NCBI GenBank assembly: GCA_018398585.1
Contig: JAGTTD010000025.1
Location: 16,249,578-16,313,577 of the forward strand
Direction: 5' to 3'
DNA: 64,000 bases
DNA from: Simmondsia chinensis
Lineage: Eukaryota > Streptophyta > Magnoliopsida > Caryophyllales > Simmondsiaceae
Each line of letters opens with the position of its first letter. The stretch's first letter is position 1. The position numbers were made by a program, and so were the translations under genes. Shown in pieces: positions 1 through 64,000 of this stretch. The notes under the pieces are model-generated. The model searched no databases. It was not told the DNA's origin and worked only from the letters and a program-made list of their open reading frames with translations.

Positions 1-1500
1 AAAGTATGCAAGAGGAGAACAAGAAAAGGCTTGCTTACCCCGAAAAAAAGTTTCTTGGCATTAAGGCTTTAAATGCTTATAGGTCCTTAAAGGAATACGC
101 GATGTTACTCTGAGCCTGTGTTAGATTTCTTGAGAAGTTCCCTAACGATCAAAAGTGGTAGGGATATGGTCGGGTAAGAAGGTATTCCAGGGAAGTGACC
201 ATAAGTATCCTATGAACTGCCATGGAATGAATGTGTGCTACCATGTTGACCTTCTATGCATTAATATGGTGGTAGGGAAAACGTCCTCTTCAAAAAGTGA
301 ACAGAGATTTTGCCCGTACAATGGGTGGTGAAAGGTTGTGCACTGGATTCATGCACCATGAAAAGGCCGTCCACCCAATTCACAGGAAAGGAAGTCTCCA
401 TTGCCATGTGGCTCTTTAACGAAGCCCACAAGAGCAGATGCCAGAGCCTATCATAAGGGTTTTACATAATAAAAGGGAGCGAAACTAGAGGGATCTTAGG
501 CTACCAGTTTCAGGCATCTAAGGGAGATTCTTCTTAATAGAGGCAAGAGAAATAGGGCTCTAAAGTCTATCGGAGACCATTGTAACGTCTGATAGAACCA
601 GACACACCAATTGCTAAATAGGGCCATCAGCATCAGGGATGGGGGCTGAGATAGCGTAAGAGATTTAAGCGATTTTTAAGTGGTTTGAAGAGTTGTAAAG
701 AAACGGGGAACAGATTAACAATGGAGAACAGAGATTCAAGATCGAAGAACGAGTGTTTTCTGAGCGCTTGTTTACAACATCAAGAGAGCACGGAACAAGA
801 AAGGATTTAAAGCCCTAACTGTCATTTTTATAGACACGTGGGAATGAAGGCCAAACACCAAACAATGTTTTCTTGAGATCCCTGTAGCCATTGAGGGTCA
901 AATCAAGGATCTCTTTTACCTGTTGTAAATTTAAATTTACTAATGGCTAAAAGGGGGACATCTGTTTACACTCTAAATTTTAGAGAGTTGAGATGACACT
1001 GTTTTAAGCAAAGCACCACGTGCTTGTCACATGAGGCCCTCCTCGAGGATAGTAGGCCTCTAGATGTTATGGTAATGGCGCCTCAAGCCCAGTTGCTTGA
1101 GGAGTTCATCACCTTGATAAGAGTAACAGCCACTCGAGACTCGAGATTTTTGGAAGGTAAAAGAGATCGAGCTCAAGGGATTTCTTAAAAGTTTGCAAGA
1201 TAGGTGATTTCTAAGCTCGAGACAATTACTTGGTATGCAATTCCAGATGTATAGGCTACAAGCTTGTCCATGAGAACATGGAACATCGAAAAGACACTTT
1301 AGCTAGAAAAATGAACGTGGGCTTCAAGAAACATGCTCGCGCACACTAAACCAAGAGCACGTTCACTGGTCATTTTCGTGTCAAACGAGCTTGGTGGCCT
1401 AAGTGGGAAGAACATGCAGCTAAAATAAGGGACATCCATTATTTAGTTTTTCTATGAATAAGAGACACTATTGTAGCTGTAAAGGGTCCAACAGCACTAG
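1..1500. other. Unassigned non-coding region, possible LTR-element 3' part
   Basis: No reading frame or family motif is recognised. A purine-rich run (AAAAGGGGGACA) at about 949-960 is followed at 962 by TGTTTACACTC, which is how a polypurine tract and the start of a plus-strand LTR often look. A matching second LTR was not found, so this is only a suggestion that 1-960 is the non-coding 3' part of a large LTR element entering from the left. Confidence 0.25.
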
Positions 1501-1680
1501 GACTATTCATAGTTCGGTTAACCGTATAGAAAAGTAATTCGGTTCGATTAACTGTAACCAAAATACTCAAAAACCTTTAATCGTTACCCTAATCGAAATG
1601 ATTGGTTAACCGACTTTCGGTAAATCGGTAATTCGGTTCGGTTATGCCGGTTAATCGGTAACTGAAAAAATGATACAATG
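1500..1680. repeat. Inverted-repeat transposon end rich in GGTT/AACC motifs
   Basis: Dense alternation of TTCGGTTAACCG-like and TCGGTTCGGTTA-like words in both orientations. Such clustered subterminal motifs are common in plant hAT-like non-autonomous DNA elements. No clear terminal repeat pair or TSD was found, so family and borders are uncertain. Confidence 0.3.
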
Positions 1681-2790
1681 CCTCTTTCATGTTATATGAT
1701 CATTTTCTTTAAAGGTTTGTAAATGTGTAAAAACATAAGAATATTCAATAAATTATGTGCTTATAATTCGATTATAAAAAAGTGAACATTTTATATCTCA
1801 TTTTGGCCAATATGTGGACAAATGAATGACATTGGATTCTAGTAAAGTAATGCCTAGTTAATATTTGGGATATAGCAGTAGGGTATGAGTACTTGATTCT
1901 AGGAGATGAATTGGGATAAAAAAATAAAGTTGATCATATATAATTGAATAATCACCTATATAAATAAAAGGAACTCTGGGTTTTAAACCACTTTGAAAAT
2001 GGGTTTTTGAATGTTGTAGACAATTACGATATTGTCCCTACCCTTTGTTGCCCATCTCAGTAAACTCTACTGCCTTGCCCCCTGCCCGTATTGAAGCGTG
2101 CCATGGAAGATTTCTAATGATGCTTCCATTTCTCCCTTCGTGTGATTGATAACCTGGACAAGTGTCACCATCTTAGGTACCCTGTTTGTGTTTTTTTGGA
2201 TTAATCTGGGCCGTTCACCCATATGAAAGGAACGGCTGTGATGTCACCACCTCTGCTTACACGCGGATAGCCCTTTGCCTATAAAAGGAGCCTTGACGTT
2301 TGACACTGTTACCTTTTAACATTTTCTTCCCTAAAATTCGACAGTACCATTCTAGGGTTTCTGGTGCCTTTCTTTCCGCTTCCTTTGCGCATGGAATTCG
2401 TGGTAGAGTAAACCTTTTGGAGTCTAGATCTAACCCTTCATGGATGGCTTCAATGGTGGTTCCTTGATGCATCACGTATAACGTTTGTGCTCTTCTTAAA
2501 TTTCACCCTTCGAAGCTTTTTAGAAAGAGTCTATAATTCGTAACCTAGGTTTGATATGGTTTGTATTTTGCAATTAATTTCATCTATAATAAAATAGGCC
2601 TCTCTAATGATAGGAAGATCGTGGATATAGGCCACTTAGGGCAGAACCATGGACATTTGGTGTCCTTTATTGTTTTGTTATATTTTCCTCTATGATCGTT
2701 TGTAATTTATAGTCTAATCTTGGCTAAAACCAATTATCAAGAATATCTAAACTCTAACAACATCACCTACAAGTCCCTTCACATATGCAA
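1681..2790. other. AT-rich intergenic DNA, nothing recognised
   Basis: No coding region, terminal repeat or primer-binding site seen. The only longer open frame (2257-2475, minus) resembles no known family and is probably fortuitous. Confidence 0.4.
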
Positions 2791-3670
2791 TACAACCTAA
2801 CTAAATGGATTACGGTAGACGTCGTCTGAGAATTTTTAATAGAAAAATATCACCCGAGTTAAATTCTAAAAGACAATGATTATCTAGGCAGAACTGGGAA
2901 ACATATAGTAAGTTGGTGGAAAGATTGAGAATGTAAAGGACATTATATAAATTGAAACCACCAACAGGAGCAGCAGTGGGAAAGCCTGAACCAACCTTGA
3001 CAATGAAAGAAGCATCATTACTTACCAAAATTTTATCGATATTGTGATAAGGGGTAAGCGAAGTGAGAAGACATGGGTTATTAGTCATATGAGATGATGC
3101 ACCACTATCCATTATTCAGAGATAATCAAGTATTGGAGTGGAGTAGGCAGCAAAGGATTGAGGAATAGGCTGAGAAGATGCTGACCTTAAATAGAATCTA
3201 TAGCTAGTAGTTTAAATATGTTAGTTCTAGGATGAAATTCTAGAATAGAAAATATATTACCACCATGAGGAGGTGCATCAAAGTTGTTTGGACATGATGC
3301 TCGATGATTACTTCCCAAATCATTAAGAAATCCCCAATTTCCATAGCTATAGTATGTGCACAGCTACGATCATGACTGCCTCAGCCATGGCTTTTGACCA
3401 CAACCACCTTAGCCATAAGCATACTAGTGCGGTTGAAGCTATATAGCAACCTAACGACGAATATTAGAAACACCATAGGGAGATGGTAACATAAGTGTTA
3501 CAATGGATCCGCCACCTGTATCTGTAGACAGAGGTATCAACTAGGTTGTTGCAACATAGAGAGGTTTGCTAACAACAATTTTGCATTCATCTCCATCAAA
3601 GCACAAGATGCATATTCAGCCTTGAGAATGCTACAAAACCAGAACCCTTGATTACATCGTTATGGTCTCA
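2790..3670 (-). pseudogene. Ty1/copia gag-protease fragment
   Basis: The clearest part is 2810-3112 (100 codons, minus). It begins with MDSGASSHMT, the aspartic-protease active-site motif of copia polyproteins (catalytic D-S-G). It continues into the GAG-pre-integrase region with the typical L-Y-N-V-L-Y-I and L-L-Y-V-S-Q-F strings. Upstream on the same strand (3112-3670) broken frames are rich in Gly, Gln and Asn, as in a copia gag tail, but contain many stops. No LTR, integrase or reverse transcriptase is attached, so this is an isolated decayed piece. It does not belong with the copia integrase piece at 7.2-7.4 kb, because the order on the minus strand is wrong. Confidence 0.75.
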
Positions 3671-3689
3671 CATAACCTTGATATATAAT

Positions 3690-4340
3690 AAGGTATTGTA
3701 TCTGTGCGCAAATAGCCTTTTCTCTCTCCTAAAAGCCCCAGCCCAACGGTCATAAAAAACCACACGTGCCACCCAATTACGGTGCGTGTGGGAGCGTGGG
3801 TAGCTTTCCAGGGGCCGGAGTCACCGCCGACGACTCGCCGTCGGCCTGCCGACCCGGTCGTACACTATGGCTGCCGTCCATCAATGATCGGTGGCCCATC
3901 AAAGGAGCACCACCACCTCCTTCCTCAACAACCAGGTTCGCCACCACCACCACGGCCTCCACCAACACTCTCCACCTCCAGACTCTACCATCCACCACCG
4001 AATCCCAACACCCATCAACCCACCACCGATTTCCACCACCACCCAACACCATTTCCACTAGACCCCATTTTCACCACCGAACACCACCATCACCATCTCC
4101 AACACCAAAGTCCACCACCACTCACCACCATCTCCGGCCCACCCAGACCCAACTGCCACCAGAATCAGGCCCCCACTAGCAGATTCCATCACCTCTCGCC
4201 ATATTCATCACCTCCCATCATCTCCAATTTCACATCCTAACACCAGCCTTCATCAAATCCACCACCACCCACCGCCACCAACACCTCCTCCTCCCCTCGG
4301 CCTTCATTCTGCCTCCCGTCCACTAATCACATCAGCAACA
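3690..4340 (+). other. C-rich leader of the LINE ORF1-like pseudogene
   Basis: Strongly C-rich, A/C-biased DNA with runs of CCACCACC. Overlapping open frames here encode only Pro/His/Thr/Ser low-complexity strings and reflect composition, not genes. Its position just upstream of the RRM/DUF4283 frame suggests the 5' untranslated region of that element. Confidence 0.45.
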
Positions 4341-6257
4341 TTGCCTGAAATGCCGACTTCAAATGCAGGGGTGTCGGTCTTCGTTGATGGCCTACCTAAA
4401 AAAACAATAAACTCATGGCTTAGGGCTATTTTTCGTGGCTTCAGGTCAATCTATGAAACCTTTGTTCCTGTGAGAAAAAGGCTAAGATCTAGATGGTCTT
4501 ATGGCTTTGTTCAATTTTATGACTCGAGTGAAGCTACACGGGCAGTTACATCCATGAATAGAAGATGGGTGGTGGGTGTCAAGCTTAGAGTGCAATGAGC
4601 AAACCTAGACAGAAGATCGGTACCTCCATCCGCACGAAGCTAACCGCAGGAAAGGGTTACCCAATAGGTCAGAAACACAAGTGATACTCAGGATTAGAGG
4701 AACACACCACCTAATCAAGGTGGGGAAGATGTCAACACAACTACTCTGAGGATTGGGGTGTCAAATACCAACAAGAATGTCGAAGCATGGCTTGAGCGGC
4801 CAATCATTGCCCATTCATTAGATGAGGTCAGTCTTGATGATATACTTACATTTATCACGGAGAATGATCTTTATGGGCTAACTCCTAAAGGCTTAAGTAA
4901 CACTACCTTTATCTTGGTATGTAACTCCGTTGGCACCTTGGAATCCTACCTGGGCCCACGCAAGGAGACTCTTCTACAGAAGCTCATAGAGGTGTACAGG
5001 TGCTCTGGTGAGACCCTTGGGTCCCTTAATAAAAGACCGTGGCTTGAGATTCATGGTCTACCTGTCCAATGTTGGTCCAAGGACTGTTTTGTGGATATCG
5101 CCAAAGCGTTGGGAAAATTCATAAGAGTGGACTCGAGAACGTCCGCTATGAGGTGCGCCGATGTTGCCAGGATACTGATTGACACCTGTTACACAACTTA
5201 CATTCATCAGTTAGTCTAGGCTCAGTTTAGTGGGGGATCCCGCCTGGTCCTCGTTAAAGAAAGTAGCTCTGTATTGATCCCTAATTACTCTCCCAGAGCT
5301 GTTGCCCGTGCGGCCTTGGACGGATTGGCTAGAAAGAAGGCATCCTTTTCGACACAATCCCAACCAAAAAGTCAGTGCAACACTATAGCTCGACATACTT
5401 CATGTGTTCGGCCCTCTTTAGAGCAGATCACGGATTTCTCCAGTGCCTGTGAGGTGCCTGAAACTTCGATCCCTTGGTCTACAAAGGAAGGACTGGGGGT
5501 TACTTCGTTGCCGTTCAGTCAAATTTCCTTCCACCTCAATGGTCAGATCATTGGTAGATGGGCATTGGAATGCTCCTATCCCTTTGAAACACTACAGCCT
5601 TGCCTTCTTTAGCCTTTGGCCCATCCTCCTAGTTTACTTCCGTGGGTGGAGGAAGATGTCGATAGATGGTCTATGGAATGCAGTCGGGCACATACTTCTC
5701 TTCCGCTTCTGTCTCCACGGCGTGGCGATCTTATTCCAGTTCAGGAAGTGCGTGGAAACCAACATATGCCTCCTTTGCTCCAGGGGGTGGAGGGTGACAT
5801 AGCCAGTCATGCGCACTTTTTGCATCTTGAGAATGTAACTCAAGATCTCGCCAGTGAAGACGACTCTGGATCCTCAGGAACTATGTTTCCTCCAGGTTTT
5901 GAGTCCTTTGCTTTAAACAGGTTAGAGAATTGTATGGAGAGACCCAGTGAAGTTGGGAAGAGAAAAGGAAAAGGAGGGATGACAAAAAGGAAGCGGAAAG
6001 TGTTGAAGCATGAGGAAAAAGTAAATAAAAGGTGGGAGCTTCAGGAGTTTCAGGAAGATATGTTGCCTAGGAACAGCAAGCCGGAAAAGTCCAAGGCCGT
6101 AAACAAGCGGAAAAAGGGGGATGAGGCGAAATGGGGAAGATCGTCAAAGACAGCCGGGAAGAAGAAAAAACGGAATAGGGGGAATACGTATGACAAGATC
6201 TCGGAAGCGAAGCATGACGAGATGATTATGCAAGCGGAGCGGGCTATTGAGATGTGA
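4341..6257 (+). pseudogene. LINE (L1-type) ORF1-like protein, RRM plus DUF4283-like
   Basis: One ancestral frame of about 638 codons is still readable. The open pieces 4341-4598, 4758-5219, 5274-5612 and 5616-6257 all lie in the same frame and are separated only by in-frame stops (TGA 4596, TAA 4641, TAG 4668, others near 4704, 5217 and 5610). Order: an RRM at 4368-4595 with an RNP2-like VFVDGL and an RNP1-like SYGFVQF; a DUF4283-like segment at 4758-5215 with R-P-W-L-E-I-H-G-L-P; a very basic Lys/Arg-rich tail at 5940-6220. Plant L1-type LINE ORF1 proteins and related retrogenes have this layout and bind RNA. No ORF2 (endonuclease/reverse transcriptase) follows, so it is an ORF1-only relic. 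Stops without frameshifts fit decay by C-to-T change. Confidence 0.7.
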
Positions 6258-7085
6258 AAATTAGTACGATTTAATTTTGATGGTTTCGACCCACCTAGGG
6301 GGGCAAAGCTGCTTGCAAATTGAGGTGGCTGGTTTTGGGTTGAGGTTTCAGTCCAGTTCCTATTTTCGAGTTTTTTGTCTGTTTTTTCTTCAGTTGAGAT
6401 CCAGCTAGGTGTTCTTTTGGGTGGCTCTGCTTCAGCTTCTTCCGTCGTTTTTTTTTTTTTTTTTTTTTTTTTTTGTGTCCCTTTCTTCTGTTTTGGTCGT
6501 CTTGGTATGTTCTCGTTTTTGGTTTGGTTGCGTCTGTTTCTAGTTGTTTTCTCCCTTTTTTTTCTTTTGGGTCTTTTCTGTAGGTCTCCTGTTTACGGGA
6601 TTTCCCAGGGCTCGTTTAGCCGAGTTCCCTGTTTTGTTGCGCGGTTTTGCCGCTATTTGTCAAAAAATAACCTCGCATGAAGTAATTGTACCAAATGGAG
6701 AGGACAGTTGTTTAAGTTAATCATCATCAATGCTGTCATCCAAATTTTTAGTGTAGAAGTTTGTGCCTCGAAGCATGTCCACAGTTTCATTCTTACTTTC
6801 CGTAGGTGCACTGGCTTTCAACAAAATTAGGGTTTAGGCGGCGACTTTGGGTGACACCGTCTGAATTAGGATTTGGGTGGCGATGTTGGATGGCAGTGAC
6901 TTAATTCGAGCAGTGGTAATAAGGTTTTCCTTTGGAAGAGAGAAAATATGAGAGGGCTTATTAGGTTCTGGTATCATGTAAAATATTGAGGAACCCAACA
7001 AACGAGGGTGCTCATATAAATACAAGGCCAAGCCCAGTGGGTCCATATATATAGATTACCATGACCACTTATACATATAGTCTAA
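6258..7085 (+). other. T-rich 3' flank and possible copia LTR remnant
   Basis: 6258-6670 is G/T-rich with a run of 24 or more T at about 6449-6473, as in 3' parts of plant LINEs. 6940-7085 contains a possible minus-strand LTR start (TGTTAGACTATATG, reading down from 7086) and a TATATATA run near 7047. A partner LTR was not found. Confidence 0.3.
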
Positions 7086-7189
7086 CATTAGGGGTAGGGA
7101 ATCGATTTATGGTAAAATATGCATCAGAAAATATGGCATCCCAAAATTTGTATGGTATTTTTGATTGAATTAAGAGATTTTGTGCTATT

Positions 7190-7429
7190 TCATTTATAAA
7201 TGTCGATACTTACATTCCACCACTCCATTTTATTGTGGGTATCACGACAAAATAAAAAGAAGTGAACACCATGACTCTGACAAATCCAGTTCATGCATTG
7301 ATGGTTAAATTCACCTATGTCATCACTCTGAAAAATCTTTATTTTCGTATCAAATTGGTCTTCAACAAGGTTTCTGAAAACAATGAATATATCAAAAACA
7401 TCTAGTTTTTGATATATCGGGTATGTCAA
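7190..7429 (-). pseudogene. Ty1/copia integrase core fragment
   Basis: About 79 codons matching the middle of a copia integrase: a F-x-x-L-V-E-x-Q-F-x-T-K-I-K segment, then F-Q-S-D-D-I-G-E-F around the second catalytic Asp (family form usually S-D-G-G-E-F), then a degraded version of the P-x-T-P-x-Q-N-G-V-A-E-R region reading C-R-D-T-H-N-K-M-E-W. The catalytic Glu context is largely lost. No flanking protease or reverse transcriptase was recognised. Confidence 0.65.
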
Positions 7430-7904
7430 TGTGAATCTTGAAAAGTCATCGATGGAACCCTAAACCCTAAATTGTAACCCATAAAACCAAGAGTGGCGGA
7501 TATGCTTTGTATGCTAGGTGGTAGCATAAAATGAGACAAGAACAAACATTTAATAGATAATCTATAGGCTCTTTTTGAGATAGAAATATTCCCCTGATTT
7601 GCAGCTATTCAGAATTCTGAATCTATGACCGAAGTATTTCAAGTGTATATCACTAAAATTACAAGAAAATTATTTTTTGTATCAAAGAATTTTTTAAAAA
7701 GGAAAATCGAGAACTTATGAAAAAACTATGAAAAAAATATATAGTGATAGAAGTTTAAGTTATTATTTCTCGTAAATATCTAATAGAGAGGTTGGACGTT
7801 GCTGCGATAGCGATATGATAATATTTTGTTAAGTATATTTAGTTAATGTCAAGTAATATCATTAGCGGAACTAAATGTTATAAATGGTAATAATATGCTA
7901 TCAT
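7430..7904. other. AT-rich flank of the gypsy insertion, nothing recognised
   Basis: Low-complexity AT-rich DNA with no open frame or family motif. It carries the left target-site copy of the gypsy element at its right edge. Confidence 0.4.
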
Positions 7905-7909
7905 GATTG

Positions 7910-8323
7910 TGATGCAGCGCGAAGTGGGAAATTAGGGAAAATGGAAAGGTAACGATGTCCTTCGCTTAATTTTATTACTGAAATAAAATAAAAGGGAAAA
8001 AATAGTCTCGATTCTCACAACTTGAGAAAGGAGGAAACAAGGTATAAGTTTTTTTTTTTTGTTGGAAAAAAATGAATGAATGAAACCCTAGCTACCAATC
8101 TCTTTAAATAGAAGGGATTCCTAAATCCTATAGGAAAACTAATTTAAATTTTAAATCAAATTCAAAACATAAACAATAAGAGATAAAAAAAAATAAATAT
8201 AAATTTAAAACAAATTCAAACTTCTATCTATTGGCGCCTACTCGGTCCCGTCGAGCCAGATCCGCTCCGTTGTCCGGGACCCCGTTTCGCCAATACAGTC
8301 CCGTTACGGCCTAAGCTGCATCA
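7910..8323 (-). repeat. 3' LTR of the 7.9-13.1 kb gypsy element
   Basis: 414 bp, pairs with 12707-13119. Starts TGATGCAGCGCG and ends AGCTGCATCA, so its ends form a 9-bp inverted repeat. A TATTTAAA-like box lies on the minus strand near 8103-8110. Confidence 0.93.
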
Positions 8324-8333
8324 TCCTCCCCGG
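8324..8333 (-). promoter_or_regulatory. Polypurine tract of the gypsy element
   Basis: On the minus strand the bases next to the 3' LTR read CGGGGAGGA. This purine run is the expected plus-strand priming site for reverse transcription. Confidence 0.7.
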
Positions 8334-8339
8334 GTCAGA

Positions 8340-8778
8340 GAGAAGTCACCCTCGAATTCATTATTGCTTCGGTGTCATCATTGTCTCCAAAATAAGGCGT
8401 GAGGTGCTTGACATTGAAGGTATCTGATGTTCCCATTCCCGACGGGAGTTTGAGCCTGTAAGCATTGTCGTTGATCCTTTCTACTACCGTCAATGGACCA
8501 ATCTTGCGTGCCGTCAGCTTGTTGTATTCCCAAGCGGGGAATCATTCTCGTGTCAAAATGGCCTAAACCTGATCGCCAGCTTGGAACTGAACCACCCTTC
8601 GCCCTTTGTCTCTGGCAGTCTTATACTTGGTGTTGGCTCCGAGTAGGCGAGCTCGAGTCTGTTCATGTATGTCTTTGAGCGAGCGAATGAAGTCCTCCGC
8701 CTTACCATGCGGGCGCATGAGGTCTGGTACTGGACCCAAGTCTATGGGGGAGCGAGGAAAAAAACCGTAGACGATCAT
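8340..8778 (-). pseudogene. Gypsy integrase C-terminal region
   Basis: 8563-8778 gives 71 codons with P-R-S-P-I-D-L, H-G-K-A-E-D-F-I and D-K-G-R-R-V-V-Q-F-Q-A-G-D-Q-V, the conserved integrase C-terminal part. Further on (8400-8560) frames with the K-I-G-P-L and N-V-K-H-L-T-P-Y-F type follow, with breaks. The coding end lies just before the polypurine tract. Confidence 0.75.
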
Positions 8779-9860
8779 GAAAGGTGCAAAGGTCGTGCTC
8801 CTGTTGACGACCTGTTGTATGTGAACTCAGCATGGTGAAGCTTGGCTTCCTATCCTTTAGGGTGATCAGCAACGAGGCAACGTAAGAGGTTCCCTAAGGA
8901 ACGATTGGTGACTTCGGTTTGCCCATCCGTTTGAGGATGGTGGACAGTGCTAAAGGCTAGTGAAGTGTTTGCCATCTTCCAGAGGGTTCGCCAAAGGTGG
9001 TTTACGAACCTGACATCACGATCGGAGACAATGCTCGAGGGTAACCCGTGGAGTTTTTACACCTCTCGAAAGTCAAGACCCGCCACATGTACCGCGTCAG
9101 CCGCCTTCTTACATCCAATGAAGTGTGCCATCTTTGAGAAACGATCCATGACCACAAAGATGAAGTCTACACCCCCCGTGGTTCTTGGGAGTCCCAAGAC
9201 GAAGTCCATACTTATGTCTGCCCAAGGTTGGCTTGGCACCGGCAGCGGTAAGTAAAGCCCGGCGTTCGTTGAGCCTCCCTTGGACACTTGACAAATTCGG
9301 CAACGCTTGATGTATTGTTTAACCTTCTTGCATATTGATGGCCAGTAGTACTTAGCGGTTATGAGTTGCATCGTCTTGTCTCTCCCTACATGCCCCACGT
9401 TGTGTTTTTCCTCAATTATCTTGAGCCGCCAACTAGAATCCGGTATGCAAAGTTGGTTTCCTTGGAAGAGAAACCCGTCATGGATTGAGAAGTCTGGCAC
9501 CGACCCTAGCTGTAGGTCTTGCCAAATATGTCCGAACGAGGGGTCATCATAGTATAATGCCGCCATTTGATCAAAACCCGTGATCTCCATATGGCTCTCT
9601 GTCATGACGAGGCTTCTTCCACTCAAGGCGTCTGCCACTTTGTTCATCCCGCCTGATGTGTGCTTGATGGTGAAGTGAAAGAGCTGAATGAAGCTAGCCC
9701 ACTTGGCGTGACGTTCTAAGAGTTTTTCTTGGCTGTTAATGTACTTGAGAGCCACATTGTTTGAGTATAGGATGAACTCCCGGTTGGATAGGTATGGTTT
9801 CCAATGTCTCAGTGCCCTTACCATTTCATAGAACTCCAAATCGTAGGTTGAGTAGTTCAA
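8779..9860 (-). pseudogene. Gypsy RNase H end and integrase core
   Basis: 9057-9860 (267 codons) covers the end of RNase H (Y-S-T-Y-D-L-E-F-Y, then H-T-S-G-G-M-N-K-V-A-D-A-L-S) and the integrase. The zinc-binding HHCC domain has H-x3-G-H-x-G-R-D-K...C-R-I-C-Q. The first catalytic Asp sits in D-I-S-M-D-F-V-L-G-L-P. A TAA stop then interrupts the frame at about 9057. Past it the same frame continues with S-D-R-D-V-R-F and [10 protein letters not shown], which hold the second Asp and the Glu of the D,D-35-E triad. The catalytic residues thus all survive and only the stop and downstream breaks disable this part. Confidence 0.85.
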
Positions 9861-11264
9861 TCGGCTCCCATTACGTTTCTCACTAAAGAAAGCGATTGGC
9901 CAATGCCTATCTTAGAGGCATCCGTATGCAGCTCGAACGTCTTATGGAAATCGGGTAGTGCTAGGACGGGTGCCGAAGTCAACCTCCTCTTAATCTCTTC
10001 GAAGGCGTTAGCTGCCTTCGAATTCCACACAAACGCCCCTTGCTCCATGCACTCGATGATCGGTGCCAAAGATGGTGCCGAAATTTGGGACAAAGCGCCT
10101 ACAGAAGGACGCCAACCCATGGAAAATCCATACTTCACCAATATTTTGAGGTTGTGGCCAATCACGGATGGCGGTAACCTTGCTTTCATTAGCTGCAATG
10201 CCGTCTTTGGACACAAGAAACCCAAGGAAGGTCACCGTGTCTCTCATAAACTCACACTTCTTTAGGGCCGCGAATAAGCATTGGGTCCTGAGGGTGCGAA
10301 GTACTTCCTCTAGATGTGTCAGGTGTTCAGCGTTGTCCTGGCTATAGATCAGAATATCATCAAAATACACAACAACGAATTTTCCAATGAAAGGGCGCAA
10401 GACCTTATTCATGAATCTCATAAACGTGCTTGGCGCATTGGACAATCCGAAAGCCGTGACTAGCCATTCGTAAAGTCCCTCTCTTGTCTTGAATGCGGTC
10501 TTCCATTCATCACCTGGTGAGATCCGTATCTGATGATATCCACTCTTGAGGTCTAGCTTCGTGAATACTTGTGAACTTCATAGTTGGTCCAGTAGGTCAT
10601 TAAGTCTAGGGATGGGAAAACAGTAGCGCACCGTTATCTTGTTGATTGCCCTACTATCAATGCACATACGCCAACTCTCGTCTTTCTTTGGCGTTAGCAA
10701 CGCTGGGATAGCGCATGGACTTACGCTCTCCCGGATGAACCCCTTGGCGAGCAATTCTTCCACTTGGCACCTCAGTTCTTTGTGTTCAGCTAGGCTCATG
10801 CGATAATGGGGCCTGTTTGGAAGGGAGGCGCCAGGCACCAGGTCAATGCGGTCCTGGACATCCCGAAGTGGTGGCAATGTGGAGGGCAGTTCTTCAGGGA
10901 ATACATCAGCATAATCTTTCACTAGGATTGAGACCTCAGGCGGTATCTCCTGAGCTCTAACCGTGCATTCTTTCCCAACCAACACGAAGACAACCTTGGA
11001 GTCGCCAATCTCCTTAGTGAACATGGCGGGACCTTGGATGCCTGGGTGTTGAGCCGTTAAGGCTCGTGGTGCGCCTTCCTTCTTTGGTATCAAGATGATC
11101 TTGGTCCCTTCATAGATGAAGCTATACGTGTTCTTCCTCCCGTCATGGACGACGCTCCTATCGTATTGCCACAGCCATCCCAATAGCATGTGACAGGTGT
11201 CCATCGTAACAACATCACACCATACTTGCTCCTTGTATGTATCTCCTATTGAAAAGTTAACCAA
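9857..11264 (-). pseudogene. Gypsy reverse transcriptase and RNase H start
   Basis: 10578-11264 carries the N-terminal fingers with H-Y-R-M-S, L-L-A-K-G-F-I and the A-I-N-K-I-T-V-R-Y region. A TGA at about 10576 interrupts the frame. 10445-10575 continues with [14 protein letters not shown] (first catalytic Asp). 10008-10445 holds the active site Y-F-D-D-I-L-I-Y-S with both Asp residues intact. Frame shifts near 10085 and near 9900 carry the reading into the RNase H start (H-T-D-A-S-K-I-G-I-G in 9857-10225). One stop and two frameshifts are therefore needed to explain the breaks. Confidence 0.88.
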
Positions 11265-11650
11265 GCATCATTTAGAGACGGTTACTTGATTCCCTTTCTT
11301 GAGCCATGATAACTTGTAAGGATAAGGGTGGGCTTCTGTTAGTAATCCTAACTTGGTCACGGCTTCTTCAGATATCATGTTTTCACAACTCCCCGAATCG
11401 ATGACCAGACAACAAATTCTGCTGCCAACGGTACAAGTGGTTTGGAAGATGTTGTTGCAAAGCCAACATCACCCTCGTCTTCTCTTGGCGCGAAGCACGA
11501 GCGCCTGACAACCAATATGTGACCCTCATCCCCCGTCACGGGCTTCTCACTCGGTTCCGCCAACTCTCCTTGGAGTTCTTCTTTGAAGTTCTCGCCTTCT
11601 TCTCCCCAAGAGTTCCTCAATGTATAAGCCCTTGCCGGGCCTATCTCCCT
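11264..11650 (-). pseudogene. Gypsy linker and aspartic protease
   Basis: A linker (11440-11677) with G-H-I-L-V-V-R-R-S-C-F leads to the retropepsin-like active site C-L-V-I-D-S-G-S-C-E-N at about 11375-11410, read in a different frame from the linker. D-S-G is the catalytic triad of the aspartic protease that cleaves the polyprotein. At least one frameshift separates linker and active site. Confidence 0.78.
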
Positions 11651-12676
11651 TGCGGCAATCAGAGGCTTGATGTCCACTCTCCCCGCACTTGAAGCAGCGA
11701 ATCCTAGAAGTGTTCGCTAAGTCTTGAGCATTGGGCCTAGTTGCGTTAGCGTTAGTCGGTCGGTTCTGAGTGGTCTGTGTTGGCGGTAATCGCGGCTGCT
11801 CTCTAACACCAGCTTGTGCACCCCAATTTCCACCAATTTGGTGGCGTCTCTGTTGTCGTTTCTACATTCAAGGCCCTTTAGCTAGCCTCCGACACGGTAA
11901 AGATGTCAAACATGTTGAGGACTTCTTGGATGGACGCCTTCAATCAGCCTATGTATCGGTTTGCGAAATTGTTCTCCACTTTCCGCCAAGTCATTCCCGG
12001 CGACAAGTGAATAGAATTCGGCCGTGTATTCTTCCATGGATCTTGAACCCTGACGCAAACTTTGGAGGCGCTGGTACATGATTCTGGCATGATTGTGGGG
12101 CAAGAAGGCTCCTTGCATATGCTTCTTCATCTTGTCCCATGATTTGATCTTGGCTTTACCTTGGCGAAGCTGGATTTGCTTAAGTGGTTGCCCCCATGCT
12201 GCAGCTCGCCCTCTCAAGTGTGTAGCAACCAAGGGTGCTTGCTTCTTTTCTGGTACTTCTCGGAACTCGAGAACTTCTTCTACTGCGGCAAGCCAATCCC
12301 AAAAATCTTCGGGATTTCCTCCACCATTGAACTCCAGGATTTCGATCCGGAGACCGGCTTCCCATCTCCTATCATTAGGCGTGTGGGTGTTACCGGTATT
12401 GGGCCGATGATGCCTCGGCCTAGGATTCGGCAGCTTTTCCTCCGGGAACGGATTCTGGAAGCTCTCATCCGTATCCTCCTCGATTGCACCCGGTGTTAAC
12501 GGGTGTTGGGGCTGGGTTCCCTGATCTGCATCTGGGTTTGCTCCCAGTTGAATCAAGCAACGCTCGATTCGCCTAAGTTTCTCCTCGATACCGTCTAATC
12601 TCCTTTCGTGTTGTGCGTGTCGATCTCGTTCGGTTATTTCTTCGATGGAGGCGTACCTTTGACGTCCTGGAGCCAT
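11650..12676 (-). pseudogene. Gypsy gag with CCHC zinc knuckle
   Basis: The ATG at 12676 begins MAPGRQRY, followed by a charged coiled-coil-like segment and R-C-L-I-Q-L-G. The capsid-like retrotransposon gag domain follows (F-W-D-W-L-A-A-V-E, W-D-K-M-K-K-H-M, S-M-E-E-Y-T-A-E-F). A frameshift near 11960 ends the longest frame at 11906. The gag continues in another frame to a zinc knuckle at 11652-11700, C-F-K-C-G-E-S-G-H-Q-A-S-D-C, a correct CX2CX4HX4C. The start is chosen because it is the first ATG after the primer site and matches the start used in the internal domains of the tandem array at 23.6-31.2 kb. Confidence 0.88.
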
Positions 12677-12688
12677 CTCAAAAACATT

Positions 12689-12704
12689 CTGAGCTCTGAT
12701 ACCA
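12689..12704 (-). promoter_or_regulatory. Primer-binding site, tRNA-iMet type
   Basis: The minus strand reads TGGTATCAGAGCTCAG two bases inside the 5' LTR. The TGGTATCAGAGC core is the usual plant primer site complementary to the 3' end of initiator tRNA-Met. Confidence 0.88.
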
Positions 12705-12706
12705 AC

Positions 12707-13119
12707 TGATGCAGCGCGAAGTGGGAAATTAGGGGAACAGGAAGGTAACGACGGCCTTCCCTTAATTTTATTACTGAAATAAAATAAAAGGGGAAAAATA
12801 GTCTCGATTCTCAGAACCCGAGAAAGGACGAATCAAGGTATAAGTTTTTTTTTGTGGGAAAAATAATGAGTGAATGAAACCCTAGCTACCAATCCCTTTA
12901 AATGGAAGGGATTCCTAAATCCTATAGGAAAACTCATTTAAATTTTAAATCAAATTCAAAACATAAACAATAAAAGATCAAAAAAAAAAAAAACTTAAAT
13001 TTAAAACAAATTCAAACTTCTATCCGTTGGGGCCGACTCGGTCCCGTCGAGCCGGATCCGTTCCGTTGTCCGGGACCCCGTTTCACCAATACGGTCCCGT
13101 TACGGCCTGAGCTGCATTA
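12707..13119 (-). repeat. 5' LTR of the 7.9-13.1 kb gypsy element
   Basis: 413 bp, pairs with 7910-8323. The outer end reads GCTGCATTA where the other copy has GCTGCATCA (one C/T change). TSD GATTG follows at 13120-13124. Confidence 0.93.
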
Positions 13120-13265
13120 GATTGATAATTTTATTTCATATATTTTGAGCTAGAATTAAATTGTCTACAAGTTCTCTTCGCAAGCTTCAATAAATGCGCT
13201 ATTTGAAAATACTTAAATTGATTTCATTAGATAAATTTTTCATTCATAAAATTGAGATGAACAAT

Positions 13266-13540
13266 ACTAATAAGATGAATATGGAACATGGAACATACCC
13301 AGTGTCTAAAGGGCTCCCGTCTATGCAGGGTCTGGGGGGGTGGATATACGCAGCCTTCCCCCTTCAGGGTGTTAACCTAAAGAAATGTTGTTTCCCAGTG
13401 CCCCCAACATGAGGGTGCAGACATCCCAAGAGGTCACCCATCCTGGTACTACTCTCGCCTAAGCACGTTTAACTTTGAAGTTCTAATAGGATCCAGTGAC
13501 GGCGTGTTGGTACCCTCTTTGGCACTAATAAGATGAATAT
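13266..13540 (-). mobile_element. 5S rRNA-derived SINE, copy 1, with 17-bp TSD
   Basis: Element 13283-13523 on the minus strand, bounded by a perfect 17-bp TSD ACTAATAAGATGAATAT (13266-13282 and 13524-13540). The first ~110 bp (minus strand, from 13523) are close to plant 5S rRNA: AGTTAAACGTGCTT (A-box region), GGCGAGAGTAGTAC and AGGATGGGTGACCTC (C-box region) are recognisable, so the RNA polymerase III internal promoter was inherited from 5S. The ~130-bp 3' part is not 5S. It contains TTAACACCCTGAAGGGGGAA and GCATAGACGGGAGC, and ends CACTGGGTATGTT, a tail shared with the RTE LINE at 49.2-50.1 kb. Long variable TSDs and lack of LTRs argue for target-primed insertion rather than a Cassandra-type LTR element. 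Confidence 0.85.
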
Positions 13541-13682
13541 ATACATGTAAAATTGGAAAAAAAATGCTAAAATATGAAATAGAAACGAAAAAGAAATAAA
13601 TAAAGGAAGGACTCAAAAGTTACAATCTCGCAAGGCGAGCGTGTGTACTCACGCGCGGCCCTTAGCCAATAGGGCGTCCATC

Positions 13683-13804
13683 AGGCTGTATTTTTTTTTT
13701 TTTTTTTTTTTATGTTGGTAAAGGCAGGGGAGGGGGGTCACTAGTGGGGTTCGATCCCCGGCGCTCTCACACGGCCACCGGGCACCTTACCACTAGGCTG
13801 TATT
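13683..13804 (-). mobile_element. tRNA-type SINE with poly(A) tail
   Basis: Insert 13693-13794 between a 10-bp TSD AGGCTGTATT (13683-13692 and 13795-13804). On the minus strand it starts AGTGGTAAGG (A-box-like) and has GGGATCGAACCCC (B-box-like) about 35 bp later, then a short body and a poly(A) tail of about 20, seen as poly(T) at 13691-13711. A short tRNA-related head with poly(A) is the standard plant SINE layout. Confidence 0.65.
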
Positions 13805-14045
13805 ACATTTTGATGTCATGCTAATATCATCAATCCGTGCCATTGGTGGGTGCATAACGTGTTTAATATTTATTTGTCGTTTTGTCCTTCATTGTCCTAA
13901 ATCAGTAAAAAATATTAACTTTATAAAAAAAAATTATAATAAATAGTTTTGGAAATTGTGTTTAGCATCCAATTTTATCTAAAGAACTTTGTCGTTTCAA
14001 AATTAAAGGAAGAATTTGTTTAGGAAAATTTTCCTATGTTGAATA

Positions 14046-14117
14046 TTTTTTGAGCCCATACTTTTTTTTTTTTTTTTGGTAAAAAGGAATTGGAAAGATT
14101 TTTTTGAGCCCATACTT
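14046..14117 (-). mobile_element. Tail-only retroinsertion of 38 bp
   Basis: The 17-bp repeat TTTTTGAGCCCATACTT occurs at 14046-14062 and 14101-14117. Between them lie 38 bp: a poly(T) run and GGTAAAAAGGAATTGG. This is what an extremely 5'-truncated minus-strand SINE or LINE insertion with its poly(A) tail would leave. Confidence 0.65.
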
Positions 14118-15685
14118 CAGATAGTTTTAAAAAAAATTGCAAAAAAGACTTGGTGAAATTAAAATTTCTATGACACATTTATTTAGTTTTGGAAATTGTG
14201 TTTAGCATCCAAATATAGTACGTTGCTTGTTATCCGCTGCCTCTACTTGCAAATGGATACTTCAACTGTTAGATATGAACAATGCCCTTCACCATATTAA
14301 TTTAGACAAGGCGGCTATATGAAGATCCTGCAAGGCTTTGCATGTGACAACGATATATACTCTAGTCTAATTTCCTTTTCAGTGTTTTTAGCTAGGTTAC
14401 ATTGAATTGGTACCACAAGTTTACTACTCATCTCTTAGTCGGCTTTTAGCGGGTTAAGTTAAACTATTCACATTTTACCTTCTCCCGGGAGGCCACTTCA
14501 CTTGTAGTCTTTATTTTTGTTGATGATGCCATCATCACTAGGATTAATGACAAACAAAATGCTAATCCTATATGGCATTTCTATTAGTAATTTCACATCC
14601 AGGATCTTGGACATTTTAAATACTTTTTCGGAACCGAGGCACTCAATTTGTACTATAAATTTCATGGCATGCATTTTTCCCATCCTTTTGACAAAGTGTA
14701 CCTTGTATCTTGTGCATGCCAATTCCAATAACTAGGATCTTGTCCCCAAGTGATATTGAGACCACTTGCAAACACCATGAAACAATTGATATTACCTTTC
14801 TCCAACCAATATTTCTGCAAACAGTGAAAGACAATAAATTTACAAAATCAAGCTTATTTACCTTATACAGGCCAACTTAAGCAAACTTAAAAGTCGATTC
14901 TAAGTTAAGTACAGTGGAATTAGTGTCCCTCGAGCCTAAACAATTCATATAGAGATAAAATACAAGCCTAAACAAACAAAGCTCATTTGCTGAGCTCAAA
15001 TTTTGAACTCTCATCGAGCTGGACAAATGATGATAGAATAATTTGAAACAAACATGACATATAGATAGCTAGTTTAGGCTAGGGTTTTTGGAAGTTAAGC
15101 TGACACCCTTAAATTATTTATGTAATTGGGTTAAATTTTAATTTGACCAGAGTCCACATGCTTCTAACACGTTGAACCTACTCATGTAGGCGTGTCACAC
15201 ATTCGCATTGACAAACTAGTACGTAGAAAAAAAGTTCACCCATATAACTAAGCAGGATAGGTCACGAGCTGTTTGTTTCTTAATTGGATTGGGTAAGAAT
15301 TGAAGGTTCCTAACTTATTTAATAAACAAACTAGGCTCTATTCTACCTTTGATTTAAATTCCCATATATAAATTGAGCATGTAGGTGACATGAAACGACG
15401 CATTTACCATTCCTAAATCTCCATATTTAGAGAGCTTCAAGTCAAATAAAATATCGCCAAACCCAGGCTTACCACAACCCCTTGTATATGGGAGATGCGT
15501 TTGTCAAATATTTCACCTCTTCCAAGTATGTTGCTATATGCTTCCTTATAAAGTGAGAGCATGCTTCTTTAAAAAACCTATTTTACTAGTGGAATTAGAC
15601 CCAGTATCTTTCAAGTTTCGATTTTTGTCCAATTACCAAACAAAGTGTCCTCTATTTAGGTTATTTGAAATAAAAGAAAAAAAGG
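14118..15685. other. AT-rich intergenic DNA, nothing recognised
   Basis: Short frames in both directions around 14500-14830 overlap each other and match no family I know. No terminal repeats or primer sites seen. Confidence 0.4.
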
Positions 15686-16061
15686 GCTATTTGTGCCAAA
15701 GGTCCCTATACTTTATATATTGTGTCAATTTAGTCCTTGTACTTTTAATTATGTCAATTTAGTCCCTCTACTATTTAAATTGTGTCAATTTAGTCCAATT
15801 ATCGAATTCAGGTTAAGTTAATGATGTAATTTTTAACAGCACAAATGCAAGTAATCCACTACAAATTCACCCATTGACTCAATTTAACCCAATCCATAGC
15901 CGAATCATTAAAATTTTCATCAATAACTTGACATAAATTTTATTTTAGGGACTAAATTAACACAATTTAAATAGTATAAGGACTAAATTGAAATAATTAA
16001 AAGTATAATGATTAAATTGACATAGCAAGCAAAGTATATGGACTTCTGACATAAATAACCT
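15686..16061. mobile_element. Fold-back MITE, copy A
   Basis: About 375 bp with long, imperfect inverted halves. The left half reads GGCTATTTGTGCCAAAGGTC, then repeated GTCAATTTAGTCC words. The right half, read on the minus strand, gives GGTTATTTATGTCAGAAGTC with the same words. Related copies are at 32267-33153 and about 53090-53337. No transposase. A TSD was not clear. Confidence 0.65.
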
Positions 16062-16247
16062 AAGAAACAAAATGATCTTCGGAAATGAAAAATTGGAGAG
16101 AGGATGATATACTTTGGAGCATCTCCATGGGTTGGCTTTTGGGTGTTAGCTTGGTATACTACCTTTCTTTATAAATAAAAAGGAAGTTATGAGAAATGTT
16201 GACTCTATCTTAAGACAGTCAAAGTACCCCCCTTGCATTTATTTATT

Positions 16248-16526
16248 AAAAAATTCTTCTAAAAAGCAAAAAACCAACATACCTAGTGCCCAAAAGACTC
16301 CCGCCTGACTAAAGTCTGGGGGCCGGATGTACATAACCTTTCCCCTGAGGGTAATACTCCTGAAGAGAAACTGTTTCCGAGTGCCCCTCAACCTAAGGGT
16401 AAGGACTTCCCTAGAGGTCACCCATCCTACTATTGCTCTTGTCCAAGCATGCTTAACTTTAAAGTTCTAATGAGATCCAGTAACGACGTTTTGGTACACT
16501 CTTTGGTATCAAAAAAATCTTCTAAA
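16248..16526 (-). mobile_element. 5S rRNA-derived SINE, copy 2
   Basis: Element 16264-16510 on the minus strand, flanked by a 16-bp TSD with one mismatch (AAAAAATTCTTCTAAA at 16248-16263; AAAAAAATCTTCTAAA at 16511-16526). Same build as copy 1: a 5S-like head with AAGTTAAGCATGCTT and GGATGGGTGACCTC, then the non-5S body with GGGGAAAGGTTATGTACATC and tail GCACTAGGTATGTT. It is more diverged from 5S than copy 1, so the two copies were inserted independently. Confidence 0.82.
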
Positions 16527-17106
16527 TTTAAGAAAAGTACTTACCTTTCTCTTTCCGTTTAAGAACACACCGCGGCATAGCTGCTCATACAACTTCTCAA
16601 GCGAGGATCTGTCGACGGGGAAGTCAGAGTCTCTAATGATGACATCCCAGTTGTGAGGAAGCTGTGGCTTCTTCTTGTGATTATCAACTTGTTGAGTTAT
16701 TTCGCTTGCAGTATCATCAGCTTCACGACAAAACAAAGCTCCCATTTTGGTTTGTTATTAGGACTTTTGAGAGTATTCGTCAATTAAGCAACTCTTTTTA
16801 TACTTAGATTATATACCATATGCGAGTCCCAATGTTTCGTGGAAGGGAATCTTTTGTACGTTTTTTTTTTAATTATTGAAAATGAAAATTGGAGTTAACT
16901 GTACAAAGTGTAATCGACAAGTTAGAATAAGTTAAATTGACGCAAATATTAATAGCAAAGAACAAAAGAATAAAGGGTGAATTAGGCATCGCCAATCCCA
17001 AATTGCAGGTAAATTTTGCAATACATATAATTCTAGTCTTGGAATATAATTAGGGTGCTCACTATTTGAGAGTTGAGAGTTTTTTTGTAGATTTCTCTGT
17101 CCATAA
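16527..17106. other. AT-rich intergenic DNA, nothing recognised
   Basis: An open minus-strand frame at 16509-16745 (78 codons) overlaps the SINE edge. It resembles no family I can name. Otherwise no structure seen. Confidence 0.35.
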
Positions 17107-17254
17107 CTATATTATGGGAGAGTTGGTGGTTTGCGGTGCAAAGCTAGGTTGTATGAAAGTTGGTGGCATGCTATTCAAAGCTATATTATGCGAGAACTGG
17201 TGGCTTGCTGTTCAAAGCTACATTTTGGGATGATTGGTGACTTACCGTGCAATA
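17107..17254 (+). repeat. 37-bp minisatellite, four units
   Basis: Units start at 17107, 17144, 17181 and 17218, each beginning CTA and ending with CAAAG or a variant, with TTGGTGG in the middle. The units are diverged, so the array is old. Confidence 0.7.
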
Positions 17255-17494
17255 GTCACATTGCTGATGATGATTGTAATATGGGCTTTGGGGTTATGAT
17301 TAGATATTATATTTTCTTAAATTTCATAGTGGACAAGACACCTATTTTGGTTCCATGGTTTTTCCTTCTATTTGAGAGAGGGTTTTCACATAAATATCGG
17401 AGTACTGATTTTCGTTTTTTTTTTTGTTGATTTTCAATTTTTTTTTTGTGATTTTTTGCTTCTGTTGTACTTAACTGTGTGATTTTTCCATAAC

Positions 17495-17691
17495 TGTTAA
17501 ATTTTGCGGGGCCTTTAGGCCAATGAAATTGACATATATGAGATCCACATATAAGTTCAAGTGTGGGGTTCCATTTTAAAACTAATTAACAATAGGTTGA
17601 GTAATCTACTACACTTATAAATTGATCTTTTCACTGTCACAACTTCGATGTAGGATTCTACTATATAAGCTCACATGTGAAGGCCTCAACA
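17495..17691 (-). mobile_element. Solo LTR of a miniature LTR element
   Basis: 197 bp. On the minus strand it begins TGTTGAGG and ends AAATTTAACA. It shares long stretches with both LTRs of the miniature element at 32438-32994 (for example ATGTGGATCTCA and TTATAAGTGTAGTAG). No second LTR or internal domain next to it and no clear TSD, so it is probably the product of LTR-LTR recombination or a decayed copy. Confidence 0.7.
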
Positions 17692-17957
17692 TTTACGAGG
17701 TTATATTGTGCTTACCAAGCATCTACTGGAGTCGATTCTTGCAAGGTGAATGTAAACTTTTCTATTCATAAATGTACACTTGTCACCTTCACCTACATCC
17801 GTTGCAAATTGGTTGTTGGGATCCATTGTAGTTATACCGCTATTAATTCTCGAAATATTGAGAAGGCGACTACTATTTTTTGGAACAAGTAGAATGTGAG
17901 GAGTCATGTCAAAAGCTAATCTCGATAGATCAAATATCTTAATTAGCTTAGTGATAG
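17692..17957. other. Flank left of the tandem array
   Basis: No recognisable feature. The last bases before 17958 lack the purine run found before every other LTR of the array, which marks this as the true left end of the array. Confidence 0.45.
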
Positions 17958-18383
17958 TGATGCAGCCTCGCCTCCATTGGCAGGTCACATGGCAAATACA
18001 AGATGGCGGGTACAACGTGGTAGGTTCATGTATGCGGAATGAGATTGAACACAGAACGAGTTAGAGTTTGATTAGGAGACAGAGTTTATTTAGGATTAGT
18101 TTTATTTTTTTCAGATTTTCATCTTTTAGTATTTGTTTAGTTATCCTTAGTGTTTACATTTAACTTCTTGCAGTATATTTATCATTTAGGATTTTATTTA
18201 GAGACAAATAGCTCCTCTATATATACAAGAGGAGCCCAAGCCATTCATCAGCCAAGTTTAGAATTATTTTGAAGAAAACCTTGTTTCTCCTTTTCTCAAG
18301 TTGTGAGAAATTGAGCCCTTGTTTCTACTTTTCTGAGGTTGTGAGAAATCGAGCATTTGTTTCTCCTTTTCTCAGATTGTGAG
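17958..18383 (+). repeat. Array LTR 0, left part
   Basis: Starts TGATGCAGCCTCGCC. It is cut at 18383 by the nested copia element and resumes at 23471 after the duplicated GTGAG. Joined length about 570 bp. Confidence 0.85.
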
Positions 18384-18873
18384 TGTGAGGAAATGCGGAA
18401 ATCCCAAGTACTGAATTCGAATCAAATACCACGACAATCAAGAAATAAAATAGACTAAAGAGAATCAAACACAAGAACACAACAATTTACGTGGAAATCC
18501 CTCTTCAATGGAGAGGGGAGAAAACCACAGGTGAAGATTGGAGCTTTTGTTATTGAATCAAAAAGAAGAATTACAATCACTCCTCTCTCTCTCTCTCTCT
18601 CTCTCTGTTTGGTGCGGCGCCACAAGGGAAAACTATAAATTGGATTCACCAAAACGTAACCCTACGTCACGTATATATACTCGCGTGAAAACACGACTCC
18701 TGATAGATCGAGGGATCCCGATCGATCAGCATTGTCCCGATCGATCGGCTGAGCTTTTGGACGCGTTACATGTTTCCGTGCTTTCCCGATCAATCGGTGC
18801 CTCCCCCGATCGATCGGCCTTCTCACAGCTTCTTCCACTTAAATACAAGGAATTTTGAGATATATTCCTAATA
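18384..18873 (-). repeat. 3' LTR of the nested copia element
   Basis: 490 bp, pairs with 22960-23470. It contains a (CT)n run at about 18578-18606 and a cluster of palindromic CCGATCGATCGG-like words at 18716-18812. Confidence 0.92.
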
Positions 18874-18895
18874 AATCTCCACCTTGGCTCAAAAT
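18874..18895 (-). promoter_or_regulatory. Polypurine tract of the nested copia element
   Basis: On the minus strand the bases next to the 3' LTR read AGCCAAGGTGGAGATT, the expected purine-rich priming site. Confidence 0.65.
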
Positions 18896-18949
18896 TATCA
18901 CAATAATAAAAACATCTCTACCTTCTCCACTAACACCCCACCACCAGGG

Positions 18950-19630
18950 CTAACATATTGAAATCAAAATACCAATTAAATTCAACCAATGCTTGCATCT
19001 CCTCCTAGGTAAGACTTTAGTGTACATGTCTGCCGGATTGTCTTCAGTGCCAATCTTTTTCAGCTCCACCTTGCGCTCATCTATCAGATCTCGAATAAAG
19101 TGATGCTTGACATCAATATGCTTCATTCTGTCATGATGTGTCATCTGATCTTTAGTTAGGTGAATTGCTGACTGGCTATCACAGTAAACACCAGTAGTAC
19201 CCTGATCAACACTGATCTCACTAATCAAACCTCTCAACCAAACAGCTTCCTTAAACGCTTTTGTAATTGCCATATACTTGGCCTCGGTACTCGACTGTGC
19301 AATAACTGATTGTAGACAAGCTCTCCAACTGATAGCGCTGTCTCCCAAACAAAACACATAACTGGAAGTAGATTTCCTCTTATCGAGGTCTCCACCATAG
19401 TCTGAGTCAACATACCCTATTAAGCAGCATTTACTCTTCTCAAATTCCAAACAAACATCAGATGTGCCACGTAAGTACCTGAGAATCCATTTGATAGCGT
19501 GCCAATGCTCCTTTCTTCGATTCGCCATGTATCTACTCACTTTGCTCACAACATAAGTAATATCTGGACGAGTACATACCATAGCATACATGATACTACC
19601 CACAGCACTAGAATAAGGGACTTGAGACAT
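18950..19630 (-). pseudogene. Copia RNase H region
   Basis: 226 codons. Begins with the P-Y-S-S-A-V-G-S-I-M-Y and C-T-R-P-D-I segment after the reverse transcriptase thumb. It carries the RNase H motifs D-S-D-Y-G-G-D, S-S-T-E-A-K-Y, D-S-Q-S-A-I-H-L and the C-terminal H-I-D-V-K-H-H-F and A-D-M-Y-T-K strings. T-E-A-K-Y replaces the usual T-E-A-E-Y. The frame is open over this whole part. Confidence 0.88.
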
Positions 19631-19651
19631 GTACCTGACATTCTTCTCAAT

Positions 19652-20566
19652 CTAAGGCGAATCCAATGCTGAAAGCTTGAAATAAGCTGCTAAGGGAATG
19701 CTAACTGGCTTAGCATCCTTTTTGTGAAATCGATCCAGAACCTTCTCAATGTACTTCTCATGAGACAAGTACAACTTTCCTACTTTTCGGTCCCTACTGA
19801 TTTCCATCCCAAGAATCTTGTTAGCTGCTCCTAAGTCCTTCATCTCGAACTCGCTTTTCAACATTGCTTTCAAACCATCAACATCTATCATGTCCTTAGC
19901 TGCAATTAACATGTCATCAACGTATAACAGAAGATAAACAAAAGAGCCTGAATCTGTCTTTCTGAAATACACACAACTGTCATACTTACTTCTGAAAACC
20001 CCATAGCTAGTCATAAATTGAACAAACCTCTTGTACCACTACCTAGGTGACTGTCTCAAGCCATACAAAGATCTTTTCAATTAACAAACATGGTCTTCTT
20101 TTCCCTCAACAATGAAACCCTCAGGCTGATGCATGTGAATACTCTCCTCTAGCTCACCATGCAAAAATGTAGTTTTCACATCTAACTGCTCAAGCTCTAA
20201 ATCATGCATAGCTACTAAAGCAAGTATCGCTCGTATGGAACAATGTCTAACAACAGGTGAAAAAATATCATAAAAATCTACACCGTGTACCTAACTGTAG
20301 CCTTTAGCTACTAACCAAGCCTTGTATCTTGCATCTTCCACTCCAGGAATGACTTCTTTTCGTTTGAAGACCCATTTGCACACAATGACTCTTTTTCCTG
20401 TTTGAGGCTTGACTAACTGCCAAGTCTGGTTCTTCTTCAGAGGCTCCTTCTCTTCATGCATGGCCATAATCCACTTATCTGAGTCAGATCTTGATACAGC
20501 CCTAGAATATATAGATGATTCAGAATCTTCCACTGTTTCAGTTGTAGTAAGGACATAGGCTATCAT
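19652..20566 (-). pseudogene. Copia reverse transcriptase
   Basis: 20291-20566 holds the N-terminal part (W-x-x-A-M-H-E-E, N-Q-T-W-Q-L-V, K-W-V-F-K). 19652-20014 holds the active site Y-V-D-D-M-L-I-A with both Asp residues and the thumb up to K-P-V-S-I-P-L. The 275 bp between (20015-20290) should contain the palm start but are broken by stops. The enzyme would copy the element RNA from the tRNA primer. Confidence 0.88.
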
Positions 20567-21066
20567 CTCCTCATGCCCATATCTCTGTGGCGGCTTAATC
20601 TGCCTTTTCTACCTACCACCTAAAATTATATGCTACTCTGCTCACCTGTTTCTGTTGCTTCATCCTCATCAGAAGCCTGTACTGGAGGTGCCTGCACACT
20701 CTCAAACTAAACTAGCTGCTGCTGATCTGAACTATCTGACTATATCTGACTCTCATTGGCCTTCTATGCCTGACTCAAATCACGAACTAAGGAGGGCGTG
20801 TGTGGTGGATGTAGTAGAGCAGACTCATCAAATGTAACATCTCTACTAGTCATAAATTTATGGGCTTTTGGATCCCATAAACGATATCCCTTCCCACTTG
20901 AAGTATAACCAAGAAAGATACACTTCTTGGCCCTAGGCTCTAGCTTTCCATCATTAACAAAAGCATAAGCAGGAAAACCAAATATTTTCAAATGAGAATA
21001 ACCAGCAGGAGAACCAGACCATACATGGAATCTTCAACCGAAGTGATGAATGAGGAGATCTATTCA

Positions 21067-22070
21067 CTAAGTAACAAGCCATGTTACTGCCTCTCCCCAC
21101 CATTCTCTCCCTAATCCTACGTTTGAAAGCATACACCGAGCCTTCTCTAGTAACATCCTATTCATTCCTTCTGCCACTCTGTTCGGTTGAGGTTGACCTG
21201 TACAAGTCATGTGTCTGACAATGCCTTGGTTCTCATAGAATTTGAAGAAATCACCCTCAACAAACTCAAGACCATTATTTGTCCTCAACCTCTTTATCTG
21301 TTTCCCTGTCTGTTTTTCAAGTAGTGTCTTCCACTTCTTGAAGACTTCATAAACATCGTTTTTCTGCTTAAGAAAATAGACCCAAACTTTAGGAGAATAA
21401 TCATCAATGAACGTTAGTAAGTACCTAGAACCTCCTTTGGAAGCAACTCTGGACGGTCCCCACAAATTTGAATGTATATAGTCCAACGTTCCTTTAGTCG
21501 GATGCACTGCTTGCTTGAAATTGACTCTCTTCTCCTTACCATATACACAGTGCTCACAGAAATCCATCAGTCTAGTTGACTGACCACATAACAGACCCCT
21601 GTTCGTTAACTCTGACAGCCCCTTATCACTCATATGGCCCAGTCTCATGTGCCACATCTTAGTGATCTCTGTATCTATCATAGACAATGTAGAAATAGCC
21701 ACTGACCCTGTCACGGTAGAACCTACAAGCTCATTCAAGATTTTTACCCTTCTACCCTTAATCACAATCAACGCACCTTTACTGACCCTTATAGCTCTAC
21801 CTTCAGCTGTGTACGTGTACCCATTGGACTCAAGGGTATCTAAAGAGATAAGGTTCTTTTTCAAGTCTTGAACGTGTCTCACATCGCTAAGTGTCCTAAT
21901 AGTACCATCAAACATATTCTCACAAACTGCTCCAATACCCATCACCTTACATGCGGCATTGTTGCCCATCAAGACTACTCCACCCTGAATCGACTTATAA
22001 GTGTTGAACCAGTCTCTATTAGGACAAACGTGGTAAGAACAATTTGAATCCATGATCCACTTATCTTTAG
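21067..22070 (-). pseudogene. Copia protease and integrase, active sites altered
   Basis: The frame 21067-22053 starts at the protease: M-D-S-N-C-S-Y-H, where the family has D-S-G, so the catalytic Gly is Asn. The GAG-pre-integrase zinc motif follows (W-H-M-R-L-G-H, then C-E-H-C). In the integrase core the first catalytic Asp context reads H-S-N-L-W-G-P (usual H-S-D) and the second reads R-T-N-N-G-L-E-F (usual T-D-N-G). The Glu region R-V-A-E-G-M-N-R is kept. Three Asp or Gly codons changed to Asn codons fits G-to-A decay. Confidence 0.9.
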
Positions 22071-22182
22071 ACCTGGTCTGTGACTCGGTTACTAGTAGGA
22101 CATCAGCATCTCCCTCATCTTCAACTACACTAGCCTCACCAGACTTATCACCTCTATTATGGTCGTGCCTGTTATCTTCTTT

Positions 22183-22922
22183 CTACTTATTCTTAAGCTT
22201 ATAATAATTTTTCTTAATGTGGCCCTTTTTGTGACTAAATTTACACGACAGGTTCTTATGTCTAGATTTAGACCATGACTTTTTTCCACCTACAAACCCG
22301 CTAGTCTCAGTCCTACCTCTCAGAAACAATCCATTACTCGAGTTATTCCCAGAGTCAGATAATTCTCTGTCAACTCTCTCTTTACTTACTAGATTTCTTT
22401 TAACGTCATCAACTGTGATAGTTGGTCTACCACCATATATCATACTTTCTGCAAAGCCTTTGCAAGAATTAGAGAGTAAACACAATAATATCATGGTCTG
22501 ATCTTCCTCCTTAGGGGTGTCATCCAATTCTTGAATTATAGAATTAAATTCACTAAGATGGTTTTAAGCAATGTACCTTCCGTCATACGAAACGTGAATA
22601 ATCGGCGCTTTACTGAGAGTTTATTGGAGATCGATTTGTGGCAAAACATCTCTTTCAACTTCTCCCACAACTCCTTGGCGGTTTTCATCTCCAAGACTTC
22701 TATTAGTACATCATCTGCTAAACACATTTGTATCGCCGTGAAAGCCTTATCATCCAATTCATCCCACTGTGTCTCTGTCATGTTATCCCATTTTTTCTCT
22801 TTTCCATCTAGTGCTTTCTTCAAACCATTCTAGCTCAGGAGTCCTTTAACACGGACTTGCCCCAAACTGAAGCTTCCTTGACCTCCGAACTTCTCTACAT
22901 CAGATTTAATTCCTGTTGCCAT
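22183..22922 (-). pseudogene. Copia gag (UBN2 type)
   Basis: Starts at the ATG ending at 22922 just inside the primer site. The UBN2 capsid-like region is at 22536-22823 (W-D-E-L-D-x-K-A, A-K-E-L-W-E-K-L). A frame break near 22530 is followed by 22183-22527 with a basic segment and a degraded zinc knuckle, C-K-F-S-H-K-K-G-H-I-K-K-N-Y. Only the first Cys and the His of CX2CX4HX4C survive, so RNA packaging would be impaired. Confidence 0.85.
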
Positions 22923-22943
22923 TGTACCAACTCGAACAACAAG

Positions 22944-22956
22944 GGCCCTGATACCA
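22944..22956 (-). promoter_or_regulatory. Primer-binding site of the nested copia element
   Basis: The minus strand reads TGGTATCAGGGCC three bases inside the 5' LTR, matching the initiator tRNA-Met 3' end. Confidence 0.85.
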
Positions 22957-22959
22957 ATT

Positions 22960-23470
22960 TGTGAGGAAATGCGGAAATCTCAAGTATTAAATTCGAATCA
23001 AATACCAAGATAATCAAGAAGTAGAATAGACTAAAGAGAATCAAACACAAGAACACAACAATTTATGTGGAAACCCCTCTTCAATCGAGAGGGGAGAAAA
23101 CCATGGGCGAAGATTGGAGCTTTTATTATTGAATCGAAAAAGAAGAATAACAATCACTCTTTCTTCTCTCTCTCTCTCTCTCTCTCTGTTTGGTGCGGCG
23201 CCATAAGGGAGAACTCTAAATTGGATTCACCAAAACGTAACCCTACGTCATGTATATATACCCGCGTGAAAACACAGCTCCCGATCTATTGGGGGATCTT
23301 GATTGATTGAGGTCCCGATCGATCAGCACTGTCCCGATCAATCAGCTGAGCTTCTAGACGCGTTATAAGTTTCCGTACTTTCCCGATCGATCGGTGCCTC
23401 CCCCGATCGATCGGCCTTCTCACGACTTCTTCCACTTAAATGAAAGGAATTTTGAGACATATTCCTAACA
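22960..23470 (-). repeat. 5' LTR of the nested copia element
   Basis: 511 bp, pairs with 18384-18873. (CT)n at about 23163-23188. GATCGATC-type words at 23308-23413. It is longer than its partner mainly because of an extra GATTGATTGAGG-like insertion near 23300. Confidence 0.92.
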
Positions 23471-23619
23471 GTGAGAAATCGAGCCCTTGTTCTCCTTTTA
23501 TTGGGTTGTGAGAAATAGAGCCGAACTTTCCTCTTTGTTCTATTAGCGAATTAATAAAATTAAAGGGAAGGCCGTTGAACCTTCCCGTTTCCTAAAATCT
23601 TACTCTACGCGCTGCATTA
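23471..23619 (+). repeat. Array LTR 0, right part
   Basis: Resumes the LTR cut at 18383. Contains GGGAAGGCCGTTGAACC and ends CGCTGCATTA. Confidence 0.85.
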
Positions 23620-23844
23620 GTTGGTATAAGAGTATAGAACGCTTTCAGAGATGACCCGTGGGTGACAAAGATATGCCATGGTCGGGAACTTTTATGACCA
23701 AGATTGTCTACACCATACCGAGAGGAGATTGGATGAGTTCGACTAGAGATTCCAGCGAATCGATCGTCGCTTGATTCAACTTGGGGCAAATCTCGACGAT
23801 TCGTCAATGAATTTGACAATGAATTCTCTCCAAGCTGGAGAGAA
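23620..23844 (+). pseudogene. Array interior 1
   Basis: 225 bp. Primer site TTGGTATAAGAG (degraded). The gag start ATG is kept, but the fifth codon is TGA and a later TAG is present. Ends with GGAGAGAA before the next LTR. Confidence 0.8.
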
Positions 23845-24386
23845 TGATGCAGCCCCACCTTGATACAAGATGGCGGGTACAACTTGGCGGGTTCGGGTAC
23901 GCGGAATGAGATTGAACATGCTAGGAGTTAGAGTTTGATTAGGAGATACAATTTAGTTAGGATTAGTTTTATATTTTCAGGTTTTTATCTTTTAGTATTT
24001 ATTCAGTTATCTATAGTGTTTATATTTGTCTTTTGTGTTTACTTAGAGACAAATAGCTCCTCTATATATAAAAGAGGAGCCTAGGTTTTTCATCATCCAG
24101 GATTAGAATTACTTTGAAGAATACCTTTTTTTTTTTTTTTTTTTTTTTTTTCCTCGGGTTGTGAGAAATTGAGCCCTTGTTTCTCCATTACTCGGGTTGT
24201 GTGAAATTGAGCAGTTGTTTCTCCCTTTCCTGGGTTGCAAGAAATCAAGCCCTTGTTTCACCTTTTCTCGGGTTGTGAGAAATCGAGCCTGCCTTTCCTC
24301 TTTGTTTTTCTAGCGAATTAATAAAATTAAAGAGAAGGCCATTGAACCTTCTCGTTTCCAAAAATCATCCACTAGACGCTGCATCT
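23845..24386 (+). repeat. Array LTR 1
   Basis: 542 bp. Contains a poly(T) run at about 24126-24152. Ends CGCTGCATCT. The stem near its end reads GAGAAGG...CCTTCTC, a paired change relative to GGGAAGG...CCTTCCC in other copies. Confidence 0.85.
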
Positions 24387-24610
24387 GTTGGTATCAGAGC
24401 TAAAAACGCTTTCTGTGATGGCCCGTAGGCTACAGAGACATCCTACCGTCGAGGACGTTTATGATCGATATCGTCTGCAGTAGACTGAGAGGAGATTGGA
24501 TGCGTTTAGGAGACATTCTGGAAAATTGACCGTTGTTTGATTCAACTGGGAGCAAATCCCGATGATCCGTCAATGAATTCGATGATGAATTCTCTCTAAG
24601 CCGGAGATAA
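24387..24610 (+). pseudogene. Array interior 2
   Basis: 224 bp. Intact TTGGTATCAGAGCT primer site. The gag ATG is open for about 21 codons and then TAG. Confidence 0.82.
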
Positions 24611-25178
24611 TGATGCAGCCCTGCCTCCATTGGTGGGTCACTTGGCAGGTACAAGATGGCGGTACAACTTGGCCGGTTTGGGTATGCGAAACGAGATTGA
24701 ACACGGCCAGAGTTAGAGTTTGATTAGGAGATAGAGTTTAGTTAGGATTAGTTTTATATTTTCAGATTTTTATCTTTTAGTATTTGTTTAGTTATCTTTA
24801 GTGTTTATATTTATCTTCTAGTATTATATTTATCTTTAGTGTTTTATTTAGAAACAAATAGCTCCTCTATATATACAAGAGGAGCCTAGATTGTTCATCA
24901 TCCAAGTTTAGAATTATTTTGATGAATACATTGTTTCATCTTTTCTCAGTTTATGGGAAACCGAGCCCTTGTTTATCTTTTTCTAAAGTTGTGAGAAATT
25001 CAACTTTTGTTTCTCCTTTTCTCGGGCTGTGAGAAATTGAACCCTTGTTTCTACTTTTCTTGGGTTGTGAGAAATCGAGCCTATCTTTCTGATTTGTATT
25101 ATTAGTTAATTAATTAAAATAAAGGGAAGACCGTTGAACCTTCCCATTTCTCAAAATCTTCCACTACGTACTGCATCA
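24611..25178 (+). repeat. Array LTR 2
   Basis: 568 bp, TGATGCAGC...CTGCATCA. TATA box TATATATA at about 24869 lies between GCTCCTC and GAGGAGC arms. Confidence 0.86.
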
Positions 25179-25401
25179 GTTGGTATCAAAGTTTAAAATG
25201 CTTTTTCAGATGGATTATGGGCGAAAGAGATACGATGCCGTCGAGGACGTTTATGATCGAGATTTTCTAGAGTAGACCGAGGAGATTGGATGAGTTCGAT
25301 GAGAGATTCTGGCGAATCGACCTTTGCTTGATTCAACTGGGGGCGAATCTCGATGATCCGTCAATAAATTCGAGGTTGAGTTCTCTCTAAGGCGGAGAGA
25401 A
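25179..25401 (+). pseudogene. Array interior 3
   Basis: 223 bp. Primer site TTGGTATCAAAG. The gag ATG is open for about 21 codons and then TAG. Confidence 0.8.
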
Positions 25402-25910
25402 TGATGCAGCTCTGCCTCCATTGGCGGGTCACTAGGCAGATACAAGATGGCGAGTGCAACTTGACGAGTTCGGGTGCGCGGAATGAGATTGAACACGGTA
25501 AGAGTTAGAGTTTGATTATGGAGATAGAGTTTAATAAGGTTTAGTTTCATATTTTCATATTTTTGTCTTTCAGTATTTATTTAGTTATCTTTAGTATTTA
25601 TATTTATCTTCTAGTATTATATTTATCTTTTAGTGTTATGTTTAGAGGAAAATAGCTCCTCTACATATACAAGAGAAGCCTAGGTTGTTCATCTTCCAAG
25701 TGTAGAATTATTTTTAAAAATACCTTGTTTCTCCTTTCTCAAGTTGTGAGAAATCAAGCCCTTGTTTCTCCTTTTTAGGGGTTGTGAGAAATCGAGCCCT
25801 TGTTTCTTCTTTTATCGGGTTATGAGAAATCAAGCCTATCTTTCCTCTTTGTTTTATTAGCAAATTATTAAATACCCGTTTCCCAAAATCTTCCACTACC
25901 TGTAGCATCA
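25402..25910 (+). repeat. Array LTR 3
   Basis: 509 bp. Lacks the GGGAAGG...CCTTCCC segment near its end because of a short deletion around 25875. Ends GTAGCATCA. Confidence 0.82.
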
Positions 25911-26135
25911 GTTGTTATTTGAGCTCAGACCGCTTTCTAAGATGGCCCGTGGGCAACAGAGATTCATTGCCGTCGAGGATGTTTATGATTGAGATCGTCT
26001 ACATCAGTGCGAGTGGAGATTGGATGAGTTTAAGGAGAGATTCTAGCAAAACGACCGTTGCTTGATTCAACTGAGGACAAATCCCGATGATCCATCTAGG
26101 AATTTGAGGACGAATTCTCTCCAAGACGGAGAGAA
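25911..26135 (+). pseudogene. Array interior 4
   Basis: 225 bp. Primer site degraded (TTGTTATTTGAG). The gag ATG is open for 16 codons and then TGA. Confidence 0.8.
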
Positions 26136-26644
26136 TGATGCTACCTCGCCTCAATTGGCGGGTCATTTGGCAGATACAAGATGGCGGGTTCGGGTATGCG
26201 GAATGAGATTGAACACGGCAGGAGTTAGAGTTTGATTCGGAGATAGAGTTTAGATGGGATTAGTTTTAGATTTTTATCTTTTAGTATTTATTTAGGTATC
26301 ATTAGTGTTTATATTTATCGTCTAGCATTATATTTATCTTTTAATATTTTATTTAGAAACAAATAGCTCCTCTATGTATATAAGAGGATCTTGGATGTTC
26401 ATCATCAAAGTTAAGAATTATTTTAAAAAGTACTTTATTTCTCCTTTTCTCGGATAATGAGAAATCAAGCCCTTATTTCTCCTTTTCTTGGGTTGTTAGA
26501 AATAGAGCCCTTGTTTCTTCTTTTCTTTGGCTGTCAAAAATAGAGCTTATCTTTTCTCTTTGTTTTGTTAGTGAATTAATAAAATTAAAGGAAAGGCTGT
26601 TTAACCTTCCCGTTTCCAAATATCTTCCACTACGTGATGCATCA
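26136..26644 (+). repeat. Array LTR 4
   Basis: 509 bp. Starts TGATGCTACC and ends GATGCATCA. Lacks the ACTTGG-containing part of the first 80 bp found in other copies. Confidence 0.82.
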
Positions 26645-26869
26645 GTTGGTATCAGAGCTCAGAATGCTTTCTGTGATGGCCCGTGGGCGACAGAGATACC
26701 CTGCCATCGAGGTTCTTTCTGACCGAGATTGTCTACAGCCGACCGAGAGGAGATTGGATGAGTTCGATGAGAGATTTCGGTGAATCGAACTTTGCTTGAT
26801 TCAAATGGGGGCAAATCTCGATGATCTGTCAATGAATTCGAGGACAAATTCTCTCCACGCCGGATAGAA
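26645..26869 (+). pseudogene. Array interior 5
   Basis: 225 bp. Intact primer site TTGGTATCAGAGCTC. The gag ATG is open for 34 codons and then TGA, at the site where the ancestral codon was probably CGA. Confidence 0.84.
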
Positions 26870-27395
26870 TGATGCAGCCCCGCCTCCATTGGCGGGTCAC
26901 TTGGCAGATACAAGATGGCGGGTACATCTTGGTGGGTTTAGGTGCACGGAATGAGATTGAACACGGTAAGAGTTACAGTTTGATTAGCAGATAGAGTTTG
27001 GTTAGGATTAGTTTTATATTTTCTTCCTTTAGTTTTTATTTAATTATCTTTAGTGTTTATATTTATCTTCTAGTATTATATTTGTCTTCTAGTGCTTTCT
27101 TTGGAGACAAATAGCTCCTCCATATATACAAGAGGAACCTAGGTTCTTCATCATTCAAGTTTAGAATTATTTTGAAAAATAACTTGATTCTTCTTTTTTC
27201 GTGTTGTGAGAAATCGAGCCCTTATTTCTCCTTTTCTCTGGTTGTGAGAAATCCAGCCTTTGTTTCTTCTTTTCTTAGGTTGCGAGAAATCGAGCCCATG
27301 TTTCTACTTTTCTTAGGCTATGAGAAATCGAGCCTATCTTTCCTTTTTGTATTATTAGTCCCGTTTTCCAAAATCTTCCACTACATGCTGCATCA
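26870..27395 (+). repeat. Array LTR 5
   Basis: 526 bp. The end region lacks the GAATTAATAAAATTAAAGGG block. Ends GCTGCATCA. Confidence 0.84.
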
Positions 27396-27620
27396 GTTGG
27401 TTTCAAAGCTTACAATGCTTTTTGAGATGGCTCATGGGCGACAAAGACACACTGCAGTCGAGGACGTTTATGACCGAGATCGTCTAAATCAGACAGAGAG
27501 GAGACTGGATTCGTTCGACGAGAGATTCCAGTGAATCAACCATTGCTTTGTTCAACTGGGGGCCAATCTCAATGATCTATCAATGAATTCGAGGTCGAAT
27601 TCTCTCATAGTCGAAGAGAA
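27396..27620 (+). pseudogene. Array interior 6
   Basis: 225 bp. Primer site TTGGTTTCAAAG. The gag ATG at 27427 is open to a TGA at 27532-27534, the same codon position as in interiors 5 and 8. Confidence 0.84.
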
Positions 27621-28130
27621 TGATGCAGCCCCGCCTCCATTGGCAGGTCACTTGGCAGATACAAGATGGCGGGTGCAACTTGGCGGATTCAGGGACGCGG
27701 AATGAGATTGAACATGGTAAGAGTTAGAGTTTCATTAGGGAGATAGAGTTTAGTTAGGTTTATTTTTATATTTTCAGATTTTTATCTTTTAGTATTTATT
27801 TAGTTATTTTTAGAGTTTATATTTATCTTCTAGTATTATATTTATCTTTTAGTATTTTGTTTAGAGACAAATAGCTCCTCCATATATACAAGAGGAGCCT
27901 AGGTTATTCATCATCCAAGTTTAGAATTATGTTGAAAAATACCTTGTTTCTCTTTTTCTTGGGTTGTGAGAAATAGAGCCCTTATTTGTCCTATTCTCGG
28001 GTTGTGAGAGGAGATTGGATGAGTTCGAGGTGAGATTCTGGCCAAACAACTGTTGCTTGATTCAACTGAGGGGAAATCCCGATGATTCGTCAATGAATTC
28101 GAGGACGAATTCCCTCCAAGCCGGAGAGAA
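27621..28130 (+). repeat. Array LTR 6 fused to truncated interior 7
   Basis: The LTR runs to GGGTTGTGAG at about 28000-28008. It then joins directly to GAGGAGATTGGATGAG of the interior, so the LTR end, primer site and gag start are missing. The joint has a GAG microhomology. The remainder of the interior (to 28130) is normal. Confidence 0.85.
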
Positions 28131-28654
28131 TGATGCAGCCTTGCCTCCATTGGCGGGTCACTTGGCAGATAAAAGATGGCGGGCACAACTAGGCGGGTTC
28201 GGGTGCGCGGAATGAGATTGAACACGGTAGGAGTTAGTGTTTTATTAGGAGATAGAGTTTAGTTAGGATTAGTTTTATATTTTTATCTTTTAGTATTTAT
28301 TTAGTCATCTTTAGTGTTTATATTTATCTTGTTGTATTATGTTTATCTTTTAGTGTGTTATTTAGAAACAAATAGCTCCTCTATGTATACAAGAGGAGCC
28401 TTGGTTATTCATCATCTAAGTTTACAATTATTTTGATGAATGTCTTATTTCTCCTTTTATCGGGTTGTGAGAAATTGAGCCCTTATTTCTCCTTTTCTCG
28501 GGTAGTGAGAAATCGAGCCCTTGTTTCTCCTTTTCTTGGGTTGTTAGAAATCGAGCATATCTTTCCTCTTTATTTTATTAGCGAATTAATAAAATTAAAG
28601 GGAAGGTCGTTGAACCTTCCCGTTTCCCAAAATCTTCCACTACATGCAGCATCG
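28131..28654 (+). repeat. Array LTR 7
   Basis: 524 bp. Starts TGATGCAGCC and ends GCAGCATCG. Confidence 0.84.
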
Positions 28655-28879
28655 GTTGGTATAAGAGCTCAGAACACTTTCTGTGATGGCCCGTGAGCAA
28701 CAGAGATACGCAGCCATCAAGGATGTTTATGACCGAGATCTTCTACAACAGACCGACGGGAGATTGGACGAGCTCGATGAGAGATTCCGGTGAATCGACC
28801 ATTGCTTGATTCAACTGGGGGCGAATCTCGATGATCCGTCAATGAATTCGAAGACAAATTTTCTCCAATTCTGAGAGAA
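28655..28879 (+). pseudogene. Array interior 8
   Basis: 225 bp. Primer site TTGGTATAAGAGCTC. The gag ATG is open for 34 codons and then the TGA shared with interiors 5 and 6. Confidence 0.84.
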
Positions 28880-29436
28880 TGATGCTGCCCTGCCTCCATT
28901 GGAGGGTCACTTGGCAGATACAAGATGGCGAGTACAGGTTCCGGTGTGCGGAATGAGACGGCAAGAGTTAGAGTTTGATTAGGAGATCGAGTTTAGTTAG
29001 GATTAGTTTTATTTTTTTCATATTTTTATTCTTTAGTAGTTATTTAGTTATCTTTAGTGTTTATATTTATCATCTAGTATTATATTTATCTTTTAGTGTT
29101 TTATTTAGAGGCAAATAGCTCCTCCTTATATACAAGAGAAACCTAGGTTGTTCATTATTCAAGTTTAGAATTATTTTGAAGAATACCTTGTTTCTTCTTT
29201 TCTCAGGTTGTTGAGAAATCGAGCTCTTGTTTCTCCTTTTCTCAGGATGTGAGAATTCCAACCTTTGTTCCTCCTTTTATCAGGTTGTGAGAAATCAAGC
29301 CCTTGTTTCCCCTTTTCTTGGGTTGTGAGAAATCGAGTCTATCTTTCCTCTTTGTTTTATTACCAAATCAGTAAGAATAAAAGGAAGGCCGTTGAACCTT
29401 TCCGTTTCCCAAAACCTTCCACTACGTTCTACATTA
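28880..29436 (+). repeat. Array LTR 8
   Basis: 557 bp. Starts TGATGCTGCC. End degraded to CTACATTA. Confidence 0.83.
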
Positions 29437-29661
29437 GTTTGTATCAGAGCTCTGAACGCTTTCTGTGATGGCCTGTGGGGGACAGAGATATGCTTCCGTC
29501 GAGGACGTTTATGACCGAGATTGAATACAACAAACCGAGAGGAGATTGGATGAGTTCGACAAGGGATTCTGGCGAATCGACCGTTGCTTGATTAAATTGG
29601 GGGCAAAACTCGATGATCCGTAAATGAATTCGAGGACGAATTCTCTCCAAGCCGAAGACAA
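29437..29661 (+). pseudogene. Array interior 9
   Basis: 225 bp. Primer site TTTGTATCAGAGCTC. The gag ATG is open for 18 codons and then TGA. Confidence 0.82.
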
Positions 29662-30206
29662 CGATGCAGCCCTGCCTCCATTGGCAGGTCACTTGACAGA
29701 TACAAGATGGCGGGAACATCTTGGCGGGTTTAGGTGCGCGGAATGAGATTGAACAGGGTAGGAGTAAGAATTTTATGAGGAGATAGAGTTTAGTTAGGTT
29801 TAGTTTTATATTTTCAGATTTTTATCTTTTAGTACTTATTTAATTATCTTTTGCGTTTATATTTATCTTCTAGCACTGTGTTTATTTTTTAATGTTTTAT
29901 TTAGAGACAAATAGCTCCTCTATGTATACAAGAAGAGCCTAGGTTGTTTATCATCAAAGTTTAGAATTATTTTGAAGAATAGGGTTACGAGAAATAGAGC
30001 CCTTGTTTCTCCTTTTCTCAGGTTGTGAGAAATCTAGCCTTTGCTTCTCCTTTTCTTGGGTTGTGAGAAATTGACCCCTTGTTTCTCATATTCTTGGGTT
30101 GTGAGGAATCGAGCCTATCTTTCCTCTTGTTTTTATTAGCGAATTAATAAAAATAAAGAGAAGGCCGTTGAAACTTTCCGTTCCCCAAAATCTTCTACCT
30201 GCATCA
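29662..30206 (+). repeat. Array LTR 9
   Basis: 545 bp. Starts CGATGCAGCC (T to C) and ends CTGCATCA. Confidence 0.84.
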
Positions 30207-30431
30207 GCTGGTATCAAAGCTCAAAACGCTTTTTGAGATGGCCATAAGCGATAGAGATATGCCGCCGTCGAGGACGTTTATGAGCGAGATCATCTACAGT
30301 AGACCGAGAGGAGATTTGACGAGTTTGAGGAGAGATTCCTGCAAATTGACCATCGCTTGATTCAATTGGGGGGAAAATCCTAATGATGCATCATTGAATT
30401 CGAGGACGAATTCTCTCCAAGCTGAAGAGAA
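30207..30431 (+). pseudogene. Array interior 10
   Basis: 225 bp. Primer site CTGGTATCAAAGCTC. A one-base loss just after the ATG shifts the gag frame. Confidence 0.82.
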
Positions 30432-31002
30432 TGATACAGCCCTGCCTCCATTGGCGGGTCACTTGGTAGATACAAGATGGTGGATACAACTTGGCGGGTT
30501 TGGATATGCGAAATAAGATTGAACACGGTAGGAGGTAGAGTTTGATTAGGAGGTAGAGTTTAGTTAGGATTAGTTTTATATTTTCAAAGTTTTATCTTTT
30601 AATATTTATTTAGTTATCTTTAGTGTTTATATTTATCTTCTAGTATTATATTTTTCTTTTATTGTTTTATTTTGAGACAAATAGCTCCTCTATATACATA
30701 AGAGGAGCCTAGATTTTTGATCATCTAAGTTTAGGATTATTTTGAAGAATACCTTGTTTCTACTTTTTCTCAGGTTGTTAGAAATCGAACCCTTATTTCT
30801 CCTTTTCTTGGGTTATGAAAAATTGAGCCCTTTTTTCTCCTTTTTTTGGGTTATGAGAAATTGAGCCATTGTTTATCCTTTTCTTGGGTTGTGATAAATC
30901 AACCCTATCTTTCCTCTTTGTTTTTTTAGCAAATTAATTAAATTAATGGGAATGCTGTTGAACCTTTCTGTTTCCCAAATTTTTTCACTACGCCCTGCAT
31001 CT
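30432..31002 (+). repeat. Array LTR 10
   Basis: 571 bp. Starts TGATACAGCC and ends CTGCATCT. Confidence 0.84.
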
Positions 31003-31227
31003 ATTGGTATCAAAGCTTTGAACGCTTTCTGAGATGGTCCGTGGGCAATAGAGATACGCTGTCGTCGAGGACGTTTCTGACCGAGATCTTCTGCAGCAGA
31101 CCGAGAGGAGATTGGATGAGTTCAACTAGAGATTCCAGCAAATCGATCGTTGCTTGATTTAACTGGGGGCGAATCCCGATGATCCGTCAATGAATTTGAG
31201 GACGAATTCTCTCCAAGCTGGAAGGAA
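31003..31227 (+). pseudogene. Array interior 11
   Basis: 225 bp. Primer site TTGGTATCAAAGC. The sixth gag codon is TAG. Confidence 0.82.
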
Positions 31228-31799
31228 TGATGCAGCCCCGCCTTCTTTGGCGGGTGACTTGGCAGATACAAGATGGTGTGTACAACTTGGCGAGTTCAGG
31301 TACCTGGAAAGAGATTGAACACGGTAAGAGTTAGAGTTTGATTAGGAGATGGAGTTTAGTTATGATTGGTTTTATATTTTCTTATTTTTATCTTTTAGTG
31401 TTTACTTAGTTATCTTTAGTGTTTATATTTATCTTTTGGCGTTTTATTTAGACATAAATAGGTCCTCTATATATAAAGGAGGAGCCTAGGTTGTTTATTA
31501 TCTAAGTTTAGAATTATTTTGAAGAATACCTTTTTTCTCGTTTTCTCGAGTTGTGAGAAATCAAGCCCTTATTTCTCCTTTTCTCGGGTTGTGAGAAATC
31601 GAGCCCTTGTTTTCAGAAATCGAGTGTTTGTTTCTCCTTTTCTCGGGTTGTGAGAAATCAAGCTCTTGTTTCTCCTTTTCTTGGGTTATTAGAAATCAAG
31701 CCTGTCTTTCCTCTATGTTTTATTCGTGAATTAATAATATTAAAGGGAAGGCTGTTGAAGCTTCCCATTTCCCAAAATCTTCCACTACGCGCTGCATAA
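31228..31799 (+). repeat. Array LTR 11, right end of the array
   Basis: 572 bp. Ends GCTGCATAA and is followed by unrelated DNA, not by a primer site, so it closes the array. Confidence 0.84.
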
Positions 31800-32020
31800 G
31801 TCAGTATGTCATTAGTGATCATTATTGTAATCTTTGAGCAATGGATTCTTGAAACATTGGATGATCTTATGTTCTTATATTGGAAGCTAATTGCACTAGA
31901 TATGGAATCCATAAAGCCTTAACCAAATACAGTAAATGTGGATGGAAATAATTTTATTATTATCCCGTCCCTAAATCGAAGGTTTGTAATATTTTATGGG
32001 ATGCTAAAAATTATTTAAAT

Positions 32021-32100
32021 GCATGTGTGCACCTTGATGGAGGCACTGGGATTATTATTGTTGTTGTTGTTGTTGCTGCTGCAGCATGTGTGCACCTTGA
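32021..32100 (+). mobile_element. 46-bp LINE/SINE tail insertion with 17-bp TSD
   Basis: The 17-bp word GCATGTGTGCACCTTGA occurs at 32021-32037 and 32084-32100. The 46 bp between contain GGAGGCACTGGG followed by ATTATTATT and (GTT)n. This is the extreme 3' end of the RTE LINE or 5S SINE family in the window, inserted with nearly everything 5' lost. Confidence 0.8.
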
Positions 32101-32266
32101 ATTTCGTTAACTTTTCGATAAGTTAAAGAGTTGCAGCTTGTATCGTGAAACCGGATCCCCTAATTTTAGGTACATGTACTATGATACCAATTATTTCCGC
32201 AAATTCTAACTAATGACACATTAGGACAACAAATTTCACAATAAAAAGGGCATATAATATTTTTTT

Positions 32267-33153
32267 GGCTTATTAACCATAAAAATTCCTATACTTTGAC
32301 CATGATATCAATTTAGTTCTTAGACCTTTAATTGTTTCAATTTAGTACATATACAATTGATATTATGCCAATTTTGTCCTTATAATAAAATTTATTTTAA
32401 GTGGTTAATGAAATTTTAGTGATTCATCCATAGATTGTGTTGAGAACTCCAAATGTGAATCTATGTAGGTGAATCCCACATTGGAATTGTGACACTGAAG
32501 ATGTTAGCTTATAAGTGTAGTAGGTTACTCCACCTATTGCCGATTTGTTTTAGGATGGAACCCCACTTGGGCTTATATGTGGATCTCAAGTATGCCAACT
32601 CCATGGGTTTAAGCCTAGTGAAGTGTAACATGAATTTAGAGTTGGTGGATGATCCCAGACTCTTGTTTGTCAACACTTTGTCCAAAGGGGTGCATTTGTG
32701 TTTGGTGCTAAGAGGGCTTCTCCAGTATGTTAGATCCAGTTAGATTGGAGAAGGCTAGGGGTGCATTTGAAATAGCCTCACATGTGAGGGTGAGTCTTGA
32801 GAATTCCACATGTGAATCTATGTAGGAGAATCCCACATTAGAGTTGTGAGAGTGAAGAAATCAATTTATAAGCATAGTAGGTTACTTCACCTATGGCCAA
32901 TTGGTTTTATAATGGAACTCCATTTGTTGTTATATGTAGATCTCATGTGTGCCAACTCCGTGAGTAGAGCCCAAAGGCCCGATGAAATTTAACAGATTGG
33001 ATTAATTTGAATCAATGTGTGGATGGCAGTGGGTTACTAGCACCTAACTTAATTGTGCTATTAAAAATTATGTCAATAACTTAACTAAAATTTGACTGAC
33101 GAATTAAACTGATATAATAAAAAATGTATAAGGATGTTCAAGTGTAAATAACC
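32267..33153. mobile_element. Fold-back MITE, copy B, with nested miniature LTR element
   Basis: Left arm 32267-32437 (GGCTTATTAACC, CTATACTTTGACC, repeated CAATTTAGT words). Right arm 33000-33153, ending GTGTAAATAACC. Removing the nested element and one GATTG leaves about 325 bp, similar in length and words to copy A. TSD of the MITE itself not clear. Confidence 0.6.
32433..32999 (+). mobile_element. TRIM (miniature LTR retrotransposon)
   Basis: Element 32438-32994 with TSD GATTG at 32433-32437 and 32995-32999. LTRs 32438-32630 (193 bp, TGTTGAGAA...GTGTAACA) and 32795-32994 (200 bp, start TCTTGAGAA, end TTTAACA). The 164-bp interior begins TGAATTTAGAGTTGGTGGA, a worn version of a TGGTATCAGAG primer site, and ends with a GTGAGGGTGAG purine run. 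It is too short to encode anything and must have been mobilised in trans. A solo LTR of the same family is at 17495-17691. Confidence 0.82.
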
Positions 33154-33450
33154 CTATTATTTCTAACCAACATAAAAAGTAAGGGATGAGAATTGATGAT
33201 AAAGTGTTTATTCCATCTCCATTACTAATAAGGTATTTATTCTCTTTTGTGATAAGTGAAAATTTGTATTCCATCTCTCTTTTAATTATAAAATCTTATG
33301 TCAAATTTCTTTGGGTATCGCATAGATGCCATCTTTGTTGGAAATCAATATGAACACGACATATGATAATAGATTAATAATGGAATTTTTCTGTTGGGTC
33401 GAAAAGTAATTGAGTTGAATTTATTTTTGGCTCTGATCAAACCTGTTTTT

Positions 33451-33909
33451 TGATGCAGTGCCTATATGGGAGAATTAGGGATACAGAAAAATTCAACGGC
33501 TTTCCCTTTAATTTATTAATATAAATAAAAATAAAGGGGGAAAAGTTAAACTCATTTTCTCACAGCTCGAGAGAAAAGAGCCAAAAATAAGAAATAATTT
33601 AAAATGTAAACTAACATTAAAAACCCTAGCTCATCTCCTTAAATAGAGAGAAGTGAAAAAGGAAAGGAATAAGATCTATGACAAACAAAAAAAGAAATAT
33701 CGTTAAAACGGAAAGAAATTATGGCGGAAAATCAAATTCCATCATTCCCGCCTCTGATTCCGCCTCTGACTTCGTGTCTCCTTGATCCTCCCTAAACCCG
33801 GGAATGCCAAGTCTTCTGCTAACTGACTCCTCGTCTCCTTCATCCTTCCTGAACCCGCCAGCGCCAATTCCTTTACTGGTGATCCGCCAAGCACTGGCGG
33901 GTTGTATCA
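33451..33909 (-). repeat. 3' LTR of the truncated gypsy element
   Basis: 459 bp. Plus-strand left end TGATGCAGTGCC, right end GTTGTATCA. It shares the TGATGCAG edge with the other gypsy families here but is otherwise a different LTR. Next to it, on the minus strand, is the purine run GAGAAGGA (33910-33920). Confidence 0.8.
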
Positions 33910-34373
33910 TCCTTCTCAAGTTGGAGAGAATTCGCCCTTGAATTCGCTTCAAAGTCAGCAATGTCATTGTTGCCAAAATAGAGAGTGAGGTGTTTAACGT
34001 TGAAGACATCAGAAGTCCTCATGCCGGGTGGAAGCTGAAGACAGTAGGCATTACCGTTGATCTTCTCCAGAACTGCTAATGGACCTATTTTACGAGCCAT
34101 GGGCTTGTTGTATTCCCAAGCTGGAAATCGTTCTGGGGTCAAAATTTCCCAGACCTTGTCGCCAACCTGGAATTGAACTACTCGGCGCTTCCTGTCACTT
34201 GCTGACTTGTACTTGGTAGTGGCCTCTAGTAACTGAGCCTTGGTTGGTTCATGGATATCTTTGAGTGAAGAGATAAAGTCCTCCGCCTTCCCGTGTGGAC
34301 GTGTCAAATTCGGCACATGTGTTAAGTCAATTGGAGAGCGAGGAACAAAATCGTAAACAACCTGGAATGGCAC
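33873..34373 (-). pseudogene. Gypsy integrase C-terminal region, second element
   Basis: 166 codons. P-R-S-P-I-D-L, H-G-K-A-E-D-F-I and R-V-V-Q-F-Q-V-G-D-K-V are followed by A-R-K-I-G-P-L and N-V-K-H-L-T-L-Y-F. The frame runs on past the polypurine tract into the LTR. Confidence 0.82.
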
Positions 34374-34586
34374 GAACCCTGTACTCCTATTGATGGGACT
34401 GTTAGATGAATTTAGCTTGATGGAGCTTCATTTCCCATCCCATGGAATTTTCAGCAATGAGACATCGGAGAAGAGTGCCCAATGATCGGTTAGTGACTTT
34501 GGTTTGTCCATTCGTTTGAGGGTGATGGACGGTGCTAAAAGCGAGAGACGTATTTGCAATGTTCCATAAAGTCCTCTAAAGATGAT

Positions 34587-35252
34587 TCACAAACCAAACA
34601 TCCCGATCAGAGACAATACTAACCGGCAATTCATGCAATTTGTAGGCTTCCTAGAAATAGAGTCATGCCACATATATATGGTGTTTGCAGAATTTTTGCA
34701 TCTGATGAAGTGCGCCATCTTGGAGAAGCAGTCTACAACCACGAAGATAGAGTCAATGCTGCCAGTGGTCCTCGGTAAGCCTAACACAAAGGCTATACTA
34801 ATATTCGTCCACAGCTTACTTGGAACTGGTAATGGCATACAAAGTCCAGCATTGGTCAGCCCACCCTTTAAAATTTGGCAAACATGATATCGCTTGACAT
34901 ACCTCTCAACCTCCTTGCATATTAAAAGCCAGAAGTAGTTGGTTGTAATGAGTTTGAGCATCTTATCTCTGCCCACATGCCCCACATTATGCTTATCTTC
35001 AATGATTTTTAGCCACCAGCTTAAGTTCGGGATGCAAAGTTGATTTCCCTAGAACAAGAACCCGCCATGAATAGAATAATCAAGAACTGACCCAGACTGT
35101 GCTTCCCGCCATATCTCACCAAAGGTGGGGTCATCATGGTGCTGACCCGCCAACTGATCAAACCCTGTAACCTCCAGTCTACTCTTTGCCAAGACAAGGT
35201 TTCTCTTGCTCAGTGCATCCACCACCTTATTCATCATGCCTGACTTGTGCAT
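34587..35252 (-). pseudogene. Gypsy integrase core and RNase H end, second element
   Basis: 35049-35252 contains the M-N-K-V-V-D-A-L-S end of RNase H. 34587-34985 holds the HHCC and core region. The first Cys of the C-x-x-C pair is Tyr (R-Y-H-V-C-Q) and the first catalytic Asp is Ala (I-S-I-A-F-V-L-G-L-P), so the integrase is inactive by sequence. A frame break lies between the two pieces. Confidence 0.82.
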
Positions 35253-35545
35253 GATGATGAAATGGAAGAGTTATAAGTAGCTACGTGTTTGTCCGAGAGC
35301 TTGCCTTGGTTGCTGATATACTTGGGGGCCACTTTGTCAGAATACAAAATGAACTCTTAGTTGGCTAAGTATGAGTTCTAATGCCTCAATGCTCTCACCA
35401 ATGCATAGAACTCCAGATTATATGTTGACTAATTTAACTTACTCCCAACGAGCTTCTCATTGAAATACGTGATAGGCTTCCCATCTTGGTTGAGCACAGT
35501 GCCAATGCAAATCTTGGAGGCATCCGTGTGCAACTCAAACGCCTT

Positions 35546-36475
35546 TCAAAAATCAGAAAGGGCTAAAGCTAATGCCGTGATCAGCTTCTCCTTGATTGCA
35601 CTGAAGGCAGTTTCTGCTTGAGGTGTCCAAACGAAGGAACTCTTCTTCAAACAGTTAATGATTGGCACCATGATTAAACTGAAGCTTGGAACAAAGCGCA
35701 TGTAGAATGACACCAACTCATGGAAGCTGCGAACCTCGCCAATCATTCTTGGGCGAGGCCAATCATGAATTGCGGCAATCTTACCCTCATCAGCTGATAT
35801 GCCATCCTTGGATACAACGAACCCAAGAAAGGTCACCTTGTCCCTCATGAAATGGCACTTCTTAAAGGCAACAAACAAAGTTTGGGATCTCAAAGTACTA
35901 AGCACCTCTTCCAAATGCTGGAGATGCTCAACACGATCCCGGCTATAGATCAAAATGTTATCAAAGTAAACAACGATGAACTTCCCAATCAAAGGACACA
36001 TAACTTGATTCACAAAACCCATGAACGTGCTTGGCCTGTTGGATAGCCCAAATGGCATGACCACCCACTCATAAAGCCCCTCTCTTGTCTTGAATGTTGT
36101 TTTGCACTCGTTTCTTGGCTAGATCCGATTCTAATGGTACCCACTGTTGAGATCCAACTTTGTGAATACCTTTGAGCTCTGCAACTGATCTAGCAAGTCA
36201 TCCAATCTTAGAATAGGGAAACGATAACGGACCGTGATCTTGTTGATTGCCCTACTATTGACACACATTAGCCAATTCCCACCCTTCTTTTGCGTCAATA
36301 GAGCTGAAACATCACATGGACTCAAGCTCTCCCTGATAAAGCCTTTGGCGAGTAGCTCCTCCACTTTATGTCCCAGCTCCTTGTGCTCGGCTTGGCTCAT
36401 TCGGTAATGAGCACCCGAAGCCAAGTTAATGTGGTGCTGGATGTCACTCAGTGGCTGCAGTGTAGCAATAAAACC
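35546..36475 (-). pseudogene. Gypsy reverse transcriptase, second element
   Basis: 36131-36475 carries the fingers ([22 protein letters not shown] and [11 protein letters not shown]). 35546-36064 carries palm and thumb with active site Y-F-D-N-I-L-I-Y-S, where the second catalytic Asp is Asn. The RNase H start is broken around 35400-35540. Confidence 0.85.
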
Positions 36476-38105
36476 TAAGTTAACACTTAACAAGGCTTAG
36501 GGTAATGAACTAGTCTAAGGATATAACCCGTCTTATAACTCTAGGTATTATATGAGTTATCTCAATAGCACTACTTAATTCTTTTATCACACCTAATTTA
36601 GTGTTAATTTTAAAAATGAGTGAAATCACAATCCTGACACCCATGAAGAACCTGTTATATTAGTCTAGGCCACAATCACAAGACGAATCACAAATAAACA
36701 GGAAACCTGGCCATGGCCACAAGCACATAAACAAAAAAACTAATGTCAGTAAAGAATTCTCCATAGGAGTGCGAAAATAGTATAATACAAGTCATACCCA
36801 CAAATAAAATTTGAATTTGGAATCTGGACGACTACTCCTACTTCACCCTAAAACCAGTAGTCTACTCCTCCAAGGGGGTTTCACATATCTCAAAATCAAA
36901 AGATCAAGGCATAAGAAGACTCATAGTAGTAGACTCCCTTCATTAATATTGATATGAGTCTTGCTTTGAACCCGTGGCAATCGGATCACTTGTGCTTTGG
37001 CCTTTGAAAAAATCCGGTCCCTGTTGGTAGCTTGGGGAGAAGAGGAAGAGAAATTCAGATCAAAATCCAAAAAAACAAAAAAACAAAAAAAGAACCCTCC
37101 CCTTAAAAAGAGCCAATGTGCTCTAGAGGCATGCCACCTTCACCACCAATTGATCTCGATAGGCTGTCTTGCGGATCAATTTATCGTTCGAACAATGGGT
37201 TGGCTAGCACTATAAACATAAGATTTACATATTTGAAAGTCGAATCTTGATCTGATGGGTCCTTTTTCTCACATGTGGTTGAGTTTCTCAACACAGTCTT
37301 CAAATTTGTCCATTCTAGCTCGTTCTTCACTGCTTTTGAAGAGATGCTTGCTCCAACATGTAGCAAGCCTAAATACACACTAATTACGCCATACCAACAT
37401 ACAATAGCCAAAAATATCATAGAAAACGTATTATAGAACATATAAAATACAAGACAAATTAGCGAGCCAGTGAGAATTGTATGATTGGATTTTCTTTTAT
37501 ATGATTGTAGCTCTATATTGATGTTCTAATTTATTCGCGTGTTGTATTGTGCTTGTAGCCCAGACCATCATGTAATGGGCTCATGAGCCATCACATGTGG
37601 TAATTGTACTTAATACCTACAGTTGAATTAACACTAAATTTTAAGTTAAAAAACAGTTTCTTCATCCTTTTTAGGTAATTGATGCAACATCTAGGGTCGT
37701 TAGATGGGATATTTCCCTTAGGTTGTTTCCTTACACTCTAAGTGAATGTTGATTCGAATTTAGAGCTTTCACCCTGAATTCTTTAAGTCTTCTTGGTAAT
37801 TAGTTATAAGGCACGGGTCCAAGATCCAAAATCATTCGCTAAACCTTGATTATTTGACGCCAGTATATTTAATCGCTTCTATGTAGCCTTAGTTAATATT
37901 TCAGACACTCAACCAAGCCAGTTTAGAAACACTTAAAAACAACTTTAATCATCGCTAAATACCAATTCCTTGTGAATTTGTCACCAATATGCTCTACAGT
38001 TGCCATGACGAACTTGTTAGCTGGCCAGTTCATAATTCTAAACACGCGTTAAAGTCATTCTACCTTTTTTAATTTATTATATTTTCTCTCTTTTTTTTTT
38101 TTTGT
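36476..38105. other. Unassigned DNA between two LTR elements
   Basis: No family motif recognised. Frames at 36997-37215 (Lys-rich) and 37181-37441 look fortuitous. A T-rich run precedes the copia LTR at 38106. Confidence 0.35.
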
Positions 38106-38537
38106 TGTTATAAAGCTATATAGATATCATACCCCATAGGAAGAGAATAAAAATACAAATTCAAATATACTCAAAGAAAAATAGCAAGTATTTTGTATAA
38201 GAACTAGAAAACAGAGAAGTTTTTCTTCTATTCAGATAATTATCTCAATATTATATTAATAAAATTTTTCTCTGATTCTTTTCCTCACTTCACAATGTCA
38301 TGCTCTCTCTCGGCTCTCACTCTCTTATTCTCCAGTTCTCCATTCTCTTGTGCCACCATTTCGCTGTATTTATAGTGAAAGTGAAGCTGTGTAATTCCTT
38401 AGACGAGAGGAAAAGTTTATATATATACATATATATATAGCTATGTGTACGAAGGTCTTTTATATAGTTTCTAATATATAATAATATCCAAACTCGACTA
38501 TAAAAATTGTACTCAAAAATATCCAATATTTACAACA
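38106..38537 (-). repeat. 3' LTR of the decayed copia element
   Basis: 432 bp, pairs with 42502-42981. Shared blocks include CTCAAAGAAAAATAGCAAGT and CGCTGTATTTATAGTGAAAG. Confidence 0.85.
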
Positions 38538-40204
38538 CTCCACCTTTGGATATTTTTCTTTACAATATTGTGGAACATAACACTCTTGAAAGTGTATAGT
38601 GTCCAAATTAGATACGCTTCCCAAACTGCCTCGTTAAAAACCTTCCCATGATAAAAAAAAAACCCAGTGAGAAAAACCATAACGAAGGGAAAAAAAGTAC
38701 AGTGCGTAGTTAACTCCCTTTCATGGACGCACACTATTCAAAGATATCTTTGAGTTGGTGAATAACAATCTTGTGCCAATTTCTCGAAAGTTTGTTGTAG
38801 ATGCTTTTTTGAATAACTCTTCCAGGTTTTTGAGCGAACATGTACTTTATCTTTCTTCAGGAAGCTGAAAGTGAAAAGAACCCCTTTGAAGTGCACTTAG
38901 TTGTCTGAACTCTCTTTAGCTAGAAAAATGCAGATTTATCTTCATACGGTACTGTTGGACTCCTCCTGATCATTTGAAGCTTACAAAATATATTGGATCA
39001 AGGGCCTCGGCAAAATTCATTCTCTACCTGCTCATAAAATGCAAGTGTCTCAACAGTAGCTGCAATTGTTAGTAATTTCCAAAACATAACAGTATAGCTA
39101 TACATTGAAATATCATTATTGTCACTTACCTTATGCTGGTCAATTAAATAACCAATAGTCACATACGAAATAGTGCTATATTGGGTGTTCCATTAGGATG
39201 AACATTAATCACTTTCGTATTGGTGTATAGCATATACTAGTGACAAGTTAATCGAAGGAAGTTTATACATGATCTTGTACCAATTACATTAATGCAACAA
39301 TTACACCCAAGTGTGGTACTTTTGAGACCAAAAATTCATTTGTTATCTTATTGAGGCCACTACCTCATTGAGAATGAAATAGGTCTTTAATTGAAGCACT
39401 AAACAACATATCGAAACACTTAAGTACCATACTCATATAAATTGACCAATAGAGTAATACTCTATCATATTAGTGCTCGATTTACAGGTCGAGAAAAAAT
39501 CTTTCCTTTTCCGAGATCCTTAGTCTCGAACTCTTAGTTTAGGTGTGTAATAGCTTTTTCAAACTCTTTAAAAGTCATGATGATATTAAAATATCTCTCT
39601 TTTAGTAGATATGTACCTTAGTTTTGAACTATATACTTTCGCATATTTGGTCCTTCAGGGACTTAAATATCATTGTAAGTGATAAATACAAATAAGCTGT
39701 TACTATATATATGATGCATATAGAGACCACCAGATTAATTACATCTATTCCTTACATATGTCTGTCCCATTTATTTCTGGTCTTTATAACAGACCTTAGG
39801 CTACAAATTTTGCTTTTCGCCACCTCATTATTTTTTTGCACCAACATTCACATGTATCATACATGTTTTATTCTTTAGGCATTTGGACTTCAGGTCCAAA
39901 AATTACACATGGTTAATTCAATTTGAATTGTGTCTTTCTATTTTCTGCTAATCATATCTTTGTTGGCATCCTTGAACAAATACTATTTCAAGATTTTAAT
40001 TTCTTTGATCATATCAGCAGCTATTGTATGTACACATATTTGATCAATTTTCATTCCGGTTCCATTATATCCCATGTTTCATAGAGATCTCTTTATCATC
40101 ATAATTCCAATAATTACAATAATCTCAATAGTTTCAGGTACCTGATAATCTTGAGAAATTTCATACATACATATTATTATCTCGGTAGAGTTTGTCTCCT
40201 CAAG

Positions 40205-42480
40205 AGTTTCATATTAGAGGGACCAATCTTTTTCTATTGCTCCTTTTTCTTTTTTAGATTTTATATTTGGAACCGATACATCTCCCACGCTTCTAGCGTG
40301 CAATGGATGCATTTTTCAATATATTAGAATATTGCTCGAATGGGATATTGATTCGAGTAGGAGCATCTATAGTGGGGACATATGATTTGGTCACCCTCTT
40401 TCCATTAATTAATACATCTGTGCATTGGCTTGTAATAATTTACATGTAAACAATTCTTTGAACTTCTGGTTCGATGATGCGTTTCATATAAATTCTCATT
40501 TTCCAACTTTCGATTTTCTCCCCGTGATTCTGGAAACCTTGTTTCGTCAAATTGAAAATCAACAAACTATGCTCGTAAAATGTGTCCAGCTAATATCTCC
40601 AAGTATTTTATACTTGACGGGAATTCAAACCCAATATAAATTCCAAGTCCCCATGTTGGACCCATCTTTCAGCACTGATGGGGAGTAATTGAAACATACA
40701 ATATATGGCTAAAATTCATAGATGGGATATCTATATGGTTCTTGTCAGAGATATGTTTTGCTGGGGAGATCCATAATTAGTACTGCAACATATATCATAA
40801 CATGTACCCATGTAACAATTGGCAATAATAATGGTCTAACCATCCGTTGCAGGCATCCAATCAAAACATTTTCAAAACCACTTTGTATCTGTATGTGGGT
40901 TATATGGTATTCAATTGTAATGCCAATTGACATACAATAATCATTATATTATCCTGCATTTTCATATAATATAATCCACGACTTGAGCTCAAAGTCGGAT
41001 TATTTATGCAAGGAGTTCCACACATATCACATCATAAGTGTATTATCCACACTCATGTGACTATCGAGTAGAGGCCTTTTTTAACATCATAAATATCGAA
41101 TTGGTCGACGTGATGAAATAACTGGCCCACATATATCGCATTTGTATTCATTCAAATATAAGAGACTCAAACTCAATTTCAATTGAGTATGATATAGTAA
41201 TCACTTTGCCGTAAATATAAGCACCATATGATATTTTATCCGATATAAGAATCATATGGTTCTTTAATGGGTGCTCGAGGAAATTTCCAATGATTCTCTT
41301 AATAATATTTATACCCGAATAACCCAAATAGTCATGCTATGAAATAAAAGCCTTTGGGTTTGTTAACTTCTGGTTAATCATCCAAAATAAGGTATCTCAG
41401 AATTAAACATTACTTTTTCAGGAAACATGATGCGTGCTCTTTTGGAGCCTTTAATTAGGTATAAAAGGGATTGGCTGAGAAATATAGTCATATGGATAAC
41501 TGATGATAAGTAGGCAGCATATCCGTCCAGATGAATAACTAATAATAAGTAGGCGGCATAGCCGGCCATATAAATAACGAACGAGTAAAAAAAAACTGGA
41601 CGGTTTAACCAGCCATAAATATGAAAGATAAAAGAATATGAAAACTAAAGTTTCTCTTTCTTTTATCTCCTCGTTATTAGTGGACTTCTTAACTTTTGGT
41701 CCATTTAGGATACCATAATGCCAGTTATTATGACCACGACTATAACCTCGTCTGCGGCCCTAACCACGTCCACATTTACAACCATGTATACGACCTTGAC
41801 TATGTCCCTGATAGTCATATGTTGAAGCATTCAATTCAAGGAATGATTTGAATCTAGTTGGTCGTGACTGACGATTTTCATCAATAATTTATTATCTTAT
41901 TCAGCAACGAGGATACATAATATTAACTCAGAGTATTTTTTAAATCATCGTTCTCAATATTGATGGTACAGGAGCATCTTCGAGGCATGAAAAGTAGAGA
42001 ACGTTTTTTCTAACATATCCTCTTCAGTAATATTTTCTCCATATAACTTCATCTGGGAGGCAATATTCAATACTGCAGAGTTATACTCGCTTACATTTTT
42101 AAAATCCTACAATCGCAAGTGAATCCATTCATAGCGAGCTTTGGGGGGGATCTTAGACTTTTGATGATCAAACCCTCTCCTTTAAATTCAAACAAAGGAC
42201 ATAAGGGGGCCCTTTATAGTAATATACTCAGTGTTTAATCCTTTAGGGATACAATGCATGAGAAATATCATTACTTTAGCGCAATCTTGTAGGGATGCCT
42301 TATTTTCCTTTTTAATTGTCCGATATTCACAGTATCAGGGTGGATCTCAACATCAAGGGTCTAAGGCAAATAATTTATGCCACTTATATCGAGAGTAGTA
42401 AATTCAAGATCAGTAAGTTTAAATTCACAAAGATTAGGGAGTGAAAACTTACTTCGAGTATATAATAATCCTCAGTTGGC
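40205..42480 (-). pseudogene. Copia gag and pol remnants
   Basis: Translation in pieces gives a gag-like L-D-I-S-G-I-N-Y-L (42380-42410 region), an R-G-rich run typical of the nucleic-acid-binding gag tail (41740-41830), and V-T-K-S-Y-V-P-T-I-D-A-P-T-R-I-N followed by L-K-R-G-R-C-I-G-S-K (40250-40400), the linker before reverse transcriptase. Stops and frameshifts are very frequent, so no domain is functional. Confidence 0.6.
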
Positions 42481-42501
42481 TAGAGACTGGTGCTAATAAC
42501 G

Positions 42502-42836
42502 TGTTATAAAACTAAAAAGATATTATACTCTATAGGAAGAGAAGAAAAATACAATCTCAAATATACTCAAAGAAAAATAGCAAGTATTTTGTATAAAAAC
42601 TAGTAAACCAGAGAAGTTTTTTTTCTATTCAAATAATTCTTTTAATGTTTATTATTAAAATTTTTCTCTTATTCTTTTCTTGACTTCACAATTTCATGCT
42701 CTCTCTCGGCTCTCACTCTCTATTTCTCTTCATTTCTCCATTCTCTTGTACCACCACTTCGCTGTATTTATAGTGAAAGTGAAGTGGTGAAATTTCTTAC
42801 GGGAAAAGAAAAGTGAATATATATACATATATTATA

Positions 42837-42878
<42 letters not shown>

Positions 42879-42981
42879 CATACAAAGGTCTTTTCTATAA
42901 TTTCTAATCTTCTAGGATATGTAATAATATCTAAACTCGACTATAAAAATTGTACCCAAAAAATATTCATTATTTACAACA
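42502..42981 (-). repeat. 5' LTR of the decayed copia element
   Basis: 480 bp. A (TG)n(TA)n microsatellite at about 42836-42879 expands it relative to its partner. Confidence 0.85.
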
Positions 42982-43239
42982 TTTTTATTATTTTTCTCAT
43001 TGTTTGGGTAGAGGTTTGTATCCCATTTGTTTACTTCATGTTTTATGGTCTGCGGATGTTAACTGAAAGCCAAGTTAATTCACTTTGACCCAGAGATTTG
43101 AGTTATCGCTATCTCATTTGGCCAAAATAAAGCAACATATGAATGAATCATAACCAAGGCTGTCAGTCCCAGCCTGGAGCTCGCACAAGCTCTTAAGACT
43201 AATGCGGTCAACTTTGTTCCCCAAACCTACGCTGTGCAT

Positions 43240-43990
43240 GCCAGATGTGTGTCATGCATGCTTCGTAATGCACACTTCAAGATCAAACCTATTACCATTA
43301 ACACATTACCGACTTTCTGTCGAATCAAGGTGAGAGCCCATATGACAAACTCGATGCATTTCTTGAGATTTGCCGAACTCGTAATTATCAAGGTGTGCCA
43401 CATAAAGCTATTAGGCTATGTCTTTTCCCTTTCTTGCTAAAAGACAAAACCAAATGGTGGCTCTCTGATCATTGCCTAAGGGTGAAGTCTTAACTTGGTA
43501 CAAACTACAACATATTCCTAATCAAATTTTATCTAATGCTAAAACCATGTCAATCAGGAGTGCAATAAATATTTTTGATAAAAAAGATTAGAAGCAATTC
43601 CAATAGTGTTGGGATAGGTTTAGGGAGCTCCATCAAAGTTGTGCCCATCACAATTCCCCCAGTGGGCTCTAGTCCGAAACTTTTATTACAGCTATCTATT
43701 TCAGAAAGCGAATGGCTGGAGCATGTCATAAACAGGAGGAGAACGACGCATGGACATTGTTCGTGCCCCCAATAAACATTCCCTAGACTAGCCTTTTGTT
43801 AGGGGAACCACTAAGCATATCTACAACATGGCAACAGGTGATGACTTAACATTAAAAATTGATGAACTTAGTAGGAAAATGGTCAAAATCACGAATTTTT
43901 AAGAAACCCTACTAATTTCATGTTGTTAATGCCGCTAAGTTATCTAGTGGTGACAATCCATGTGATATACTCTATTACTACTCATACGAT
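43240..43990 (+). pseudogene. Ty3/gypsy gag relic, plus strand
   Basis: In one frame around 43325-43490 the translation G-E-S-P-Y-D-K-L-D-A-F-L-E-I-C, Q-G-V-P-H-K-A-I-R-L and L-F-P-F-L-L-K-D-K-T-K-W-W-L matches the capsid-like gag domain of plant Tat/Athila-type gypsy elements. Further pieces to 43990 follow in shifted frames. No LTR or pol is attached. Confidence 0.65.
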
Positions 43991-44202
43991 ATTGAAATGT
44001 TTGTATGCGTCACAAGACCATAAATTTGTTTAGGATTAGGTTTATGTAACAGAGGGATTCTACTTAGTTTTTAACATGTAAATACATTAACAAACACGCC
44101 TTAAAAAATGAAGTGCAAACTGAAGGTCCAATTAGTTCAAAACCAATTACAAATGGGGTTGTTACATAAGGTAATAACCTTTATTCGATATCATAAATGG
44201 AG

Positions 44203-44469
44203 TCACCGTGGGTACAAGTCTGTAAGTTGCTGGTTTTCCATATGGGAATAAGCTGGGGAAGAAGGCGAGAATGGAGATGGCATATCAGAAGAGTGACTGT
44301 TAAGCAGGTGGAAAACTGTATGCATTGTGGGTCTGCTTGCAGGATCTTCTTGAACACACAGTAATGCCACTTGGATACATCTTAATATTACGTCAATGCT
44401 TGAATCCCTTTCTCGTAGTGTTGGATCCACTAGTTCGGTAATAGCCCCCTTTTCCCATAATCTCCATGC
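44203..44469 (-). CDS. RLK last exon (kinase C-lobe end)
   Basis: Acceptor TTTGTTCAG/GCATGG. The product starts A-W-R-L-W-E-K-G and contains L-V-D-P-T-L-R-E, I-Q-V-A-L-L-C-V-Q-E-D-P-A-S-R-P-T-M, the conserved subdomain XI Arg region. It ends in a Ser/Pro-rich tail with a stop at 44203. It is in frame only if exon C were one base longer. Confidence 0.82.
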   Translation of the reverse strand, partial: AWRLWEKGAITELVDPTLRERDSSIDVILRCIQVALLCVQEDPASRPTMHTVFHLLNSHSSDMPSPFSPSSPAYSHMENQQLTDLYPR

Positions 44470-44519
44470 CTGAACAAACAACAACATTAATCGGGTTTTG
44501 TTAGTTAAAATACCCAAGA

Positions 44520-44680
44520 ACTGGATTGAATTTGAATACCAAAAAGAAATTAGGAAATCAAATGAGAAATAAGGACGCTGAGATTTACGTGGAAAATCCT
44601 CACACAAGGAAAAAAAGTCACAGGCAGAGGTAAAAAACCTTCACTAAATCTAGGAATGGAGGTTTTTACAAGCAACCTCA
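44520..44680. repeat. Copia LTR-like fragment in the RLK intron
   Basis: TTTACGTGGAAAATCC and following words resemble the TTTACGTGGAAATCCC part of the nested copia LTR (18,490) but the match is short. Probably a worn solo LTR piece. Confidence 0.35.
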
Positions 44681-44799
44681 CTCCTCTCTCACACTCTCTT
44701 TTGGATGCTCTAGTTAAAAGCCCTACAAGAAGAATAAATTCTGAGGACAAGAAAGAAAAATTAAAAAATGACGGGTATCTAACCCAACCTAAAAAAATA

Positions 44800-44885
44800 A
44801 AGTCCATACCGACCAAAGGGTCAGTGCTAGGCTACGATCCCAGGCCCAAGAGGCTCAATACACCTCCGCTCTACCAAAGATCTTT
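44800..44885 (-). mobile_element. Possible tRNA-type SINE head
   Basis: On the minus strand TTTGGTAGAGCGGAGG (A-box-like) is followed about 35 bp later by GGGATCGTAGCC (B-box-like). This spacing fits a tRNA-related promoter, but no poly(A) tail or TSD was found. Confidence 0.35.
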
Positions 44886-45579
44886 GCTTCAAAATTCAAA
44901 CTAAAAAGTTAGAGACATAACACAACATAGTTTGGATATAAGTTTAAACGATTTTAGAACTTTACCTAACTGTTTAAGCTATGGTGCAAGTTAGTTTATG
45001 GCATGAAATCAAATAAAGGTCATTACATTACTTATAGGTTATTATGTAGCGAACGTTGAGCTAGGTGCTATGCAACTGGCAGTCATGTAACAATAATTTT
45101 ATAATGGCCTCAATTATACATGCAAAATTGTATTTATTTGGTAGAGTACATCAAAGAGATATGAAAGTTAATAATTGTATGGTTATTCTTGAAACTTTTA
45201 TGGAGGTTAAAAGTAGTTTATATTCTCTTAAAAGATCCAATACCATTTCCACAGTATGTTATCTAATATCTGCAATACTTCAGTCGTGATTGCAAACCAT
45301 GATTCGGTTACATAATATCTCTGACACGGTACAAAAGCCTCTTTGATCAATAGAGCTCAAGAAGCCATGATGCTCGAATTTATGTATAAGTATAATTTTG
45401 CACAAGATTTGGAAGTGTCTGTGCATTCAATGCCTATAGACATTTGCATGACATTTGACGTCAACATATAAGCCCTACTAAAATTCATTCCAAAATTAAT
45501 TTATGTCATATTTGGTGCATAGAATCGAAGCGAGAAATAGAACCCTTAATTCAAATTCTAGGGTTTGGTTCACTTGTTA

Positions 45580-46365
45580 GAATTGGAATTGTAATTCACA
45601 AAGTGCGGAAAATAAATTGGAATTCTATTTTATCTTTATTGGCTTGAAACTCAAAATAACTCAACTCAATTGACCCATGTACGAAGATGACTTGAATCCT
45701 AAAGAGCCAACCAATCTGAATTTTACCCAAAACTCGAAAAACTCGAGCTTCAAATGACCGTAGCGACTTTAACCCAACCGATATTCCTCAAAGTTTGAAG
45801 CAACAAATCGAAATGATGCAAAATACAAAATGGCTCAAACCAAAAGTGAGCTTACCTAACTTTGAGCTAAGTTGAATATGACCCAACTGAGCCAACCCAT
45901 ATCCTGAAATGACTCATCTAAATTGATCAAAATCCAGGGTGGCTTAATCCTAAAATGATCACACACGAGTTAGTCTCAACCTAGATTTGATCGGGGATAA
46001 CCCAAAATTTGAAATGACGTAACCCAATGGGTCCAACATCTACATGACTCGAGCTTAAAATGACCAAAACCAACATGAACCCAACCCATTTTAAACAGAA
46101 TCCCGAGATGTCCCAACACAATTAGCTTAAAATCCGACAATGCTCGAGCATGCAATGATCCTACCCTACTTAAACTTTATCATGAGTTGGCCTAAAACTC
46201 AAAATGAGCCAGATTGTTATAAAAGTATAATTCCGGCTCCTAAATCCTTTCGTTATCCAATAATTTGATTTTCTGTTACATCCTAATTTCAATTCCATTA
46301 GAAACAGAATCAAGATTCCAATCCCATAATCTTATTTCAGTTTGAAATGCCAAACAGAGCCTTGT
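45580..46365. mobile_element. Inverted-repeat element carrying a ~20-bp minisatellite
   Basis: The left end reads GGGTTTGGTTCACTTG...AATTGGAATTG. The right end, on the minus strand, reads GGCTCTGTTTGGCATTTC...GGGATTGGAATC, an imperfect inverted pair typical of plant MITEs. Between 45,650 and 46,215 the words AAAATGACC, CCCAACC and ACTCGAGC recur about every 20 bp, a degenerate minisatellite. It lies in the last RLK intron. Confidence 0.5.
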
Positions 46366-46390
46366 ATTAGATAGAACAACTCACTAGACT

Positions 46391-46420
46391 TGTATTTATA
46401 TATATATATATATATATATT
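46391..46420. repeat. (TA)n microsatellite
   Basis: About 15 TA units in the last RLK intron. Confidence 0.8.
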
Positions 46421-46987
46421 CTGTTATAAAGATAAGGATAGGATTTTCCATGACAAACTGAGAATGCCAAAACATAAGCTCTAATGAGAGAGGTGAGGCT
46501 CTGTCCAGTGGACACTGCCACATTGAAACGCCAAATGCCCTTAGACCTAAAATCACTAGCAAATCTATTAGTCTATTTGCTTCCCAAAAGCAATGATTAA
46601 AAGTGATCTAGACACACTGATAGCTGATCATATGGTTACCACAATAGCTAGAATGTCCAGTGGAGTCGCATATGAACCCATAATAGCTTTAATCACTACT
46701 TCATTATCGCCCTCTAGAATAATCTTACAGGGTCTAAGTCAAGCATCATGGTATTAGGCATCTCTAGCCGCCACCACTTCTACCACAGCAATAGGAGCAT
46801 TCTCCCACACTAGACCTATATTTTAATTTCTTTTTGTCCGACTCTAATTTACAGAACTATATTACTAGATTTACACATGAAATTTTTGAAGTATCAAATC
46901 TTTCTTTAGTTCATTCTTCCATTATTATGAATGCACTTTAAGTGAACCAATAAAGGGTCAGAAATTGTTAAGATGTAAAGAGCTTAC

Positions 46988-47137
46988 AATTGTAGAAGAT
47001 TGTCCTTGGCTAGTGATTGAAGAAACCAGTTATTACTCTGTCCACTTACAATCTCCAAAAGCATGACTCCAAAACTATACACATCTGACTTAATAGAAAA
47101 TACTCCCGTCCTTGCATACTCTGGTGCAATGTACCCA
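46988..47137 (-). CDS. RLK exon with activation-loop end and APE motif
   Basis: Acceptor TTTATGTAG/TGGGTAC, donor ACAATT/GTAAGC. Encodes [11 protein letters not shown] (subdomain VIII), [13 protein letters not shown] (subdomain IX). Length 150 bp where 151 is needed to keep phase with the next exon. Confidence 0.82.
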
Positions 47138-48926
<1,789 letters not shown>

Positions 48927-49211
48927 CTATTGGTAGAGATGGCAATTTACGGGGGGCCTTTGGTGGAGGTTTGACCTGCACTTAAAAAAATAAAAATAAT
49001 TAAAATATGACAAAAGCAGAAGTGCTGGTTGACCTCTAGCTCGACTCATATTCAACTCGTATCTGATCCAAATTTCAATTAGCATTGAAATACTTATTAT
49101 GTTTTTTTAAATTTTATTGTGTATTTCTTAAAATTTGACTAAAATTGGCTAACAAGTGATGTCATTAAGGTGAAAGATAAGGTGTTATTTGTTTGAGTAT
49201 GAATAATAATG

Positions 49212-50156
49212 ATGCTACAACTGGTACAACTGGACAGCAAAGTTAACAAGGATGTCAACAACTGCATTTAAATAGGCTGGCATCAAAAGAGGTTGGCCTC
49301 TATTGTACTAGGCGATAAAAAGCTCCTATTAAAGTCAAAGGAAAAATACTATAAGACAATAGTGAGACCGGCTATGTCTTATGGTGCGGAGTGTTTGCCA
49401 TTGAAATGCCTTCATACACAAAAGCTGAAGGTGGCGGAGATGAGGATATTGCTGTGGATGTATGGACACACAAGGAAGGATATTATCAAAAATGACGTCA
49501 TAAGAGGCAAATTAAGCATGGCACTGATCGAAGATAAATTAAGGGAGCAGCGTTTGCGGTGGTTTGGACATATTCAGAGGAGACTACCACTGTCCCTTTT
49601 AAGAGATGCGATCAACTCTATGCCACAATAGGGAGGAGAGGGAGAGGCAGGCCAAAGAAGCAATGGATGGAGATAATCCGACATTACCTCACCCACCTAA
49701 ACCTATAAGAGGAGATGGTCTTAGATAGAGCTTAGTGGAGGGAAAACATATGGGTGGCCAACATAGGGGTGGCCAATGTAGCGGTGCAACGGTGTAGGAC
49801 AGAGGAACTTATTTTGTCTAGCACTAATACCCTTAGGCTTATATGTCTTCCTATTTGGCTTACGTGATATGTTTGAGAGTTGTTGTATCGTCTATCGCCT
49901 GTTGCTGCTTCATGCTTTTTTTATGTTTGCTCTATGCCGCTGTGTTTGCTCTTGTTCTTGTTGTTCTTGCTCTTATAGTTTTATGCTTGTATGCTTCATG
50001 CTTGTATGTCTATATGCCTCTCTTCTTCTCAAGTTGGTGGTCCTCGGACACAGCCTCCCTTAAGGGTAACACCTTGAAGGGGTAAGGTTGCTTACACCTT
50101 GCATATGCGGGAGCACTCGAGGCACTGGGTCAGTTGTTGTTATAACAATGCTACAA
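49212..50156 (+). mobile_element. 5'-truncated RTE-type LINE
   Basis: Insert 49221-50147 between the 9-bp TSD ATGCTACAA (49212-49220 and 50148-50156). It contains the last ~110 codons of the ORF (49293-49631) and the 3' UTR. The final ~100 bp (TTAAGGGTAACACCTTGAAG, GCATATGCGGGAGC, GGCACTGGGT, then GTTGTTGTT) match the 3' part of the two 5S SINEs. It sits in the RLK intron between exons A and B, on the strand opposite to the gene. Confidence 0.85.
49293..49631 (+). pseudogene. RTE LINE reverse transcriptase C-terminal part
   Basis: 112 codons. Y-Y-K-T-I-V-R-P-A-M-S-Y-G-A-E-C, then V-A-E-M-R-I-L-L-W-M-Y-G-H-T-R-K-D and L-R-W-F-G-H-I-Q-R-R, all hallmarks of the C-terminal part of plant RTE-clade LINE proteins. 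The endonuclease and the catalytic reverse transcriptase core are missing through 5' truncation. Confidence 0.85.
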
Positions 50157-51211
50157 GTGTTAATCCATCCTTAGCAAAAGGCCATGCAGCTTGCATCTAA
50201 AGGTAACAACCATACAACCAAAAAGTGGGGCATATGAATCTCATTTTTTGCCTAGGTATCCGCATGATTGATCTTCCATTGAGGAAAGGAAGTAGCTTTT
50301 AGAACATTTCTGCCTTAGATGTGCACCAATTTCCCGCATTTGTTGAATCTAACTCAATCACCAAGTCCTTGCCATGAAGGTTACTTCTTTGAATCGAAAC
50401 TTCTAACACAAAGCATGTAGCTTCGGTATTGGCCTAGTTCCACTTCTTTAATCCAATTTCTTTGGAAAAGACTCCTAGGAATGTCCCGTAATGATCACAC
50501 AAAACGCCACAAATACTTTTCGGTTCTGGCTAAGGTTGTTAGGACAAATTGGCTAGAACAGGGATTAGGTAGATTATGTAGTTGGTCCGATTTGTAGGGG
50601 CTGGTGTAACCCATTAGTAATGCAAAATAAAAGTGAAAAATTCAATTTGATTAGGGCAAAATTGAAACAACATGGAATAAATTGGAGACAAAATGCTAGG
50701 GTTCTGCTAGATGAAAGTATGGAATGAATAACAATAACAACCTTAAAGAGTATTTATAGGGAATAATTAGCAAACACCCTGGAATGCAAAATTACTAAAA
50801 TGTCAATAAATCCCTAAAATGTAAATTACTAATATGCCACTACATGTCTGCAAAACACAAAATTGACCTGAAAACACGCTAAATTTATGAAAAATAGGTG
50901 GGTCAGCAGCAAAGTAGCTGAATATGCATAGTTCACTCTAAGGGAATTGTTTTTACATATAGTGGTCTCCATAACTCCTTACAGGTCAAAGGTTATGGCT
51001 GTTTAAAATTACATCACAATTCGTTGTGTCCAACCAACTATCAATTGGGGTCAAGAATGAGTTGAATATTGAACTCGAATATCCAATATTTGAAATGACT
51101 TATCTGGTTAAATACTTTATCGGGTCGGATGCAACACATTTTGGTGCATGTCTAATTCATTGCCATCCCCATTTCTAAGGTTGAGCTTTTCAGTTATATT
51201 AGAAGTATCAC
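50157..51211 (-). other. RLK intron, part of an old LTR possible
   Basis: 50,520-50,930 has LTR-like words (for example a GTATTTATAGGG TATA-like region), but no ends, primer site or partner were found. Confidence 0.35.
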
Positions 51212-51422
51212 CAAAGAGGAATCTATCAAGACTCAAATTGGGCACAAACTCGTAAACGAGCAACTTTTCATCTTCTTCCAAGCAAAATCCCAGCAAACGA
51301 ACCAGGTTTCGGTGTTGAAGCCTAGCCACTAAATAAACCTCATTTGTGAACTCTGTGACACCTTGTACTGAATTTTTTGATAGCTTTTTAACTGCAACTT
51401 CCTGTGCATTTGGAAGCTTGCC
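51212..51422 (-). CDS. RLK exon with ATP-binding lysine
   Basis: Acceptor TTTACAATGCAG/GGCAAG, donor CTCTTTG/GTGATA; 211 bp. Encodes [14 protein letters not shown] (invariant Lys of subdomain II), [21 protein letters not shown] and [11 protein letters not shown]. The apparent ATG at 51428 is intronic. The joined codon G/AT after L-F gives Asp, as in the family. Confidence 0.88.
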
Positions 51423-51900
51423 CTGCATTGTAAATTATGTTACATTAGTTCCTTGACATAGTATCAGAGTGATAGAGTAATGAAGTAGAATCTAATGATT
51501 ATAGGAGATGTGATTTCTTTTAGTCAAAACGATATCTGGTTATCATTATTTTATTGAATAAGATAAATAGATAATTTAGTATTGCTTTTTAGGCAACTAG
51601 TTTCCTGTATGAGTTAGTAATTATCTTATCGTATCTTTTCCTATCCAGTATTATTTTAAAGGTTAACTTTTTCTATGAATATTGTCGAAATTTGTATAAG
51701 TATTTTGTACTATGCATTTTGCTTTGCATTAATAATAAATTACTATGCACTTAGTGCTAGGAATAAACCGCAGTCAAAGCCATCAATGGCTTCTCTTCTG
51801 CTTCTCTAGTTGATCAAGGCATATCCATTGCCATTAATGGTCACTTTATTCCTTTGTCTGGGATCCTATGTAAGTTGTAGTCTCTATTTCTAGGCTGCAT
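51423..51900. other. Unassigned, possible copia remnant
   Basis: TAGTATCAGAG at 51,460 and a GTATAAGTATTTTG...TAATAATAAA stretch at 51,690-51,730 resemble a worn copia primer site and LTR, but borders are not visible. The expected Gly-rich-loop exon of the RLK is not here. Confidence 0.3.
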
Positions 51901-51904
51901 CATA

Positions 51905-52433
51905 AATGTTTAAAAATTCAGTTCTCTGAATTCAACAAAACTTGAACAAATCTCAGCGAAATCAAATGAAATCTTGTAATATAGTCATGGTTGAAAACCA
52001 TGGCAGAATTTCAAAGTTTATAGCAGAAACTCTTTACCTTATGCACCTCCATAGATGTGATTCAACCGCCATCAAGAATTAATTAACTTAATTTTCCTAT
52101 AAATAGACGGGGATGATGGCACTTGAAGGGAATGGAAGCACGAAGCCAAAAAAATGAGAAGAAAAGAGAACTAAAGAGTGAGTGAGGAGAGAAAGAACGA
52201 TGAAGAAAAAAGAAAAGAAATTCTATGCAACTTTAAAAGCATATTAAAAAGAGAGTGCAAGAAAATACAGTGCAAGGGCACTCACATGAAAAGGGTGGTG
52301 TGAGTGAGTGCAATAATTTGGTGAGGTCACTCATAAATAAAAGAATGTGAGTGTGTAATATCAATATTATATTACTATTTTCTATCTTTCACAGCTACGC
52401 GATTATTTCAAAATTTGAACCACTTGATTTAAC
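51905..52433 (+). repeat. Copia LTR (start approximate)
   Basis: The right end is defined by the primer site that follows. The left end is tentatively TGTTTAAAAATTC near 51,908. Contains TATAAATAGACGG (52,098), a plausible TATA box. Confidence 0.45.
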
Positions 52434-52435
52434 GA

Positions 52436-52447
52436 GTGGTATCAGAG
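52436..52447 (+). promoter_or_regulatory. Primer-binding site, tRNA-iMet type
   Basis: TGGTATCAGAGC just after TTTAACGAG. Marks the start of the interior of a plus-strand copia element. Confidence 0.7.
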
Positions 52448-52794
52448 CTAGCAGTCTGGGTGGTCTATTTTCTGCTAGCGATTTTTTTTGTTGCTATTAA
52501 GTACATGGTCTGGGGGGTATGTCAAAATTTAGCCAGTGCAGTTTGAGGTTGTCAGAATTTTTCGTATGGGACCTAAGATACACTAGAAAGTGCCAAGTAC
52601 TACAAAATGGAAATGGAGCCTTTAGCTAGCTTAGTCAAAAAACTAAACCACGAAAAAAAATAAGTGATCAAGTAATTGAACTAAATATTACTTGTTGGGA
52701 CAGGATTTGTGGGGTATCGTTATGGTGGTGAAACAAAATTGCTGGAGGATCTAGTGTAAGAATATCGAAAACAAGGGCCAGTGAAACCATGTTC

Positions 52795-53625
52795 GCGCCT
52801 GCTAGGGATGCACACGGTCCGGTTTGGAGGTTTATGGTTACCAACCGGACCAAACAGTAAAAATACGGTTTGAAAATTTTCTAAGCCAAAACCAAACCAT
52901 TTTATCTCACAAACCAAACCGGACCAAACCGTAATTCTAGTCCGGTCCGGTCCGGTACATTGGGTCTGTTAACATTTTTATAATACATAAACAAAAACTA
53001 CGAACAACACATAAAATTAGTTTGTTAAATTCAGTAGTAACGTTTTTTGGAAAATTCAACAGTAACATTGGGTCTGTTAAAATTTTTATTAAGTTGTTAA
53101 TGAAATATTTAATAGTTTAGTTACAGATTGGGTTAAATTGAATCAACGAGTAAATATTACTTGCATCTAATATGATTCTGTAGTTAAAAATTACATCATT
53201 ACCTTAAGTTAAATTTGACCAAATAACTAAATTGACATAATCTAAATTATAAAGGGACTAAATTGACATAATTAAAAGTATAAGGCTTAAGTTGACAAGA
53301 TCAGAAAAGTACAAAGACCTTTAGTGTAAATAATCCTAATTATTTTTATCAAGTTATCAAGTAAATTTTGCCACTAATATAACTTGTTTATGATTTTGAT
53401 GATATAAATAATGATTGGATTCTTTAGTTTATGATTTTTATGGTTTATGGTTTAAGTTTGGTTTTAAACCAAACCTAAACCGTAAATCCTAATAACCAAA
53501 GTTTCTTAAATCAAACCATAATTTTTCAAACCATAAACCAAATTAACCAAACCAAACCGTAATTTACGGTTTGGTTCGGTTTGGATTATGGTTTAAACCG
53601 TATTTTGCACACCCCTAGCGCCGGC
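52795..53625. mobile_element. hAT-like non-autonomous element, ~815 bp
   Basis: Element 52803-53617. Ends TAGGGATGCACACGG and, inverted, TAGGGGTGTGCAAAATACGG. Flanking 8-mers GCGCCTGC and GCGCCGGC differ at one base, a worn 8-bp TSD as expected for hAT. Subterminal GGTTTGG/CCAAACC motifs are dense. Part of a fold-back MITE (copy C, about 53090-53337, GTCAATTTAG-type words) lies inside. No transposase frame. Confidence 0.72.
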
Positions 53626-53991
53626 TGCCAAAATGGAGGATGAATTTTGGGAGAAATTTAAGGATGCTAAATCACCCGAGGAAGCATGGGATACACTTGC
53701 AACGTTGTTTAGCAAGAAAAATGAGGCCAATTTGCAGTGTTACAAGAATGAGTTTATATCAATGGAGTAAGGATATCTGCTAGTGATATTATATTTTTCA
53801 AAAATTAAATCTGTTTGTGATGAAATTACTAAATTTGATCCACAAGAGGCAATAAGTGAATTCAAACATGGAACGAAAAATAACATATGGCTTGAATGAA
53901 AATGCAAAGGCATTGTCACCACCACACGAGGTTGGGGCAAGGCACTAACTTTAACAAAATTGGAGAACTTATTGGCTAATAAGAAGATCTA
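53626..53991 (+). pseudogene. Copia gag fragment (UBN2 type)
   Basis: In pieces: F-W-E-K-F-K-D-A-K-S-P-E-E-A-W-D-T-L, then a frame break, V-C-D-E-I-T-K-F-D-P-Q-E-A-I and G-W-G-K-A-L-T-L-T-K-L-E-N-L-L-A. The order is that of the UBN2 gag domain. It belongs with the LTR and primer site at 51.9-52.4 kb and is cut off near 54045 by the next element. Confidence 0.7.
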
Positions 53992-54045
53992 ATAAAACAA
54001 TAAAATGGAGGTACGCTAAAAGACGCGGAGAAACCCATATATATT

Positions 54046-55190
54046 TGTAGAGGTTAAAAATAACCAGGTTAATATTAAAATAGGATAACGAAATAATAAC
54101 GAAAATAAAATACAATTTTATTTTATCTCTTTCTATCTCCTCACTCCTGTCACGGTGGGCCCCCACCCCCTCACCTCTCTTTCTCTCTCCGGGGACTCTC
54201 TTTCTCTCTCCTGAGATTCTCTCTCTCTCTCTTCAGAACTCTCCCTCTCCTCCCCTGTAGCTGTACGGCCCTCCCTTTTCTCTCTCTCCCCTCAAGCCCC
54301 CACCATCATCTCTCTCTTCTCTCACCGTCAAGCGCCAAGCACCCACTACCGCCAAGCACGCCTACCGCCTACCGCCAACGGCACCCCCTACCGGCAACGC
54401 CACCCACTACCTCCAAGCACCTCCTACCGCTTACCGCCTACCGCCAACGACACCCACTACCGCCAACGCCACCCACTACCGCCAACGCCACCCACTACCG
54501 CCAAGCACCTCCTACCGCCTACCGCCAACGCCACCCATTACAGCCAAGCACCTCCTACCGCCAAGCACCCCCTACCGCCAACGCCGCCTACTACCGCCAA
54601 GCACCTCCCCTCTTTTATAAATATCTACAACAATAACAAGAGGAAAAGTGGGAGGCCCATTCTCTCTCTCTCTCCTGACATCTCCCACACCCCCTCACAT
54701 CACTCTCTCTCCTTTTTCCCTTTTCCCTCTCCTCTTGCTCCGGCCGGCTCCAACCACCCTCTCCGGTGCGATGTCGACCACTTAGCCGCCAGCCTCCACC
54801 TAGCCGGTAACACTCCGGCCACCAGCCACCAAGGAGAGACCCCACTCTCTCTCCTCTATCTTTCTCTACCCAAGAGCCACCCACACGTCGCCGGTGCGGA
54901 TTCCGGCCACCTCGCCGGTACGGACTCTGGCCACCAGTAACCAAGGACCCCCTCTCCATATACAATAAGTATTTATTATTGTTTATTTACGCTATTTACT
55001 TATTATTTGTTTTTATTATACTTTTACTAACTTAGGCATCGGAGGGGTCTCCCGCGGGCAAACCCATGGGTCCCTCTAACGGCCTCTTTTATTTTGCAGG
55101 GATATCAGGACAAGCACTAGTAGCTGCTTCCGCAGTGAGGGTTGAGTCTCGCTCTCATCTAAAAGAACCTAACCAAAAATCCCCGAAACA
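54046..55190 (+). repeat. 5' LTR of a large LTR element running off the window
   Basis: 1145 bp, TGTAGAGGTTAAAA...CCCCGAAACA, defined by the primer site right after it. TATA-like TTTTATAAATATC at about 54613. 54300-54610 is a degenerate tandem repeat with a unit near 19 bp (CTACCGCCAACGCCACCCA and shorter CAAGCACCT variants). CT-rich runs on both sides. The second LTR is outside the window, so the start is inferred from TG and the abrupt end of the copia gag. Confidence 0.65.
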
Positions 55191-55209
55191 ATTGGCGCCG
55201 TCTGTGGAA
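55191..55209 (+). promoter_or_regulatory. Primer-binding site of the large element
   Basis: ATTGGCGCCGTCTGTGG directly follows the LTR end ACA. This string is a familiar primer site in plant Tat-type gypsy elements. I do not assign the tRNA with certainty. Confidence 0.75.
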
Positions 55210-57075
55210 AGATAGTTTGCTAGCGTTTAGCCTAGTATCCCGTACGAAATCACCTAAGGCCCTCACAAAACTGGGGGCTACGGTACCCGTTTTACATCAG
55301 ATAAGCCTTTAATCTCAATTTTTCTTTGTTTATTTTCCTTCTAATACCTCTAAATTAGGATTTTAGATGTAAGTTGTCAGTAAATTTGAGGCAAAACTTT
55401 ACTTCTAAATTAAAAAAAAAAAAAAAATTCGCAGCTTAAAAAAAAAAAAAAAAAAAAAAGAAGAGAGAGAGAGAGAAAAGTTTGGGGTATTTGTCCAATT
55501 TTATTTAATGCGAGCATTTATAATGTTTATATTAGCGCAAGTACTTGTACTGTAATTTCGATATTAGCTGTACCAGAAAACTAAATAATTTAGCTTCAAG
55601 AATTATTGTTAAAGTTTATTGTCCGTATCATAAGACTACTGCACTATAACTTTAAATTTTACTGTTCATGTATTGATTCTCAAATACTTGTTTAAGGATT
55701 ATCAATTTGACGAGTCAAAACATGTCGTTCAAATTACACACCTAAGTCCACCAAAATCGGAAACATCAATATCGGGTAAATGGGTGAACCATGCTAGCGG
55801 TCCATATATAAAGCTAGACGCAACTCTTTTTATAAAAAAAATGCCGCACAAAAGACAAATGAGGCCAATTTTCTCCTAATATCAAACATAAATGCATAAA
55901 TTGTTTCTCTCTTATTCTACATCCTACGCACTCATGTGATGGATGTCATACGAATGAAAATTTAATAATGAAGTCAAATTGTGTGTCCAACCATATTACA
56001 AAATAAATTTATGTTTCACACGAGTTCTAGTACACATAAAAGAATGAACTGTGAGCATGATAAATTTCTCTGGACTTTAACTATTCTCTAATTTCGGTTT
56101 GAGCACCAGATGAGTTATGGATTTGACTTCATTTTATGTCTTTTTCTAATATATTTAGAGTAAGACCTCAAGTCTAAATTTTTCAGTAAATTTATAGCAA
56201 ATTTCCATAAAACTCATAGCACACCATGAGCTTTGGATTATATTATAGGTATTTTTCATGAAGTTTATAGCAAATTTCTTGATTGGGAGCAAGAGAAATC
56301 TCATCGCATGAAAAATTTCACTGCATATTGTTTAAGTTTGAATATACTCATTTTTTTTAATTTTTGCTATTCATATAGCTTAAAATTGGTGCCAGATATG
56401 ATATTTCAAAATATGCTAACCCATACATTAACAACAATTAAAGTGGACCGGAACGTTGTTATATGTAAAGGTGGCAGAGTTTGCAACTAAAAGCAACCCA
56501 AATAAAGTAAAATTTAGATCAGGTGGGCGATCACCGCCAACCGCCTACTATAGAGTTAACGCCCTTCAAAGACTCCCTTAGATAATAACATTGCCATTCT
56601 TGAACTAGGCAGACGCCGAAAAGGGCGTCAATGTCAGTTTGTGATGCAAAAATTCGTAAACAAGGTTGCGGTAGCCAATCAATGTCACTTGGCGTCATTA
56701 GTAAAGGCCCGTTAATAAGAACTTTACCACTGGTAATGGGAGGCTTAAGCCTCCACGAAGTAGGCTTAACAGCTTTAGCCGGACGCTTTGCCAAGAAACT
56801 CGGTTGTACCCATAAGCTTGATTAGCTGCGACCGCCGTTAAGCTTGGCCATATAGCCTCGCCAACTCCTTAAGCGAGTAGCTCATCAGTAAAAGCCATCA
56901 CCGACAAACTCGAGTGACTCGTTAAAACCCACTGCGAGGCTAGCTAAAGCCTCGTCTAATATCTTGGCTTTGCACTATTTACCTTGACCAGGTGCAACCG
57001 CCCATTAGGTTGGTCGTATAGCGACGACACCCTATTCTTATTTCAGCAATGCCGCCCAAAGCTGGGGGCTTCGCC
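55210..57075 (+). other. Non-coding leader of the large element
   Basis: Contains ACTGGGGGCTACGG at about 55,270, poly(A)-rich runs at 55,412-55,460 and AT-rich DNA to about 56,500, then a more GC-rich stretch with ACCGCC words. Frames here (e.g. 55673-55879) match nothing known. Confidence 0.45.
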
Positions 57076-57400
57076 AATAATAACACGTAAGGCCAAACCG
57101 GTCAAAGTTTGCCTCTTGGGTGTCCAACTTAATCGGAACACTACCAATGAGCGTGATAGTGGGGACATTGCCTTCAGCGCCCCAAGACTCGAGCTACCGC
57201 CAACTTTGTAGACGAACGCTCTTTTAAAGCTTCACTACTCACCTTTCAACTTAGGTATAGGAAAACTTTACCACTAGTTGGGCCAACACCCACCAGCGAT
57301 ACCATAAGCTACCGTGGGTAACCAACGAACAACATCAAAATGAACAAACTGTGAAGCTGCCGCCAGCAAGCTTGGCTAGACCCTAACCCCAGCAAACTTG
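57076..57400 (+). repeat. Dispersed repeat, copy 1 (large element interior)
   Basis: Shares with copies 2 and 3 the order AAAGCTTCACTACTCACCTT, AACTTAGGTATAGG, then a GATACCATAAGCTACCGTGG-type string and GGGTAACCAACGAACAAC. Confidence 0.6.
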
Positions 57401-57589
57401 ACTGGGTGGCCTCGTTAACACCTTTAGTGGGTAACGCATGGCCACGTAACCTAAAAAAGGCAACCGCTACAAATCTTGGGGATAATCCCTTAAAGGTAAC
57501 AGTGGGGTCACAAAACGGTGCCCTCCGCCCGTCTAGCCAAAACCCAACCGTCACAAAATTCAATAGAATATGCGCAACCAACCATAGAT

Positions 57590-57860
57590 GGCTATGCACT
57601 GTGTAACGTGTCGGGTTAGACTCGCCAACAACCATGGCGGAGGTCCCGCTAGTAAAAACGTCGTCCTTAACGTCTCAAAACTTGAGTGGCCGCCAACGAG
57701 GTGGTTAAAAACACTTTAAGAGCTTCACTACTCACCTTGTAACCCAAGTAAAGAAGAAATTGCTGCTAGCTGAACCAATACCAACGGTGCCGTAGGCTAC
57801 AGTAAGTAACCAACAATGCTAAAGCAAACGAGCTTAGCCTGGCTATTACCGTCAACAATT
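57590..57860 (+). repeat. Dispersed repeat, copy 2
   Basis: Contains GAGCTTCACTACTCACCTTG, AAGTAAAGAAGAAATTG, GTGCCGTAGGCTACAGTAAG and TAACCAACAATGCTAAA, parallel to copies 1 and 3. Confidence 0.6.
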
Positions 57861-58092
57861 TGGGACAGGAACTCCCACCAGTTGACCTAGTGGAGATTTT
57901 ATACGAAGTGTTACCGCCAAGTTTTGGGTACTAGGTGGAAAAACTAATAATAATAATACATGCGCCACCATGAATCAACCATGCTTTGAATTGCCATTGT
58001 TAAGGGAGACACTGTCCGCTAAGACTACTGCCTCTCCAGGAAGGAGTCGTTATAAGCACACCCTGGTGAACGGCTGCCTAGGACAACTACCG

Positions 58093-58277
58093 CAACTCCA
58101 ACACCCTTGCGGTACTTCTATGTCCTAGCGGTACTCTCACACCCTAGCGGTACTCCTGCACCCTGGCGGTACTCCAACACCCTGGCGGTACTTCTATGCC
58201 TTGGCGGTACTTCCATACCCTGGCGGTACTCCTACACCCTAGCGGTACTTCCATACCCAAGCGGCACTCTTACACCC
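58093..58277 (+). repeat. 19-bp minisatellite, about nine units
   Basis: Unit TACTCCTACACCCTGGCGG with 1-5 changes per copy; nine full units and a partial one. The short open frames here are by-products of the repeat. Confidence 0.85.
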
Positions 58278-58299
58278 CATACCAAAACTATACTTTTCT

Positions 58300-60620
58300 T
58301 TTCTACATAACACCAAGGGGCTTCCTCCTAACCACTATAAATACATTAAGAAACACCACTAATGCCCTCATTCCGGTGTTATCACCACAAAGGTGACGGT
58401 AGACCCTTCAAGACACCCGTCTTGGTTCATCCATTCTTTAATAAGGAGGCTAATACTCTTGGAATTAAGGATGAAATCTAAAAACACCCCTTATCTTCAC
58501 ACTTTAAGGGACATGTTATTCTTTAGACTTACAGGGCACCTCTCAACGCCTAATAAGGTCTACCACTGTTCCATGAGGCAGGCACAAATCACGAGGCATG
58601 CCCATTTACAAACACATAATGGCATTCTTATTAACAGTTTTATACACCTGAACCAAATGCCCACTGCGGAACTTACCATTCCTTGGTAACTACGAACAAC
58701 GGTGCTCGCTTGACAATGGGGATTCAGCGTTCTCCAAATAATTTTACATATTTATCTTTTTCGTAGTAAATTACGTGATTAACATTCCCTAGGGGATTTG
58801 CATTCAACCCGGTCCCTGACCATGAACCAGGGGCTTAGTATTTTTTGTAATTTACATGCCTTATGTGAATTACGTTCTCAGTGCAATTTGCGCGATATGC
58901 GTCACTCATGTGATTTATGTTCAGCTTAAGCCCTTGCTTGGGGCTAGGGCTTTAACGTCCCTTGTGTGGTTTGGGTTAACTTAGCCTCGGAACAGGGTCT
59001 GGGAGCTAGAATTATCATCCGCGGTCAGCTTTTCCCTAACGTAAAAGTTCATTGTTCTACAAATGGTGGGCGGTTAACTTCCACCGAACGTGGAAGTATG
59101 CGGTTGTGTTGTTCTGTTCCAGCTAAAAAAGAAAGCACGAAGTTGTGGGGTGGGTAACCTTCACCTAATGTGGAGGCTCGCAGGCGGTTATTTTTCACCT
59201 AACGCAAGACACAATGGTCTCCAGTAACCCTTCTGTTCTGGTAATGCATCTCAACCTCTAGGAACCCCGCTTGGTGGGCCGACACACCCGCCAGACGCCA
59301 TCGCTCACGTCGGACCTCACCAACACCCCTTTGAGTTTCAACACTGTGTCTCGACTACTTGGGACGCTCCCTTAGGAGCAGACTTACATAGTCCTGCTCC
59401 AAAGCAACATGCAAGGGCCACAAAGTCCCTTAGGCGCACCTCATGTGTGAGGCCGCTGTCTTTATGAGGAACTCACACGATCCCACATAAGTGGCACGCC
59501 ACTTACTCGAGAGGGCAACCATCTTGTAGCATGTGTCGAATCTGGGCGCCCATTGACAAATGACCAACGGCCCCTACCTCTGCCCTTAAGGCACGAAGTT
59601 GCTGCATCCGTGCCGTCAAGCTGTAAACGGAGCCGATGCGCACCGCCGCTCACAAGGGGGCTCGAGCATCACAAGTGCTCTCGCCAATCGAATGTTGAAT
59701 CCTACAAGTTAGAGCGCTTCGATATTGCGCAGCACAGTCCAAACGAGGGACCAAGCCTTTCTGGGAGGGATTACACGCACTGTAAACCCTCAGCCCACCG
59801 CCATGCCTACGGAGCGTCCTACTCACGTGCAGACCTCACGTCGCCCTCGTAGTTACACCGAGGCCCGCTCCTGTTACCAGGATAAATCATTTAGCACCAC
59901 TATTCGGGGTTAGGGCGCCTGATGTCCCAAAACCCGACTTCAACGACCTGTGTCTTTCTTAAACCGAGGAACTACCGCAACTAGGACGTGGCTTGTGACA
60001 TAGCGTGCAACACTACTTGCATGCAGCGCACGACACTAGGCCGCCCACACCGATGTGGGTGTGCGTGTACGAAACACGAAGGTTCGTAAACGCAACGTGT
60101 CATGATCCACAACAAGATTGTAACACTCTGCCTATATGTTGATCTGTCCCCCCTCGAGCTCCTGCGCGGGTTTCTCGCTAGTATGACTCACAAATTTTAC
60201 TATTTGTTGCTAGTCAAAGCTATTATTCTACAATATGGGCTCAAGCTATTCCTTACTCTCCATTCATATACAGAATACACATGGGCTATTCACGGTACGT
60301 CCCAACCCAGCTAACGACCGGGGACTAGGCGCTTATGACTTATCTTTTCACAGTATGATCCACCCCAGTTAGTAACTAGAGGCTGCCGTTAATCACTAAA
60401 CTAGAGGTTCTTATCTAACGGTGAGAACTTAAGTTAACTTGATAGACGTACAAGGTAACTAGGATTAACCGAAACCGCCCAAGCGTACGTATAGAAAAAC
60501 TAGGATTAAAACAAGAAGCTAAACATAGCCGAGGCATCAAATAGGGGGCTCCCCCAAATAACGATACTATCGCCCCCGGACTAGGCATATATTCTCGGAA
60601 GGGGCGCCAACGATAGCACA
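58300..60620 (+). other. Non-coding interior of the large element
   Basis: About 2.3 kb of moderately GC-rich DNA without coding similarity. Short inverted words around GGGGCT recur (e.g. AGCCCTTGCTTGGGGCT at 58,928). Frames up to 99 codons (59553-59852) resemble nothing known. Confidence 0.4.
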
Positions 60621-60624
60621 TCAG

Positions 60625-60900
60625 GTTGAGCTCGCCAATAAAAGCAACTAGCCTGGCTGGGATACCGCCAACAAGTGTGGCAGGGGATGCGCTAGCAGAG
60701 ACGTTACCATCAACGTTTCAAGATTAGGCTACCGCCAACGAAGCTAGCGAAAACTCTTTGGGAACATCGTTATCCACCTTTAGACCTGAGTAAGAAGAAA
60801 TTGGAAGTAGATAAACTACTACTAACCAGTGATATCATAAACTATCACGGGTAACCTACGAATAACGTTAAAATAAGCTAACTTAGAAATTGCCGCCGAT
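60625..60900 (+). repeat. Dispersed repeat, copy 3
   Basis: Contains ACCGCCAACGAAGCTAGCG, GAGTAAGAAGAAATTGG, GATATCATAAACTATCACGG and GGTAACCTACGAATAACG, parallel to copies 1 and 2. Confidence 0.6.
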
Positions 60901-62318
60901 AATACTGGCAAAGGTTTCTTCAAAGACGCAAGATCATCAGCAAGGGTAGTTGGGTGCCACCGCCCAGCGCCACCCACAATCTTGACTTAATAACGAGCTG
61001 AGTTCAAACTCAAAGTATCTAGGCTCGCTAAGCTTCCAGTTAGGCTCAACCCATGTGGGATATTGACAAGCCGAGCCCTGGGCCTGATGCGATTTGGTTT
61101 AACTCAGCCAATATATACTCCTAATTTAGCAAGTTTAGTTTGATGATCTAGTGGGATTTGAATTTAGCCGAATAAAAGATTAGACCCTTGGTACTATTAC
61201 ATTTCTTGCGTGATTCTTGGCACCGGTCATCATTTCAACCATCAGTGTATAGAACTTATTTATTTTGAGTAATGTAAAGCTTCATACAGTTGTTACAGGA
61301 TGATGAACTCATAAAGAAATTGAAAAATTCAAGGTATATTCAAAGATGTATATCTTGGCTAGAGATTTGAGGAAACCTACCAGGTTTCTGTTTGTAATCA
61401 TTGCGAAGGACGTCATCCGACTTCTAAGTATGGCTGCGTATATTTGTAGTCGTAATCGAAAGTACAATATTTCTAGGAACATCGGACATTGTTTTGTGTA
61501 TAAAACATAGTAGAGGATTTCGATAAAGTTCTTCTGGTGGTGAAACGCTAAACTAGCAACTAAAGCTTTTTATTAAGTTACGCTTAAATAAGAATAATCA
61601 TTGAATCTAAAACCCGTACGGACCAGTCGCAGCCGATTTCTATCTTCGCTCCATGATTAGAGCTTAATTATCCTCATCTCTCTCTCTAGTTCATGTCTGG
61701 ACTAAGGAGCATTTTTAATTATTGTAATTCAAGAACTTCAATAAGATTGCAAATGTTAGTGCGAAATTAAACCACTACTATTGTTCGGTGCAGACCTTGA
61801 TCTAAAAATTCGAATTAATAGGTCTAAAGTTTGAATAAATTCAATCAGGTTCCATCGGACTACGCCAATTTAACCTTAATTGAACCAAGGCTGACTTGTT
61901 CGACCGCCACCAAACAAGCGCCTTCATATTTAATCACTTCAGCAAATTTAGATGTGACTAAGCTGAACCGTATTGGTCAAGTTCTAGTGTATTTTCATAC
62001 GTATGCCTGAACTCACACGTATAGCTATTAATCTTTTCACGTGTCCTGGGTGCGAGTTTCGTTATAAACAAGCTATTTATGTTAGTTTGGCCTAGAGTCA
62101 TAAACAAACCCATAGCAAGGTATTCACCTAGTACCACCATATCTGAGTAGGCAATGACCAATCAAGCCATAAGCTTTTGTCGGCTAGACGTGTTTACCTA
62201 TATACGTTATGTTTAGCCTAGTCCCGAGCCAGGAGCTAGAGGCTTAACCCTTCTTATGTAAATTATGTTCCTTATGTGGTCGACATTCCTTAAATGATCT
62301 GTATTCTACCCAGCCATT
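60901..62318 (+). other. Non-coding interior of the large element
   Basis: AT-richer stretch without coding similarity or clear repeats, ending with a GTTTAGCCTAGTCCCGAGCC string that resembles the units that follow. Confidence 0.4.
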
Positions 62319-63050
62319 ACCGGCTGGGGGCTTTTAGTTGCCTTACTTAAAGTTATTTACTTTAGTTTGAATACGTTGTTTTATTTTTCCCAGCCTTTGC
62401 CGGCTGGGGGCTCTCATTTGGCATTATTTATTGTATTTGCTTTAGTTCGAATACGTTGTTTTATTTTTCCCAGCCCTTGCCAGCCGGGGGCTCTCGTTTG
62501 GCATTATCTGTTGTATTTGCTTTAGTTTGAATACGTTGTGTTATTTTTCCCAGCCTTTGCAGGCTGGGGGCTCTCATTTGGCGTTATTTATTGTATTTGC
62601 TTTAGTTTGAATACGTTGTTTTATTTACCTTAGCCTTTACCGGCTGGAGGCTTCTAGTTGCTTTACCTAAATTGTTTATTTTAGTTTAAATAGTTTGTTT
62701 TATTTACCTCAGCCTTTACCGGCTGGGGGTTTCTAGTTGCTTTACTCAAGTTGTTTATTTTAGTTTAAATGGTTTGTTTTATTTACCTGAGCCTTTAGCG
62801 GCTGGGGGCTTTTAGTTGCTTTACCTGAATTGTTTATTTTAGTTTGGATGTGTTTTTCGCAGCCTTTACCGGCTGTGGGCTTTCAGTTGCTTTACTCGAG
62901 TTGTTTATTTTAATTTGAATGGTTTGTTTTGTTAACCCAGTTTTTACCGGCTGGGGACTTTTAGTTTGTGTTATGTAAGTTACTCATTTCAATTTGAATG
63001 ATTTCCTTAATCACCTCTACCCGCTGGGGAACTTTCTATTAAGTTAGACC
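62319..63050 (+). repeat. ~80-bp tandem array with CAGCC/GGCTG hairpin
   Basis: Nine to ten units. Each has CAGCCTTTGCCGGCTGGGGG or a variant followed by a T-rich part with TTATTTTAGTTTGAATA. Most units keep a CAGCC...GGCTG stem with a 6-base loop. One unit (about 62,471) has lost it. Confidence 0.85.
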
Positions 63051-63170
63051 TCTACCAATTCGAAACTTCACGTGAGGTTACCAGTAAGATGGCTTAAACC
63101 AGTCTTGACTTGCAAAAAGACTGACAGTTGCAGTTTGCTCTCAGCCATATTAAGAGCATAAAACCATAAC

Positions 63171-63480
63171 CAGCGGTACACTCTCACCAGCTGAGAGTTC
63201 GCATCTGTGTACGTCCCACCTAACATCGGGACTGGTGGTACACTCTCACCAGCTGAGAGTCTGCGTTTGTGTAAGTCCCACCTAACATCGGGACTAGCGG
63301 TACACTCTCACCATCTGAGAGTCCGCGTCTATGTACGTCCCACCTAAACATCGGGACTGGCGGTACATTCTCACCAGCTACGAGTCCGCGACTGTGTAAG
63401 TCCCACCTAACATCGGGACTGGCGGTAAATTCTCAACGGTTTGAAAACCTACAATTGTGTGCCCCACCTAACATCGAGGT
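63171..63480 (+). repeat. ~66-bp tandem array with two hairpins per unit
   Basis: About five units. Each contains ACTCTCACCAGCTGAGAGT (7-bp stem) and GTCCCACCTAACATCGGGAC (5-6-bp stem). The last two units are degraded. Confidence 0.85.
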
Positions 63481-63539
63481 TGATGATAGGCGATCCAGCC
63501 ACAAGCCCTTCTTAGGCCGGTAAGACACATTCACCCTGT

Positions 63540-63860
63540 AAGCCCTTATTAGGCAAGCAACGCTTAGACATAGCCGTAAGCCCTTTTATGGCAGGCAAAG
63601 TCTATTCAAGCTGTAAGCCCTTATCAGGCAAGCAAGGCTCAGACGTAGCCATAAGCCCTTTTATGGCAGGCAAAGTCTATTCAAACTATAAGCCCTTATC
63701 AAGCAAAGAATGCTCAGATGTAGCCATAAGCCCTTTTATGGCAGGCAAAGTCTATTCAAACTATAAGCCCTTATCAGCTAAGTAGTACTCAAACCTAACC
63801 GTGAGCCCTTCCCAAGCGGTTAAAACGTATTTAAACCGTGAACGTTTCCTTGGCAGGCGA
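63540..63860 (+). repeat. 75-bp tandem array with GCCATAA/TTATGGC hairpin
   Basis: Three to four units with GCCATAAGCCCTTTTATGGC (7-bp stem, 6-base loop) and a second half-unit CTGTAAGCCCTTATCAGGC. Because 75 is a multiple of 3, a repetitive open frame (63588-63785) appears. It is not a gene. Confidence 0.85.
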
Positions 63861-63904
63861 TTTGCGTTCCAATTGGTATCAGCGCGTAGATTACGCAGCA
63901 GCCG

Positions 63905-64000
63905 ACATTAAAACGAATAATACACTCCGACCTAGCTCAAGGCTGGGGGCTAGGAGTTAAAAACAGTCGTAATACACTCCGACTCAGCCTGAGGTTGGGG
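63905..64000 (+). repeat. Start of a fourth tandem array, cut by the window end
   Basis: AATACACTCCGACC...AAGGCTGGGGGCT and AATACACTCCGACT...GAGGTTGGGG are two units about 60 bp apart. The array continues beyond 64,000. Confidence 0.65.

Follow-up and report, generated by a model that had tools for sequence, protein, structure and literature searches.

A high-copy family of 5S rRNA-headed, LINE-tailed elements in Simmondsia chinensis, very probably SINEs of the SINE3 type

The window, by which we mean the whole 64,000-nucleotide stretch of Simmondsia chinensis DNA that was analysed, contains two full-length minus-strand copies of a ~235-bp element. Its 5′ half (~107 bp) is derived from a 5S rRNA gene, while its 3′ half (~125 bp) is an RTE-clade LINE tail. 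Copy A occupies 13283..13523 (profile positions 2-237) and copy B, which is older and about 21% from the family majority, occupies 16264..16510. Both lie between target site duplications (TSDs). For copy A, ACTAATAAGATGAATAT is present on both sides (13266..13282 and 13524..13540; 17/17 identical), and copy B is bounded by 16248..16263 and 16511..16526, which agree at 15/16 positions; for each copy, a match of equal length arose in 1/2000 random 30-mer window pairs. The duplications were therefore recovered as the first-pass annotation had described them, one of 17 bp and perfect, the other of 16 bp with one mismatch. Since the two copies are only 76% identical, they represent separate old insertions rather than a recent duplication. 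With a TSD pair for each, the annotation's view of them as independent holds. Their description as lacking LTRs also stands, as the sole LTR-like pair overlapping the searched flanks (12707-13117 and 7910-8321, 91%) belongs to a Gypsy element that does not extend as far as copy A.

Other features lie nearby. Copy B sits in sense orientation within the putative first intron of a minus-strand gene at 14665-16745, for which we discerned exon 1 at 16545-16745 (67 aa, with a GT donor) and another at 14665-14814. The gene is presumably phloem-protein-2-like; exon 1 had no Pfam match. Beside copy A, on the minus strand at 13690-13810, we noted by eye what looks like a tRNA-headed SINE, with an A-tail and stretches similar to an A-box and a B-box; a scan of the window with ARAGORN gave no tRNA genes. 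A long inverted repeat at 15685-16060 (72% over 381), which has relatives at 32290 and 53078, is most likely a MITE, since its matches to the microRNA families MIR2630 and MIR2655 fall far under the cut-offs. A kinase-like ORF elsewhere in the window has one protein match (E 9.9e-12) and no Pfam match.

The Rfam 5S model (positions 1-120) spans the 5′ halves of both copies. The heads, at 13407..13520 in copy A and 16390..16507 in copy B (both minus strand), score 55.4 and 51.5 bits against RF00001, for which the gathering score is 38. Each head contains the parts of a 5S internal promoter: box A, intermediate element and box C. The box A to box C segment, at 13432..13474 in copy A and 16416..16458 in copy B (minus strand), has the Cassandra-type spacing, in which 18 nt separate the two boxes. 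Copy B agrees fully with the promoter-box consensus reported for the 5S domains of Cassandra (PMC7215508), and copy A departs from it at one position. No shuffled sequence gave such a match (0/100). Together, the Rfam scores and the promoter-box match bear out the claim that both copies have 5S heads with A-box and C-box regions. Head A did not fold better than its shuffled versions (z -0.47).

The remainder of each copy, which the annotation had called a non-5S body with an RTE-LINE tail, resembles a LINE 3′ end present in the same window. The tails extend over 13283..13412 in copy A and 16264..16395 in copy B, on the minus strand. Scored against the LINE 3′ end at 50000-50160, they reach 57 (A) and 32 (B), above shuffled maxima of 28 and 26, and 0/500 shuffles reach either score. 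The heads score 13 and 12 against the same region, under the shuffled mean of 14.9. Thus, the similarity belongs to the tails and not to the heads.

This LINE piece, at 49272-50136, was absent from the first-pass annotation and is the strongest in-window evidence for the LINE tail. It consists of a decayed, RTE-like C-terminal protein fragment of 119 aa (49272..49631, plus strand), which matches 29/36 candidate proteins (E 0.001), and a 3′ tail common to the SINE tail (50027..50136, plus strand; profile match 111-234, E=1.3e-19). All 11 protein matches with a named organism are from plants, one of them an annotated reverse transcriptase, in line with a plant host. We found no Pfam domain in the ORF fragment, which we assign to the RTE clade from what we take to be a characteristic C-terminal motif.

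Across the genome, the majority sequences of the SINE and LINE tails coincide at 114/132 positions. Among 22 head-less tail pieces, 20 terminate in TTG-type repeats, including the variants TTATTG and TGATGATG, and TTG repeats are the reported ends of plant RTE LINEs (PMC3747384). These ends, together with the insertion signature described below, support the RTE label of the window LINE. Such pieces had a TSD score of at least 12 at the tail start in only 6/21 cases, a low share that counts against our reading; the controls gave 2/420, and the pieces with strong TSDs of their own are very short LINE insertions. Head-less LINE tail pieces beginning at or near the tail start were seen at L009, L011, L014, L022 and L077. 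Counting against an RTE partner, the SINE itself terminates in TATGTTCC-like units, unlike the TTG repeat of the LINE pieces. As none of the 22 head-less pieces ends in TATGTTCC, they do not point to the exact partner LINE. The SINE and these LINE pieces differ in their 3′ terminal repeat, a feature that RTE-mobilised SINEs usually, and not by definition, hold in common with their partners. In legumes, RTE SINEs are reported to end in Tn and their LINE in (GTT)n (PMC13295347).

We searched the host assembly (831 Mb in 35 contigs) with copy A. All 40 scored hits, out of 9,904 first-look candidates, were near full length; one was copy A itself, and the remaining 39 stood at 89-91%. A pattern of 25 fixed bases across the 5S/tail junction had at least 2,312 exact matches (1,130 + 1,182), and the reversed control had none. 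Because copies that differ at any fixed position escape the pattern, this number is a floor. The annotation had allowed that the two window copies might be the only ones; they clearly are not. The same junction pattern gave 0 matches in viral, bacterial and archaeal contig collections, as did a 5S core pattern and a tail pattern in viral contigs, results that are uninformative on plant distribution. A protein search with translated copy B returned nothing.

We characterized two sets of copies, both biased to young copies by how they were drawn: a best-hit sample (L001-L030) and the first 30 places along contig C1 (L061-L090). L001 is copy A, L004 and L005 represent a single insertion found on two contigs, and L078 and L079 have near-identical neighbourhoods. 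Divergence from the majority was 1.7-6.3% in the best-hit sample (L005 left out), except for copy A at 10.5%, and 1.1-11% in the contig C1 sample. The dispersed copies have one sharp 5′ end. On contig C1, 23/30 extend to the 5′ end of the profile, whereas 7/30 start later, at positions 10-75. At 13 of the 60 retrieved SINE loci, the flanks held a second head-bearing copy. We conclude that the family is real, fairly young and high-copy.

The annotation had called for a genome search for copies with individual TSDs, and such copies are frequent. In the best-hit sample, 25/30 had a TSD score of at least 12, compared to 0/868 swapped-flank pairs, and 28/30 scored at least 11, while the best swapped-flank pair scored 10. 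On contig C1, scores of at least 12 were obtained for 14/23 full-length and 2/7 shortened copies (controls 2/870). The copies scoring under 12, 5/30 in the best-hit sample and 14/30 on contig C1 (9/23 full-length, 5/7 shortened), count against mobilisation as a SINE. TSDs of the family are mostly 13-21 bp long.

The insertion sites carry a signature. From 58 loci (the 60 less the duplicates L005 and L079), we kept the 37 with a TSD score of at least 13 that ended no more than 3 bases from the element, and dropped 21. Upstream of the TSD, T was found at position -10 in 28/37 loci (P=9.3e-7), at -9 in 26/37 and at -11 in 23/37, against a background of 0.359; in the control, the maximal T count over 90 columns was 20. 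The first base of the TSD was T in 20/37 and the second was A in 18/37. Plant RTE LINEs and their SINEs are described as having a T-stretch ~10 nt before the TSD, which begins with T and then A, in contrast to the L1 insertion site, TT|AAAA (PMC13295347). Since the signature matches that of plant RTE elements, it connects the family with the RTE machinery by evidence separate from the sequence of the tail.

The signature also counts against a second reading, in which this is a true 5S-SINE that was moved by an L1-type LINE and has an RTE-like tail merely by ancestry. Among plant LINEs, L1 is the main clade (PMC3747384), and A-runs terminate both L014 and L095, which counts against mobilisation by RTE. 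However, L014 stands alone in the best-hit sample, where 29/30 copies have no terminal A-run, and the sites carry the RTE-type T-run at -10 rather than TT|AAAA. We therefore consider an L1 mover very unlikely.

Still less probable, to a degree that leaves it scarcely credible, is that the copies are solo LTRs of Cassandra, a miniature LTR retrotransposon with 5S in its LTR. Cassandra is the known plant 5S retroelement and, like the SINE, has boxes A and C separated by 18 nt (PMC7215508), and at one locus, L094, the order is that of Cassandra: 5S, then ~120 bp ending in CA, then TGGTATCAGAGC. Against this, the SINE 5S starts at the 5′ end of the element, while the 5S of Cassandra is described as never lying at an LTR terminus (PMC10853983). 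The other half of the SINE is a LINE tail, shortened copies occur, and the TSDs are mostly 13-21 bp, not 5. LTRs, a primer binding site, 5S inside an LTR and a short TSD are all missing from the dispersed copies. The annotation had named copies throughout the genome with TG...CA LTR borders and 5-bp TSDs as an outcome that would refute its reading; we found instead a sharp 5′ end, a LINE tail and 13-21 bp TSDs. Across the whole genome, a C-box preceded the Cassandra primer binding site at 2 places with a spacing of 61-121 bp and at 3 with 111-171 bp. The two former places are not 5S. Of the latter three, one is a tandem array of 5S-tail units into which a TRIM has inserted, another is a deleted SINE copy, and the third is L094. 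With these two exact patterns of limited spacing, which fall short of showing absence, we found no clear case of Cassandra in the host. Within ~1.1 kb downstream of the L094 primer site there was no second copy of the LTR-like part.

5S pseudogenes are common in genomes. That the copies are simply 5S rRNA retropseudogenes landed by chance in or beside LINE tails is nonetheless refuted, as the identical junction recurs at least 2,312 times and the TSDs lie outside the 5S and tail taken together.

We return to the reading of these copies as a SINE family, and to the source of its head. Out of 51,838 first-look candidates, the Rfam search gave 47 scored host 5S matches, all above the cut-off; a pair of arrays on contig C8 accounts for 46 of these, and the remaining match is on C29. 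We aligned the SINE majority with one gene from each array, a check that the annotation had proposed. Over an 82-bp block from CACCGG to GTCCTC, the majority agrees at 79/82 positions with the gene from the second array and at 78/82 with the gene from the first, which supports a 5S-derived head. The first 27 bases show partial agreement with host 5S genes, and the 5S 3′ end, GTGTTGC, is missing from the majority. The C-box is AAGATGGGTG in both compared host genes and AGGATGGGTG in the SINE, the latter being the form termed canonical (PMC10853983). This difference suggests that the head was captured earlier than the present host 5S genes or from another variant.

Together, our results are best explained if the element is a SINE3-type family with a 5S head and an RTE-clade LINE tail, most likely transcribed by RNA polymerase III and inserted by an RTE LINE, an identification we regard as very probable. 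As in SINE3 elements, the 5′ head is 5S-derived and contains an internal promoter, the 3′ end is LINE-derived, and the copies are dispersed, lack LTRs and have individual long TSDs. As in RTE-mobilised plant SINEs, 3′ sequence is held in common with a plant RTE LINE (the clade label being partly our assumption) and the sites carry the Tn-TA signature.

In the mechanism that we propose, RNA polymerase III, brought to the 5S boxes by TFIIIA/TFIIIC, would most likely transcribe the SINE from its first base into the flank. TTTT is absent from copy A and occurs in copy B once, at position 214, and in a run at its end. The RTE reverse transcriptase would then recognise the tail of the SINE, the RTE protein would nick DNA downstream of the T-run, and the SINE RNA would be copied in by target-primed reverse transcription, giving rise to a duplication of mostly 13-21 bp. 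Polymerase III transcription and tail recognition are suggested by the anatomy of the element; nicking and target-primed reverse transcription are supported by the TSDs, the shortened copies and the insertion signature. The family may still be active today.

Some 5S-tail joins elsewhere in the genome retain the 5S 3′ end, wholly at L093 and in part at L094. At L093 (positions 1-362; C8:28039700-28040400), tandem 138-bp units consist of 5S and the first ~36 bases of the RTE tail. Their 5S lacks its first ~20 bases, has a full 3′ end and carries the host-type C-box. A TRIM of 292 bp, which has LTRs of 72 bp and a TGGTATCAGAGCC site, breaks the array. At L094 (positions 225-480; C16:2256700-2257400), there is an old 5S-tail piece with part of the 5S 3′ end and, beyond ~120 bp, a Cassandra-type primer site. 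This piece is a SINE interrupted by an LTR or else what is left of a Cassandra-like element. At L095 (C34:6654500-6655000), a deleted SINE copy terminates in an A-run; it is flanked by near-identical stretches of ~36 bases and followed by a primer binding site. By eye, a duplication of ~36 bases is unusually long.

The dispersed family has thus lost part of the 5S 3′ end and kept the canonical C-box, whereas the L093 units have the full 3′ end and the host C-box, so that L093 is possibly a second 5S capture. We raise, as a tentative and on balance improbable idea, that plants have a SINE3 lineage of their own, born by fusion of a full-length 5S gene with an RTE tail, perhaps repeatedly. If true, a plant SINE3 element would be the kind of 5S donor proposed for Cassandra, for which an origin by SINE3 insertion into an LTR is a proposal cited in PMC10886601. 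At L094, a SINE-like 5′ end, 5S and the start of the tail precede an LTR-like end and a Cassandra-type primer site, an order that an insertion of this kind may have left behind. The proposed route from SINE3 to Cassandra becomes testable.

5S-headed SINEs are known in animals and a fungus (PMC5063351, PMC3272025, PMC10886601); for animals, the literature agrees with the annotation (PMC10886601, PMC3747384). A 2022 review describes plant SINEs as derived from tRNAs (PMC9033089), and AnnoSINE merely names 5S among possible head types (PMC8825457). The annotation knew of no established plant 5S-SINE family, and we likewise found none in the open-licence literature that we searched. The combination of a 5S head and an RTE tail is already known in animals and, within that literature, was not found for plants. 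Capture of the 5S promoter by LINE-mobilised elements is thus shown in plants too, by a fairly young, high-copy family. The family is also another example, in plants, of the RTE insertion signature, here with a non-tRNA head; the signature therefore goes with the tail, not with the promoter.

Among known systems, the tobacco TS SINE is similar in that its 3′ part is common with a plant RTE LINE, both TS and that LINE ending in TTG repeats (PMC3747384). Many angiosperm SINEs have a 37-bp 3′ Angio-domain (PMC9033089). Unlike the 5S head here, the heads of TS and Angio-domain SINEs are derived from tRNA. The 3′ end of our SINE may resemble the Angio-domain. Cassandra, a plant TRIM, resembles the family in that a 5S promoter serves a plant retroelement; it differs in being an LTR element with a primer binding site, and its 5S is described as inside the LTR and never at the end (PMC10853983). 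SINE3 of zebrafish and HaSE3 of Lepidoptera and its kin have a 5S Pol III promoter head and a LINE-derived 3′ part (PMC10886601, PMC3747384), in animal hosts, and AmnSINE1/SINE3 tails are of the CR1 type (PMC3747384) rather than RTE. Ped-1 of the springhare (Pedetes), like the SINE described here, joins a 5S head to the tail of an RTE-clade LINE, BovB (PMC3747384). Its host is a rodent and its tail is that of BovB, and the likeness is one of published description. Ped-1 and this plant SINE are unlikely to have a common origin.
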